This document shows, in pieces, positions 1-64,000 of a DNA stretch of 64,000 bases. How positions within the stretch are numbered: the first letter of the stretch is position 1; every line of letters starts with the position of its first letter. This DNA comes from Trichodelitschia bisporula (Eukaryota > Ascomycota > Dothideomycetes > Phaeotrichales > Phaeotrichaceae): NCBI GenBank assembly GCA_010356995.1, contig ML996703.1:721002-785001 (forward strand), read 5' to 3'. Under the pieces are notes generated by a model. It was not told the origin of the DNA. It made no database searches and was given only the letters and a program-made list of their open reading frames with translations. A program made the translations under genes and the position numbers.

Positions 1-2866
1 TGACAACCCCGCTTGACTTCGCGTAAACCAAGCAGGACGATGAATTGGAACGCCTTTCTTTTTTTTCACATAAGCGAAGATGCCGGATTCTCGGTACCAT
101 AATCCGCTAGCTTAACGAGCAGACTCTAGGGAAAGCCCTGAGCCAGACGGCGAGTTTACTCCAATGGGGCTGAAGGGCACACGGAACAATCGTAGCCGCC
201 CGATCTGGGCGTCTTTACAGGCGGCGGGAGTGGGCGGAGGAGGGGTACGACCTTGTCGGGGGTCCTTGGGCGTTAAGGTTGTCTAGAAGTCTAGTTAGCA
301 AGCATTCCGGCAAGCAATATCTCAAAGAACGACTAGCTTTGGCTGCAGGTATGGATGTCAAGGATGCTAGAAGCATGCGGCCGAAACGGGAACCTAGGTT
401 GGGGGTGAAAGCAAGAGCATGAGGTAGCTTAAAACTTGTTCCAGCGCTTCCGCGCAATTGCGTTTGATTTGAAGCCAGTTAAGGTGAGGTGTTTGGGCGA
501 GATGTAAGGGCCTCGAGGACGACGACGTTGTCATCATGGTGGGACAAGTTCTTTAGGCCTGCTGTGTGACAGTTTGTTTACGGGTATCCCCACCTCCCCA
601 CCCACGCCCCCGGCGGCTTCGGACCGACCCGATGGGCTGATGGTTCGTTGTGGAGTCGCTAACGCCGCTCTCCGCATTAGCCGCCCAGAGTTCCACTTTC
701 CTCCCCAGTTTCCCACCCGCACTTAGCGCCCTTTGCGCCCCGAATGGAGCTGGGTAGTCTCCTCTGAGCAACGCACTCACGACACTCTGGGGCTGTTCAC
801 TCCGCGCTAGGGGACTTATTAAAGAATTCACGAATGATGATAGGGTTGGTAGCAACCAGGATCAAGATCCCGGCCAAGTAATGCACATGAAGCCACGACA
901 GTTGACAGCCATATGATCGGCGAGGCTATATCCATCGGGGCGTAAACTTACGGTGAGCACCTCCGTTATTCCACGATATCTCGAGATCGAAAGGGTCCAA
1001 CACAGTGTGCACTAGCCGCTCTGCATATTTTAGCAGTCGGTAGACTTTGTACCCTTAGGCGTCTGCACAGCCAATTGGTTTCCATTTTGATGTTGTGCAA
1101 CAGACATGGCCAGGCTGTGACAAGTTAATCTTCATGGGGCGTAATGAACATTATTGTGTGAAGAGGACAAGAATTTGAGGTTCAAAAATCTGAAGCCGCT
1201 TGAATTTGCAGCCTCCGAACAAGGATATTGTCCGGACCGGAGTGCAGCAATGCAGAGGATGCCCTGCTGCGCTCGAGATAAGGAGACACATACCCAGCAA
1301 AGTTCAGATATGGGCAATATCAAACTGCTGGAGCTTCAGCTGGCATGAGTTTCCTACATACTCCCGTTCATTGGTTTATAAAGAAACTCCCCAACCAAGG
1401 GTTAAATCAAGCACCAGGCCAACCAATCCACCGAAACGCCTCGCAGCTTTGATGTCCCAGCCTGGTCCAGGCATGGTGTGCCACGCGTCGGCAAGAAGGC
1501 CGCTCTTTGAGGCCTGGGAACGACGGCTAGGCTTATGCTGCGAGAAGCTTTGCACAAGCGAAGATCGGGGGATGTCCCGCCGACCGGCGACTATGAAGGC
1601 GCCCGTTCCCTTACGAATAGTGGACCTTCCAATTGCGGGCACTCTCTTGGGCTTTCGTATTCAATCTATGGCCCCCCGAAAGTAATCGGATAGACAGCAC
1701 GTGTCTAGCTCCTTTCATGCCTCAGCCCAGTTAAGGCCGACATGTGTACCGCCCTGTTATCGAAGAGAAAGGACCTTGGTCGAGGCAGCCGCCGTAACCC
1801 AGAGGTGGTGGTATTCTCCGAGAGCGTAAAGCCGGGACTGATTGCTCTTAGAGGGTGTCACTGGAAGGGGTATTGGCCGTCAACCTGAGCAAGAATGCTG
1901 ACATAGGCGGCGATGGATTCGATTCGGCAGCAGCGTTCGTCCCTCACAAGGTTGAACTCTCTTCCCGCGCCCACAGTTGGCGTGGCGTCTTCCTTCGATG
2001 CCTCAAGTTCATCTCTTCCTGTTTATCCTGCATGTGTCGCATTGGGATGAGGCCGTTCGCAGGGGAATCCGATGTGGTGTCAGCCTGAGGTCCTTCGTCC
2101 AGTCGTTTGACGTCAAAGTACGCTGAATCGAACATCAGACAACCTTGACGGAGGCTTCGCAGTCTTTAAATCGGCGGTGTCTTTTGGACCCACAAAAGTT
2201 CGATGCCACGTTGGTCGCCTGTAACCGCACGTTAAACCGAATCGGGAGGCCTGCGCTTCTGAAATGGGTCAAACCTCCGGACTAGTCCGAATCTGAATCT
2301 CAGCCTTTCCGTAATGATGATACTCTGTACTTTGCTCTTTACTCTGTATCAGAGTGCAGCCGGAGATGTGCCTGTGGCTGTGCCGGAGGTCTTTGTGTTT
2401 GAGTTTTGCATTGTGAGTGACAGAATGGACAGCTAGCCAGGAGTCACGTACGCGAAATCTGATGGGCACCTTCGAGTCACGCACTCCGCTTCATACATCT
2501 CATATAACGAGTTTAATAGCAGCGATCCAGTCAAAAAAAGATCGCCGGCTAATAATTTGTATTCAGCTTAACGCATTTGCGCAGCTTTTGGTGCTGCGAA
2601 TGGTAGTCTGGCCATCTGCGCTAAGCGCGCCGCGAGAGAGCCATCCACGTCATGGGCTTGAGAGCTGATCGGTGATCACTGCGACCCCACAACAGACGAG
2701 GCATGGATCTTGGAAGCGGGGAACATACCTCCGTATGGTTTTCACGATCCCATCTGGAGTTGCAAGCCAAAGTAGCTTGTATATAATCAATCTCCACTTC
2801 CCTAGTCTTCCTCGCATCTGAATTGCGATTGTGCTCTTCTCTCCACCCGCCCAGCGTCCGCGAATC
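1..2866. other. Intergenic, no gene recognised
   Basis: All open frames here are short (at most about 160 codons), overlap on both strands and resemble no family I know. I see no tRNA or 5S-like sequence and no clear repeat. The last few hundred bases are probably the promoter and 5' leader of the aquaglyceroporin gene that starts at 2867. Confidence 0.5.
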
Positions 2867-4116
2867 ATGGCCTCCAACCAGCAAGTTAACGTTGACCAGA
2901 CGGGCCCGCGCCTCGCTGATGTCAAAACCGAAAGCCTGGCCTCGAGTGGGCAATTCGACCGCACGTCGTCGGGTCTGCGCAACACGCGTTCAGCCCTTGG
3001 ATTAAACCCACTCGCACCAATCGACGAAGAGCACGACATTGCACCGCATCAAGATCTGCTCTGGAGCCGGATCCGGCTTGCCCTTCGCGAACCCTTTGCC
3101 GAGTTTTTGGGCACATTTATTTTGGTCCTCTTTGGTAATGGGAGTGTGGCACAGGTGGTGCTTAGTGCCGGACAGAAAAGCGCGCCAGGTAATGTCCACC
3201 GGCCGTAGAGGAACGATTTCTAACTGTGTGCCCTAGGCATGAATGGCTTCGGCGACTACCAGAGCATAAACTGGGGCTGGGGACTGGGAGTGATGCTCGG
3301 CGTGTACGTCGCGGGAGACTCGGGCGCATACCTCAACCCGGCCATCACCTTCACCAACTGCCTTTTCCGTGGGCTACCGTGGCGGAGGTTCCCGATCTAC
3401 CTCATCGCACAGTTCCTCGGCGGCTTCGTCGCGGCTGGCGTCGTTTATGCGAACTACATCAATGCGATTAATACGTTCGAGGGAGGTCCAGGGATCCGGA
3501 CGGTGCCTCCAGCGGCAAATGCTACAGCGCAGATCTTCTGCACATATCCACAGGCATTTTTGACCAAGGCTTCGCAATTTTTCTCCGAATTTATCGCCAG
3601 TGCCATTCTGATGCTGGTCATCTTTGCACTCAAGGATGACACTAACAACGGGGTCAGCAGGGTACGTATCTCTCTAGGTTGCGTAGCGAGTGGCAACTGA
3701 TATGTCGCAGGGCGGAGGCAACTGGTTCCCGCTGGGTCTTTTCTTCCTCATCTTTGGGCTGGGTGCTTGCTTTGGTTGGGAAACCGGGTATGCGATCAAC
3801 CTTGCTCGTGACTTTGGCCCTCGCCTCATGTCGTATATCCTCGGATACGGACCCAAAGTGTGGACAGCCGGCGATTATTATTTCTGGGTGAGTGGACCGC
3901 CGTCGACTGGGTGAAGGCTAACTCCAGTAGATTCCGATGTTCGCGCCGTTCTGCGGCTGCATGTTCGGCGCATTTTTGTACGATTTCTTCATCTACACCG
4001 GTCAGTCGCCAGTGAACACGCCATGGTTGGGGCTTAAGGCTCTTGTCCGGCCCGATCTCGCGTGGAAGGTGCACAGGAAGCATCAGGCGCAGCTGAAAGC
4101 GCAAGAAGCCGTGTAA
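2867..4116 (+). CDS. Aquaglyceroporin (MIP family)
   Basis: Membrane channel for glycerol and/or water of the major intrinsic protein family. Exons 2867-3188, 3237-3661, 3711-3887 and 3931-4116 join to 369 residues; the three introns are 43-49 nt with GT/AG ends. A hydrophilic N-terminus of about 75 residues precedes six hydrophobic segments. The first pore motif is canonical (AYLNPAITF). The second is NLARDFGPR, so the usual proline of NPA is leucine; the Asp after the Arg, typical of glycerol-conducting members, is kept. Cytosolic tails are short, unlike the very long ones of yeast Fps1 and Yfl054. The start is the first ATG in frame with the conserved part. Likely role in osmolyte movement at the plasma membrane (family knowledge); substrate is inference. 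Confidence 0.9.
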
Positions 4117-5531
4117 TGTGGTGGTCGATTGGATGCTTCCCTAGCTATCTCGTTTCGCAAAATAACCGTACTTGAGCACTATTGTACTTTGACTGTAACC
4201 CAATGGTGGAGGAGGTGTTGGGTCTGTCTCTTGGGGGAGCGGTTTTCATGATTGACGAGATTTATTGCGACCTCTCGTACTTTCAGAGAGTTTTACATAT
4301 GTCAACGTAGGCGAAGGTTCGGGTGTAAAATTAGCCGGGTTCTTTTGCTCACACTCGCCCTGTGAATTCATCCCGGCGCGTTCGACGTGTGGGATTTGAC
4401 GCGTGACGTAACGTTGCACCCGACACGGCGAGAAGGAGAGCGGAGAAGCCGAAGCCCGCAGCCAGTAATCAAAGCGACGCCTATCTTTGAGTGGAGCTTG
4501 CCGAACTCCGTCAGGGGAGAGTCGATGCCGAGCCCGACCTTAACACGAAGCGGCCAAGGACCACCTGAAGGAAGTCGTGGCCGCTCTAGTTCGCAAAGTC
4601 ACCTAGACAAGGCGGCCACGATATTTTCGGGTCGCCCTTAGGATCACGGGCCTTGGCGCGGCTTGGGGCGGGTCGATGGCGCTTGGGGCTGCAGCGGCAG
4701 GCGCTACAGCAGCATCCCGTGAAACGCCGGGAAATTTTGATCGGAGCCAGGCGGTTGGACGTCATGGCCTCACATGCAAATTGTAACACTGAATATTGCA
4801 CTGCGTCTGTTTTCGCCTTGCCACCGTTCAGGGCGCGAATTCTGTTGGTGATGGCCACAAAGCTTGTCTGATATCGGGCGCAGGGTTCGAGTGGCGCAAA
4901 AAAGGGGAGGAGGATGTCGGAAGGGGGGATCCGGGTCGTGGATGCAAAGTGGTGATGGAAACCGGAAGCCATGGCCATGATAGGGATTTCTTTGGGGACA
5001 GTCATATTTTCCTGGTCTCTTCATCATGCAGTCATGAACGAGAACAACCGAAGTTTGGGTATTGGATATCCCAACAGCAAGGATTGAAACTTCTGACCTG
5101 CATCGATCGACGACCTCCTTCTGCCCGGTCAGGAACTTACCCACATGTACAGTAGCTTCGAATAGAATCAACGCCAATGGCATCCACAATCAGCTCTTCC
5201 CTGATGCTCTGCTGCGTGGTCCAATCACCTTGGAATAGGTCAACCCTCCGCAATTCAACCTTCAGCACTCCCGGGACAACTGATGGCGATCCTTTGCCAT
5301 TCTTACAACCTTGTGGAGTGAACACCCCCACGACCCCCTCGCTACATCACCTCAACCCTTTCCTCACTGTCAAAATTTTCTAGGGTGCACTCCTAGGACC
5401 GCGCGTCAATCCCACGAGAACAACGACGATAGCAGTTCTGGTATCGAATTGGGCACCACTACCTGGAAGAGTGGGCTACGAACCCGCTCCTTGGAACCTC
5501 CATTGCGGGAATAGATCCCTCCAATGCTACA
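4117..5531. other. Intergenic, no gene recognised
   Basis: About 1.4 kb between two genes on the plus strand. Open frames are at most 139 codons and not recognisable. It should contain the aquaglyceroporin 3' end and the promoter of the mechanosensitive channel gene. A short out-of-frame ATG at 5524 lies 8 nt before the chosen start of the next gene. Confidence 0.5.
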
Positions 5532-8527
5532 ATGGCCAGTTCCTCCGACCCTCAGCCAACAGGATCGCAGCACAGCAAACATGGCATTGCCAGGTCGGAG
5601 GCCAGATCTTCCGATGAGGAAGTAACGGTGGTGGGCGAGCCGCCCATAATCATCACACAGCCTGGTCGGCACCGGACTAACAGCCATCTGACCGTCCAAA
5701 CCGATATGGACTACGATGATGAGGTCCGGGATCTCGGCTATAGCTACACGAGAGAGCATTCGAACCGCCTCGGGGACGACCTTGCCATGCTCGAGATTGA
5801 GCGCAAGATCTCACAAGAAGAGAGCAAATCGAGCATGTCACGCGCACGGTCCACGGCGCGGTCAAGAGGCCGCAAGGAGGAGCCAGTCGACGATTTTGAT
5901 ATCGCGACTGAGCGGATTCATGAGCAGACGGCTAAGTTCAAGCCACCAGACAACCCGACCACCAAGACCGGCAAGGTCTTCAAGCGGATCCACAACTCCA
6001 GTTTTCTGGTCCGATGGGTTGCGTATATCACTCCGGTAACGCTGATCCTATTGATCCCACTTCTCCTGGGCGCGCTCCTGTTCAAAGAGGTGTCCGTGGG
6101 CGGAGTGAGGCTCGTCTGGTTTTGTATATGGCTAGAAATTGTGTGGTTATCTTTGTGGGCCGGCCGAGTAAGTTACCCGCGGGTGGCTCTGACGCAGCTG
6201 ATGTAGTGCAGCTTCTTGCGAAATGTTTGCCATTCCCAATCGGCCTTGTGTCTGGCCTTTTTGCGAACAACAGCAAAAAGTGGAGAGACATGGGCAAGCA
6301 GCTTGAACTGCCGGCAACGCTCTTTTTTTGGTGGCTCGCAATCGAAATCTCCTTCATCCCGACCATGACTAATCACCATATTAACGGGGACAATTCTCAG
6401 CGTGACTGGGAAAAGACTATGAACAAGGTTCTTATCTCGCTCTTTGTCGGTGTCATCCTCAACTTCGTGAAGAGGATCATCATACAGCTCATCGCTGTTG
6501 GCTTCCACGTCCGCACGTACCAAGACAGGATCGAGCTGAACAAGTTTCAAATCGGCAGCTTAGTCAAGTTGTACAAGTTTTCAAAGGAGAAAATTGCCAT
6601 GGAGGACGATGAGTTTGATACTCCAGAAACGGCTGGCTCTGGTGCACGTACGCCAGGAAGGCTTGTTAGGGACGCGCAGGAGAATACCATAAAAGGGATG
6701 AAGAAGTTTGGCGACATTGCGGGAAAGATTGCTGGAGACTTTACTGGTCGTCAAGTCGTTTCCAGCAGACACCCGCACCAGGTCGTCCTGACGCTCCTGA
6801 GCTCCACCCAAGGCAGTCAGATCCTCGCCCGCAGACTCTACCGGACGTTCGTGGAAGGGGGCGCGGAAACCGTCTCTCCCGACCAGCTCAAAAATGCGTT
6901 TGACAGCGAAGATGAGGCTGATGCGGCGTTCAGCATGTTCGACAAAGATATGAATGGCGACATTTCCATGGAGGAGCTGGAGGCTGTCTGCGTCGAGATT
7001 GGACGGGAGCGGAAATCCATCACGGCTTCACTCAAGGATCTGGACTCTGTCATCAGTAAGCTTGACAGCGTCTTCTCGTTCATCTGTGTGGTCATTACCA
7101 TCCTGGTGCTCGTCTGCGTCCTCTCCGCCTCAGCAGCTGGTGTCCTCACGTCTGCCGGTTCGGCCATTCTAGCCCTCTCCTGGCTCTTCTCGGCAACTGC
7201 CCAAGAGTTTCTACAGTCCGTCGTTTTTGTTTTTATCAAGCATCCATTCGACGTCGGCGACCGCGTAACCATCTACGGCAACACAGGGGCTCTTGGCAAG
7301 GGCGACGACTACTTCGTGAAAGAGGTGTCGCTGCTGTACACGGAGTTTAAGAAAATGGAAGGCCACGTCGTCCAGGCGCCAAACTCGTACCTAAATACAC
7401 TCTTTATCCTCAATCAGCGCCGCTCAGGCGGCCTCGCTGAAGCTGTACCGATGGTCTTCAAGTTCGGCACCACGCTGGAGCAGATCGAGCAACTACGCGC
7501 ACGTCTCCTCAACTTCGTCCAGAACGAGAAGCGCGAGTACCAGGGGAAGATTCTGACCGAACTCAAGAACGTCGAAGAAGCGCACTCGATCACCCTCAAC
7601 ATCGTATTCTTCTACAAGTCCAACTGGCAAAACGAGTTGCTCCGTCTGCAGCGTCGAAACAAGTTCATCTGCGCTTTGATGGTCACCATCCAGGAGCTTG
7701 GCATCGAGGGCCCGCGCATGCGCTTTCCTGGCCAAAAGGACTCCTTCCCGCTGTACATGCAGAACGTGCCGTACATGCCGCCGCCCGTGGGCACCAACGC
7801 CCACGGTCATTTCGGCACGCCCGACAATCCCAACGGGATCAGCCTGCCTGTGCCCCCGCCGGACCCGATTGTCAGCCCGCGCTCCAACCCAATCCACCCT
7901 ATTGAGGAGGAGGATGCCGTGCCAGAAGAACCCCTCGCACCGCGCTCCTCACTTCGTCGCCGCAATCCCCGGCCCCGCGGCGAGTCCCTCACCGAAATGT
8001 CGCGCCGCATGGATTTCTCTCTCGGTATGCGCGATCTGGTGTCCGGCGACTACCCGGGCGATGTGCATGACGACCCCGCAGCGCGCGAGAAGCTGCCACT
8101 GAAGTTTGCGGCGGAGCGGGAGCAACGGGAGCGGGAAATGCGGGAACGGGGATCAGTAGATCGGGTACGGTCGAGTATAGAATCGTTGGGGCGGTCGACG
8201 AGCGTGTCGAATCGGCTAGGTTTGCACCATGTGGGCACCGACTCGAGTTTGGGGCGCAGTAGGAGCAGTCGTCGGAATCGGTTCTTTGGGAGTTCAAGGA
8301 CGAGGGATGAGGGGGATTTGGCGGAGCGCGGAATGGGGGACATTGCGGAGGATGTGAGGGAGAGACTGGAGCGGCAGGGATCCAAGATATGGAGGAATAG
8401 AGGATCAATGGATGGAAAGCAAATGCGGGGGGCGTTGCTGGGGAGGAGTGAGAGTCAGGAGAGAATGAGCGACGTCAGGACGAGCGAGGGGAAGCCAAGT
8501 GGCGAGTATGAGATGAAGCGTTTGTAA
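5532..8527 (+). CDS. Mechanosensitive ion channel, MscS family with EF-hand (Msy1/Msy2-like)
   Basis: Fungal MscS-type channel related to fission yeast Msy1/Msy2, which act in the endoplasmic reticulum and control calcium after hypo-osmotic shock. Two exons, 5532-6167 and 6212-8527, are joined in frame by a 44-nt intron (GTAAGT...TGCAG), giving 983 residues. The order is: a hydrophilic N-tail of about 155 residues; hydrophobic segments near 158-178, 185-205 and 245-265; an EF-hand loop (DKDMNGDISMEE) near residue 455; two more membrane segments; and the MscS beta-domain (FIKHPFDVGDRV) near residue 550. A long basic, disordered C-tail rich in Arg, Ser and Pro follows. The EF-hand before the pore is diagnostic of the fungal group and suggests calcium feedback. 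The ATG at 5532 opens the only long frame. Confidence 0.93.
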
Positions 8528-9692
8528 TGCGACGACTAAGGGAACAGGTTCTGTACATTGAAGGCGTAACAGTTATGATGGCTTGGATCTTGGATACCTA
8601 GTTCTAGACTTTAGACTTGATTTAGATATGGCACCCAACATTGGGGTATCAAGAGATTTATGAACTGGATGGCAGATGCTGCGACTGACAAAGTTCGGTT
8701 CAATGTGGTGGTCTGATCCCGGTATGTACGGACATACGAGTGCCTGTTCCTCCCATTCACCCCCAAATATCCTACAACGCTCGCTGAGTGATTCCTGTAT
8801 CTGGCATAAATGTTCGTGGCAAAAAGAAGCGTTCGCTTTTAGGTGGACTTCTGGACGGGCTTTTGCGGAACAACATCGTCGAAGTCATCGGATCCGACAG
8901 CGTGAATTGTGAAGGCATCTTGAGGCATATTAGATATGATCAAAACCGCCAAATCTCAGAGCCAACACATACAGATGCTTACGGCAAAGCTAAAGATGAC
9001 AGCTCCCGTTATCAGGTTCTTGACGAGGTACGGCTTGCGGGCGCGGATGAGGGCTTGTGATTGCCGGTAGTGGGCATCATAGTAAGAGGAGCGGGGGATC
9101 CTGTAGAGGGAGTAGGGTCAGCTCCAATTCTTCTAGGGAGAGAAGGTCAATCCATTTCATACATTTTGAGTATTCTTCGTCTGGCGACGATAGTTCAGTT
9201 GATCAAGGACAAGGACGAAAGGTAGATAGCGGGCTTGTGGCGTTACTGTACGGTAGTGCAGTCAGTGATAGCGGAGAAAAGTTGCGGCTCTGCGGGCGGG
9301 CGCGCCAAGCATGACAAGCAGGTTGGAGGCGCGCCGCAAAGACAAGTCTGGAGCGAGCAGACGCATCCACCAACAACACCCTTTCATTTCCAACTCCCGA
9401 CATCCTCGACAACGACAACTACAACAAAGAACATCGTCATTTGATGCCAGCACCCGCCGTAGTATTCATCCTCATAACATGCGTGTACGCAGCAACTTGC
9501 GCTTAAGCTCGTCGCGCAAGCGTTGATTCCACCCTGTCCAGTTAGAAGCATTGTGACACTGTCGTCATCAACCTCTTCTCTTTCACTGCAACGTCGCCGC
9601 TACCATCCTCAGTCCTTTCTCTCCACCACCATACATTCCGTATCCGTCACCATCCCCGCCATCTGCCACACAATCAACCCTCTCGCGCTGCG
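8528..9692. other. Intergenic, no gene recognised
   Basis: About 1.2 kb between the mechanosensitive channel and symplekin genes. Short frames only. The part from about 9360 is rich in short CA/CT runs, as is usual for a fungal promoter or 5' leader. Confidence 0.5.
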
Positions 9693-12650
9693 ATGGCCGC
9701 CGAGTCTACCCCTACGGGCAACACGCAGCTCGTGCAGCTTAACCATGCGCGAAACCTCGCGCTGGAAGACCCGTCCATGTACACGCGACTCCTCCCCGCT
9801 GTGTTACCCATGATAGGCTCTGGCTCCAATCCTTCGCTAGAGCTACGTATGTGGGGCGCTGAGTTCCTCGCCGAAGTCTTCGCATCGCCTACGCTCCCGT
9901 CCGACGACAAGCAGCTACTGAGCCTGCAAGCGCTACCGGTCCTCAAGGAACTGTTGGAACTGGTCGGAGGTAATACCGCGCCGCTGGAGCTGGCTGGCAT
10001 GATGAAGAATACAATTCAGGCTGCGACGAGCATTTATCCGTTGGTGTTCCGACATATGTAAGTGAATATCCCATCCTTTAATATGTAGTTCGCGGGCCAT
10101 GTTTGGAGGGCATATTTGGCTCGTTTGGTATCATTCGTCATGCTGCAGAAGCAAGTCGCTCTTTGACTCGATGCACCTTCTAACATTGTTCCCCCCAATT
10201 AGCGTTAAGAACCCAGAAGACCTGGCGACATGGCAGATAATGGGCAGTATCAAGTCCAACGTGCTGCGGCGGATGGACACGGAACTGCCGGGCGTCCGCA
10301 TATGCTGCATCAAATTTGTAGAGCGAATCGTCCAGACTCAGACCCCTGGGGTGATTCCCGACCCGAGAGTACGTCCGCTGAGTGCTACGTCGCGAGGCAA
10401 TATGCCTAACAAGCTGCAGCGCCCTGACCAAAACGAAATATCTCTCGCCCTTGTCCCTCCGGATCATCCCATCTTACCTCCGACGAACATGGAGGCCGAA
10501 GCACATGGACTGCTTGATCGTGTCCTGAGCATTCTGCAGGAGGACTACACGTAAGTTACCGCCAGACGCTACCAGATTGATGGTGAAAGTTGACGTGGTA
10601 GTGACCCCCTCCTCATCACCGCCACAATCAATGGCCTCGGTGCTCTGATGAAGCTTCGGTCTAGCCTTGCAAACAAGATCATCAATGCCGTCCTCAACTT
10701 CAACCCGTTTCGGATGGCAAGGGCCCCGGTGACAGTTGCAAGTAGGTTGATAATGCGGTCAATTGAAAAGACTGTCTGCGTTTTCCTAACTAGCATTCTC
10801 AAGAGGTAAGTCCACTTGAATACGTTATGGTGTAGCTATTGCCCGGGGCGGCGATGCGATACCATTGAGGTGTCAGTATTTGGAGACGGTATGTCCTAAC
10901 CTGTGTAGGGCCCCGCAACATCCGCTTGCACCTAGAATTGACCAGCATATCGGGCGCCTCCACCAGTTGAGAAAGGACTTGCTGGAGGGCGTACCCGACC
11001 GCAAGAGACCGGCTATCATGGAGACCACAGATGGTACTGACAAGAAGCGTCAGCGCGTAGGAGTGGCGCCTCCTGGCGCTCCCCAGGTCAAGCCTGCGCC
11101 TGTTGTCGTTGCGCCTACGCCACCTGTCGCGCCCATAACTCCTGCGCCTTTGAGCTATGCCCAGTTATTCAGCCTGACTGACGACCCGAATGCCCTGAAC
11201 ATGAATGTGCAGCCGATTCCTGCGGATATGGCCGCACGCACGTTAGTGTTGCTGCTACAAGATCATGTGGACACTGGTCGCTTGGAAGCCGCTATCAATG
11301 TACGTGAGCGAATGCAGATTATTTGCCATGTCTGCCACTTGCGTGCTGCACCGTGCCATGTACCAGCCGGCGAATAGTTGGCTGCTACACAATGGACCTC
11401 CGCGCACCCACCCCTATCCTTACTCCTTCCTACTGCCCCCTCTCCTCCCGCCTGGCTTTATGTCCTACCCTTTTCGCTGTTCGAGATGCTAACCCTCTCC
11501 GCAGGCAGTGCGCAATCGCTACAATACGCTTGTTCAAGCCGTGAGCCTCCTCACCCAAGCCCCCGCAAACGGCGCCGTACAAGCACCGCCACACGTCATG
11601 CCACCTCCCGAAGACGAAGAGGATTACGAACCTGACTTCGAACCGACCGAAGACGCAGAGATGATTAAAAACCGGATGGAAATGGACTTACCCGAGGACA
11701 TTGCGGCGGCCAAAGCAAGCACCCAGGATGTGGCGCAGTATCGGCTCCCGCGGCCCGAACCTCTGTCCGATGAGCAACTCGAGGCTGCCAGCCTCGCCAA
11801 CATTGAGCGCATGTTCGCTACGCTCGATGTGCTGCCCAAGCCCAATGCCACACCGGGCCAAACATACAAGCGCGGCTTCCATGAGCCCGTCATCCGCGGC
11901 GCGCTAGACCGGGATAGCTACTTCCGCCTCATTGTCAGGGTGGCGGTACGGCCAACAATGGTGGCTCCAGAGCGTGACGAACTCAAGAAGGAGGAACGCG
12001 GGCCGGCACTGTATGGCGACCTTGTCCGCCACCGTCTCCTGCAGTACATCCTGTCAGACTGGCAGCATCGAATTGGGTATGCAGTTACCTGGTTCACTGA
12101 GGAGTGGCTGGCAGAACAGGATGTGCTGAGGGCGCGGGCGTTGCCCGCAATCGCGGGTGAGGAGGAGCGGCGCACGATGGAACCAAGGCGGAACTACCGC
12201 AAGTGGGTCCTTAAATTCATCGATGATCTAGCCGCGTATCTGGGTGGCGGCAAGACTGATTTGCGAGTCCTGGTCCGATTTATTGGCGAGGTGCCGGCGC
12301 TGGATCCAGAGATTGTGTCGCGCGTGCGGATGCTTGCGAGCGATCCTGAGCGAGAGGGGATTGTTGCTGCGAGCTTGCGCTATTTGGTCCAGTACCGCGT
12401 ACCTGCGAAGGAAATGGCTCTCGACGCGTTGCAGGAGGTGTGGCAAGGTGAGTATTTGCTTTTATGAAGGTATAGGGCTAACGATGTGTAGAGAACCAGT
12501 CGTTCGAGTCACCAAATGCGAAGCTGTTGACTATTCATCGGCCGGATTTTGTGGAGCAGAAGCGAAGGGAGAGGGAGGCGGCTGCTATAGTGGCGACTGT
12601 GGTATGTTCTATGGCGCTATAGGGGACTTTATACTAACTGTTGAAAGTAA
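9693..12650 (+). CDS. PTA1: Symplekin/Pta1, scaffold of the mRNA 3'-end processing complex
   Basis: Scaffold of the cleavage and polyadenylation factor in the nucleus. Exons: 9693-10057, 10203-10550, 10602-10805, 10909-11299, 11505-12447, 12492-12601, then an intron 12602-12647 and a stop at 12648. This gives about 787 residues, normal for fungal Pta1. The N-terminal third is the HEAT-repeat symplekin domain (for example KNPEDLATWQIMGSIKSNVL), with the ILKR...HPLAPRIDQHI stretch at an exon joint. An acidic Pro-rich linker (EEDYEPDFEPTED) and the conserved C-terminal helical part (residues ~440-750) follow. The first and fourth introns are unusually long (145 and 205 nt). The 3' end is uncertain: using a later acceptor at 12670 would add about 29 residues and end at 12760. 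Identification rests on overall pattern and conserved segments. Confidence 0.82.
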
Positions 12651-13059
12651 TCTCTTCCTGGATTCGGTAGAATTGGCGACGGACTTTATCAATGCGAATG
12701 AGAAAACATGGGGTGTATTTTGGGATCGGACTGCTTCTCCCGTTGACAGTGGCTGAATAGTGTTCGCCTTCGGCGCCTGGCATTGAAGAGTGCGCTGCTG
12801 TTGGTGATTTTGCATGGGTTGCGGTGCCAAGGGGGTTTCACGGTGGTTGCCATTACCGGTCACTCGTATGGCTTGTCTTGCTTCAGTGGGACACTCATGA
12901 GATAACTTGTATTGTATGATAACAGTAGTCTGATGGGGCGTGAGTTGAAGAAATGTTCAAGTAGAATGGGTACCCAAAGAGAGACTGTGACATCCATTCT
13001 GCATTACCTCAGCTGTGCTGGCTCATTACAGGGTTTCAAACGATGTGGACAGAAGATTT
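12651..13059. other. Convergent 3' region
   Basis: About 0.4 kb between the convergent symplekin and RPC25 genes. It probably holds both 3' UTRs; an alternative last symplekin exon could extend to 12760. Nothing else seen. Confidence 0.5.
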
Positions 13060-13855
13060 CTACTCCTCCATCTCGTCCACGCCACCCATCGCGTCCTCTT
13101 CCTCCTCAGGCGCCTCCTCCCACCACACGATCGGCCCAAGGCCCGCCTGATCCATGGACCCAATAATCGTGTAAGGCACATCCCTTGACTCTAAACTCTC
13201 ATCGTTCTCCGTCCCTTCCGACGATGTAAGACCTGTAATCTTAGGTTTCTGCGGCGTATGATCATGCCACACCTCCGCCTCGACGCGAAAGCGCACAGGC
13301 TCGTTGCGGTCGTAGAAAAACTCCGTCCCGTCTTCCGTCGTCCAGATCCACACATGCTCGTCGTCGCGAAATGTGAACCGCGAGCCTTCAAACAGGTTGC
13401 CTGGCCCGGGGATCCAGATGTCGCTGAAGAAGTCGAGGCCGATGCGCAGCCCTTCCGCCGTCGAGCCCTCGAGGATCACACCTTGGATGATTTCACCTTT
13501 GAAGGGACGGAATACAATCGCCCGGAATACCACGTTGACGTTAACCATGCCGTCACTCTGGCCGATTAGACCTTCGGAGGCTTTAAGAAGCTCCCAGAAA
13601 CAGATGCAGAGGCCCACATTCTGTATGACCTGGATGACGTTAGCCCCTCATTGCAAAGATTTATAGCCGTGTTTCTTAGGATGCTGTACCTTGTTCGCAT
13701 ATTTCCGGTTTATATTATCCTCAATGGCCTCTATGCTCGGCTTGCGAAAGTCCTGGGGCGTTATCCGAACGAGGTCGGAAATGGTCGTCTAAATGGTAAC
13801 AGTGAGGACACGTTCAAGATATGCATGCAATAGCAATACTCACGAGGACAAACAT
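13060..13855 (-). CDS. RPC25: DNA-directed RNA polymerase III subunit Rpc25 (RPC8)
   Basis: Subunit of the Pol III stalk (with Rpc17), needed for initiation at tRNA and 5S genes; relative of Rpb7. Three exons on the minus strand: 13855-13844, 13788-13690 and 13629-13060, giving 226 residues. The first coding exon is only 12 nt (MFVL). It splices to the second exon, which begins TTISDLVRI, restoring the family's N-terminus; the next junction gives NKVIQNVGLCICFWELL. The N-terminal tip domain and an S1-like OB domain (VNVVFRAIVFRPFKGEII; FFSDIWIP) are intact. The end, MDQAGLGPIVWWEE, matches the conserved tail of Rpc25, followed by an acidic stretch. The fit with yeast Rpc25 is continuous from end to end, so identification is secure. 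Confidence 0.94.
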
Positions 13856-14428
13856 GCTTGATGGATTCGCGCATGCATACTCTGGTACTACCTTTGCCCT
13901 ATCACTTCGTTTTAGCACCGCGCTCACTTTGCTCCCTTCGACCTGAAATCTGAGGTTAAAGTCACATGACTGTGGTTAGGTGATTATGATGCTGTGTTGC
14001 CAAGAAACGGGGGCGCACAGGCCCTGACAAGGATTCTAGAGCGCACGGGCCAAGGGAGGGACGACATCTCTGCCACTTGAACTTCTCCACAAACACCGAC
14101 AACTCCAACTCTCTGCACTACGCGCCGCCCCCTTTAACCTCGAAATTCTTCACAAATCCTTGTGATAATCAGTGAAGCTCTTTTCACAGACAACTGTTTC
14201 CATAGTCCATCGGTATTACTGATACTGTTTGTTCATCCTCCTGCTCCGGCGGGGTTGCTTCGTGGTGCTCTGTCGCGCAGCGTCCGCATCAGTTTCGGCC
14301 CTTCCTTCACTCATCCAGTACGACTCTCATTTCTCTGGCTGTGCCTTCTGCATCAAAGGAGCAATGCAAACTGATGTATTGCAGCATTTTCACCTGAAAT
14401 CAACGCTGTCAGTGCAAGTTCAATTACG
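13856..14428. other. Divergent promoter region
   Basis: About 570 bases between the diverging RPC25 and NUFIP-like genes, both RNA-metabolism genes. A shared promoter region is likely. It includes C/T-rich stretches near 14090-14350 typical of fungal promoters and leaders. No gene or known site was identified. Confidence 0.5.
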
Positions 14429-16352
14429 ATGAGCGGGCAATTCAACTTCCCACCTCCTCCCCCTCCCCCTTCGAACAACCAGCAAACCCTTCACCCTCCC
14501 TACCATGGTCAAGGACTGTCCAACGGCTACCCGAGCCAGGTTGGAGGCCGCAACTACACACAGGTGGACAATCTGAACCACCAGTTCGGACAGCAACGGA
14601 CACAGCAGCGGTTCGGCGGCGGCGGTCGGGGCCGAGGCGGTTACCACAACAGCAACAATCGTGGTGGTGGTAGGAGCTACGGTTCTCAGAATCCCGGTCA
14701 AGGCCGTGGTGGTCCGTCTCAGAATCTGTCGCAAGGTCATCCCTCCTACAACGGGAATGCAGCAGCAGCTGGTCCGCTTCAGGGGCCATACCACCATGGA
14801 TATCCCGCTCCTGTTCAGTCTAGTTTGCCAACTTCTGGCTACGGGCAGCAGTGGCAACAGCCCATCTCGGGTCCTGCGCAGTCGTCCTATACCGCCCCCC
14901 TCACTCAGACTCCTAATAGTCGGCAATACCCCCCTGCGTCTTACGGCTATCAGGTTGCCCAGTCAGCTCCCCTTCATGGACTGCCAGTCTCGGGATACGG
15001 CATGCCGGCGGCAGCCGTTCCTCCCGCTACTGGGCAGCAGCCCCAGCAGCTGCCGATGATGGGACCGCCCATTCGGTGGGGCTTCCAAGGTGGGCAGCCG
15101 CCTCAGCACACACCCCCGCAGCAGCCGTTTAGAGGCGGTTACCGTAACCGTCCTCGCGGCAACCGCCCCGCTCAGTCGCAGCAGCCGCACACTGAGACCA
15201 AGCCCATCTCCGTCCCCTCGGTCCCAAATTTTGCTACATTGTCACTTCCACCGAAACCTCCCGCTCTCGCTTCTAGTTCAGACAAGCCGAAGAAGAAGAA
15301 GCGGAGGAAGGGAAATCAGCTCGGACTCACTCCTAAAGGGGATGCTCAACAGGATGTTGATGAGGAAATAGATGAAGAGGAGGCTTTTAAGGCGTCTGGG
15401 AAAAGGTTCGTTGCATATTCACCCTTTCACATGTGTACTAACTGTATAGTGCTATCGAGCTGATGCAACCAAACGGAGTTTCTGTTTCGCTGAGTACTTC
15501 AGAGGACGTTGCGGCTTTCATTGCGCAGCGTAGGAAGAACTACCCCACGGCTGCGAAAGTCGAAGCGAAAAAAGCCTTCGCGGAAGCCGAGGCTCAAAAG
15601 CGGAAGGCCGATCGCGCTGCAGCCAAGGCCAAGGCTAAGCAGCAGAAGGCTCAGAAAGCTTCTGAGGCCCAGATAGCGGCCACACAGCCAGCTGATGCGA
15701 TCCCTGAAGATCCAAAGCTCCGCATCGAGTATCTGCGTAAACAGCTGCGTCTTGCCGAAGAAGCCGCTGCGGGCAACAGCACGACTTGGACAGCCACCGC
15801 CGCCAACGGGGAAGCTCATGCTGATGCTTCTGCCGCTGCTCAAGCTTCCAACGGTACCGGCGCCCCCTGCGACTTGATGGCCGCGCTCGAAAAGTCGCTT
15901 GGTTACGTTCGTGAGGACCACGCTGCTCCTGATGTCAATCCAGCCCTCGATAGTCTGGGTAGCACCTCGACGTCGAGCACTGACACGACGGAGGATGAAC
16001 AGGGTGGCCCCACCAAGAGGCGCGTTCAGCATGCCGCTAAACGCGCCCGCGGTGAAGTTCCACTTTGCAAGAACTTTCTCAAATCTGGTCGTTGTAGGTG
16101 GAAGAACTGCAAGTTCATCCACGAATCAGCGAATGCGGGCACTGGTAGTGATGCTGCTTCGCAAGTCCCTCCCCAGAATCCGAAGAAGCGAAAGCTTTAC
16201 GATATGGTGAGTTCTGATTGCAATAATGTCTTCTATAAGCTCTTGTTCGGGTACTAACACTGCCTCAGCTCGTTGAGCAGGACCGCAAGCACGTTTACAG
16301 ACTCGGAGTCCAGGCCGTCAAATTCCTTGGCAGTACCGGATTTCTAAGTTGA
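14429..16352 (+). CDS. NUFIP1/Rsa1-like CCCH zinc-finger protein
   Basis: Likely fungal counterpart of NUFIP1/Rsa1, which helps the R2TP machinery assemble box C/D snoRNPs in the nucleus. Exons 14429-15405, 15450-16206 and 16269-16352 join in frame to 605 residues. The first 260 residues are Gln/Gly/Pro-rich with an RGG-like patch. A basic cluster (KPKKKKRRKGN) is a probable nuclear signal. The NUFIP-type segment follows the first junction (VSLSTSEDVAAFIAQRRKNY), then an Ala/Lys-rich coiled-coil region. A CCCH finger lies near residue 532 with spacing C-x8-C-x4-C-x3-H. The short last exon (LVEQDRKHVYRLGVQAVKFL) closes the conserved C-terminus. The first intron has an unusual donor, GTTCGT. 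An open frame at 16522-16764 after the stop was not joined to the gene. Confidence 0.8.
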
Positions 16353-17078
16353 TCGCTTTATTGCTCTCACCGCTTCGCCTTCCCACACTGCATGAGGAAT
16401 CGCGGACAATATTTGACGTTTTATGAAGGTACTAACTAATATATAGACACAAGGGGAAGGGGAAGACGAAGATAATGGGGGTACGAACGTCAAGGGCGTA
16501 AGCGGCAACGAGCAGGTCAATATGGATGAGAACACTGTCAAACAGGCCAACGTCGACGAGAACCCTGTGGAACAGAACATTATCAACAATGGGACGTATA
16601 CGACCTCTCAAGTCTCTAGAAATGCTTCCAGAAAGATCTGGCGGCTCGCGACAAGGAGCAAACCGACTGTTCGAAAAGGTTCCGGCCGACTTCCACATGT
16701 TGGCCTCCATGGGTTGCTTGCCGTATCGTCCCGGGTGCACTTAGTGTCACTTTGCTACGCATAAATACGGGTAGAGTAGAACTAATGGGCGAGATGTGGG
16801 ACGGTTCTGGCTTTGTATGATAGGGCATGGCTTAACCGGGCTTCACAGCTCGTGGTACGGAATAAGGCTGTCGTGTATGATTATCATGACGGTAATGGTG
16901 GTGACTTCTGATATCTAGAACGACAGATGTATGCTGTGATAGTACGCAGTACTGTGATGCTTTCTGATTGGATCTGAACGTTGCTCCGCACGGACCAAGT
17001 CATCGGCATCCGGGCTTGAGGTCGACCAATTTCATGGATTGACCTGCACTTGAGCATGCAAACCCTCCACTTTTCAAT
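16353..17078. other. Intergenic, only short frames
   Basis: About 0.7 kb after the NUFIP-like gene and before the SET/MYND gene. An 80-codon frame (16522-16764) is rich in Asn and Glu and is preceded by an AG at 16447. It has no recognisable relative and could be part of a long 3' UTR. Confidence 0.45.
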
Positions 17079-18775
17079 ATGACTGAAGCAGACGCTGTTT
17101 ACGTCAAATCTTCGCCCATTGCGGGAAGAGGCCTTTTTGCCAAAAAAGATATCGGCGAAGGCGAACTCATCTTCCGCATTGCCCAGCCCATGATCGCAGT
17201 TCTCGACGTACCCCGTATCGACGACACATGTGCCACCTGCTTCACATGGACGGTGAACCCCACCGGCCCATCGACCGACCACGCAGTCACTGTCAAAGCC
17301 TGTGCGCGTTGCAAGCAGCTCAAATTCTGCAATAAGGTGGGCTACCGACCTCCCTTCTCACAACTTCGGACTGCAGTTTCTAACCTTCCAGACCTGCCAA
17401 TCCCGCGCCTGGTCCCTCTTTCACAAGTTCGAATGCCGCACCCACGACCCGTTGGCCGCGGTCAACACAACCGAGCTTCGCAAATTTATGCATACGGGGC
17501 GTGCCGTGATACGCCTCCTCTTGCAGTGGGAGCACGGGACCATTTCTGCAGACGCGTGGAACGATATGTTGAAGCTGGAGGCATCTGTAGATCGTATACT
17601 CGCTGCAGGAGGGAAGCGGGCGGTTGAAGTTCGGGGTCTTGGAGAGTCCGCGCTGTGGTATACCGGGCTTAAGGGCAAGTACTCCAATGAGTTTGCGGTG
17701 CACTTGTCCGCTATGGTGAGTGAATTCTGCTCGATATTGGGAAAAGATGCTTATAGTTCAGCTCCAAATCAACGCCTTCACCCTCATAACGCCTACCCTC
17801 GACCCGATAGGCGTCGTCTTCGATCCACTCGCCGCCTGCGCAAACCACTCCTGTAATCCCAATGCCGTCGTCCTTATGGATGGCCCGCACATGTGCTTCC
17901 GCTCCTTGCGCCCCATACTCAAAGACACTGAAATCCTTATATCCTACGTCGACGCCACTAACCCGCGCTCTAGACGACATGAGGAGCTAAAAGAACGGTA
18001 CTACTTCACTTGCACTTGCGAAAAGTGCGCTGCCAGCCCGTCCCACCCTGAGGACGAACTTCGCCCCCTCAACGCTGTCCAGAAAAGAAAGACGCAGGCC
18101 GTCCTCGCGAAAATACTCAAGGAAAATCCGGACCTCGCGCCGGACATCTCACAGCATCCCTCCCTGGACACAGCTCTCGAAGTCCTGGAAAAGCACTACT
18201 TCGACGAGCTCACTCGCATACGAGTGGCTAACATCCCTTACCTCCAGATCAATGCTAACATCACGTGCACAATCATCGAGGACAGAATTCGGATGGTGAG
18301 CAGCGTGCCTGCGTGGCCGCAACACCGACAGCCGCTCCCCGCGCTGCGGCACGAGTTGTATCTCAACCACGTCTGTACCGGGCGCTGGGCGGACGCGTTC
18401 CTGCAGGTCGTGCTCATGCACACTTTGTCCGACCCCATCCTCTATCCCGCGCCGCATCATCCCGTGCGCGCAGTGCGCTTGTGGACGGCGGCGAAATTGG
18501 GCCTCCTTATTGCGGAGCATGGGGCGCCGGAAACGTGGTGGGGCGTGAATGTGGGCCCTGTGACATTAGCATACTTCAGTGAATTTATAGGGATAGTGGG
18601 AAAGAGTCATGGCGTGGGGAGTAAGTTTGAGAAGATGGCCCGAGAGAAGTGGGAGGATGTTACCTATGGTCCGCTTGTGGCAGGGAACGTTATGGTGAAG
18701 GGCATTGTTGAAGATTCGCTGCGGAGGTTGGTGGAGATTGGGCTGGCGGCGGAGAAGGCGGAGAATGCGGCGTAG
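17079..18775 (+). CDS. SET and MYND domain protein (SMYD-like methyltransferase)
   Basis: Putative protein lysine methyltransferase of the SMYD type. Exons 17079-17336, 17392-17715 and 17762-18775 give 531 residues. The SET domain starts at once (SPIAGRGLFAKKDIGEGELI), is split by a MYND zinc finger (CATC, CARC, FCNKTC, then FHKFEC; cysteines near residues 50-105) and resumes with the signature ANHSCNPNAVV. After ILISYVD comes the post-SET cysteine cluster YFTCTCEKCAA. The first intron falls inside the MYND finger and splicing rebuilds its CNKTC core. The C-terminal 200 residues form the helical (TPR-like) region usual in SMYD proteins. The residues expected to bind cofactor and zinc are present. 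The substrate cannot be told from sequence. Confidence 0.9.
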
Positions 18776-18877
18776 AGGCTGGTCGGGCGAGATGCTTCTA
18801 CGCGTTGCTCGTTGTTCTGGACAACGGATGAGGTTTAGGGTAGCGTATGTGGGCTCTCGGAGAAGCCTATGGTGTAT

Positions 18878-18937
18878 CAGACAGCGACGCAGACAGCGAT
18901 GCAGCCATCGATGTAGGCAGCGACGCAGGCAGCGCCG
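18878..18937 (+). repeat. Five imperfect 12-bp tandem repeats
   Basis: Five consecutive 12-base units, from CAGACAGCGACG to CAGGCAGCGCCG, lie between the SET/MYND gene and the AT-hook gene. Units 1, 2 and 4 differ at one to three positions; unit 3 is the most diverged. The period is a multiple of three, but the longest open frame across it (18847-19164) is out of frame with the next gene, so it is probably 5' leader or spacer. Confidence 0.8.
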
Positions 18938-19034
18938 GAACGGGAATAAAAGCCCCTCCCTCCTTCCCCACGGTCTCAACCCCTCACAGTCGCAACTTCT
19001 CACGGTCGCAACTCCCAACCTCAGCTACACAGCC

Positions 19035-19613
19035 ATGGCTCTCAAACGCGCTTCCAACGCCTCATCCGGCTCCTCCAAGCGCGTCAAAGCTAGAGCCACA
19101 ACTCCGCCGCCCTCGACCTCAACCACTGATACCGAACCAAAGCCGGACACGGCTAATATCGTGATCCTTGTGCTCCTGGCGCTGATGCGGCGCAGCGATA
19201 TATCCCAAGCGGATATATGGCGGGTGCTGGGAGCGATGGACTCGAGTCGAAAACCTGGCGGTTGGGAAAAGCATTTGAGACCTACGAATGTGCAGGCGAT
19301 GGAGTTGGCGAAGAAGATGGAGGAAGGGGAGTTTGGTGTTATTGGAGGGAAGAAGAGGGGGCGGCCTAGCGGAAAGAGTGAGGAGGAGAAGGCTGGGAAG
19401 GGGAAGGGTGGGAAAGGGAAGGGGAAGGGCAGGGGGAAGCAGAAGGAGGAGGAGACAGACGTCGAGAGCGAGAAAGAGAAGATGGCGGAGGATGAGAAGG
19501 AGGAGATGACGCCAGAAGATGACCTCGGATCGCTGCCGTCAGTGGGAGAAGTAGTGCTCGAAGCCGGGGATCCCGTTGTCGGAAGTGGCGACAAGGCTGA
19601 TGAGGAAGTTTAG
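19035..19613 (+). CDS. Small lysine-rich AT-hook-like protein, function unknown
   Basis: Single-exon frame of 192 residues. I do not recognise a named family. The N-terminus is Ser/Thr/Ala-rich. Residues ~42-90 (for example IVILVLLALMRRSDISQADI, then WRVLGAM) look like a small folded helical domain. Next comes an AT-hook-like core, KKRGRPSGK, then a Lys/Gly-rich stretch and an acidic Glu/Asp-rich tail. The composition suggests a nuclear DNA-binding protein (inference). The start is the first ATG of the coherent part of the frame, and an upstream 12-bp tandem repeat sits in its leader. G-rich codon use in the middle comes from the Lys/Gly repeats. Confidence 0.6.
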   Translation: MALKRASNASSGSSKRVKARATTPPPSTSTTDTEPKPDTANIVILVLLALMRRSDISQADIWRVLGAMDSSRKPGGWEKHLRPTNVQAMELAKKMEEGEFGVIGGKKRGRPSGKSEEEKAGKGKGGKGKGKGRGKQKEEETDVESEKEKMAEDEKEEMTPEDDLGSLPSVGEVVLEAGDPVVGSGDKADEEV

Positions 19614-20294
19614 TCGCCTTCGGATGCGGAAGCTTAGCTGTTCGTCTTCAGAATCAGAAATCGATCGGATACATTCCCCTTAATCCATGACACGGTTAGC
19701 AGTGAATCTTAAGCTTCGGCCTCCCGCACATCATCGCCCCACCTCGTATATCGTATCTCATATCTCCAGTCCCACAGCCTAATGCACCTCAAATGTGACG
19801 TGCCCCACAAATATCCCGCGCGCCGTCTCACGAACGCGGAGCACTGGCCACCTTCTTGGCAGCCTTGCAGTTCATGCATGAAAGCGCCGATCGCACAGCC
19901 CACGTTCCAGACACTCAAAAGGCCAGCCCAGTTTCGAGATCATAAAATTGGCACCGAGCTTCATTTACGCCGTGCGCATGACGTCGGGAAAGAGGCCTTT
20001 CCTCAATCCCAGCGCGCCCCGATTAGAGACTAGCATCAACAGCAAGCAACACGCAAAAACCGCACCAAGAAGCAAGATTGCCCAGCAAAGACACGCGATG
20101 CACACTTTTGACCGCCGCGCGGAGAAAACAAAGCCCTGGTATTCGATCTGCAGCGCACGCGCTGAAGTCCTACCCGAACAAGCCCTCCACGCAACGCACA
20201 TGCGAAAAATGGTATCTAACAAGCCCCAGCCAAACCCAGAACCCACGCCTCGCCCTCAAACATCATACAGAGTACCCCCCCAACCGCGTCGCAA
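19614..20294. other. Convergent 3' region
   Basis: About 0.7 kb between the convergent AT-hook and GPI-protein genes. A 116-codon plus-strand frame (19948-20298) runs antisense to the 3' side of the GPI gene and looks like chance. Nothing else recognised. Confidence 0.45.
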
Positions 20295-21032
20295 TTAGTG
20301 GAAGTAAAGCATAGCGACGACGGCGCCCATGATCAGCGCAACGGGGCTCTTGAGCCCGCTCGCGCCGCTGCTAGGTGCGGTGACAGACTTGGTCGGGACG
20401 GAGCTCGCGCTCGTGACGGCCTTAGTCGCGGATGCGGAGGTCGCGAGCGTAGTTGTCGTGGCGCTGGAGTCGGTGGCGCTGGTGGAGGTGGCGGCGGAGT
20501 CGGTGGAGGAAGCATCGGCAGAGGTGGCGGAGGCCTTAGCGGTGGCAGACGCGGTGGGGAGGGCGGTGCCGGTGCCGCCGGACACAGCGAACAGGCCGGA
20601 GTAGTTGTTCGAGGTGCCCTGCTTGATTTCGAAGGCGTAGTCGGTGCCGTCGGTGATGGTGCTGTCGACAGTCCAGGTGAAGGAACCGCCTGTGCCGGTG
20701 GCTGTGAGGGTGGTGAGTGTCACTGATAGCGAGAAAAACGCGGAAACAGTAAGCAATGTACGGGTGGGTGAGCCTTACAGGTCAGAGTGCCGACTGTACC
20801 GAGGTTGCCAGATTCGCCTTTGCGCAGCAGGATAGTCACCGGCTAGAGATGTTAGAGAGACTACGAGAAGTGGAGAAGTGCGCGCAAGTCGTACCTGGGT
20901 CGCATCACCGCCGGACCACTGGATCGTGTACTGCTGGCCGGCCTGGACGGACGTGGGAACCGACGTGAACATGAGCTGGGCCATGGCCGAGGCGGCCAGA
21001 ACGGCGACGCTGAGGATGGTGCGGAAGTACAT
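20295..21032 (-). CDS. GPI-anchored Ser/Thr-rich cell wall protein, Kre9/Knh1-like domain
   Basis: Secreted wall or membrane protein. Exons on the minus strand: 21032-20895, 20842-20779 and 20722-20295, giving 209 residues; introns are 52 and 56 nt. An N-terminal signal peptide (FRTILSVAVLAASAMAQ) is followed by an Ig-like Kre9/KNH domain: FTSVPTSVQAGQQYTIQWSG, then PVTILLRKGE, GGSFTWTVD and YAFEIKQGTSNNYSGLF. A Ser/Thr/Ala-rich mucin-like stretch follows. The C-terminus is a short hydrophobic tail (SPVALIMGAVVAMLYFH) after small residues, a typical GPI-attachment signal. The family is common in ascomycetes and linked to beta-1,6-glucan and wall structure; the exact role is unknown. Confidence 0.9.
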
Positions 21033-24002
21033 GGTGGCTGATTGAAGAAGAGATGTGGGTATTACAAGGCTGTACGGCGGGGTTGGGTGGAGAAGAAGAT
21101 GTAGCTGGTTGCAAAGGAGCGTACTAGGAAAAATAAGTCTTCCGATTAACCAAAATGTGACGAGTGAGAGTTACAGAATGAGAAGAGGAGAGAGGGTGAG
21201 CGAGAGGGCGCGTCGACGAGATTATCAACATTCAGGCGCAGGGCGGGCGCGCGGGAGGGATGCGGGGGCTTGGGAGACCAAGCGCAGGATTCGGGGGCGA
21301 AGGGCCGTTGTTCGAAATGAGGTCGGCTTTGCCTGGACCAGCAAACCAGGCCTTCGGCTGGCAGTGGCTTAGCGGCCATACCCGGAGCTGAATATGCTGA
21401 GCGTGGGATTATTGCGTCCTGGGCATTCCTGTACTGGCTGGGGTTGACGAGCTGAGAATAAGCAGCAGTTGGACAACGGACCAGTTGACTGCAGTTGATT
21501 ATACGAAGGGGACACGAGCCGTGGATAGAGTAAGGCACGATAAGGATTCAGCTCGAGTTTCCGGGTTGGCCATGGAGAGTACGGAGTACAGTACGTTAAA
21601 CGTGATCATCAAGAGGCCCACGCACTGTTGGATAGTTGGATAAGTTGGCCGATGGGAGCACTTGAGGACCCGACTCCCCTGAGGGCTAAGGAGTGACCCC
21701 CCACAAGGCGAGAATGACAGTTGCGCAAAGTGCGAGATGGCCTCCTCAGGGGGTTACCCGTCCCCGCAGCTAGGGGGGGCTTGCATGGCTTGGCCATTTG
21801 GGGTTTAGGTGGTGCCTTCCAGCGCGTGTTGCGCGACTACCGGGGTTGGTGAGAAGCGCAATACGAGCTGCTGAACTTCATCGTCGTTCGGTCAGTCCTC
21901 CGGCGCGCGGTAAGCAACGAACTAGCCGCCAGGTCTCTACCGGTACGTCGATCGGTCTCCGCACTCCATATCTCGGGTTGAATCATGGCCGGACTCCGCA
22001 GGTAGCGTAGCCTCCCCCGGATCTACAAGTGAACGTTGCACGTGTATGACCACGCTCAAGACATGACATCGACACTACCTCCGCTTCCACTTGTCTTCAT
22101 GTCAAACTGTGGTTGCTGTCTGTGAGCCTCCGGTGATTGAAACTCGGGCGCTTTTTACGGCGCTGTACCTTTTGAGCCGAAGGCGCAAGCCTCTTTCGCG
22201 GTGGTTGCCAACTCTACGCACTATTGGCCAAGGAAGCATCGAAGGCGCTTCGGTGCAAGGGCTCGTGATGGGGGGATGGCGACGCATCTTCCAACGGTGG
22301 GACGTTGGTCGTGGGGTCATCTGCATCTTGTGGGAACATACGGTATGTAATTGCGAGTGGTAAGAGGTGAGAGTTGGTTGAAAGTGTTTGGTGGTCGGAA
22401 TACAGTTCAAGCATTACCCCACACCGGTGGCAATGCGCTGACGGCTCGCATTGGTGTGGTTCGACGTCGTAGCCGTCTGGTGCGGCCTTCCTCTTCTGCT
22501 CTCCTCGTCAGGCATCGTCAGTGACAAGGGGAAGGAAAGGAGCATGCACATCGCCGCGCGCTATGAGGCTTAGCGTCTCACCGTCGACCACCCCCTGCTT
22601 GAGGCGGTAGCACTCGAGAAAGCTTAGCGTTTCCCCAGCTTCTGGAGAATCTGTTCACCCATCGCAACACCAAACATAGCTCACCATCCATAATCTATCC
22701 GCCGCTGAACCGGTATCGCTTCTGCTTCACAGCTTTGCCTCGTACTCGTCATTTCCATCTCTCGTCGTCGTCGGGGTCGCCGGTGTGCTGCGCTCTTTTC
22801 AATAGGCGAGGACAGAGCATACGTGGGCTCAGCCAGCCCAAGCCTACACTATCGCGAACTAGCCGCCGCTATCCCTTGATCCAAGCTGCCCATGGCATCT
22901 AGAGCTGCACATCAAGATCCACTTCCGCGCGCTTACACAAGATGAGCCTCGGCTAGCGCTGCGTCGTGGGAAAACCGTGCGGCCGGTCTAGATGTCGTGG
23001 GATCTACGGTAGCATGGGATGCTCGGCTTTGACCACGCCTGTGGATACCCGATGTCCCAAAGCTCACACTATTGCTTTGCGCCGAACTATCCCACCCTTT
23101 TAGGTTCCGATGTCCCTCATATCAGCCGGGGTATCAAAGCTCATCACCATGTTGAAGTCTGTGCTCCGGTCGCCATGCCAGACTTGAACGTCATCTGTGT
23201 CACCCATATGATGAACCGGAGACAGAGACGGCAATACTGGCCAACTGATGAATTGACTTCTCTTAGTGGCTGTTCAGAGCTTACCTCCAATCAAACTCTT
23301 TAAGTTCCGCCATTCACTATGCGTTCATCATCACCAGTACCACGTGACCTGGATATCTCGACGTTCTCATGAGCAGCCTCAATGTCGAAGGAAAACCGAT
23401 CTCATGCTCATCTAAGTCTCTGTGGTCATTTCAGTCTTATTGCTTACCACCACTACTAGGAATTTCTTCTAAGTGGTCTCTCGGAGTGTTTTCTCCTACG
23501 TCGGAGTTCCGAGGACGACTTCAATTTCGGCCTATCATCCCACCAATGCGGCGATCATGGTCCAAACGACGTCCTCTGATTAGTGCCAAACTTATCAATG
23601 AGTTAAGGAATCCATCCGCTCAGGATTTCTAATCAGACATGAACATCTTTGGAACAAAGTGGATAGAAATGAGATGACTTGATTGTTGACTTGGGGGAAA
23701 CCCTCACTATCTACACAACCAGTATGCTTGCATCTCTCAGGCGTAACTGCAGTGACAGTAATGGTGATTTCCCTTGAGTAACCAGACAGGCACGGCGGTC
23801 TCGGTGGGAAGTGACCAATCGAGGACCTATTGCACCTGGCAACATCAGTCGGTCTGTTGTTTACAGAGGTAGCATCCTACGAGTTCTCTGCCCAAGGTCA
23901 AGCGATATAAAGGCCGTTACAGCCAGGTGCCGTTGTCTCCCCGCTCAGATTCTGTTTCAATCGTTCCACAATTATCTGACATCATCTCAATTCACTTATG
24001 CA
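21033..24002. other. Gene-poor stretch, about 3 kb
   Basis: No recognisable gene. Open frames are at most about 100 codons on either strand, except for the non-conserved 5' part of the frame discussed for 24003-25675. A weak 9-bp inverted repeat (CCCCTGAGG at 21676, CCTCAGGGG at 21744) is present. The base composition is not obviously AT-rich, so I see no strong sign of RIP or transposon decay. No tRNA found by eye. Confidence 0.45.
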
Positions 24003-25675
24003 ATGACCGCCAAGTCTGCCAGCGATATGTCAACTCTAACAGCTCAGAAGTCCTATCCACTGGGTCTCGGAGACCTGACTCTAGGGACCAGGATCGTATC
24101 GGCAACAGAATCCTCTTCCCGGGCACTCGCTTCTGATGATATTCACCGTCCGGTCCCGGGTGTATACACAGCCCAAGAGCTCGTCCAGCGAACCTCCCCT
24201 CTCCTCGACTCCGTCATCGCCCAACTCGGTCTAGATCCTTCAGGCGGCCCCTCCGCCCAGGACATTCTTCTCGACAGCCTTGCCGAAAGCCTTTCATCCA
24301 CAGGTAAACTCTCCACCTTACCCATCATGAAAACCGACCTCAAAACCGACGAGATAATCCGGAACTCCGATATTATCGGCCTTACCCTCGTCACCTACGC
24401 CCGCTCGTCCAGCAACCCCTCCACCGGCAACCCAGCACTCCACATCCGCTGCCGCGAACGCCACCCCTGGGCGCGCACAGTCAGAGTCCTTCTCTTAGGC
24501 TCGCGCGGCCACCCTGACCTCCTTCAGGTCTACGACGAATGGCCGCACCGGCTGATCCGCCTACGCGATGCACTCCTACCCTTCGAGAACTTCGCGGAAG
24601 TGCCCCTTGTCATAACTAGCCGGCACGGTCTTCGAAGCGTGGAAAAACACTGCGGCATTAGCTTTCCGCGTGCCCTTTCCGGCAACTTCTCCAAAGGAGA
24701 CGGGTTCCCCCTTGGAGGGGTCATCATGCTCGCGAAGGCCCTGATGGGCCCGATCTCCAAGGCGGCGGGTACGGATTCCAGTACGCCCACGGCACCGTGC
24801 TGCCGGCTTTTCTATCGGGCTCTGCGAGCCGCAATCTTTTGCGCTACCACCCTGCCTTCATTGATACCAGCCAGACGGCTCGGCTCCCCGTTGGCGCCAA
24901 GCAGTGGTACGAAACCCCACGCGTGGAGATCGCGCATTCGGGAGCGCCGTCAGGTTTGGCGGAGGAGCACTGGCCCGCTGCTGTGCCGGTGGTCCGCTCG
25001 AAGCTCGAGGTCGGCTCGGTGATGGGCCCGGATTGCTGCGGGTTGAATCTGCGGGCTGAGTATGGGTGTGGAAATCGGGCGGTTGTTGACGTTGGGCAGG
25101 TGGGCCGTGGGTGGAGGCGTTCGTCTGTGGCTGGGACAGAGGGAGAAGAGCCTTGGGTTGTGGTTGCTGACGTCAGGCAGGTGTGCGAGGGGCGGTGGGA
25201 TTCGCTTGTGACTGGGAGAGAGGGAGTGGAGATTGAGCCTGTAGATGATAGGGTGTGGGTCCATGAGCTAGGTGAGGTTTTTGGGCAGGAGGGTTTACTC
25301 GCTTGTGGACGGAGGGGGGATATACATGTTGTCCGTGTGTCCGGAGCGGTTGGGACGTTAATGGTGCTTGGGAAGGTGTATACCGAAAACACGGTTCTTG
25401 TGGAGGGCAGTGGAGATGTTGTGGATAGGGCTTTGGGGGCGGGTAAGAGTTACCCTGGGCGCAATTGTTATTGCGAGGATGGGATAGGAACTGATGGTAT
25501 TTCATTCATGGCTCGGCTGGCGTTGATATCATTGACTGGTAGTGGTAACTTCCTTGACATTGGTGTACATGCCAAACCAGACTGTGGCTGGGCCTTGATC
25601 GTGACGCATCACTCCATGGAGCGGCTCGGAAATCCACCCAACCTGAACAACCACTTCCATCCCAGCACGACCTAG
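24003..25675 (+). pseudogene. Frame-disrupted or mis-modelled open region, unknown family
   Basis: From the ATG at 24003 a frame with coding-like codon use (C-ending codons) runs to about 24610 (LLPFENFAEVPLV). Coding character then seems to move by one base to another frame (AGTVFEAWKNTAALAFRVPF, about 24618-24720) and again by one base to a third (GGGYGFQYAHGTVLPAFLSG, from about 24765), which stays open to 25675. No GT...AG intron of normal size explains either change. I could not assign a family. It may be a decayed gene, a gene with assembly or sequencing indels, or partly chance; the last 150 codons of the third frame look least protein-like. Confidence 0.3.
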
Positions 25676-26203
25676 CTAATGCAATATCCAGCACATGGAC
25701 GCTCCATCGGACATCTTTCCAGCCGTAGATAACGTGGCCACCAAGTCGGCTCGCTCCGTGGAACCCAGCCTCGTCAACCTACGCCTGCGCAGTATTCAGG
25801 CACACCCGCCCACCACCGGCCGAAGATAGCAATATTTTCCGTCATCCACAATAAGGCACTATGGAGCTTCTGGAACCCGCTACTAGTGAAAATAGCCACT
25901 TCCACTCTCATATCCTGCCTCGAACCGCCGCTCCGAAACCCACCAATCAGCAGCCTCGGGCAATATAAATCATCCACTACTCTCCATCCCCTCCGCTCAA
26001 AGCCAGGAGCACGGATAGACCGTTTCATGTCCATTGAACCGAAGCCGCCGCGCGGACGATCGCATTGGCGATAAGCGGGATATGAATGCGGCGGCGAGCA
26101 CGTCGCTGCGGCCGCTGTATCCTCACCTCCACGCTCTTTCAGAAGCCCACACTCGTTAGTATAGGAATCGACTCACTCGTCGCTCCTTCCGTCCCTCGTT
26201 AAA
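25676..26203. other. Intergenic, promoter of the polygalacturonase gene
   Basis: About 0.5 kb with no recognisable frame. It should include the promoter of the GH28 gene starting at 26204. No specific site identified. Confidence 0.45.
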
Positions 26204-28020
26204 ATGGCCCCCCACTTTCTGGTCGCGCTTGCCCTCGCCCTCCCCATCTCCGCCACGCTACACCCGCGCCAACGGTCCCCGACCGCAGCGAGCAGTTGCA
26301 CCGTAACCGCCTATGCCGACATCCCGCGTGCAACGTCCTCCTGCACGAGCATCGTACTCAGTGCTCTCACTATCCCGCCGTGGAAGCAAATCGACCTGCG
26401 CAAGCTGAAGGATGGCACGAGCGTAACCTTCGTCGGGAAGACGGTGTTCCAGCAGCAGCGGGCAGCGGTAGGTGGGGGCCGGGATGATGGGGACGATCGG
26501 AAGGTGAAGAGCGTGGCCGTGGATGAGGAGGAGCCAATGATTCGGTTGGGCGGGAAGGATATCTCGCTCATTGGGGCGCCGGGGTCGCTGCTTTATGGGA
26601 GTGGGGAGGAGCTTTGGGATGGGATTGGGTCGAATCCGGGGCATACGGTTAAGAAGTAGGTCTTCCACAAGGATGAGGGGAGTGAGATGTGGCTGATGCG
26701 GCCCAGGCCGAAGGACTTCATGAAGTTGAATAAGATCAAGGGGAACTCGGTTGTGCGGGGTCTGCATGTACAGAACTGGCCGGTGCGCCTGTTCAGCCTG
26801 TTTGACGTCAACGGGCTGGTGATGGAGGATCTGAATCTCAACAACGCGGATGGGGATAAGCGGGTCCAGTGGACGAACACGGAGAAGGGGACCACAGGGT
26901 CTGGCACTGCAGCGCATAATACCGATGCGTTTGGCCTGGCGAAGGCGTATAACATTACTATTCGGAACTCGCGCATTCATAACCAGGATGATTGTATTGC
27001 CATCACATCTGGAGGCAATATTCTTGCGGAGAACATCACCTGCATTGGAGGCCATGGGTTGAGCATCGGGAGTATTGGCGGGAAGGGCAAGGGGGGATCT
27101 GATGAGGTCGAGCGTGAGTTCTGCACTCCTTCATCCTCTTCCCATCTAACATGTATCAGGCAACACGGTAAAGGGCGTGATATTCAGGAACAGCCAGGTC
27201 CTGGATAGCCAAAACGGCGTCCGGATCAAGTCGAACGCAGGCGAAAAGGGCCACGTTGAGAAGTCAGTACCTCCATTCATAGCACGAGCCATACTAACCG
27301 TCTCAGCGTAACCTTCGAAAACATCTTCATCGGCAACGCAACCTCCATTGGCGTCGCCATCCATCAAGACTACAGCAACGCCAAGGCTAAGTCAGGTACT
27401 GCCTCTCATCACCCCATGTCAGAGCCAGGCTAAAACCCGCAGGCACAACCTCCAACCTTGTCATGTTCAAGGATATCGTCCTCACCAATGTTACCGGCAC
27501 CGCGTCTCCCAAGGCTCAGAACTACTATGTAAAGTGCGGCGACGGTTCGTGTGTCAACTTCAAGTGGACCGACGTCCGTATTACCGGCGGTCAAAAGGAC
27601 AGCTGCTCGGCCACAGACGCGAACGTCGAGATTGCGGGTAACTTCCTGTGCGGCGCTGGAGAAGGCCCGGCCACGGGCTCCGGTAGCTACGATCCGGCCG
27701 CCAAAAAGCCAGCGGCTACCAACTCCAGATTGGACAGGCCCGCCAAACTCCAGCCTAGTAAGCTAGCCAAACCCGAGTCTTCCAAATCCGCTAAAATCAC
27801 GTCCACAAAATCAGTTAAGGCGGAGTCAAGCAGGAAGGTTAAGACTCAAGCAACGAGCACGGCAGGTATTACGAAATCTCTGCCTCTTGAAGCGTCAAGG
27901 CCTTGGCCTACTAGCGCTGAGGCCACGAAGGGTGTACATTTGGATGCTACGGCCCCTCGAGTGGAGTCTACGAGAACTGCTGAATGGCTGTGGGAAACGT
28001 CGAAACCGGGCATGTTATAG
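26204..28020 (+). CDS. Glycoside hydrolase family 28, polygalacturonase
   Basis: Secreted pectin-degrading enzyme. Exons 26204-26655, 26707-27113, 27160-27262, 27307-27395 and 27443-28020 join to 542 residues. The first intron (51 nt, GTAGGT...CCCAG) is a multiple of three and holds an in-frame TAG at 26657; splicing gives GSNPGHTVKKPKDF, as expected for the family. A signal peptide (FLVALALALPISATL) is present. GH28 hallmarks all occur: HNTDAFGL, QDDCIAITSG, GGHGLSIGSIGG and VRIKSNAG, so the catalytic Asp, Asp and His and the RIK substrate motif are intact. An insert near residues 90-115 (GGGRDDGDDRK) is unusual. After residue ~450 an extra Lys/Ser/Thr-rich tail of about 90 residues is added to the beta-helix. 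Exo or endo mode cannot be decided. Confidence 0.92.
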
Positions 28021-28129
28021 TCTAAAAGTCAGCGAAGTTGGCTATGAAGCCGCAAAGCCATAACTTACAGGTGACTCGGCTGGCCAGAACCGATGCCTAC
28101 TCATAACGAGTAGCAGCGACCAGCACTTT

Positions 28130-28579
28130 TCAGCTCATGAGCAAATTCCAACCCCATCCCGCAACCCCCAACATCCACCCCACAGTCCCATAATACCCCA
28201 CAATACGCCCCAACCCAGCCCTCCCCTTCCAAAACAGGCCCAGCTCCGCATGGGCAACTCTAAACGCCAGCAGTGCGCCCATTGCCCAGCCCAGCGTCCT
28301 CTTCTCCGCACCATTCGCCTCCGCCAGCGCCGCCAGGATCAGCGCAAGGGGAATGTTGTCCATGTAGTTGGCCTCAGCGCGCACGGCTGTGTGCAGTGGG
28401 TCGTCCGCGAGATTGGGGAAGGCGCCGGCGTACGCGGGCGAGGCGCTGACGCGGTTGCCTGCGATGACGTAGTACTTGCGGCGCTGGTAGGCGGTGCGGA
28501 AGGACAGGAGGATGTAGTAGGCCGTGAAGGGAAAGGCCCAGGCGCCAGTTGTCGGAAGGAAGGGACGGATGGTCGTCAT
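28130..28579 (-). CDS. MAPEG family membrane protein
   Basis: Small integral membrane protein of the MAPEG family, whose members are glutathione-dependent membrane enzymes or relatives. From the ATG at 28579 it has 149 residues; a longer reading upstream would need a non-ATG start. About four hydrophobic segments: AWAFPFTAYYILLSF, DNIPLALILAALAEA, GWAMGALLAFRVAHAELGL and VGYYGTVGWMLGVAGWGWNL. The motifs VRAEANYMDNIPLALIL and FRVAHAELG fit the family core (E-x-x-x-N-x-P and R-x-x-H). No intron. It converges with the GH28 gene, 109 bases apart. Enzyme activity is inferred from family only. Confidence 0.85.
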   Translation of the reverse strand: MTTIRPFLPTTGAWAFPFTAYYILLSFRTAYQRRKYYVIAGNRVSASPAYAGAFPNLADDPLHTAVRAEANYMDNIPLALILAALAEANGAEKRTLGWAMGALLAFRVAHAELGLFWKGRAGLGRIVGYYGTVGWMLGVAGWGWNLLMS

Positions 28580-29150
28580 GATGGCGGGGAGGTTAGCCTC
28601 TTTGTGGTGAGCTGCACTGATCAATTGAGTCTGTGGGGGAGGTGCGAGGTAATGAGGTATAGATATGCTTAAAGATTCAATATCAACAACAGGAAAAGCT
28701 GGAGACTATTAACGAAAGAGATATGAGGGCCACTTCGCGGTTAGGTTTAGAGGATTGGGATGCTATATTAGCAACGGATACAAATGGTTCGCCCTTGCGT
28801 GGTGGAGGTTCATACGATTGCATATGCGATGACGGCATCCTGGCATCGGCTATGAAGGCTCGATCCAGCGGCCGTCCCACAGGTGGTGGATCCTAGGGGA
28901 CCGATGGTGGCGCATGGAGTAGGAGTGTGGCTGGAATGCGCCTTCTTTCAGAGCTTGGAAGGATAAAAGCCTCATGCACTTGATATCGTAGTTGGATTCC
29001 ACTTCACCGTAGAAGGCCAAAGCGCATGCCGTCGTCTCATCTCAACCGGACAACGTTTGCCATACCATCGTATTCCGATAACGTTGTGTTCCCCTAGTGA
29101 AGCATTCGACGCCCAAAAACGCCCAAGAACGTTACGCCTTCCTCAATAGC
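28580..29150. other. Intergenic
   Basis: About 0.57 kb between two minus-strand genes: the promoter of the MAPEG gene and the 3' region of the cytidine deaminase gene. No other feature seen. Confidence 0.45.
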
Positions 29151-29741
29151 TCACTTCCCCAAATCACTCGGCCCAAACGACATCGGCAACATCTACCATC
29201 ATCAGCCTAGCCCGCTCACACACCACCTGTAAAATGACTCACCTCTCCAACCGTAATCCACGCCGTATCGCCGTTCCCCGCCACCATAATTACCGGCACA
29301 TCCTCGGCGCAAAACTCGCGAATAAACTGCCTGCACATGCCGCACGGCGAGCATGCGCGTTCCCCATCCGTCGCCACGGCAATCGCGCGAAACGCCCCTG
29401 AGCGCAACCCGGACGCAGCGGCATGACCCAGTGCGACACGCTCTGCGCACATCCCGACAGGGTAACTGGCATTCTCGACGTTGGCGCCCGTTATTATGGT
29501 GCCAGCGAGGGACCCGGCGGCGGAAGAGAGGAGCACAGCACAGCCGACACGGAAGTTAGAGTATGGGCCTGGGAGGAGTAAGTGGCTGGTAGGGGGAGAA
29601 AGGAGTGGCGGGCGTACAGTACGCCCTGGATTTGGCTTCAATGCATTTTTCCTTGAGTGTGGAGACCTCCACACTGGTCAGACCGTAGGTTGGAGAGGAG
29701 GGGGGGGGGTTGGAGGGAGTGGTGATGTTGCTGGTGGACAT
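29151..29741 (-). CDS. Cytidine deaminase
   Basis: Zinc enzyme of pyrimidine salvage that turns (deoxy)cytidine into (deoxy)uridine in the cytosol. Minus-strand exons 29741-29618, 29568-29243 and 29192-29151 give 163 residues. Splicing rebuilds YCPYSNFRVGCAVL at the first joint and GE-MLPMSFGPSDLGK at the second. Reading through the last intron would give a false end, HFTGGV. The substrate-binding motif GANVENASYPVG, the catalytic CAER and the zinc-binding SPCGMCRQ are intact, and the length is right for the tetrameric class. The start is the ATG at 29741; the first 20 residues are Ser/Pro/Thr-rich and not conserved. Confidence 0.95.
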
Positions 29742-29971
29742 GGTGAGAGAGAGGGGGAGCTGGAAGCTGAGAGCGGGTCTGTTGACGTAGGTGCAGCTGA
29801 CGGCTGATGGGACGGGATATTATTGTTCCGCGGAATGCCGTGGCGGTGGCCTGGTGATGCAGTGCAAGTGAAGGAGGACGGAATGCGGTAAGATTTCTGT
29901 TACTTTGTGTACAGACTAACGGTGATAGGTATGTGGTGGTTGAAAGTGCGAACGCTGGATACATTTCTGGC

Positions 29972-31327
29972 TTAGAGCTCATCCTTCCGGTGAACGGCCT
30001 CTTCAGCCTTGCCTTCAGCCTCAGCCTCATCGATCTCCACATCCTTCTCCGCCTGCTTCTTCTTTTCTATCTTTCCATCCTCCTTCTTCGCCTTCTTCTC
30101 TTCCTTCTTTCCACTCTTCTTTTCTTCCTTCGCTCTCTCTTCCTTCAGCTCCGCCATCTGCTTCTTCAACTCTCCCGCCTCCGGCAACTCATGCGCCTCG
30201 AACCACTTCAACGCCTCCTTCGTGGCATGGAAGAACGGCAGTCCAGGCGGCGTAACCGAGATCTTATTGATCACAACCACCTCATCCTTCTGCAACTCCG
30301 CCCCCCTCGGCCACACATGCCCAACCCCCCTCAGCGAATAATGCAAGTTCGTCAACCACCTCTCCTCCCTCAAATCCACCTTCCCCCTAACCTCCTCCTT
30401 CCCGCTCCCAACACAAGCATGCGCCACCCGGACAGCGCCCCCGCCGAACACAACCCCCTCACTCACCCACCCCCCTATCATCTCAGTCTCATACGTCGCA
30501 TCTGAATACTCACTCTTCTGCGGCCCCCCCACCACCTCCCCACATCCATTCCGTCCCCTCCACCCCTCAATCCACTCCACCACCTTCACCGTCCTCTCAT
30601 CCCCCGCCCCCTCGGGAGGCCAATACGGCGCAACCACATCTGCATTCCCATGCATCTCAAGCAACGGCACCGGCCTGCGCCCCGGCCGACACCGCGCCCA
30701 CGCTCGCCCGCTCACACTCTCGTCCCCGGGTTTAGCCTCGAAGAACAACCCCCCCACGATCGCAACGCTAGCAATCCGCGTACTCAGCACAGGCGAACAA
30801 GCGAATAGATGCGTCATCCCGCCCCCTGTTCCGAGGCCCGCGACATGCACGCGCCGCGTATCGATGCAATACTTTGTCCCGAGATGGTCCAGCAGCGCCG
30901 CGGTGCGGACGATATCCGAACGGTTATCCCGCGTGTGGTCCGGCTCGTAGTCGGCCATGGGGTCGGACGTCCAGTATCCCTCCCCGGGTCAGCACTGCCC
31001 ATAGCAACGTACGGGAAGGGAACTCACTTCTTTAGCGTTGGGGTACACGACCACCCACCCCGCGTTCTTGTCCTCGTCGTGGAAACCCGTCCCAATGCCC
31101 ATCGTTTCCCCGGTCTCCCCGCGGTCGTGCAGCGCAATGATGACGCCGGTTGGCGTGCGCCCGTCGTATGTTGTCGGCAAATGGACGCGCAGCTCGCGGC
31201 CGTCGAAGTCGTATATCCGTTCGCCGGCTTTCACCTCGCCGGCGCCGGCGCTGATGCTGCAGCCGGGACTCGGGTCCGCAGCCACATATGCGCAGAGCAG
31301 CGCGAAGAGCGCGATGGTGAAGTGCAT
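29972..31327 (-). CDS. CE1/PHB-depolymerase-like protein with KDEL tail; catalytic Ser missing
   Basis: Related to carbohydrate esterase family 1 (feruloyl esterase C, LpqC). Exons 31327-31028 and 30979-29972 give 435 residues, with an intron of 48 nt. A signal peptide (HFTIALFALLCAYVAADP) is followed by the alpha/beta-hydrolase part: IIALHDRGETGETMG (oxyanion region), GYWTSDPMADY, VHVAGLGTGGGM (nucleophile elbow), MHGNADVVAPYWP (Asp) and GVGHVWP (His). In active relatives the elbow is G-x-S-x-G; here it is G-L-G-T-G, so position ~150 is Gly rather than Ser. The last 70 residues are an extreme Lys/Glu-rich stretch ending in HRKDEL and then the stop, an ER-retention signal. So it is probably an ER-lumen protein without esterase activity (inference). 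Confidence 0.85.
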
Positions 31328-31980
31328 GGTTGCCGTCTAGCTTCCACGATACCCCGGCGAGCCTTTTGTGACGTCTGCCCTCACCTCAAAAATTCCAAAG
31401 ACCACCTCACCACGCCCAGACTACGTCCATGCGCGAGCATACGCACATAACGCCGATCGCCGCAAATAGCCCTCTGCCACGCTGGTGTGTCGCGCATAGA
31501 GTGCCGAGCCCGGGAGGCATATTGCCTCGACCGATATTCGAGGCATTGACGAGCCCTGTGCGCACAGACCGGTCCGGTGGTATGATGCAACCAGAGTGAA
31601 GGGCACGGAGGTGGGTGAGGGCTCCGGGCCAGAGGTTGCTGAGATAACGCCGGTACGTACCCGGCAGAGTGACGCCCGAAGATGGGCAGGCCGCCCCCTG
31701 TCGGCTTGAGACGCAGCGGCGGCGCCACGAGGCGGGACGGCCGTCTCATGCGCGTGGGGGAGGTCGCGGTGCGGGGCTTGTAAAGCTTGAAACGTCATTA
31801 TTGTCCGCTTCGGTTTACTTCGGTATGCGGGGAAGCTAAGGCTTGCTGCAATGTTAATCACATTCGACCACCCGCACATCGAAGGATGGGTTAGGACGCG
31901 GAGATGCGGGGGCGGCGAGGATAAGGCTACTGTCACACAGCAGCAGATACCACAAAGGCAACTAGAAAACAGGTCTGGAT
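31328..31980. other. Intergenic
   Basis: About 0.65 kb upstream of the KDEL protein gene and downstream of the flavodoxin-like gene. A 197-codon minus-strand frame (31421-32014) overlaps the extension region in another frame and is probably chance. Confidence 0.45.
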
Positions 31981-32133
31981 TTACTGGATGCTGCACTTGA
32001 ACGGCAAACCACATAGGCCCTTCTTCGGGGTGTCTTCTTCCTCCACATGCTGCTGTGGCTGCGGGGCTGCAGCTTTCGCGGCACCCGCACCGTTAGACGT
32101 GCCCGCAGCCGCGCCCTTCTCACCTCCATCTAG
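31981..32133 (-). other. In-frame extension beyond the UGA stop, ending in a CaaX box
   Basis: Directly after the UGA stop (32136-32134) of the flavodoxin-like gene, the same frame stays open for 50 codons to a TAA at 31983-31981. The bases after the stop are CTAG, giving the UGA-CUA context known for efficient readthrough in fungi and animals. The extension is a Gly/Ala-rich linker, an acidic stretch and KKGLCGLPFKCSIQ, which ends in a CaaX-type farnesylation motif (C-S-I-Q) with a second Cys six residues before it. I found no usable intron that would remove the stop without deleting conserved enzyme sequence. Readthrough itself is an inference. Confidence 0.6.
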
Positions 32134-32918
32134 TCAAGAATGGGCCTTCGCAACAGCCTCGTAAAAGGCCTTGCCCTGCGCCTCCGCAATGCTGAGTTCC
32201 AACGCGCTAGGCTGGCGAGAGCCATCTGCGCCCGAAAACGTGCCGGCACCCCACGGGCTCCCACCGTGCACCTCGGACAAATTAGCCAGGCTCGCGAAGG
32301 TCGTCTTGTACCCCAGCGGGACGTAGATGATGCCGTGGTGGGCCAGCGTGGACATGGCCGCGATGGCAGTCGACTCCTGCCCGCCGCCCTGTGTGCCGGT
32401 GCTCACGAACAGGCCGCCGTATTTGCCCCAGTAGCCGCCGGTTTGCCATTGCCCGCCCGTCTTGTCCCAGAAGGTTTTCCATTGCGCGGGGAAGTTGCCG
32501 TAGCGCGTTGGGATGCCGAAGAGGATGCCGTCGTACTAGGGGGGGATGTTAGATGGAAGCTTGCGGGTGGGGAGGGGGGAAGTATTACCTGTGTCAGTGT
32601 GGCGGGGTCGTCGAGGGTGGGGATTGCGGAGTCCTTAGGCGGTGCGTGCATCTTCGCCAGGACCTCTTCGGTGAGCGTCTCTGGGACCCTAAGGCGGGGT
32701 TAGCGATGGGGTGGGAAGGTGAGGGAGGGGCTCGTACTGGTAGAGGTCGACGGTGCCACCGGCGGCTTCAATACCCTTCTTCTCCGCTTCGGCCAGCGTC
32801 TTGATGTGGCCGTACATGGAGTACTGGAGCGGGGGCGTCAGCATGTTGCACTGCAGGGTACATAGAGGGGTAGGCGGGGCAGGGAACTTACGAAGACGAT
32901 AGCGATCTTGGGAGCCAT
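32134..32918 (-). CDS. Flavodoxin-like NAD(P)H:quinone oxidoreductase (WrbA / Alt a 7 / Ycp4 type)
   Basis: FMN-dependent two-electron quinone reductase that protects against quinone and oxidative stress; the family includes fungal allergens such as Alt a 7. Minus-strand exons 32918-32892, 32823-32738, 32688-32589 and 32535-32134 give 204 residues. All joints restore the family sequence: [40 protein letters not shown] and [20 protein letters not shown]. The FMN phosphate and ring contacts ([26 protein letters not shown]) and [14 protein letters not shown] are present. The end, [13 protein letters not shown], coincides with the usual family end. The stop is UGA-CUAG and the frame stays open beyond it to a CaaX box (see separate entry), so a longer, membrane-anchored form of 255 residues is possible. 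Confidence 0.93.
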
Positions 32919-33822
32919 TGTGAGTGTGGGGGGAGAGGAAGATAGGATCTGAGTGTTGAGATAAGGTCGAGAGTTGTTAAGATGGAGTCTCAATGGGAAG
33001 AATCTGGAGGAATGATGATGAGGGCATGATTGCAGCGAAAGGCGAATGCTTTATATGCCGGCGGGGTTGACCCCCATCTGCGGTGGAACACGCCATGGGA
33101 GGGGCCGGAGGGGGGGAGCTTTGGCTACAGTGGGCGGCGAGAGCTGCACCTACGTGCACGGAGAGGGTAAACGCTGCAAGGGCCACTCAGCATGCTCCAT
33201 TGATTCATACTGATTCGAGTTGCTGTTTGGAGCGGGGTAGGGGAGGACGGTGAGCTTAGCAACGGCTTGAGAGCGGAGTGCATAGAATGACAAAGGTGTT
33301 GGAAATCTGCCATTACTAATGCTGACCAGCACGGCAAGCTCTCTCGGAACCTCCTCCTCCGGCCGCCCAGGGGTCAACGGGTACCCGCTGCGGATAGCAG
33401 AATAACGTGAGGCTCCCACAGAGACTGTTGACAACATCTCAAATCAATTAGCAATGCTTTGTGTATCTCCCCTTCAATTGGTGATCGCGACAAAATCCGT
33501 AGTACCGTACATCATTAAACTACATTGGACACCATCGAAACTCCCGCCCTGGCGCGCTGAATTTACAGCAAGGGCCCACAGTGCCTTGATCACTATTCTC
33601 CAACGGTATTTACACTCGTACACCAACAGACGATAAGCCGAGGTCAATCGCGCATCCCTATAAGCACACAAAAGCCACAACACTCGCACATCATGCTCTT
33701 TTCGCACCATTGTGCCGCAAGCACGCTTCCCCACAACCGCATGCCGCCGGCCAATCCGGTCAGCGCCGACACCACTTCTTGCATGCGGCGAGCTGAAACA
33801 ACAATGAACTCTCCTCCGACTC
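32919..33822. other. Intergenic
   Basis: About 0.9 kb between two minus-strand genes: the promoter of the flavodoxin-like gene and the 3' region of the DUF3712 gene. A 173-codon minus-strand frame (33474-33995) overlaps the end of the DUF3712 gene in another frame and is not recognised. Confidence 0.45.
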
Positions 33823-34948
33823 TCATCTCTTCGGCGGCACCAGCGAGCTGATGTTAACGCCCATTCCGGCGAGCGCAGGCCCAACGTCCAGCATCGTCCG
33901 CATAGGATTCGACTGCAGCGCCGCCTCGTAGTACGTGAGGTGCTTCCCTTGGTACACGCTCCAGCGACCAACGATGTCCACGGGGATGATGCCATCGTGG
34001 TACTTCTTCATGATGGCCGTGATGACGCCAGCCTGATCCGTGTTGGAGCGCATCTCGGCGATGTTCTCGCCCGGCTTCAGTGTCAGGTCCTTCAGCGTCG
34101 AGTTGCCGATCGACGTGCCGTCGACGAAAAGATCTAGCGTCACGTCGCCCATTTGCAGGGTGATTGGAGACGCGTTCGGGATCGACACCTTGCCAATCAT
34201 GTTCGTGCCGTCGGGCTCGCGCGACAGCGAGATGTTGAAGTCGAGCACCTTGAAGCCGGCGAGCTTGTTGAGGCCTGGGCATGTTAGCGACGTAAGAGCA
34301 CGAGAACGGCATCCATACCCTTCGAAGTGACGATCTTGTTGAAGTTGACGTTGGTCTTGGGGAAGCCGCCCTGCTTGAGGCCCATACGGCCCCTGATTCC
34401 GACGCGGTACGTCTCGCTGTTCATGACGACCTTGTTGTACTCCTCGAACTGGCGCAGGTTCTTGATTTCCAGGGTCTGGTTGACGAAGATGATGCTGCGG
34501 TGCGTCGCCTTGACGCGGGGGATGGTGATGTAGCCGAAAGGCTGGATGGGCTCCGGACCCTCGAGGAAGAGCGCCGCCTCGAAGGAGTCGAGCCACGGCT
34601 CGAAGGAACTCTTGCTCTTGCTGATAGTCGTCATGGCCAGCTGAACGGAGTCGGGTGTCGGGTCCATCACGACCTGCGACTCCAGCTCCAGTTCGGCATC
34701 ATTGATACCATTTTGAGCTATGTTCGGTATGCCCACAAACATGCTGTCCGCGGTCAATGATGCTCCCTCGCAGTTGCGCGTGATACTTACAGCAGCAGTA
34801 ACACCAACAGGAATCCGATGATGAAGATGATCAGATGTAACCACCAAAAACGCCTGAAATGTGCCTTGAGCTTGCCCTGCTTGCGCGGCGGCGCCGAGTA
34901 TCCCGGCGAGGAGACATGCTCCAAGGTGTCGTTCTTGTAGTCAGGCAT
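33823..34948 (-). CDS. DUF3712 (Tag1-like) single-pass membrane protein
   Basis: Fungal protein with one N-terminal membrane anchor and a large lumenal part, of the DUF3712/Tag1-related type; yeast Tag1 is a vacuolar membrane protein that helps end autophagy. Minus-strand exons 34948-34791, 34743-34319 and 34274-33823 give 344 residues. A cytosolic N-tail of about 35 residues (MPDYKNDTLEHV...) leads into a membrane segment around 36-58 (LHLIIFIIGFLLVLLL). The lumenal part shows LEA-like beta-sandwich repeats: VVMDPTPDSVQLAMTT, FGYITIP, then ISLSREPDGTNMIGKVSIPN and VTLDLFVDGTSIG. The first intron splits the codons just after the anchor. Role by family resemblance only; localisation to the vacuole is inference. 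Confidence 0.78.
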
Positions 34949-37334
34949 CTTGTCCAACGGCCAGAGAATGTTTTCTCAGAGACTGAAGCCGGTCCAGGTA
35001 GCTGGCGAAGGGAGACCGAGAAGGAAGTAGCGCAGCAGACGCACGACAGATATCCCAGATTGGTGTCAAGCCTCAGGTCCAAGCGGGCGGGTGTTCAAGG
35101 GGACCACGAGAGCATTAAGAACCTACAGCAGGCCAAGCTCCAGATGTCATTTTGGGGCGAATAGTGGGGGAGCCCAACGGCGACGCCAACGCAATTAAGA
35201 CCGAGGGAAGATCACAAGGGGGCCAGTGGGATGGTGGACGGAGGTTGAACTGCTTTACGAGTACTTCGCCATTATTATTGGGACAGGGTAGACTTACTCT
35301 GATACAAGAATCTCAAGCATGCGACAGCTACGCAATAGCCAATGAGCCGGCGTGGACCAACACTGTTTTGGGCGTCAAGGCCGAACATGCGCCAGTCCCG
35401 CGTCCAGGATATATTAGGTTATCCTGGACAAGGGCCTCGCCTCGGTTGCCTCGTGAGGCTGTGGAAGGGTTACAGAAGGCACATGCTGAAGAGTGGCAAT
35501 AATAATGACGGTCTGTGGGGGAGCAGACTGGGGAGCAGACTGGGGAGAGGCCTGTTGTCGGAACCGTACATTGCCGCTCGAGCCTTTGTGTTTCTCAACG
35601 TCGTTTCTGGAGATATTGCGACAGAGTTGGGAGGAATCAATTCCCCGCAGTTTCTCCACATCCCCAATTTCCACTTTTTCCTTTTCGTTAGTCCCACGGC
35701 GGACCCCGCGCGGGTTCTGGTCGCCGGTCGCCTGCAAGCTAGAACTAGATATTGTGGGGATCGCGAAGCGAAAAGAGAGATGACAGACAACCAAGCGTAA
35801 GCGCAAGCGTGGCAAAGGCCCGGATGATGTTGATGCTGGACAGTTGACAAAAACCTTGGACGGCAAGTCCCACTGCATATTCAACGGTCAGGCTTGTGCA
35901 GATTGAGCGGTACAAGGGCAGCTTGCAGCAGCGCGCGTGCTACTACGGTATACCAAGCAATCGGGAAGAAGTAAAGGCATCCTGGATGATGCAGGTGGAG
36001 CCGTCGATGCAGGTGTCGATGCTAATGGGACAGTCGACTCGATAGCGCGCGAGAAGCGACCGTAGTGAGATTGATGGGTGGAGATAGACGCGGGGCGAGC
36101 TTTTGCCTCAGCGGTCATTTTACTACACCAGGTCTAGCCTTGTCCTTGGCTCCTTCCTACTAGACAACCCGCTCAGCACTCAGTATTCCCCCGGGAAGAC
36201 ACCAGGCAAGGATAATGGAAAATAGAGTGAGCTTAGAGACTACACCAAAGAGTAAAGGAGGGGCAAGGTTCATCCCTAGAGGCGAAACACGATATTAACT
36301 TCGGCGCTGAACTCACGCTTTCATATGAAGCCGACCCGTCCCGGTGTCCACCTTCAAGCGAGAGAAAAGCACCATTTAAGCTTGTTGCACGAAAGCCCGG
36401 GCGCAGAAGCGAAACGGACAGCAAGAGATGCTATCCCAATCTTCGTTTCGGCCCCTAAAACACCCCCCGACACGAGGTTGTTCAGTTCAATCATCACGCC
36501 CTAATTGGACGGCGAAGAGTGCTGTTCATCAACGTGTCCTGCATCAAGGCCGTGCCCTGCGGCGGGCGTTAAGCACGTAACACATGACCTCACTAAGTAA
36601 CGCCCATCGTCCCCACGCCCTTCCCCGCCCCCGCCAACTCAAGCCACTAGCATGCCGGCTAAATTTTTCAAGCGACTTGACGATCTTTAGCTCACTTAAC
36701 CTGCTGTCCAAGTGTGCCCGGGCACGGGAGAGCAAACCCGGGGCAGCCTTCAACCGCTGCAAAGCGCTCAAGGTTGATAGGTGTGCGCGACTCATTCAAT
36801 TGCATTAAAGGGCTGAGATATGCTTTCACGTGCTGAATGCTCGGTATCACAGGCAGCGACTTATCGGCGCTGATGGAGTTTGGAACATGTCAAGGCATGT
36901 AGTAAGCCCAACAACGATAAGGTTTGGGTCTCTATGTATCCTCACCATCGGGTGCTGCTGAGATGTGATGTTTGGAGTTGCACACTTCGGAGCAGCGGAT
37001 GCAAGCCCCCAGGGGCACCGGCTGGATATACGGTACGAGACGGCATCACTCTGTCTGGAACGTCAGTGCAACGGTTGGTTTGAGGCTCAGCGGAAGGCTG
37101 AAGGTGAATTGGCCAACCGGAAATCGATGGAGTGTTTTGCTGGTGATTGCGTGTCCGATTCGCCTTGACGTCAAGTTAGTGTCTCGGAACGCCCGCTCAC
37201 GTGCATTTCCTTGGCAACAGCTGTCAATCAATGACGACCAATGCATCTCGATTGCGAAAGCCGCCGAACAGTTCATCAATCTCCCAAGCGCCTGTTCGCC
37301 ACAGCACGGCTAATATCGCCTATCCATTAGAACC
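34949..37334. other. Gene-poor stretch, about 2.4 kb
   Basis: Two genes diverge from here (DUF3712 and G-patch), but the gap is long. Open frames (up to about 156 codons, 35414-35884) overlap on both strands and are not recognised. A 13-bp direct duplication (AGCAGACTGGGG, twice, near 35521-35546) is the only repeat noted. No RNA gene found by eye. Confidence 0.45.
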
Positions 37335-38325
37335 ATGGCCGACGAGGAGGACGATTACATGACCATGGCGATAGCTGAGCCGAGCAAACCGGTCAAGGAA
37401 ACTTCCATCCAGCGGACCGCGCGTCTAAAACGAGAGGTTGGTACGGTCTGGCCCGATCTACCGCAAAGCGCACGACCTAACCTATAGATAGGCTGAGCTT
37501 CGCAGTCGGCAGAAGACCAAAGAAGAGCGCGCGGCTGAGGCCGAGGCGGCGACTCAAGCTGCACTCGAGACTGAACTCGACACCTCGAACAAGGGGTTCA
37601 AACTCCTGTCCAAACTCGGCTACAAGCCCGGCACCGCGCTCGGAAAGACCCCCGGTGCGCGCACGCAACCCATTGAAGTCAGCAAGAAGGAGAACCGCGG
37701 CGGCATTGGGCTGGATACAGAGAAAAAGCGCAAGTTCCGCGAGGAGATGGAGGAGCAGGTCAAGCGGGTGAAACAGGACGTCGTCAGTTACAGGGACCGT
37801 GTGCGGATGGAGCGCGAGGAGAAGCGGCTCGAGGGACAACTCATTGGGGCGCAGAAGGTGGCTGAGCAGCTGGATACCGCGGATGATGAAACCGGTCTCG
37901 GCCTCTTGGCTCCCGGCGAGAAAGGCCACAAAAAGTTGGCACCGCTCAAGAGTATCAATGTGCTCTGGCGGGGCCTAGTAAAGTACCGGTTGGAGCGCGA
38001 GAACGAGAAGCGTATGCGCGAAGCCATGCTCCAGCGGACCTCCGATCTGACCTCAGATTTGCCGACCTATGATGATTCGGATGAGGATGCGGACGACCGG
38101 CAGGCTCTCGGGAAGGACGAGAAGCCGGAGGCCGACTTTGTAGACGACTTAGACGAGGAGGATACAGAGCTTGACGAATTCAACGCCTTAGATCCGGCGG
38201 AGAAGGTCGAGAAGCTCGTCATGTACCTGCGGGACAAGCATCTCTATTGCTTCTGGTGTAAACATCAGTATGCCGATGCCGAGATGGACGGATGTCCTGG
38301 CCTAACGGAAGATGATCATGATTAG
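37335..38325 (+). CDS. G-patch domain protein, GPATCH11-like
   Basis: Nuclear G-patch protein of the GPATCH11 (CCDC75) type; such proteins activate DEAH helicases in RNA processing (family knowledge). Exons 37335-37436 and 37492-38325 give 311 residues. The intron's first AG (37487) would lead to a stop, so the acceptor at 37491 was used. Order: acidic start; charged coiled coil (AELRSRQKTKEERAAEAEAA); G-patch near residues 66-110 (GFKLLSKLGYKPGTALGK, then IGLD); a second charged helical region; an acidic linker. The conserved C-terminal DUF4187 module has its four cysteine/histidine positions: HLYCFWCKHQYADAEMDGCP. The helicase partner is unknown. Confidence 0.9.
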
Positions 38326-38638
38326 ACAGGGCTGGAAAGCTTAAGTTGAAGACATCAATGCAAGATTCTCATAATGCAGCACACTAAACCCTTGAAGGTC
38401 CGATTGATATAGTCTATGACTCGTGAACCCTTAGCTTGCTGTTACGGTAACATTGCGCAATTGGTACCTACCCGGTAATTGGAGAAGGACTGAAACGGAG
38501 CGATGGACTGGTCCGTGCATTTATGCAGCTCAAACCCACCAGTCCCGTGAGTTCGCGACGCGTCTAGATTCTCTCGTGACTTCGCGTTGGCGAACACCTC
38601 CGTTATCCCCTTTCAGCACGTAACCAGCTCGCGTGGCA
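38326..38638. other. Short intergenic region
   Basis: About 0.3 kb between two plus-strand genes, holding the 3' UTR of the G-patch gene and the promoter of ORC3. Nothing else seen. Confidence 0.5.
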
Positions 38639-40849
38639 ATGGAGCACCAGAAGACCTACCTGTATGCGCCGGACTCTTCCCGGCCGACCAAGCGTGGACG
38701 CACCGAGGCCCCAGAGTGGGAACTACAGTCATCATGGAAGATGCGCGAGGAGACATGCCACCGACTTTGGTCCGAGCAGCAGAAACGCATTCAGAAAGTA
38801 CTTGATGACGCGAACTCCGATACCCTGAGCGATATTCTGGATTTTCTCGAAAAAGTAGAGCATCAACGGCAACGGTCTAAGATTCCGTGCGGATTCATAC
38901 TCGCCGGGTCTAGTGTTACGACGCAGACGTCCTTTTTCAACCAACTTTCGGAGAAGGTCCTGGCCTCGGGAAAGAACAGCTTTGCGTCGATTTCATCTGG
39001 AGAAGCTCCAAATTTGAAAGGCTTTCTCAAACTGCTTATCAGAAGGGCCATCGCGAAGAAGGATGCCTTTGACGGAGACGACGAAACCATCACTACGAAG
39101 GGCCGACGGCTTCTGGATTACGATCTCGGGGTGCTGCACGAATGGGTGAAGGAGAAAGAGATACAGGAGGTTGTTGTCACGTTCCAAGATGGAGAAGCCT
39201 TTGATGCGTCGCTGCTAGCCGATGTACTTGAGCTCACGCAGTACGTTTCGCCACTCCGCAATCCAATGCCGCTGACCTTCCCAGCTTGTGGTCGAACCGG
39301 ATACCATTTGTTGTCTTAATAGGACTAGCAACATCAGTTGAAAATCTCCACCGAAGACTGCCTCAATCCATCGTCCGAGTGCTGCAGGGTCGCCAGTTTG
39401 ACATCGTCCAAGCAGAGGTTCTGCTCGAGCGGTTATACTGCTGCTCCATGATCGACAGCGAACCCAGCCTTTGTATTGGACCTCGTCTCGGCACCGCGAT
39501 ACTGGAACGTATCCGGCTCCATACGCAAAACCCGCAGGACTTTGTTGATGAGCTCCAAGTAAGTCAAGGTTCATTCGCGAGGGCACAGCGCTGACTGCCC
39601 AGTATGCCTACATGACTCATTTCTTCTCCAATGGACTAAGTGTCTTTCTCAGCGAGGACCTGGAATGGGGAGATTGGGCCCGGGAACATGTGGAAGCTCT
39701 GCGGAACCTGCCATCATTCCGAAGGTACAGTTTTCCGCATGCAGGGGTTCATCGCTAACGACAGTAGGTTTGCCGAGGAGAAGGTCAAATACCCTCCATC
39801 GCATTTCTCGGTCAGACAGCTTCTGGACAGAGATGATCTTCTGTTCAACTGGGCCCGTGATACCGTTGCCAAAAGCCATAAGACGATGCACCTAATGGCG
39901 GAGGCCGCGAAAGTCGTACACGCGTGTCGAAGTTTAGTTGGCAAGTCAAACCTACTACTCTCCGACCTGTTTATGGAGGCACTTTCCGGACAACTCCACG
40001 ATGCGTCTCATGTCCGGGAACTGTTCCTCACCATAAAGAGAGCTCCATCGGATCAACTGTCTCGGCTTATCAGCACCCTTCTTCCCCTGGTACCTGACGA
40101 AGCCTCTACGCTGGAGCAAATACAAGAGAAGCTGGACGCCCTCGAAGCTGAAAATGATTCAGGTCATCCGCTGAAGAGCGAACATGACGTTCAGAATCAG
40201 ACCCTGCGGGCCACCGTGGTCGCGCGGAGAGTAGAGCTCAGTAAACTGAAAGCGAGCCTGTCGAAGGCCGATGCAGAATATACGGATATTTTGCTACAAT
40301 TCCACGAATGGCTGGAGGGCTATTTGAGCGACTTGCTGATTGATCCTGAAGACGTCTTACTGTCGGAGATCACCATCTATGATCGGAAGGCACCACACAA
40401 GCTGGCCTTTGAGCCAAAGCCGCGGCATGCCATAGAGCGTGCTTTGTTCGCGCCTCATGACTATCTCAATTGCGACTGCTGTCCGGTCGGAACGGGTCCG
40501 GACTCGGAGGTAAGCTTCAAGGCAACACTTGGTTTGGCAAAGACTGATCCACTCTAGGGCACGCTGTCCTTCACACAACCTCCCACCTCCATACTCTACC
40601 AGCTGCACCTTGAGTCCGGCCCCTTGATCAACGTCAGCGATCTCTTCTCCGCCTTCCGGGCAATCATGGACGAGGAGGCGGAGGAGAAGCAGATATTGTG
40701 AGTGCAACACCCTATTGGGAGAGCAAGGCTGACTGGAATGTAGATATCTCTTCCAGCGGGCGCTGGCCGAGCTGAAATACCTCGGCATGGTCAAGAGCAC
40801 CAGGAAGAAGACAGACCACATCGCGAAAGTGTCGTGGCGGGGTCTCTAA
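38639..40849 (+). CDS. ORC3: Origin recognition complex subunit 3
   Basis: Subunit of ORC, which marks replication origins and loads MCM helicase. Exons 38639-39240, 39285-39558, 39603-39724, 39768-40509, 40558-40697 and 40744-40849 give 661 residues, usual for fungal Orc3. The N-terminal AAA+-like part has a degenerate P-loop (IPCGFILAGSSVTTQTSFF); Orc3 is expected not to use ATP. Further family segments are LWSNRIPFVVLIGLATSVEN and FFSNGLSVFLSEDL. The C-terminal winged helix is split by the last intron and ends YLFQRALAELKYLGMVKSTR. At the third intron two acceptors 3 nt apart (39764, 39767) would differ by one Ser. The 3' end is 21 bases from the end of the convergent BNA1 gene. Confidence 0.92.
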
Positions 40850-40870
40850 CGTAAGGAGTAGATATTACAT

Positions 40871-41602
40871 CTAAGCATCTGGCACACTCTGCGGTGTTTT
40901 CCACGTAACGTCGCACACAGTCCCACACTTTTTACACGTCCTGGCCTCCTGATCGTCCTTGAACTGGTTCACAGCCTCCTTAATCTGCGTCCCCAGATTC
41001 GTACAATGGAATGCATTCTCATGCACCAACTCGGAACAATTCTGGCAGTACCACCGCAGCCTATCAATCGCGCTCTCGGGTCTCGGCTGCTCAAGCACAA
41101 TGCCGACTGTGTCAGCGAAGCGCACGGGGTTGTGAGGCGTGTTTGGCGGCAGGAGGAACATCTCGCCTTCGCGGATGGGGATGTCGCGGAAGCGGCCCTC
41201 GTCGACGGTCTTAAGCAGCATAGCGCCCTTGTATTGGTAGAACCACTCCGGCGTCTCGTTGATGTGGTAATCGGTTCGCTCATTCGGGCCGCCAACAATC
41301 TACACGTGAATATCAATCGCTTATGCCCGTGAGTTTGAGACGTCAGTGATATGCCTACCATAACCGTCATGTGCTTGTTCGTAACGCAGTAATTATTCAC
41401 CGGCGGCTTAAGCAAATGCCCATTCTGCGCCAACCTGTTTTCCAATTACCACAATGCACTCAAACTATCTCGGGCAACTGAACACTCTTGCTTACCACTT
41501 CGGGATATTCAAAGGCGGACCGAGCGCGCGCCTGGCGGCACTCGAGCAAAAACCCCGCCTTGCAGCCACACCCACAAGATTCAGGACCCCTCGACCAACC
41601 AT
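40871..41602 (-). CDS. BNA1: 3-hydroxyanthranilate 3,4-dioxygenase, with N-terminal extension
   Basis: Non-haem iron dioxygenase of the kynurenine route to NAD: it opens 3-hydroxyanthranilate to the quinolinate precursor. Minus-strand exons 41602-41496, 41434-41359 and 41299-40871 give 203 residues. Splicing yields [20 protein letters not shown] and [17 protein letters not shown] at the joints. The iron ligands are in [10 protein letters not shown] (His, Glu) and [12 protein letters not shown] (His). The C-terminal rubredoxin-like metal site is complete ([17 protein letters not shown]). Homology to cytosolic relatives starts near residue 28. The first 27 residues ([20 protein letters not shown]) are rich in Arg, Ala and Ser, lack acidic residues and look like a mitochondrial presequence. 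No other in-frame ATG lies between 41602 and the conserved part. Confidence 0.92.
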
Positions 41603-41862
41603 CGTGCTCACACAAGCAGCGCGTCTAATGCGCGCAAACGTTCTCGAGTCGGTGTGGGGAGTGATGTGGCGTGGTTCAGGTGGGGTTTGCCGTGCAGGTA
41701 CCCGCCTGGCGCCTGAGGCCGAAACCGGGGTCGTGCTGGGCTGGGATGTGGAGCTGGGCGGGTGCTTAATAAGGCTGGTCGCCCCCCAACCCCGGACTCG
41801 TGTGAGACGGATCGGAGACGACAGACACCGACCGCACGACTACACGCGCGAACATACCCACG
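41603..41862. promoter_or_regulatory. Divergent promoter between BNA1 and the CTR copper transporter gene
   Basis: The two start codons are 260 bases apart on opposite strands, so both promoters must lie here or overlap it. An AT-rich TTAATAA at 41766-41772 is the only TATA-like element and would suit the plus-strand gene. No certain copper-response element was found; a GAGCAAA, the core of the yeast Mac1 site, sits at about 41543, inside BNA1 exon 1. Regulation is inference. Confidence 0.5.
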
Positions 41863-42647
41863 ATGGACCACATGCACCACGCGGGAATGGACCACGATAT
41901 GCCTGGCCACATGCCTGGACATACGATGCCGGGGCATGATATGCCGGGCATGGGCGGGCATAAGTGCAATATGAATGTTGGTAGCCCGTCAGCCGTACTA
42001 TTGCGCGGAGTGGTGGAAGCTAACGGCGCGCCTGTCAGATGCTGTTCACCTGGGATACTACCGATTTGTGCATCGTGTTCCACGGCTGGCATATAAGCTC
42101 GACGCTCAGCCTGATCGCCAGTCTTCTCGCGATCGTAGCGCTCACGGCGGGTTATGAGAGCGTGCGCGAGCTGAGTCGCCGGTATGAGGCGGGCTATGCA
42201 TTGAAGTTGGAGAATACGCCTCGTAAGTACCCGTCACTCCGTCCACATCCCTTCCCTATTCCCCTTCCCCAATATCATCTCGGAGCCTTGGAAGAATCCA
42301 CGTTAGTACCGGGCTGAAGCTCCCCACCCAGCCGCTTCTGCCCCAGACGCAGAGGGCGCAACGGGCGTTGACGAAGCGAGCTCATTACTTTGGCCAGGGA
42401 GGTCGAGGGGCGAGGTTGAGCGCAGTGGGCGCATCGTCAAGGCGGCGTTTTATGCCGTGCAGGTGTTTTACTCGTTCTTCATCATGTGAGTTTGAAGACC
42501 GGAAGTGGGGTGGCTGGGGCTTATGTGTGTAGGTTGCTCTTCATGACGTACAATGGCTGGGTCATGCTGGCGGTTGCGGTTGGCGCGTTCGTTGGCTATC
42601 TAGCGTTCGGGAACTCTTCGGCTACCAAGTCGGTTGCTTGTCATTGA
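41863..42647 (+). CDS. CTR-family copper transporter
   Basis: High-affinity Cu(I) transporter of the Ctr family, probably vacuolar or plasma membrane. Exons 41863-41976, 42039-42222, 42332-42485 and 42533-42647 give 188 residues. The N-terminus is a Met/His copper-binding tail (MDHMHHAGMDHDMPGHMPGH, continuing with more MPGH-like repeats). TM1 is LCIVFHGWHISSTLSLIASL with TWDT before it. TM2 carries the essential M-x3-M motif (IMLLFM) and TM3 the G-x3-G packing motif (GAFVGYLAFG). The M-x3-M is rebuilt across the last intron. A short tail ends VACH; a Cys-x-His-like end often binds copper in this family. The small size is closest to Ctr2-type proteins. Confidence 0.93.
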
Positions 42648-42846
42648 GAGCGTAGGAGAAGGGATTGAGTCCATGTCTGTCACATCTGGAACGGAGTCTG
42701 CTGGTGTTAGGATCCTGAATAGGTTATTCGAATCGCGAAAATTGCTACAGAAGTTTTATCCCGAACCGCCTATTCCTACACCCAAACCCATGCGCTACCG
42801 TTGGTTTACATCTCCAGCTGATCTACAGTCTACGATCGCCCAAACT

Positions 42847-45800
42847 CTACTCATCCTCCATTTCCTCATCCTCATCCTCGTCCATGCCCTCCGCAGCATC
42901 AATCGTGAACGTCGGCGCCTGGTCCACCCCAAAGTAGCTATCGCTCATCAAGTACAGCGTCAGCTCCTGCTGTCCAGGATTCTGCACAATGTAGTCCAGC
43001 TTCGTCTTCAGCGACCTGCCCACCGTAATCCGCTTGATCCCGTACAGGCTCTTGGTCGCCTCATTCCCAACTACCAGCCACCAATTCTCCGCCTTCTCAA
43101 GTGGGAAGAACGGCGCATGCACCTTGGTATTAGGCTCCTCATCCTCATCAAGCTGCCGCTCAATCGTAACCTCTAAGAACGCCGGCTCGCCCGTGCTAAT
43201 ATCCTCCTTGCCAAGCACCTCAAACGACAAATCCAGATTCGGGTACGTCGTGTTGGTGAAGTTCGCCGCGTCGGCTAGCTGGCGATTGCTAAGCCCCAGC
43301 GCCGCAACGAGCTGCTCGTACTGCGCGTTCTCCGACGGATCCATGGCCTCCATGAAGGAGTAAATGTCCTCGATACCGGCGGCTGTGGCGGCACGGATGG
43401 CCTTGTCGTCGAAGTGCGGGATCTGCATTAGCGGGCTGTCGCGGTCCCACATGGCCTGCACGACCATCTGCGACATCTCCATGGCGTTCATGGCGTTGAG
43501 GTGGCCCTCGGAAGAGAGGATGTCGACACATGCGCTGAGCAGGTTGAGAGCCTTCTTGAGGATGACTTCCTGATCCTTGGCGAGATCGATGGGGAGCTGC
43601 ATGCGCGAGAAGTGCGCTTGCAGAAGCACAAAAGCCTTAAAGTGGGGCGAGTTGTAATCAGGCTGCGACATCTTGACGGGCACACGGTCGTAAATGCGCC
43701 TTAGGACCGTGTCTTCGTGGCGGCGGATCTGGATGTTTTCGAACTCTGTCGCTGAGGTGACGATTTCCAGGATACCCTTAAGCTTTGTCTTTGCGTTAAG
43801 GGACAGGAGGAAGGTTTGCATCGTGATGAAGGAGATCTTGTAGTATGCAGCGATCCGAGCAGCGTTCATGGGGGTGATGCTGTCGTCTTCTTCGTCCAGC
43901 TCAATCATCTTGGCCTCGACAAGATCCTTCAATGTCGTCTCCACCAATTCGGAGAGGAATGCGCTGAGACCTTCGTGCGAGGTGTCGGTAAGACCGTAGA
44001 AACTCGGGTTAGCCAGTAGGCGACGGTAGAAATAAGTGTACGTCGACCAATCCACAGCATCCTGCGTCGAAGAGATCATGCCCGTGCTGATTTCGCCGAC
44101 GAAAGCGTCATGAAGGTAGCCTTGAAGCTGGCTCTCAATAGGTAGAGCCTCGTTGAGGAACTTCTTATAGTAGTCTCGCTTGACAGCAGGCAGCATGAGA
44201 ACGCCCTTGCTGATCTTGTCCTTGCCTATCTGCCCTGACTTGCCAAACATCTGAAGGATCTCAGCGATGGTGTAGTCGATGTACCTGTGTTCCCGGCCAT
44301 CGAAAAACTGGGTCCCCATCACCACAACTAGATGGGCGTTGACATCGAGCTCCCAGCAGCAGTCCCGAGATACGAGTAACACCTGAATGGCGCCGATCTG
44401 GAACAGATGCAGCACAGCGCGCTTGTCAAACGAGTCCAAAGCTTCATGATAGTATCCAATGCCATGCTGCAAGGATTCCATCAGAGCCCGCTCGTTGATT
44501 TTCTCCAGAACAGGTTGCAGCTGTTCCAGGGGCGCATTCAGGAAGCGGTCCTCGTTATCATCAGCGGTGGCCGCGGCGAGCAGATCCAAAGCAGTTGCCC
44601 GGCTCTGCTTCCGGTTCGGGACAAATACAAGCGCCGGCTTGTCCACGGAGAGTGTGAGAATGGACTGATATACCGGCTTGGCCATGGCGAGCATCAGCGA
44701 AGGGAAATGGGGGATTGTGAATGACTGAATGTGGAGCTCCAGGGGAACAGCGCGAACGGCAGGGCTAAAGTTGAAAATGGTGTGCTTTGTCGCGCCGATC
44801 CATTCGCCAATGTCACGGGCGTTGGAAAGCGAGACACTAAGTCCGACGATTCGGAGACCAGACTCCAGTTGCTGGGACATGGCGTGCATGCGCGAGACAA
44901 TCGCCTCGTAGATGTAGCCACCAAATCCACCAAGCAGATGCAAATCGTCGGCGATGAAGAGCGTCACGCTTTGGACATTCTTCCGGCGCTGCCACTGGCC
45001 AGAAACGACATCCCACTGCTGCGGTGTGGCCAGAATGAGATCTCCACGCTCGAGCAAGCGAAGATCTGCCGTGCTCTCGCCCGTGAGCTTGACTAGCTCC
45101 TTGCCCCCAGCCAGGCCGGAGAGACGCTTTTGCCAGTCCTTGAACCGCAAGTCCACGAGCTCCTGGAATGGCGCAATGTAGACTGCCCGACCACTCTCTG
45201 GGTTCCTCCAGTGGCGAAGCAGAGCGAATTCTGCGCAAACCGTCTTGCCAATGCCGGTCGGCGCACCTAGGAAGACATTGTCGTCGGTCGAGTAAAGCGA
45301 CTGGAAAACCTGGGTTTGAACCTTGTTGAATTGTCCCCAGTTGGGGTAGAGATTCTGGTACTCGGTCACCTTCAACGCGCTAACAGGTAGGGCTTGGAGA
45401 TCCAGCAGAGGAGTATGGGGCGGGAACTTCTCAGGCAGGATCAGTTTCTGAAAGGAGACGGCAACCTTCGATTCTGAGTGCATCCAGCGATCGGAGATGA
45501 CGGTGATGAAGTAGTGTGGAGGCATAGGCTCCGAGATCGGGACGGTGAAGTCCACCAAATGCTCCTTCATCTCACCGACAGCATAGTCGCGACGCAGAAA
45601 GAACAGGTCGTGGTAGAGGATTTCTTCACCGTCGCAGTCCTCGACGAGAATCCAAAAGCTTTCCGCCGCACCATGGATGGTATCATCCCATTCAAAATTG
45701 GGAGTGATGGTAAGGTCGACGCGAAGCACTGACCGCGTCACGGGCTGGACTTGTGCCTGGAGATCCAGTCTTGGGAATTTCTCGACGAGAGAGCACACGT

Positions 45801-48800
45801 TCTTCCCCGCCTTGGGCATACCAAGTAGTTCGCTCATGCGCGGGGGGTCGAGGTCGAAGTAATGAGACCAAGGCACGTCTATGCGCTCGGCCTTCTGGAT
45901 AATATCGCGAGAGCAATGCGGGAACTGCCGAAGTGGCGACATAGTGGGCCACATGCGCTTCTCCGCCATTTTGCACAAATCCAGGGCAACCTTCGCAACC
46001 GACGACCAGCCCTTCCTGAGACAGATCTCGAAGATGGCACGGAGAATACGTCCCGCGGACTGGGTCACGTAAACCATATCGGCCATCAGCGCCAGTCCTT
46101 CAAGCTTGAGGCGAGAAATGTAAGCCTGGAGGAGGACATTGATCTTCGCATGCGGCTCCTCAATTGTCTCCTTGACGGGGATAGGAACCCGTCCGATCAT
46201 CTTCGCGATCTCGAGTTTCTCGTCCTGGCGCACTGGGATATATTTGAACTCGTCGCTGAGGGCAAATATCCGGAACAGCTCGATCTGCGAGATGGAGGGT
46301 TGGATGTGTTGGTTGTAGACCGCCATAGAGTTGTGCGTAATATAGTAGTGAGAGGCGATCCGACCGAGTTCAGTTGTCTGGAGCTTCCCGCTGCGGAGGT
46401 CATACTTCGCCAGCCCGCACTTCTCCAGAACCGTGGCAGCGGAATGGATTAAATCAACACGCTTCTGTTCAAGCGCTACATCATCTTGATACTCGGGACC
46501 GACGCTGTAGAGCCCTGGAGACCGCAGCATCCGGACGAAGAGATACGTGTAGCCGAGCCACTCTACACCCTCGTCGCGATTGCGCACATTCCCAAGCACA
46601 ATCTCGGCATTGAGATTGTCAGCGAGTTTGCTAACGAATTGACTCTCAATGGGGAGCTGTTGATTGAGGAGTGAGAGGTAGTACTGGATTTCGGCTTGCG
46701 TGGTGATGATGATACCCTCGCCGTATGTGTCGTATTGCGGACGACCGGCACGCCCTAGCATCTGAAGAACATCCTGAGGACTGAGTTCTACCCAACTGCC
46801 CTTCTCAGGCGAGTAGATCTGCGTCCCCTTGATGATGACAGTGTGGGCGGGCAGATTGACACCCCATGCAAGGGTAGCTGTGCAGACCAAAACCTGGAGC
46901 TGACCGCCGGCAAACAGTTCTTCCACTGACGTGCGATCAGCGCGAGTCATTCCTGCGTGATGGATGCCGAAGCCGTACGGCATGAGATCTTTCAGATCCG
47001 CATTGTTGATAGCGTCAGCCTCTTCCCGCAGAATTTCACGACTTGCCGCATCACTCCGCAAAATCTGACCGATCGTATCCTCCTCGAGCGCCTTGTCCCG
47101 GATGTATTTGGCGGTTTTGGCAGTCTCTTTGCGAGAGTGGACAAAGATCAACATCTGGTTTCGGCTCTGGCCAACTTGCTCCAGTACCTTGCGGTAGCAC
47201 ACATCGTTCATCGTCTTGAGCTGCTTGATGGCCTTTTTATCGGTAACACCAATGAACTCCTGCTTCAGTGGGCAAGGCCGGAAGGAGCCATCGAAGTGGA
47301 AGAGACCCTTGATGGGATCGACTCGGAGGAAGCTCGCAACATCGCGGTAATTTGGCAACGTGGCACTGAGACCGAGGATTCGAACGGGATCACCGGTCTG
47401 CTCGGTCCGACGAATGGTCCTGCTCACGATGCTCTCCAGAACTGGGCCACGATCATCGTGAAGGAGATGGATTTCGTCGATACAGATCAGCCGAACCAGA
47501 TTAGTATAGCTCGTGTCAGTAGCTTTCCGCGTAATCACATCCCACTTCTCGGGCGTCGTGACAATGATCTGAGTATCAGCAATTTGCTGCTTCGTAAGCT
47601 GGCGATCGCCCGTAAGTTCCGACACGGTAATGCCGTAGGGTTTTAACCGCGCACCAAAGTTGCCAACTTGCTCTTGGACGAGGGCCTTCAGCGGGGCGAT
47701 GTAAATGATCTTGAACTCGTCAAGGTTGATCTCGCCCGTCTCTGGGTTCCGGTGCTTTCCGATTTCGCGAAGCATCGCCAGCATGGCCACATTGGTCTTT
47801 CCGGAGCCAGTGGGTGCACACACCAGCATGTTGCCATCATCTTCAAATGCTGACGGGTAACAACGAGTCTGGATGCGGTTGAGCTTCGCCGAAGAGCCAA
47901 AACCTATCCGCGCCCACTCGGGCAAAGTGGACGTCGGCAGATCTGGCGTTTCGTTGGCATCACGTTTTGGCTTCGGGGCGGGGACGTGGATTTCTTCGTA
48001 GCCCTTGAATGTGCGCTTCGTCGATCCCTGGGGAAGCTTGACGTTGGAGTTCGTCATGAGATGATTTCCCTGTTCGAAGACCAGGTTCTCCAAGTTGATC
48101 AGACGTTTGGGCTGGAGACCACCTTTAAGTCCTTGTTCCTTGCCGTCAGCTTCTTCAGCCTTAGGCTCGGGGCGGTCGATGTCCATCAGGTCCAGTTTCA
48201 TCTTTTTCGCTCCGGAGGAGTCGTCCTCGGCGACTTCACGCGTTCGCAGTTCGGTCAGCATATTGCGATGCCCAGCAGCAATCATTTCGCGCTCGATCAC
48301 TTGCCGGGCGTCCTTATCGTCCGCTGCACGCCGCCATCGCGTGACCCAGACGATCTTGTCGCGGTTGAGGACTAGCTTTGAGACGAGCTCCGGATGCTCG
48401 TAGTCGAACAGATCCATGAGTTCGTTCTCAATTTCACGAAGGGGCTTTTCCTCGCCTTCCTCATCTGTGCCAGCAAGAATCTCAAGAGCGTCCTTAGTCT
48501 TCTCCTGCTGGGTGTGAGGGTCCTCGTAGATGCGGCCGATCTGACGCTGCAGCCAGAAGGCGTCGATATCGTACGCTTGAATGATCGATTCGCCTTTTTG
48601 TTTTTTCGCCACATCGTCCACTCCCGTCCGAATGATCAACTCGCCGTCTGCATCGAGTTCCGGGCCGGTTTCGTTCCCGGCGGTGATATCTCCGTCTTCG
48701 ACGGGCTGCTCCTCTTCGTCTTCCAATTCTTCATCGGAGGTGTCGCCTTCATCTCGGATCTCAAAGGTCTGACCGGCAGCCTCGTCATCTTCATCCTCAT

Positions 48801-49548
48801 CGAAGACAACTGCCACACCCTGGCGGTCGTCGACCTCGCCGTCGGCCCCCTCTCCAGCATCAGCCATATGTTCATCCTCATCTTGAGCATCGTAGTCGGT
48901 AATCTTCTTGCCCAGATTGACCAGCTCGTTGAACTCCTTTGAGCTCATGGTGACACCCAAAATGTCATCCACCTCCTTCTTTTTGTCAAAGTCCTTCAAA
49001 TCTTCGTCCTTCAAGTATTCCAATACGGCATCCGCAGCGCTGCGCGTGACTGTGTTTGGCACATCACCCAACTTGCGCGCAACCATCGTCGTGATCAACT
49101 CGAACGTGGCCCGGGTAGCCGGCGTCTTGGGGCGGTACTTCAGCCCCTCAACCAGCAGATCCTGCTGCGACAGAATGCCCGCGCCACGTAGCTGTGCTGG
49201 CTCGCCGCGACCCTTCTTCTTCTGTTGTTGTAGGACCGACGCACCCTCGTCGAACTTGCCGCGCTCCACATCCAACGTCTGACGCGGTTTCTTCTGCGTC
49301 GGTAGATTGTCGCGCCCGGTACGCCCACCCATGTCTTTGATGCTGATGCGGCCAGCGAGCGATTCGGGATCACCAGTGTTCTCATCGGTACGCCGCGTCA
49401 CGAAGCGCCGGTCGGCTTGCAACACCAAGTTGGACATGGCTGTGTATTTGAACTGCGACAGATTGTTGGACTTCTCGCCCTGGCCACCCTGCCCTCCTTG
49501 AGCGCCCTGCCCTCTTTGGGCGCCTTGCCCTCCTTTGCGATCGGCCAT
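42847..49548 (-). CDS. BRR2: Brr2, U5 snRNP pre-mRNA splicing helicase
   Basis: Ski2-like RNA helicase that unwinds U4/U6 to activate the spliceosome. A single 2233-residue exon, the usual length. A Gly/Gln-rich repeat (GGQGAQ-like, residues 5-25) precedes the conserved N-terminal part and an acidic linker. The first helicase cassette is canonical: APTGSGKTNV near 578, DEIHLLHD near 694, SATLPNY and LGRAGRPQYD near 931, then a Sec63 unit. The second cassette keeps a P-loop (GAPTGIGKTVCAE near 1428) but has DDLHLLGG near 1535 and MFGKSGQIGKD near 1770 in place of strict motifs, fitting the inactive regulatory cassette known in Brr2. A second Sec63 unit and an acidic end (DEDEDEEMEDE) follow. 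It is odd that this largest gene of the window lacks introns. Confidence 0.97.
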   Translation of the reverse strand: MADRKGGQGAQRGQGAQGGQGGQGEKSNNLSQFKYTAMSNLVLQADRRFVTRRTDENTGDPESLAGRISIKDMGGRTGRDNLPTQKKPRQTLDVERGKFDEGASVLQQQKKKGRGEPAQLRGAGILSQQDLLVEGLKYRPKTPATRATFELITTMVARKLGDVPNTVTRSAADAVLEYLKDEDLKDFDKKKEVDDILGVTMSSKEFNELVNLGKKITDYDAQDEDEHMADAGEGADGEVDDRQGVAVVFDEDEDDEAAGQTFEIRDEGDTSDEELEDEEEQPVEDGDITAGNETGPELDADGELIIRTGVDDVAKKQKGESIIQAYDIDAFWLQRQIGRIYEDPHTQQEKTKDALEILAGTDEEGEEKPLREIENELMDLFDYEHPELVSKLVLNRDKIVWVTRWRRAADDKDARQVIEREMIAAGHRNMLTELRTREVAEDDSSGAKKMKLDLMDIDRPEPKAEEADGKEQGLKGGLQPKRLINLENLVFEQGNHLMTNSNVKLPQGSTKRTFKGYEEIHVPAPKPKRDANETPDLPTSTLPEWARIGFGSSAKLNRIQTRCYPSAFEDDGNMLVCAPTGSGKTNVAMLAMLREIGKHRNPETGEINLDEFKIIYIAPLKALVQEQVGNFGARLKPYGITVSELTGDRQLTKQQIADTQIIVTTPEKWDVITRKATDTSYTNLVRLICIDEIHLLHDDRGPVLESIVSRTIRRTEQTGDPVRILGLSATLPNYRDVASFLRVDPIKGLFHFDGSFRPCPLKQEFIGVTDKKAIKQLKTMNDVCYRKVLEQVGQSRNQMLIFVHSRKETAKTAKYIRDKALEEDTIGQILRSDAASREILREEADAINNADLKDLMPYGFGIHHAGMTRADRTSVEELFAGGQLQVLVCTATLAWGVNLPAHTVIIKGTQIYSPEKGSWVELSPQDVLQMLGRAGRPQYDTYGEGIIITTQAEIQYYLSLLNQQLPIESQFVSKLADNLNAEIVLGNVRNRDEGVEWLGYTYLFVRMLRSPGLYSVGPEYQDDVALEQKRVDLIHSAATVLEKCGLAKYDLRSGKLQTTELGRIASHYYITHNSMAVYNQHIQPSISQIELFRIFALSDEFKYIPVRQDEKLEIAKMIGRVPIPVKETIEEPHAKINVLLQAYISRLKLEGLALMADMVYVTQSAGRILRAIFEICLRKGWSSVAKVALDLCKMAEKRMWPTMSPLRQFPHCSRDIIQKAERIDVPWSHYFDLDPPRMSELLGMPKAGKNVCSLVEKFPRLDLQAQVQPVTRSVLRVDLTITPNFEWDDTIHGAAESFWILVEDCDGEEILYHDLFFLRRDYAVGEMKEHLVDFTVPISEPMPPHYFITVISDRWMHSESKVAVSFQKLILPEKFPPHTPLLDLQALPVSALKVTEYQNLYPNWGQFNKVQTQVFQSLYSTDDNVFLGAPTGIGKTVCAEFALLRHWRNPESGRAVYIAPFQELVDLRFKDWQKRLSGLAGGKELVKLTGESTADLRLLERGDLILATPQQWDVVSGQWQRRKNVQSVTLFIADDLHLLGGFGGYIYEAIVSRMHAMSQQLESGLRIVGLSVSLSNARDIGEWIGATKHTIFNFSPAVRAVPLELHIQSFTIPHFPSLMLAMAKPVYQSILTLSVDKPALVFVPNRKQSRATALDLLAAATADDNEDRFLNAPLEQLQPVLEKINERALMESLQHGIGYYHEALDSFDKRAVLHLFQIGAIQVLLVSRDCCWELDVNAHLVVVMGTQFFDGREHRYIDYTIAEILQMFGKSGQIGKDKISKGVLMLPAVKRDYYKKFLNEALPIESQLQGYLHDAFVGEISTGMISSTQDAVDWSTYTYFYRRLLANPSFYGLTDTSHEGLSAFLSELVETTLKDLVEAKMIELDEEDDSITPMNAARIAAYYKISFITMQTFLLSLNAKTKLKGILEIVTSATEFENIQIRRHEDTVLRRIYDRVPVKMSQPDYNSPHFKAFVLLQAHFSRMQLPIDLAKDQEVILKKALNLLSACVDILSSEGHLNAMNAMEMSQMVVQAMWDRDSPLMQIPHFDDKAIRAATAAGIEDIYSFMEAMDPSENAQYEQLVAALGLSNRQLADAANFTNTTYPNLDLSFEVLGKEDISTGEPAFLEVTIERQLDEDEEPNTKVHAPFFPLEKAENWWLVVGNEATKSLYGIKRITVGRSLKTKLDYIVQNPGQQELTLYLMSDSYFGVDQAPTFTIDAAEGMDEDEDEEMEDE

Positions 49549-51048
49549 GATGAAAGAGTATGTTTAGGACGCGGGAGAGATGGTGATGATGGGCGGACGT
49601 TTGCGCAAGTAAAGCGCGTTGGTGAGTTGGAGGATGTCCTAGTCAAAGTTCGGTGCGGTGATTTGAGTTGAGATAAGGTAATGCGGAGAGAATTAACGCG
49701 CTTCCTATGTGGCGAAGGAGCGGCGATGTAGAAGTTGACGATTCGCGACGCCGTTCTGAAATGTCCGGGCAACATAGGCTGAAGCTTCTCCACGTCCGGA
49801 GAAAGGTTTTCCCGGTGGCGTCCAAAGTTTGGCGGGCTTGAACATCAGAGCCATGTCGTTCAAGCAACATCAAACATCCTAAGTTGTGTTCTTAAGGACA
49901 GAAAGGATCACCATGATGAAGTCCACTATATTCGGTTCAGCCGTGATCCATCGCGTTGAAAGAACTGCTTTGACCTAAGGCATTTCGGATCAAAGATGTG
50001 ACTCCTGTCAATAGTGAGATGGAAACTGAAGCAACCAGTGCAAGCAAAGCGAAAGCGGTTACTTCCCACGCGACTGGACTCTTGCGGAACCCGACCAGTT
50101 CCCCCCGTACAATCTCGGCCAACGCCTGTCACGATTCATGTCTCCCCCTCCGTCGAGGACGCGCGTAACTTTCGGTTCCCCAAAATCCGATATGTGGGCT
50201 TTCATCTTCACAAATCGACATGTCGTCCAGTAACTCACATGGTATTGGAGATTGTCATGGTTCCCGCTGATCTGCAGCCAACACCATCGGCTCCGGTATC
50301 TCAAAGCCCTAAAAATCGGTATGTTACAGATGCCGGCCGAATCCAAGATTTGTCGCATCTACATCGGACGTCAGACAAAGAACATAAAACATCATCACAC
50401 CAACCCAACTACTGAAAACGCCAGGCTCATAAACTTCACGGCCGTGGCGGACTTAACCACAGTAGTTCTAATATGGGTCAATCTTCGGCCACAAGGAATA
50501 GGATCCCAGATACGATCGATATACAACTGATATACCATGGAGGCCCGTGCTCCCCGCCAGATGTCTCTTTACCCCAATGCCTACGGTTCGTCCTCTTCCG
50601 CCTACCGCCACACCGTCTGACGCCCTCCGGCCGGTGGTCGGCACGCAGGGTTAACGCCCTCTAACGGTCCACGCGAACGGCATGTAAAGTAGCTGGGGCG
50701 GATATTGCGCGCCATTTATCTAGCGCACGTATACAGCCTGAAAACGAGCGACAGCCTCTTGTGGTGTGAACCCTAACTGCCGCAGCCTATTGGCAGCCCA
50801 CCATCGTGGGCGCCAACAGAGAGTCTCGACAGCAATATGCACGATCCAATATCTCGCCGGCATTTCACAGGGTATGTGTAATCTGTTTGGCTGTTTGTCT
50901 ATGCCTTCACTGTATCCTTGGACGGATGGCAATTTATGTCGCTGTTTGCAAAAGGGATTATATGAACCTACAACCCAGCCTTCTCCAAACACATCCAGCA
51001 TCCCACACTCTCTAGCCAGTCCGCCTTAGAACCACCGCCATCGTCGCC
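49549..51048. other. Intergenic, about 1.5 kb
   Basis: Divergent region between BRR2 and the cutinase gene. Frames up to about 133 codons (50014-50415) are not recognised. The last 150 bases are the probable cutinase promoter and leader. Confidence 0.45.
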
Positions 51049-51876
51049 ATGAAGGCCTCACTCACACTCGTTTTTCTGTCCGCGGTCTCGCCGATCTGGG
51101 CGCAAAAGTGCCAGACACTGCCCAAGGAGGTTAAGCTGGGTCCCGCCATCGAGATGAAGGCGTCCGACATCCCGCAAGGCTGCGCCGACTTCGAAGTCCT
51201 CGTGGGTACGTTACCCACGCCGCTACCCGCATGCGTCCGATCAGAGCCCCCTGCTAACACCCTGCCACAGCCCGCGGGACCAGCGAGCCAAACTACGCTA
51301 ACGGCGGCAAATTCGGCGTCGTCGTCGGCGACCCTGTCGTCAGCAATCTGACCAAGGTGCTCCCGGGGGCGCGCGGCTACCCCGTGCAGTATCCGGCGAG
51401 CAGCAGTGCAATGACTGGCGTGACGCAAGGCGCGGCCGACGTAGTCAACCGCCTCAAGAAGCTGGACAAGGAGTGCCCGAACATGAAGTTCGCCCTTGTC
51501 GGCTACTCGCAGGGCGCGGCCGTCATGCACGCTGCCGGCAACAAGATTCCCGCTGAGATTCAGCCGAAGGTGGTCGCTCTCGTCATGTTCGGTGATCCGG
51601 CCCTGCGCAGTGCAAGCAGTGGCGCCCCGTTTCCTCCGTTGCTGCAGGGGCGGTTGTTGGAGAACTGCGCTGAGGGCGATTCGGTACGTTTTGCCTCGCT
51701 TTCATCGTTTCAGGGGAACTTGGGACTAACAGATCCAGGTCTGCGACAAGGGCTCATGCTTCTACCCTCATTTGACCTACATGAGGATAGAATGGGTGGA
51801 CAGGACGGTCAACTTCCTTGTCAATGCCTTCAAGGGGACACCTCTACCGGCGAAGCCCAGTGGCGTGGGATTGTAA
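51049..51876 (+). CDS. Cutinase
   Basis: Secreted serine esterase that hydrolyses plant cutin. Exons 51049-51205, 51271-51683 and 51739-51876 give 235 residues. The signal peptide is KASLTLVFLSAVSPIWAQ. Conserved elements: GCADFEVLVARGTSEP (start of the alpha/beta core, rebuilt across intron 1), the nucleophile GYSQGAAVMH, and, across intron 2, CAEGDSVCDKGSCFYPHLTY with the catalytic Asp and His. Disulphide cysteines of the family are present (KCQ, GC, NC, VC). Two extra Cys surround the last catalytic loop (VCDKGSC). No cellulose-binding module. Likely active outside the cell on plant cuticle or polyesters. Confidence 0.95.
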
Positions 51877-52668
51877 ATTCGATATATGGGAGTAGACATG
51901 AGCAGCATCGCGCATCCCGGGCTATCGGAGTGTCAGCAGAAAATTGTAGTACCAAAAAGGGACGCAGAGACTGCTCCCCCTGAATTGTTGCATCCCGTTG
52001 TGCCACCTACCTGCTCAGCCGAACACTTATTGCACTGATATGTTAACCTATATGGGGCTCGAGCTTCAAGCGAAAACTTGACGGCGCAAGACGCATGGAC
52101 GAACAATTGCAACCAGCTACACGCTTAGCATCGATGTCGTGTCCAGGACTTGGGAGGAAAGTGATACAAGTCCATCCGGCACTACCATAACAGTAGCATG
52201 CGGCGCAAATTTCCGGTCACTAGCTAGCGAGCATTCGGGTCCGCACGAGGACGCGACAAAGACGCGTCTTCCCAGTCACATTCCCCAGGATCGGGCGTCC
52301 AGGTCATGAACCAGCCGTGGGCGCGCGAGGAGTCGATCCTGTCAATGCAGGCCGTTGAAAAGGGCGATGCTGCGGGGTTGGTGTTTCGAAAACGGGGTGA
52401 CGCAAGGCGCGGGTCGAACGTTACGCAGAGCACCCTAGCCAATTTCGGCATCGAGATGGCAGGAACCGTTGCCTTTGGGATAGTCGGAAGGTCCGGAGGA
52501 CACAGAGATGCTACCCATCGCAGATACCCTGTGCTGCGAGAGGGAAATCTGGCGGGTGCAACAAGGCGGCCAAGTCGTATGGGACACGGCTACTTGAAGA
52601 GGGGCATCCGCAGGTTAATGGTGTACTCCAGCAACACTTCCAGAGATCTTTCGCCCTAACTGCGCAGC
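51877..52668. other. Intergenic
   Basis: About 0.8 kb between the cutinase and PAN-like genes. A 117-codon plus-strand frame (52306-52659) is not recognised. Nothing else seen. Confidence 0.45.
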
Positions 52669-53191
52669 ATGAAGTTCATATCCCTCGTCCTCTCTGCTTC
52701 GGTTGTTGCCGCGCGATTCTGGCTGCGCGACACCCCGGCGCCCAGCTCTGACCCGATTGATCCCAATGACAGCGAGGCGCAGAGTCCCGAGCCGAGCCGT
52801 AAGTCGATACCACAACCTACTGTAGAGAGATGCTGACCCATACGCAGAGGTGTACGTGACCGGCTTCCCCATTTGCAATGTCTCCGGATTCACCGAAGTG
52901 CCCGTAAGTCTTGCGATCTCGCCAAGTATCGCGACAACTAACACCGGGCAGGGTCGTTATATTGAGACAATATTTAAAGACGGCGGGATGACGCTTCCGG
53001 ACTGCGCGGACGCGTGTCGGACAAACGATACGTGTATGTCGATTGCCTTTGCTCAATTGTATGGCGAGTGTCTATTCTTCGACCATTCGACGGAGGATGT
53101 GCAGCTGTTGGAGGACGACACGAGCATCTTCGCGCACTATGACAATGAATGCGATATTGACTGCGACCCGGAAGACGAAGGGACAAAGTAA
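52669..53191 (+). CDS. Small secreted PAN/Apple-like cysteine-rich protein
   Basis: Exons 52669-52798, 52848-52903 and 52952-53191 give 141 residues; the introns are 49 and 48 nt. The start is the ATG at 52669, giving a signal peptide (KFISLVLSASVVAARF). A Pro/Ser/Asp-rich linker follows. The PAN-like part shows YIETIFKDGGMTLPDCADAC, TCMSIAFAQLYGECLFFD and a final CDIDC; the pattern C-x3-C-x5-C-x11-C fits PAN/Apple modules, which bind sugars or proteins. Small size, secretion and Cys content would also fit an effector-like protein, but nothing here shows that. Confidence 0.75.
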
Positions 53192-54074
53192 GGACCTAGC
53201 CGAATCCTTAGAGACGTGAGACAGCAGGTGCGGATAGCCTAGATGGATGATGGCTTGGTTCCTTGAGGTGTTAGAAAGTGGGGAGAGCAAGATTAGCCTG
53301 CGATACATTCCAAAAGTACCCTTCTCCTCCAGATGAAAAACGAGCGGTGAGATGGATGTCTCTGCCATGCCTTTGACACACACTACCGTACAGTAGAATC
53401 GTCACTTATCAGTTGTGGTGCACCAACAACCCCGGTCCCTGAGCTGGTGGCGCTCGCTTGCGAGGATTCCATTCGACGCATTTCCCCGCCATGCCAAAGC
53501 TGACGAGCATGGTGATGTTAATCTGGGGCATATGTGCAAGGCATCGAATTCCACCTTGATGATCGACGTCCTCGTGATGGTGAGATGGTGCTTGGGAGCG
53601 TGGGGTGTGGGAGTAGTTCGAGAAGATGCGTTGACGGGACTGTGGTTCTTGGAGACGAGAGACGTCAAGAAAGTTTCTAGTTCCAGTTCTAGTCCACTGT
53701 TCTGGACCCGCCAACTGGAACTAGTTCTACCAGTCCAAGCTACAGTAGAGATCGTATCCAGGACTGCCAACTCCTTGGTCGTTGCACGGTTGGGAGGGAG
53801 GAGTGTCAAAGTGAAATTCGCCCACCCACTCTCTTGCCCCAACCCCATCGCCTTGCCTCACACTAGCGCCAACGGCTGCAACCCCGCTGCAAGCTGCAAG
53901 CCCCTCAACGCGCGAAATAAACTTGGATGAATGAGAGAGGAATGCCACTGCGCTGAATCGTCGCAGCCTCGTCGCTGACCCACAATCCCATCTGAAAACT
54001 CTCCCCGCCCTCCTGCATCGTCTTCACTCTCCACTCCTCCATCGCTCCGCTTCCTATCTCTAATTCCCTGCATC
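53192..54074. other. Intergenic with overlapping unrecognised frames
   Basis: About 0.9 kb. A 171-codon plus-strand frame (53415-53930) and a 148-codon minus-strand frame (53402-53848) overlap completely; neither resembles a known protein and neither has good start context. A 12-bp inverted repeat lies inside (separate entry). Confidence 0.45.
53677..53724. repeat. Perfect 12-bp inverted repeat with 24-nt spacer
   Basis: CTAGTTCCAGTT at 53677-53688 and its exact complement AACTGGAACTAG at 53713-53724 could form a hairpin in RNA or DNA. The spacer repeats parts of the arm (TTCTAG, GTTCTGG). Confidence 0.75.
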
Positions 54075-54846
54075 ATGACGCGTCGCATTGTGTACGGAAT
54101 GGGCCTTTGGGCCACTCTGGCCGGTATATACACCGTCATACTTCCTCACCACAAATCCCGCTGACCCACTTCCCACAGCGACTGCCCTCACTCTTGCTGC
54201 CATCATCCTCCCCCGCTGGCTCTACTGGGACAACGTACGCCATTTACAACTCTCACCATGAGCGAAACCTCGCATTAACCGTCACAGGGCGACTCGGATT
54301 CTCCTCGTCTTGAATATGGCCTCCATAAAAGCTGCTCTACCGTGCGCAGCGGCTGCACACCGTTTCCGCGCGCCAGCGAATGTCGTACCGACCCACGCTT
54401 TTGCTCCATGTGGCGCACCGTCGGCTTCTTCATGTCGTTTACAGTGATGCTGGAATTGGTTGCGCTGATCGCCTTCGTCGTGGTCATTCTGGGCCCGAAG
54501 CAGCGTCGCGACTTCGGTTGGAAGATTACCTGCCCGTTGCTTGGGCTTGCAGTCGCTACACAAGTGTCGTGCATGGCTATTCTGGTGAGCTCTCTTTCAC
54601 CGCGTGGCCTTCCACGCTCAGTACCCTTGGATACCTGAAATGAAATCTGACAGTTTCCCTCAGATCCATCTCTTCAACAATCACCCGCGGTTCATTCCCG
54701 GCTGGCATTTTGACACCTCCTTCACGTTGTGTATTCTGAGCTGGATCATCGAGCTCGTCGCCGGGGCCGGCATCGCTACTGCAGCTTACCTGTTGCCAGA
54801 GGAGGGCGGCTACGAGCTCATACCCGGCGAATACAATTACTTCTAG
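54075..54846 (+). CDS. Four-helix, claudin/SUR7-like membrane protein, function unknown
   Basis: Exons 54075-54123, 54179-54234, 54288-54584 and 54664-54846 join to 194 residues; all joints keep frame. Helix 1 spans residues ~5-26 (IVYGMGLWATLA-ATALTLAA). A first extracellular loop contains RWLYWDN and a Cys-bearing stretch (YGLHKSCSTVRSGC, SECRT, FCSMW). Helix 2 is FFMSFTVMLELVALIAFVVV, helix 3 ITCPLLGLAVATQVSCMAIL and helix 4 TLCILSWIIELVAGAGIATA. The short acidic C-tail ends GEYNYF. The layout resembles claudin/SUR7/PalI-type tetraspans of fungal cell cortex; I cannot name the protein. The third intron (79 nt) is longest, and its acceptor CTCAG was chosen because it opens helix 4 in frame. 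Confidence 0.75.
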
Positions 54847-55964
54847 CTCAGGACACGTGTTACGATTAGCAAAAGGACAGGGTCTCACAGCGTATACCTG
54901 GAGCGGCGTCAGGCTCATTTCTCGGGCGATGACGTCATTGGTGTGGATGATGTGCTTTCGCATGCTCGGTCGATGCTTTTTCTACTGGTTGTGTGGGCTA
55001 CGCAATGGAGAGCTCTGGGCGGCGTTGAAGGTTCACTATGGTCTTGTCAGCGATGATGATTTTGAAGCCATCTCTTGGATGGGGTTCGGTATCAGCTGGT
55101 TCTGCTCGTGTTTTGGGTGGTCTTTGTCTTCAATCCTGGTGTAGTGTGGTATGGGTAATTTGAAATACGACCCATTGAGCAATGACGGCTGTTTGGCGTT
55201 GCTGTCCGAGCTGGCGATGCGAACCAGGCACTTGAACCGGAGAGACGAGAGGGCCGGGAGAAGAGATAAGACGCAAGACGACCAGATAAGCGAATTGAGT
55301 GCAGAGTAACGAAGTACATCAGAAGCGACTATTCAGGTCCCCGGCTCTCAGTGGAGATAGGACATCTCGAGAAATTGGCTTCGGTGTACAACTGTACTTG
55401 CGCTTACGTCCCAGCGGCCCCTGGTGCGGTGGACTTGACCTAACAACTTACATGCCCCATGTAACCCCATATGGACTTTCTCCCCGATCTCCTCCGAGCC
55501 ACCACGCCACACCTAACCCACATTCCACCAGCAATTGCTGCCGGAGCTTTCGAGTGTTTAGGCTCGTGCGCCCGAAAGTAGGAATCTACCGGCTGTCCCA
55601 GGTTGGTTCACGGTCAAGTTTACGTATCTCCTGCAATCCATTGATGTTACTGTATCAACGACTTGCAATTACGCTTCTCTTTCGACCGACGGTCTATACA
55701 TTTGTCATCTAGTTCTATATACTTCACCCTCTTATAAGCTTCAACTGTTTCTTTTATCCATACAATATATACTTGTTCAAAAACTGCACTGTTTCATAAA
55801 CAAGTATGTGCGCCGCTCTAGAATGGTCCCGCATAAAGGCTAACATGAGTGCCAGATTATCATAACCCAACGGGTATGGTACTCTTTGCGCATGTGCGAA
55901 AAGCTCTCCTAGTCACTAGGATCATATCAGATGTATCGGTCGCATATCTTGGTGGCAAATTTCG
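54847..55964. other. Convergent 3' region
   Basis: About 1.1 kb between two convergent genes. Frames up to 137 codons (55299-55712) are not recognised. The segment 55680-55800 is AT-rich with several TATA-like words and may hold 3'-processing signals. Confidence 0.45.
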
Positions 55965-56927
55965 TTACTCGAGCATCCGTTGGAGATTATCGAGAAAGCC
56001 GCCCTTTTCACCCTTCGTCCTCCTCAACGACGCCGCCCTCTCGCGTCGCCGCTGCGGTTCCGTCTCCCGCTCCAGCTCCTTCAATCGCTCCTCTGCCAGC
56101 TTCATTAATCCTTCCACAAAGCGTACCCTAGCCTTCTCCTCTGCCGTACCCTTCCATACCTCGCCTAGATCACGCAACGCTGCAATACGGGTCATGGCCG
56201 CCTCGCACCCGACACGCCGATCCTCGGCACCTACGATAAGGTCGGCAATCTCACCGCGTAGCCTCTCGCCGAATTCGCGTCCCTTCTCCTCACGACTGGC
56301 ACTGTCGGCGCCGGGCTCGGGTGCGGAAACGGAGATGAGCGACGCGGTGAGAGAGACTTCGCTGGGTGGGATGGTCCATTGCATCGCTTCGCCGAACACT
56401 TTGATCACACTTTCGAGACGCTGGCGGACATGCGTCAACGTACGGAGCTGGGTAATGTGGCCGGGCTCCGTGGGCGGTGTCTCGTGCGTCTCGTCGGAGG
56501 TCGCGGCGGCGGCAGACTTGAGCCCTTGCGGGACGAAATGTGCGACGTGCTCGTCGAGGCCATCACTTAATGTCTCCGCCAAACCGAGAGCCTCACCACG
56601 CAACACCTCCACTTGGTAGGCAAGGCGGCCGCCGGCACGTAGGATGTCATCAGTCAACTGCGTAAGGACAGCTGTGAGCCGTGTGGTATGGGCATTGAGC
56701 TGAGCCAGTAAGATCTGAGTCTGACTTGAGAGTTCGGAGAGCGATGTGACATCCCCCGAGGCAGCACTGCGCGCTGTCGTCGTGTGCGTGGAGAGCGCGG
56801 GAAGGGTCGAGTTGAAGTATGCGGCTGGATCAAAAGTGTCCTGCAAGAAGGGACGCAATGCGGAGTCGGAGACATGTGGAGAGTAAACCTGCGGGTTCTC
56901 GAGGGAGGAGCCGGCCGGAATGGCCAT
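55965..56927 (-). CDS. COG7: Conserved oligomeric Golgi complex subunit 7-like protein
   Basis: Probable fungal COG7, part of lobe B of the Golgi vesicle-tethering complex. Single exon; from the ATG at 56927 it has 320 residues. The frame also has an upstream ATG at 57026 (33 more, basic residues), but the family-like part begins just after 56927. Visible features: FLQDTFDPAAYFNSTLP near the N-terminus, a long alpha-helical coiled-coil region (LSSQTQILLAQLNAHTTRL and following) and a C-terminal end GGFLDNLQRMLE. The short length is usual for fungal COG7 compared with animal ones. No catalytic motif is expected. The call rests on the N-terminal motif, size and helical nature. Confidence 0.65.
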   Translation of the reverse strand: MAIPAGSSLENPQVYSPHVSDSALRPFLQDTFDPAAYFNSTLPALSTHTTTARSAASGDVTSLSELSSQTQILLAQLNAHTTRLTAVLTQLTDDILRAGGRLAYQVEVLRGEALGLAETLSDGLDEHVAHFVPQGLKSAAAATSDETHETPPTEPGHITQLRTLTHVRQRLESVIKVFGEAMQWTIPPSEVSLTASLISVSAPEPGADSASREEKGREFGERLRGEIADLIVGAEDRRVGCEAAMTRIAALRDLGEVWKGTAEEKARVRFVEGLMKLAEERLKELERETEPQRRRERAASLRRTKGEKGGFLDNLQRMLE

Positions 56928-58130
56928 GTTGGATGTCTTTGGTGCCTTTTCAGCTTTCTTCAGCTTTTTCCCGTCTGCTTCTGGTGACCCCCACTTGTGG
57001 TTACGGATGGTGTGCCGGAGGAACATATCGCCGGCTCACCGGAAGCTTGAGCAAGGCTGCACAGGCGATCCGAGCGCACTTCCCCACTCATTCCCGTTCG
57101 ATAAACCTTATGACGGGAGTTGATTCTGGCGCGCTGTCTCAAGGGGCCTAAAGGTGCAAAGCAGCAGCCTTCATGTTAACAGACATATATTCAGCTTGCG
57201 GGTCATTAACCATTTCATCAGGATCATTAGATGGTAGAAGGCTCCATCAACTTCATGACCCAATAAGCTTCAGCTCCAACCAAGCCTCCGGGCATCAAGC
57301 TGCAGAGATCCCAGCTAGCTTCGAGAACTCGCCGCTTGAACGCCCTTGGCTCCCCACCGGCCCCGCCTCCAAATGTTCTTAATTGGACTTCAACTTGCTG
57401 TTCCGATACGGGTAAAGCCTTGCGGCGAGCCTTGAGCAGGTGCCGATCGTTGTCGGGATCGTAAAAGACGTCGGCAAACGACTTCAGCATGCCAATATTT
57501 CCCCAGCTTTTCCCAATTCAATTTGCTCGCAATATGAGTACAGAGCGGACTGGAAGAATGAGGTTGGCTCGGTTGCTTAGTGGCATGGTGGTGCAGCTCC
57601 CTTGCAGCACCTGCCTTGGGCCGGCATCCAGTCCATACCAGACGAAACGAAATCATTCTTCTGTTGCTTCCAAGACTTCTTTTCTTTGGCAAACGATGCA
57701 ACGTGACACAGTGAATATCGGGGGAGGTGTTTCTACGGCTCTCGGCGATTAATGTGAGCGCGCATCCCCGCAGCCTGAGTTCCGAACCCCCCACTTCCAT
57801 CCCCGCGATTGCTGCCATCATCGCACTTCACTTCTTCTCCACCCCAGCCTCAACTTATTTTCTACAAACCTCATTCCTCCACCAGCTCCGTGTACCGCCT
57901 CCATCACTGCATCCATATTTTCTCCTCTGAGCAGCCATTCTCACATCCATTCATTGAGGACACACATCAAGCCTGTACTCACTCTGACACACTACTGGGG
58001 GTAGAAGACTTCCCGGTGTACTAGAGTAGTGCCGTGCACGCTTTAATTTCTTTTCGGTGCCTCACATACGGAATCCGGTACCGCGACCTCTGCCGCTGAA
58101 GTCAGTTTACAGGCCACCACTCGGCATATC
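56928..58130. other. Divergent promoter region, about 1.2 kb
   Basis: Lies between the diverging COG7-like and PARP-E2 genes. Frames up to 143 codons (57390-57821, minus) are not recognised. The C-rich, CT-rich part 57780-57960 resembles a fungal promoter and leader of the PARP-E2 gene. Confidence 0.45.
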
Positions 58131-61100
58131 ATGGCTCGCCTCATGTACTTGAGCGAGCTGTGTCGGCTCTCCGGCTTAGCCCAGGTGGGTAAAATCCCCG
58201 GCATCTCATGCGTCAGCGCTAGTGATGAAGATGGCGAGTTCACATTCATACTGGGCGATGGACAGGACTGGCACTTCTTCACAGTTGTCGTGTCAGGTAT
58301 GTGGCAACACGCTCAATCCGAGCCAATTGATGTGTCTTACTCACCGACCACAGATGTCATGGTGTACCCACATTCACACGTCTTTACGGTCTTCTCCCAG
58401 GGGCATCTGCCAGACGATCTCTCTCAAGCCGTCGATGGGCTTGGATTCCCGTACAACATGGGCGCTACTTTGACCCAGTTGCTGGGCGACATGTCCAGGC
58501 TGTATCGGCATATGGCTGGCCAAGATACATCTGCCACACATCACGACCCGGGGGATGACCTTGCCGCTGAAGACATGGATGCTGACACCATGGAAGAGAC
58601 CATTTGCTCCGATTTGCGGTTGGCGAAGCGGGCTGGTTTTAGGGTGGGCGTTCATGGCAAATTCGCGCTCGATGAGCCTTCATACGTTTTGCTCAGTATA
58701 CGTATCTCGAAGCTTGGAATATCAAGCGCTGCCATGGCTGCGTGGGAGATGGACCGCAAGGACTACCTTCTGCTGGCTATCCAGTACAGCGAGGGATATG
58801 TTCCAATGAGCGCGCTGAACGATATGTCACGCCATCAAGTACCTAAGGGGGAAACGATGCTATTTCGAGTAGGAGTCAGCCGCTCGTACAAGCCTAGCCT
58901 GAAGCACATCATCAACGCGTTCTCGAGCAGTCGGTATGGCGGTACCTCCGGCGCTCCGACCGAGAAGCATGGTTTTCGGTGGTTTTTCATCGCGAACACT
59001 CTGAACAACTTGCTCAACGAGCGCCTCGTACCTATCGTCAACCTACGTGCTACTGGTTTCACCTGGGTGCAGGCGGGAGAGAAATGCGCAAACCAGTTCG
59101 AGAACTCGGGCAATTTCTCGAATGAGGTGGATTCTACCGCCCTGGCTTCCACGCCCACCGGCAGCGTTTTGCCTGGTGTGCCTCCAGTCGTTCAAGCCGA
59201 CCACATCCTCGACGACCATCCGGCGTGGGGGTATTCCTTCCCCTTGGTCGCCATGCAGTTTGTTCTTCGCCGCTTCGTGCGCTGCACCGACTTCTGCGTG
59301 GTTTGCCACCGCAAGATCCCTGGTGACCTGGAGGCGATCAAGCCGGACGTCTGTGACAAACCCCTGTGCCTCTATCAGTACATGGCCCTCGGCCTGGGCC
59401 CGAGCATTGAGAACGACATTCGCTCTCAGCCGTATGTTGTAGATCTCCTGATCAGCTTCGCCTATGCTCGCGCCTGTTCCGGGAATCCCATGGATCATGC
59501 CTGTCCTTCCGGCATGGGGCTCGAGGTACCGAATCCAGAATTCTACACCATGAATATCGAGAACGTACCCCTTACTACGTATCCTCGTCCGTCTGGCATC
59601 AACGGTGCATTTCGGACGTGGTTTGCCTGGTACACTCCTCATCTTAAGACGCTGAACTTCGTAAACTGCAACACTCCCTGTCCCTTCAGGAATGGAGAAT
59701 GGATATCTGTGCGCACTGGCAATAAGCCGGACGCAAGCCTCTGCTTCAGTGGTGTAGTATCAAACGTTGTCGGAGCCAACATATGCATTCAGGACGTCTC
59801 GAAGTGGCCTAACGCAATTGTGGTCACGCCTATCCCAATTGGTCCGTTTGGGAATAATGTTGCCACTGGAACCATACAGATCTGTTTCCATGTCGCAAAG
59901 TTCGACACGCTCTTTGACCACTTGGTACCTTATATGAAGGCCTGGTCGATGCAAAAGATGCTGTGCGACCTGCCGAGCGTAACGGAGATGCAACAATTCC
60001 TTCAAAACAATCACTGGAGCAATCTTTCAGAGTGGACAAACAGAATTTCATCAGCGGCTCTTGGGATGCTGCGGTGGATCATTGCATCTAACCGTGCGTT
60101 CATTGTCCATGTCGACACTTTCCGGAATGACCCCAGCAGCGTCTGGGGTATGCCCGGCTGGGTGCAGTTCCGCGTCGCCATGGGTGCTCCTGTAAGTCGG
60201 TAACGAGTATTTTGCGATTACTACTGACAAAGACAGGACAAGGAAGCTCGGTTCAAGAAGGCTGTGGATCAATTTGGCCGCATAGCTAGCCCCCGCTATC
60301 CGACTATCTTCGCCTTTCACGGCAGCCCGATAACAAACTGGCATAGGATCATTAGGGAGGGCTTGAACTACGATTCTATTGCCCACGGTCGTTCATATGG
60401 CCATGGGGTCTACTGCGCTCTACAAGCTGCGGTCAGCTTGCCGTACGCTCGAGACGATCCTGTAAGACACCCCCGCTGCCCACAGAACTCGGCATATTTG
60501 CTTGCGTTTGCTTACTATAGGCTCCAGAAAAACCCGATGTGGCCGAACAGTATGCTTAAAATGACCGCTGCCATTTCACTCAATGAAATTGTGAACGCGC
60601 CGAATCAGTTCGTCTCTCGGGCACCTCACTTTGTTGTCGACAAGGCCGATTGGATTCAGGCTCGGTACCTCTTCGTCCGCTGTGCAACTCTTTTTCCGCC
60701 GGAGCGCTCCACCTCACCGCCGATAGTTCAAGAGCTGGACCCGGTGATGCGGCCGGTTGGCGTAAACGGCGAGATTCTGATCATCCCAAAGTTGAATTTG
60801 ATGCCTCAGCGTCAAGAAGGCGATTCGCAAAACCCGATCGAGCTCAGTTCCGACGACAGTGACGAAACCGACTTGGACGACCGGGAGCTTTTGGCTTCTC
60901 CGAAACAGAAAAAGAAGCCAGCCATGCCGCTCACCGACTTCATCCCTGGCACGCTGGACTACAGCGAACTGCCACAGATGGCGGCACCGTCCAACTCGAC
61001 GTCCTCGGCCACGAATCGTCTCCGCAAGGAGTTCCAGCGGATAATCGAGGCGCAGGAGAAGACGCCGTTGCATGAACTGGGCTGGTACACTGATCCCAAC

Positions 61101-61607
61101 CAGATGAGCAACATGTACCAGTGGATCTTCGAGCTGCACTCGTTCGATCCTGCCTCGCTGCTGGCGATGGACATGAAGGGCATGGACATCAAGTCCATCG
61201 TGCTCGAGATGCGCTTCCCCGCCAACTTCCCACTGCAACCACCTTTTGTCCGCGTGCTCAAGCCACGCTTCCTGGCGCTACAGGAGGGTGGTGGCGGCCA
61301 CGTCACGGCCGGAGGCTCCGTTTGTCTCGAGGTACGTCCCCGCTGCTCCACCGCAATGCGAAACCCAACTCAGCTAACATCCACTTAGATGCTCACAAAC
61401 ACCGGCTGGAGCCCAACCGTCGCGCTCGAGAACATCCTCCAGCAGATCCGCCTGGCCATGACGTCCGGCGAGCCGCCCGCGCGCCTCAACACCCGCCACC
61501 AAACAGAGTACTCCGTCCACGAGGCGTATAATGCATATCTGCGTGCCTGTCGTATGCATGGCTGGACGGTCCCGGAGGGCTTCCAGAAGACGGCGTTCGG
61601 GATTTAG
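58131..61607 (+). CDS. PARP (ADP-ribosyltransferase) - UBE2Q-like E2 fusion protein
   Basis: Large protein joining two modification enzymes. Exons 58131-58296, 58354-60191, 60237-61331 and 61389-61607 give 1105 residues. The N-terminus (~1-110) looks like an RWD-type fold (FTVVVS-DVMVYPHSHVFTVF). Residues ~150-640 are fungal-specific and include a Cys pair (FCVVCHRKIPG). The PARP catalytic part has FHGSP (His ~697) and GHGVYCALQAA (Tyr ~728); the usual catalytic Glu is not evident (HFVVDKADWIQARYLFV), which points to mono-ADP-ribosylation. An acidic linker has a SUMO-interacting-like IELSSDDSDE near 869. The C-terminal UBC domain has LEMRFPANFPLQPPFVRV and the active Cys ~1031 in GGSVCLE-MLTNTGWSP, spanning the last intron. 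The first intron (57 nt) is a multiple of three, so its retention would not break the frame. Confidence 0.88.
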
Positions 61608-62067
61608 GGGTCCTTCTCTGGTCTACTCTCGTTAGTACTCTGGTATGTACCTTGCAGGAACGGCGAGGGAAGTGGGCGTATGGTCCGCGTTTCCTTTTCT
61701 CGGCGTCCGTGGAGTTGATGGCTGGAGTGAGTGGACGGCCTCGGGTGTGTGGAACTTATGGGCTGCTCTCGGGCAATCTGCTCGTTGCAGGAGAGCAAGA
61801 TAGTGGGGTCTATGGTGGTAGATTGCAGCTGTACGAGGGAGTAGAATAGTCATCTCTTTAGAAACAGAAAAATCAAAGGCCATCTGCAATGTGAGGCGTG
61901 CACTTGATAATCTCTTGATGAAGACGTGATTAGCGGACCATCCACTTTCGAAATCGCCGCAGCTCAAAAATTCTTTCACGACGCATGGCGTGCACACTGA
62001 ATGGCATTCTAATGCAGACGCAGGGAGCGGATCGTCCTTCGTCTTCAGCACAGTTTTATCAAAAGGC
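61608..62067. other. Intergenic
   Basis: About 0.46 kb, 3' of the PARP-E2 gene and downstream of the minus-strand 5S gene. A 147-codon minus-strand frame (61632-62075) is probably chance. Confidence 0.45.
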
Positions 62068-62072
62068 AAAAA
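62068..62072 (-). terminator. Pol III T-run terminator of the 5S gene
   Basis: Read on the minus strand, the 5S gene ends in TGTATG followed by a run of five T. This is the usual RNA polymerase III stop. Confidence 0.75.
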
Positions 62073-62189
62073 CATACAGCAGTTGGGATTCGCTGCTGGT
62101 CACCCACGCAACTACTAGTCAACCGGTTCGAAGCTTAACTTCAGTGAGCAGACGGGGACTGGTGTACTCTTCGACCTATAGCCGTATGT
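62072..62189 (-). rRNA. 5S ribosomal RNA
   Basis: Read on the minus strand, this 118-nt segment begins ACATACGGC and ends TGCTGTATGT, so the two ends pair as helix I. It contains the conserved GAAGTTAAGC loop, AGTAGTTGCGTGGGTGACC and CAGCGAATCCC, all matching fungal 5S rRNA. A T-run follows at once. Internal control elements for TFIIIA/TFIIIC are therefore within the gene. A lone 5S gene away from the rDNA repeat is normal in Pezizomycotina. It lies between the PARP-E2 gene and a damaged second copy about 330 bases away, in the same orientation. Confidence 0.93.
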
Positions 62190-62524
62190 GGTGATCCGTG
62201 CTGCCGGTTGATTATAGCTGGCAAAAAAGACGGAAGCATTGTCAAAAGAAGTGTTAGCTCTCCGAGCGAGAGCGTTCTTGGGTTGGAATAGGGGACGTGC
62301 GTTAAGCTGCGGGCATCTCCCCTCGATCAGCCGGCTGAGCAGAAAGCTTCACGGGCCACCTGAAAAATTATCATGGCAACCTCGCCTGGCTGATTTTGCG
62401 GACGGGACAGCTATGACTTTTTCAACTGGTCCTTCGGCCAGAGTGTCGGCTTACATTAAGCATCGGAGCTCCTCCCGCTGAACGGGCCGATCAGCAAGCT
62501 TCCGGGGTGCAAAGAAGACAAAAA
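62190..62524. other. Spacer between the two 5S copies
   Basis: About 0.33 kb with no recognisable gene. The bases flanking the two 5S copies are not similar, apart from the A-rich terminator side. Confidence 0.5.
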
Positions 62525-62633
62525 ACATACAGCAGTTAGGATTCGCTGCTAGTCACCCACGCAACTACTAGTCAACCGGTTCAAAGCTTAACTTCAGTGA
62601 GCAGACGGGGACTGGTGTACTCTTTGAACTACG
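62525..62633 (-). pseudogene. Degenerate 5S rRNA copy
   Basis: A second copy of the 5S sequence in the same orientation as the intact one. It matches along about 109 nt with mostly transition changes (for example GGG to GAG-type, TTCGAA to TTCAAA). The 5' end is lost: where the intact gene has ACATACGGC, this copy meets a 16-nt palindromic hairpin (62634-62649). Helix I therefore cannot form. The 3' end and T-run are kept. Most likely a non-functional 5S relic. Confidence 0.85.
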
Positions 62634-62649
62634 GCCGCATTTTTGCGGC
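62634..62649. repeat. Hairpin GCCGCA-TTTT-TGCGGC at the 5' edge of the 5S relic
   Basis: A 6-bp perfect stem with a four-base loop sits exactly where the 5' end of the 5S sequence is replaced. It may mark a rearrangement junction. Confidence 0.7.
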
Positions 62650-63824
62650 AAAATGCACACCGCCTTAACTAAGCTGCTGACTAATGTAGATACCGTACTA
62701 CAGAGATGGAAAACGCGGCTAGGCGGCAGGGTGCGACTAGTCGCACACCCCCTTAGCCTTCGTGTACACCCCTTCCGCACCCCACCAATAAGACCGACGA
62801 GATCGTTCCCCGCGCGGCCGTGCGAGCCCTGAAGCAACAGGGTCGATGCACCGCCGGGCACCCGATAATAAATTGCGAAAGTGGTACCAATCGATAGAGC
62901 TCGACGATGCGATCGTTTATCTGTCTTTCTTATTTTGATATCTCTTTATGCAGCCTCTGCATCGTGCTACAAAGGGCTTGGCCAATGTCACTGTCTGTCA
63001 CGGGCAACGTCTGGGACATCAAATGTACTGATGCGTGTATGACTGAAAATACTGCTATGAAGAGGAAACGTGAAAGGTCTAGAACTGAAATGCAGGTGCG
63101 GGGTGGCAGTGGACCCTGGGCTTGGCACCGAGCGGCTGCATCACGTGGTATGGCTCAGCAACGCACTGGCAGGGCCTGACATGCTGAGACCATGACACTG
63201 TCAGATGTGGCACTGCAAGAGTTCAATGGTCTGAAGCAACTTAGATTACTCGGTTCAGGAGAGGAAGTCCTCTGGGGGGCTTCCGGACTGTCTACTCCAG
63301 GTGGGGGGTGCGGTGGCCCAAGCTCCCTTGCCAAGCGCGCGCATGGGAGCCGCGTTCACATGCGCGGTGCACCACGTGCCAGGTGTCATACCATGACAGT
63401 GGACGGTAGCCTCAAGCCAAACGTTATTTGCTAAGCTTAAGGAGGAGTTCGCTTCGCCGGCGCGCACGACCATATGGGTTCTGCGTGCACCAAGCCTTCT
63501 GCCCGGGCCGGACCGCCGGGGCTGCCGCGGCCCGTGGCCCCGGGCAGGTGCTAGAACCTTGACAGTAAGCACTTAGACAAGAGGCGCCGGCGGGGATCCG
63601 GGCCCGGTCAGGGCTGGGTCCGCGCCGGCGCCAAAAACTCACGATACCGCGACACGAACATTAAGCGCGCGCCCACATAAACTTTCACTCCTTGTAGCAA
63701 TAACTTCATGTTTCCCAACAACTTGGATTGAGCCCGCGTGACCAGACAAATGTACCCTGACAGCCTGGAGCTAAGTTGCTTGGCCGTGGGCCGTGACAAT
63801 GTCGCACTTCAGATTATCTCAACC
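62650..63824. other. Intergenic with palindromes
   Basis: About 1.2 kb without a recognisable gene. It contains a perfect 16-bp palindrome (GTGCGACTAGTCGCAC, 62731-62746) and a GC-rich inverted repeat (GGCGCCGGCG at 63583, CGCCGGCGCC at 63623). Short overlapping frames only. Confidence 0.5.
63583..63632. repeat. GC-rich 10-bp inverted repeat
   Basis: GGCGCCGGCG (63583-63592) and its complement CGCCGGCGCC (63623-63632) flank a 30-nt GC-rich spacer that itself contains GGGCCC. A strong hairpin is possible. Confidence 0.7.
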
Positions 63825-64000
63825 ATGACAGCTCAGGAAAGCTCTCCGTCCCAATATCTTTTGGATATACAGCGTGCCTTGATCTTCCCGACCCCAACCC
63901 TTTTATATGAATTCTTCGAGAAAACTTCCACGAGCAAAATGTAAGTCGTCTCAGAATCATCGGCTTCCCTCCCAACAACGACACATTCCTGCAAGGAAAT
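63825..64000 (+). CDS. Possible first exon of a gene running off the window
   Basis: An ATG at 63825 opens 38 codons (MTAQESSPSQYLLDIQRALI and on to FFEKTSTSK) with normal amino-acid make-up. They end at a strong donor, GTAAGT, at 63941. The rest would be an intron and exons beyond 64000. No family recognised; it could be chance. Confidence 0.3.

Follow-up and report, generated by a model that had tools for sequence, protein, structure and literature searches.

Can one fungal gene supply both a soluble and a lipid-anchored form of a quinone reductase by letting a few ribosomes pass its stop codon? The question is raised by a gene of Trichodelitschia bisporula, in a stretch of 64,000 nucleotides analysed as a whole (hereafter the window), whose UGA stop codon is followed by CUAG and by an open frame that ends in a CaaX box. 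Weighing the enzyme family, the stop context, the codon usage of the extension and the competing explanations, we consider it probable (about 0.72) that programmed readthrough would make a minor lipid-anchored isoform of this enzyme.

Gene structure and enzyme family

The gene has four exons and 204 codons and runs from an ATG at 32918 to a TGA at 32136-32134. It lies on the minus strand; the initial annotation gave no strand, and its coordinates and description of the feature proved correct. Intron positions were deduced from the splice sites together with the protein, and all three introns placed in this way begin with a GT donor and finish with a YAG acceptor, a CTRAY branch site lying 11-14 nt before the end. 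Such shortness and such branch sites would suit a filamentous ascomycete. The features of the gene and of the sequence beyond its stop codon are as follows.

32892..32918, minus strand: exon 1, protein start MAPKIAIVF, of a Pst2/WrbA-type NAD(P)H:quinone reductase
32891-32824, minus strand: intron 1, 68 nt, GT donor CGTAAGT, CTGAC branch 14 nt from the intron end
32738..32823, minus strand: exon 2
32737-32689, minus strand: intron 2, 49 nt, CTAAC branch
32589..32688, minus strand: exon 3
32588-32536, minus strand: intron 3, 53 nt, CTAAC branch
32137..32535, minus strand: exon 4, coding part up to the first stop, ending YEAVAKAHS, the family terminus
32134..32136, minus strand: UGA, the proposed readthrough stop
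32130..32133, minus strand: CUAG, the readthrough-promoting context UGA CUA (G), known from published work
31984..32133, minus strand: in-frame extension of 50 sense codons, a linker rich in Ala, Gly, Pro, Gln, Glu and Lys followed by the putative anchor
32011..32013, minus strand: Cys of KKGLCGLP, candidate palmitoylation site (present in the sequence, role predicted)
31984..31995, minus strand: CaaX box CSIQ, candidate farnesylation site (present in the sequence, role predicted)
31981..31983, minus strand: second stop, TAA

Judged by its profile and structure-database matches, the product is a type IV NAD(P)H:quinone oxidoreductase (WrbA/Pst2) of the flavodoxin-like kind. It matches NF002999 (211.6 bits against a cut-off of 141) and TIGR01755 (201.7 bits against 132.5) over the whole protein, and its best match in the PDB is Pst2 (5mp4, 'Protoplast secreted protein 2'), with an E value of 7.6e-83. 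These matches bear out the earlier designation of the gene as a flavodoxin-like quinone reductase. Since the alignment to Pst2 covers residues 3-201 of 204, the UGA lies three residues past the end of the aligned domain, in agreement with the earlier statement that it stands at the usual terminus of the family. Pst2 itself, as the PDB chain, has 198 residues and is without a tail, whereas the gene described here has a tail beyond its UGA.

At this usual protein end the UGA is followed by CU(A), in the form UGA CUAG (32136-32130), and then by the 50 open codons, just as had been noted. The full extension reads LDGGEKGAAAGTSNGAGAAKAAAPQPQQHVEEEDTPKKGLCGLPFKCSIQ. Its C-terminus, ...KKGLCGLPFKCSIQ, holds the CaaX box CSIQ and, six residues upstream, the second Cys that had also been pointed out. 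By sequence alone, the end of the extension has a Cys at position -4, a suitable a2 and X, and a linker rich in Gly, Ala, Pro and Gln before CSIQ.

Other features of the window

A same-strand neighbour downstream (31028-31327, minus strand) has an apparent start 654 bases beyond the second stop and a signal-peptide-like beginning, MHFTIALFALLCAYVAADP; a long frame after that start (29972-30988) has no Pfam match. Elsewhere, one uninterrupted frame of 2,238 codons (42847-49563, minus strand) encodes the spliceosomal helicase Brr2. Its best PDB match is the 'Pre-mRNA splicing helicase-like protein' 5m59 (3,060 bits), which we take to be a Chaetomium protein, and lower matches are human hBrr2 (3jcr, 2,323 bits) and the BRR2 of 3jcm (1,836 bits), presumably the yeast protein. 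Two 5S rRNA genes lie on the minus strand at 62071-62189 and 62524-62642, their starts 453 bases apart; they score unequally (89 and 71 bits), and the second is perhaps a copy that has diverged. On the plus strand, a frame at 60228-61388 has a partial match to the PARP catalytic domain near its start, and one at 5936-8527 has a mechanosensitive ion channel beta-domain together with an EF-hand-like stretch that falls below the Pfam cut-off.

Coding character of the extension

To measure the coding character of the extension, we took seven frames of the window with Pfam support, 4,607 codons in all, as the training set of a codon model. These are the seven with a Pfam hit among 18 stop-to-stop frames scanned, which were picked from 77 of at least 150 codons; two of them were trimmed at the 5' end, and some noncoding overhang may remain in the training frames. 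In its own frame the tail scores 0.25 bits per codon (the main frame scores 0.37), while its other five frames score -0.35, -0.61, -0.03, -0.43 and -0.37. When the tail was shuffled with its dinucleotides preserved, only one of the 3,725 shuffles that stayed free of stops scored as high; none of the 99 windows downstream or the 126 upstream of the gene did so, these flanks being presumed noncoding. Followed in frame in 90-nt windows, the score is 0.31 at 32055, -0.07 at 31995 and -0.33 at 31935, with the TAA at 31983-31981, in a profile noisy enough to dip to -0.08 within exon 4 as well.

Other controls were weaker. The GC content at third positions is 0.64 in the tail, below the 0.81 of the main frame. 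When only the choice among synonymous codons is scored, the tail (0.118) comes out slightly lower than any 50-codon window of the main frame (lowest 0.125), and its own DNA reaches 0.164 when read in one of the antisense frames. With each of the seven training genes left out in turn, 0 to 12% of out-of-frame 50-codon windows match or exceed the score of the tail, depending on the gene (none for PARP and NUFIP, 3% for BRR2 and 12% for DUF3712). The same holds for 12.5% of the 5,005 stretches of 50 codons in the window that contain no stop, a set that includes real genes. Because the synonymous-only, third-position and out-of-frame controls are weaker, part of the coding signal is amino-acid composition. 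The extension looks coding, less so on synonymous codons alone, and appears to end in a recognisable signal; the support for its being protein-coding is good but not decisive.

Frequency of the combination

We counted how often the elements seen here occur in the window, defining a CaaX box as C, then a1 other than P, D, E, K or R, then a2 one of ILVMTCF, then X one of SMQACNTLFHV. The base for these counts is every stop triplet of the window, whichever of the six frames it lies in, that has a later in-frame stop, 3,956 in total. TGA-CTA accounts for 16 of them, with 17.9 expected, so that this context is not enriched in the window. Tails ending in a CaaX box follow 13 of the 3,956, and only 3 when the tail must also have at least 40 codons. 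Both elements come together once, in the gene described here, where 0.05 would be expected (16 x 13 / 3,956).

The length of the open frame is by itself unremarkable. When the 600 nt that follow the stop were shuffled with dinucleotides preserved, 4,635 of 20,000 shuffles stayed open that far, and the stop-free stretches mentioned above were 5,005 of 18,244 sampled from the window. At least 50 open codons and a CaaX box together arose in 24 of the 20,000 shuffles. Since the combination was defined after it had been seen, these counts are guides and not tests, and for the same reason the enzyme family is the strongest independent argument for the tail.

Tailed relatives within the family

Ycp4 of Candida albicans and Saccharomyces cerevisiae belongs to the same flavodoxin-like family. 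The C. albicans protein is described as having an extension of about 90 residues that ends in a CAAX box (PMC4556627). Yeast Ycp4 stands with Ras1 and Ras2 in a table of substrates of the palmitoyltransferase Erf2 (PMC5364179), and its residue 243 is among predicted palmitoylation sites (PMC3929663). The first two of these sources bear out the statement of the initial annotation that yeast Ycp4-type relatives are lipid-anchored; neither Ycp4 nor Pst2 appears in the main text of a yeast prenylation map (PMC4358939). By analogy with these proteins, a linker followed by a CaaX tail is what a member of the WrbA/Pst2/Ycp4 family can be expected to carry. Compared by description, the C. albicans extension is part of the ordinary protein, whereas here the extension lies behind a UGA.

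We also searched sequence collections for fungal relatives of the gene. A protein-based scan of viral_contigs gave no matches. Two DNA patterns, one for the family signature and one for the conserved C-terminus with TGACTA after it, were run against both genome_contigs and viral_contigs and matched nothing in either. A tblastn search of plasmids returned 199 records, all below 60% identity, and the best 10 of the 199 are bacterial.

Proposed readthrough of the UGA

We propose that most ribosomes would stop at the UGA and release a soluble enzyme of 204 residues, while a small share, perhaps a few percent, would read the leaky UGA-CUAG and add one residue and then 50 more, ending in CSIQ. A single gene would in this way provide two isoforms of the quinone reductase, one free and one membrane-bound. 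In Ustilago maydis, CUA after UGA is reported to be sufficient for readthrough, and UGA CUA (G) is described as a weak termination context (PMC4207609); this accords with the earlier designation of UGA-CUA as an established readthrough context in fungi. For the human consensus UGA CUA (G), a review gives about 4% readthrough (PMC4973966).

RNA structure 3' of the stop was not unusual (z -0.37 and -1.03), which would leave the short context to bring about readthrough by itself, as in U. maydis. Insertion of selenocysteine at the UGA was ruled out, the machinery being absent from fungi (PMC4207609). The earlier reading of this locus as readthrough followed by prenylation, both steps of which we infer, is consistent with the tests made.

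Other possible routes to the extension

The tail could be real and yet reach the enzyme through an alternative splice that takes out the UGA, which is how the PGK of Aspergillus nidulans acquires its hidden PTS1, and a review describes fungi as switching between splicing and readthrough to expose one and the same signal (PMC4973966). We looked for introns, 40 nt or longer, that would begin in exon 4, and scored their donors by a simple home-made count. This gave 271 candidates that keep the frame and remove the stop. Only 34 of these have a GT donor and 16 a GT donor with a YAG acceptor, and none of the 16 has a YTRAY branch site 8-25 nt from its end. A further 40 candidates with a donor score of at least 2.5 and a branch site either start with GC or lack a YAG acceptor (12 of the 40 listed). 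The nearest misses among the matches listed are a GC-AG candidate of 51 nt (32174-32124, donor GGCAAGG, TTGAC 10 nt from its end) and a GT candidate of 288 nt (32406-32119, TTGAC 15 nt from its end), but both end in GAG. The shorter would delete the last 13 residues of the enzyme, and its donor sits in the codons for QGK, residues common to Pst2; the longer would delete the last 90 residues and wreck the enzyme. We consider this explanation unlikely.

A recent stop-gain, or an error of assembly or sequencing, might instead have interrupted a gene that normally encodes its CaaX tail directly, as an ordinary Ycp4. The coding appearance of the tail and the place of the C. albicans tail within an ordinary protein (PMC4556627) would both suit such an event, and one substitution would be enough. 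A random nonsense change, however, has no reason to fall at the family terminus or in a leaky context, and TGA-CTA is found at so few of the stop triplets of the window that we regard this account as improbable.

That the extension is ordinary 3' UTR, with an open frame and a CaaX box by chance, is very unlikely. In the GC-rich DNA of this region a frame often stays open for 50 codons, as the shuffles showed, and one stop-free stretch in eight scores as high as the tail in a set that includes real genes. Against this stand the single open shuffle that matches the codon score, the single stop triplet at which CaaX tail and TGA-CTA coincide, and the CaaX tails known in the family from Ycp4 (PMC4556627, PMC5364179). 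Least credible of all is A-to-I editing of the mRNA from UGA to UGG in sexual tissue: stop-loss editing is reported for hundreds of genes of Fusarium graminearum and Neurospora crassa, but it is described there as a change of UAG to UGG, with U at -1 in more than 70% of F. graminearum sites and A or G favoured at +1 (PMC11156358), whereas the adenosine here is preceded by G and followed by C.

The putative lipid anchor

Following readthrough of the UGA, the Cys of the CaaX box would be farnesylated and the Cys six residues upstream would probably be palmitoylated, in the manner of Ras and Ycp4. The lipidated tail would then tether the enzyme to a membrane, which is likely to be the plasma membrane. 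By analogy with Ras, palmitoylation may plausibly fall on the upstream Cys in KKGLCGLPFKC. The predicted box CSIQ, with Ile at a2, Gln at X and Ser (not aliphatic) at a1, fits a farnesyltransferase substrate. The related CSIM, which differs from it in X alone, is reported to be fully modified by human farnesyltransferase expressed in yeast, and CaaS/Q sequences are said there to lack prenylation, apparently the kind that geranylgeranyltransferase I carries out (PMC11152559). In the main texts checked for it, that of PMC11152559 included, CSIQ does not occur as a tested motif.

Candida members of the enzyme family are described as acting against lipid peroxidation at the plasma membrane. All four of them, and not just the one that bears a CAAX box, are reported at the membrane; an anchor is therefore not the sole route there.

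Comparison with known readthrough systems

Fungi and animals both have established cases of a PTS1 signal concealed behind UGA-CU (PMC4207609, PMC4973966). The tpi1, art1 and rpe1 genes of U. maydis are the nearest likeness, since they too are fungal, have UGA-CU(A) and have an extension that ends in a targeting signal; the screen of U. maydis TGA-CT genes described with them sought PTS1 (PMC4207609). The signal hidden in those genes is the peroxisomal PTS1, whereas the gene here, known from its sequence, carries a CaaX box on a quinone reductase.

Drosophila Syx17, by its name a syntaxin, is an animal gene of another family. Its readthrough extension, listed in a ribosome-profiling study, likewise has a predicted farnesyltransferase signal (PMC3840789), and its prenylation is no more than a prediction. 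Human readthrough extensions have been screened for prenylation sites (PMC4359377), and readthrough of yeast PDE2 is described as altering protein degradation (PMC4973966). The frameshift of Podospora YIP3 was considered as a precedent for a recoded CaaX box and set aside, the main text of its description containing neither CaaX nor prenyl (PMC3777964). We found no report of a readthrough lipid anchor in the WrbA/Pst2 family in the open-licence literature, covered by titles and the beginnings of abstracts and in part by top matches.

Implications

The fungal targeting signals revealed by readthrough in the literature consulted are peroxisomal, and a lipid anchor would be a different kind of signal. 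We suggest, tentatively, that filamentous ascomycetes may keep a Ycp4-type anchor behind a conserved leaky UGA-CUA, so that one gene gives a ratio of soluble to membrane-bound enzyme set by the efficiency of termination. For peroxisomal enzymes it has been argued that oxygen likely regulates readthrough at such stops, as hydroxylation affects termination at a stop codon followed by C (PMC4207609). If such regulation holds here, the membrane share of an antioxidant enzyme would follow the oxygen level. If the proposed readthrough is true, it would suggest that annotations that stop at UGA-CU miss membrane isoforms, and that readthrough serves more generally to distribute one enzyme over several compartments.
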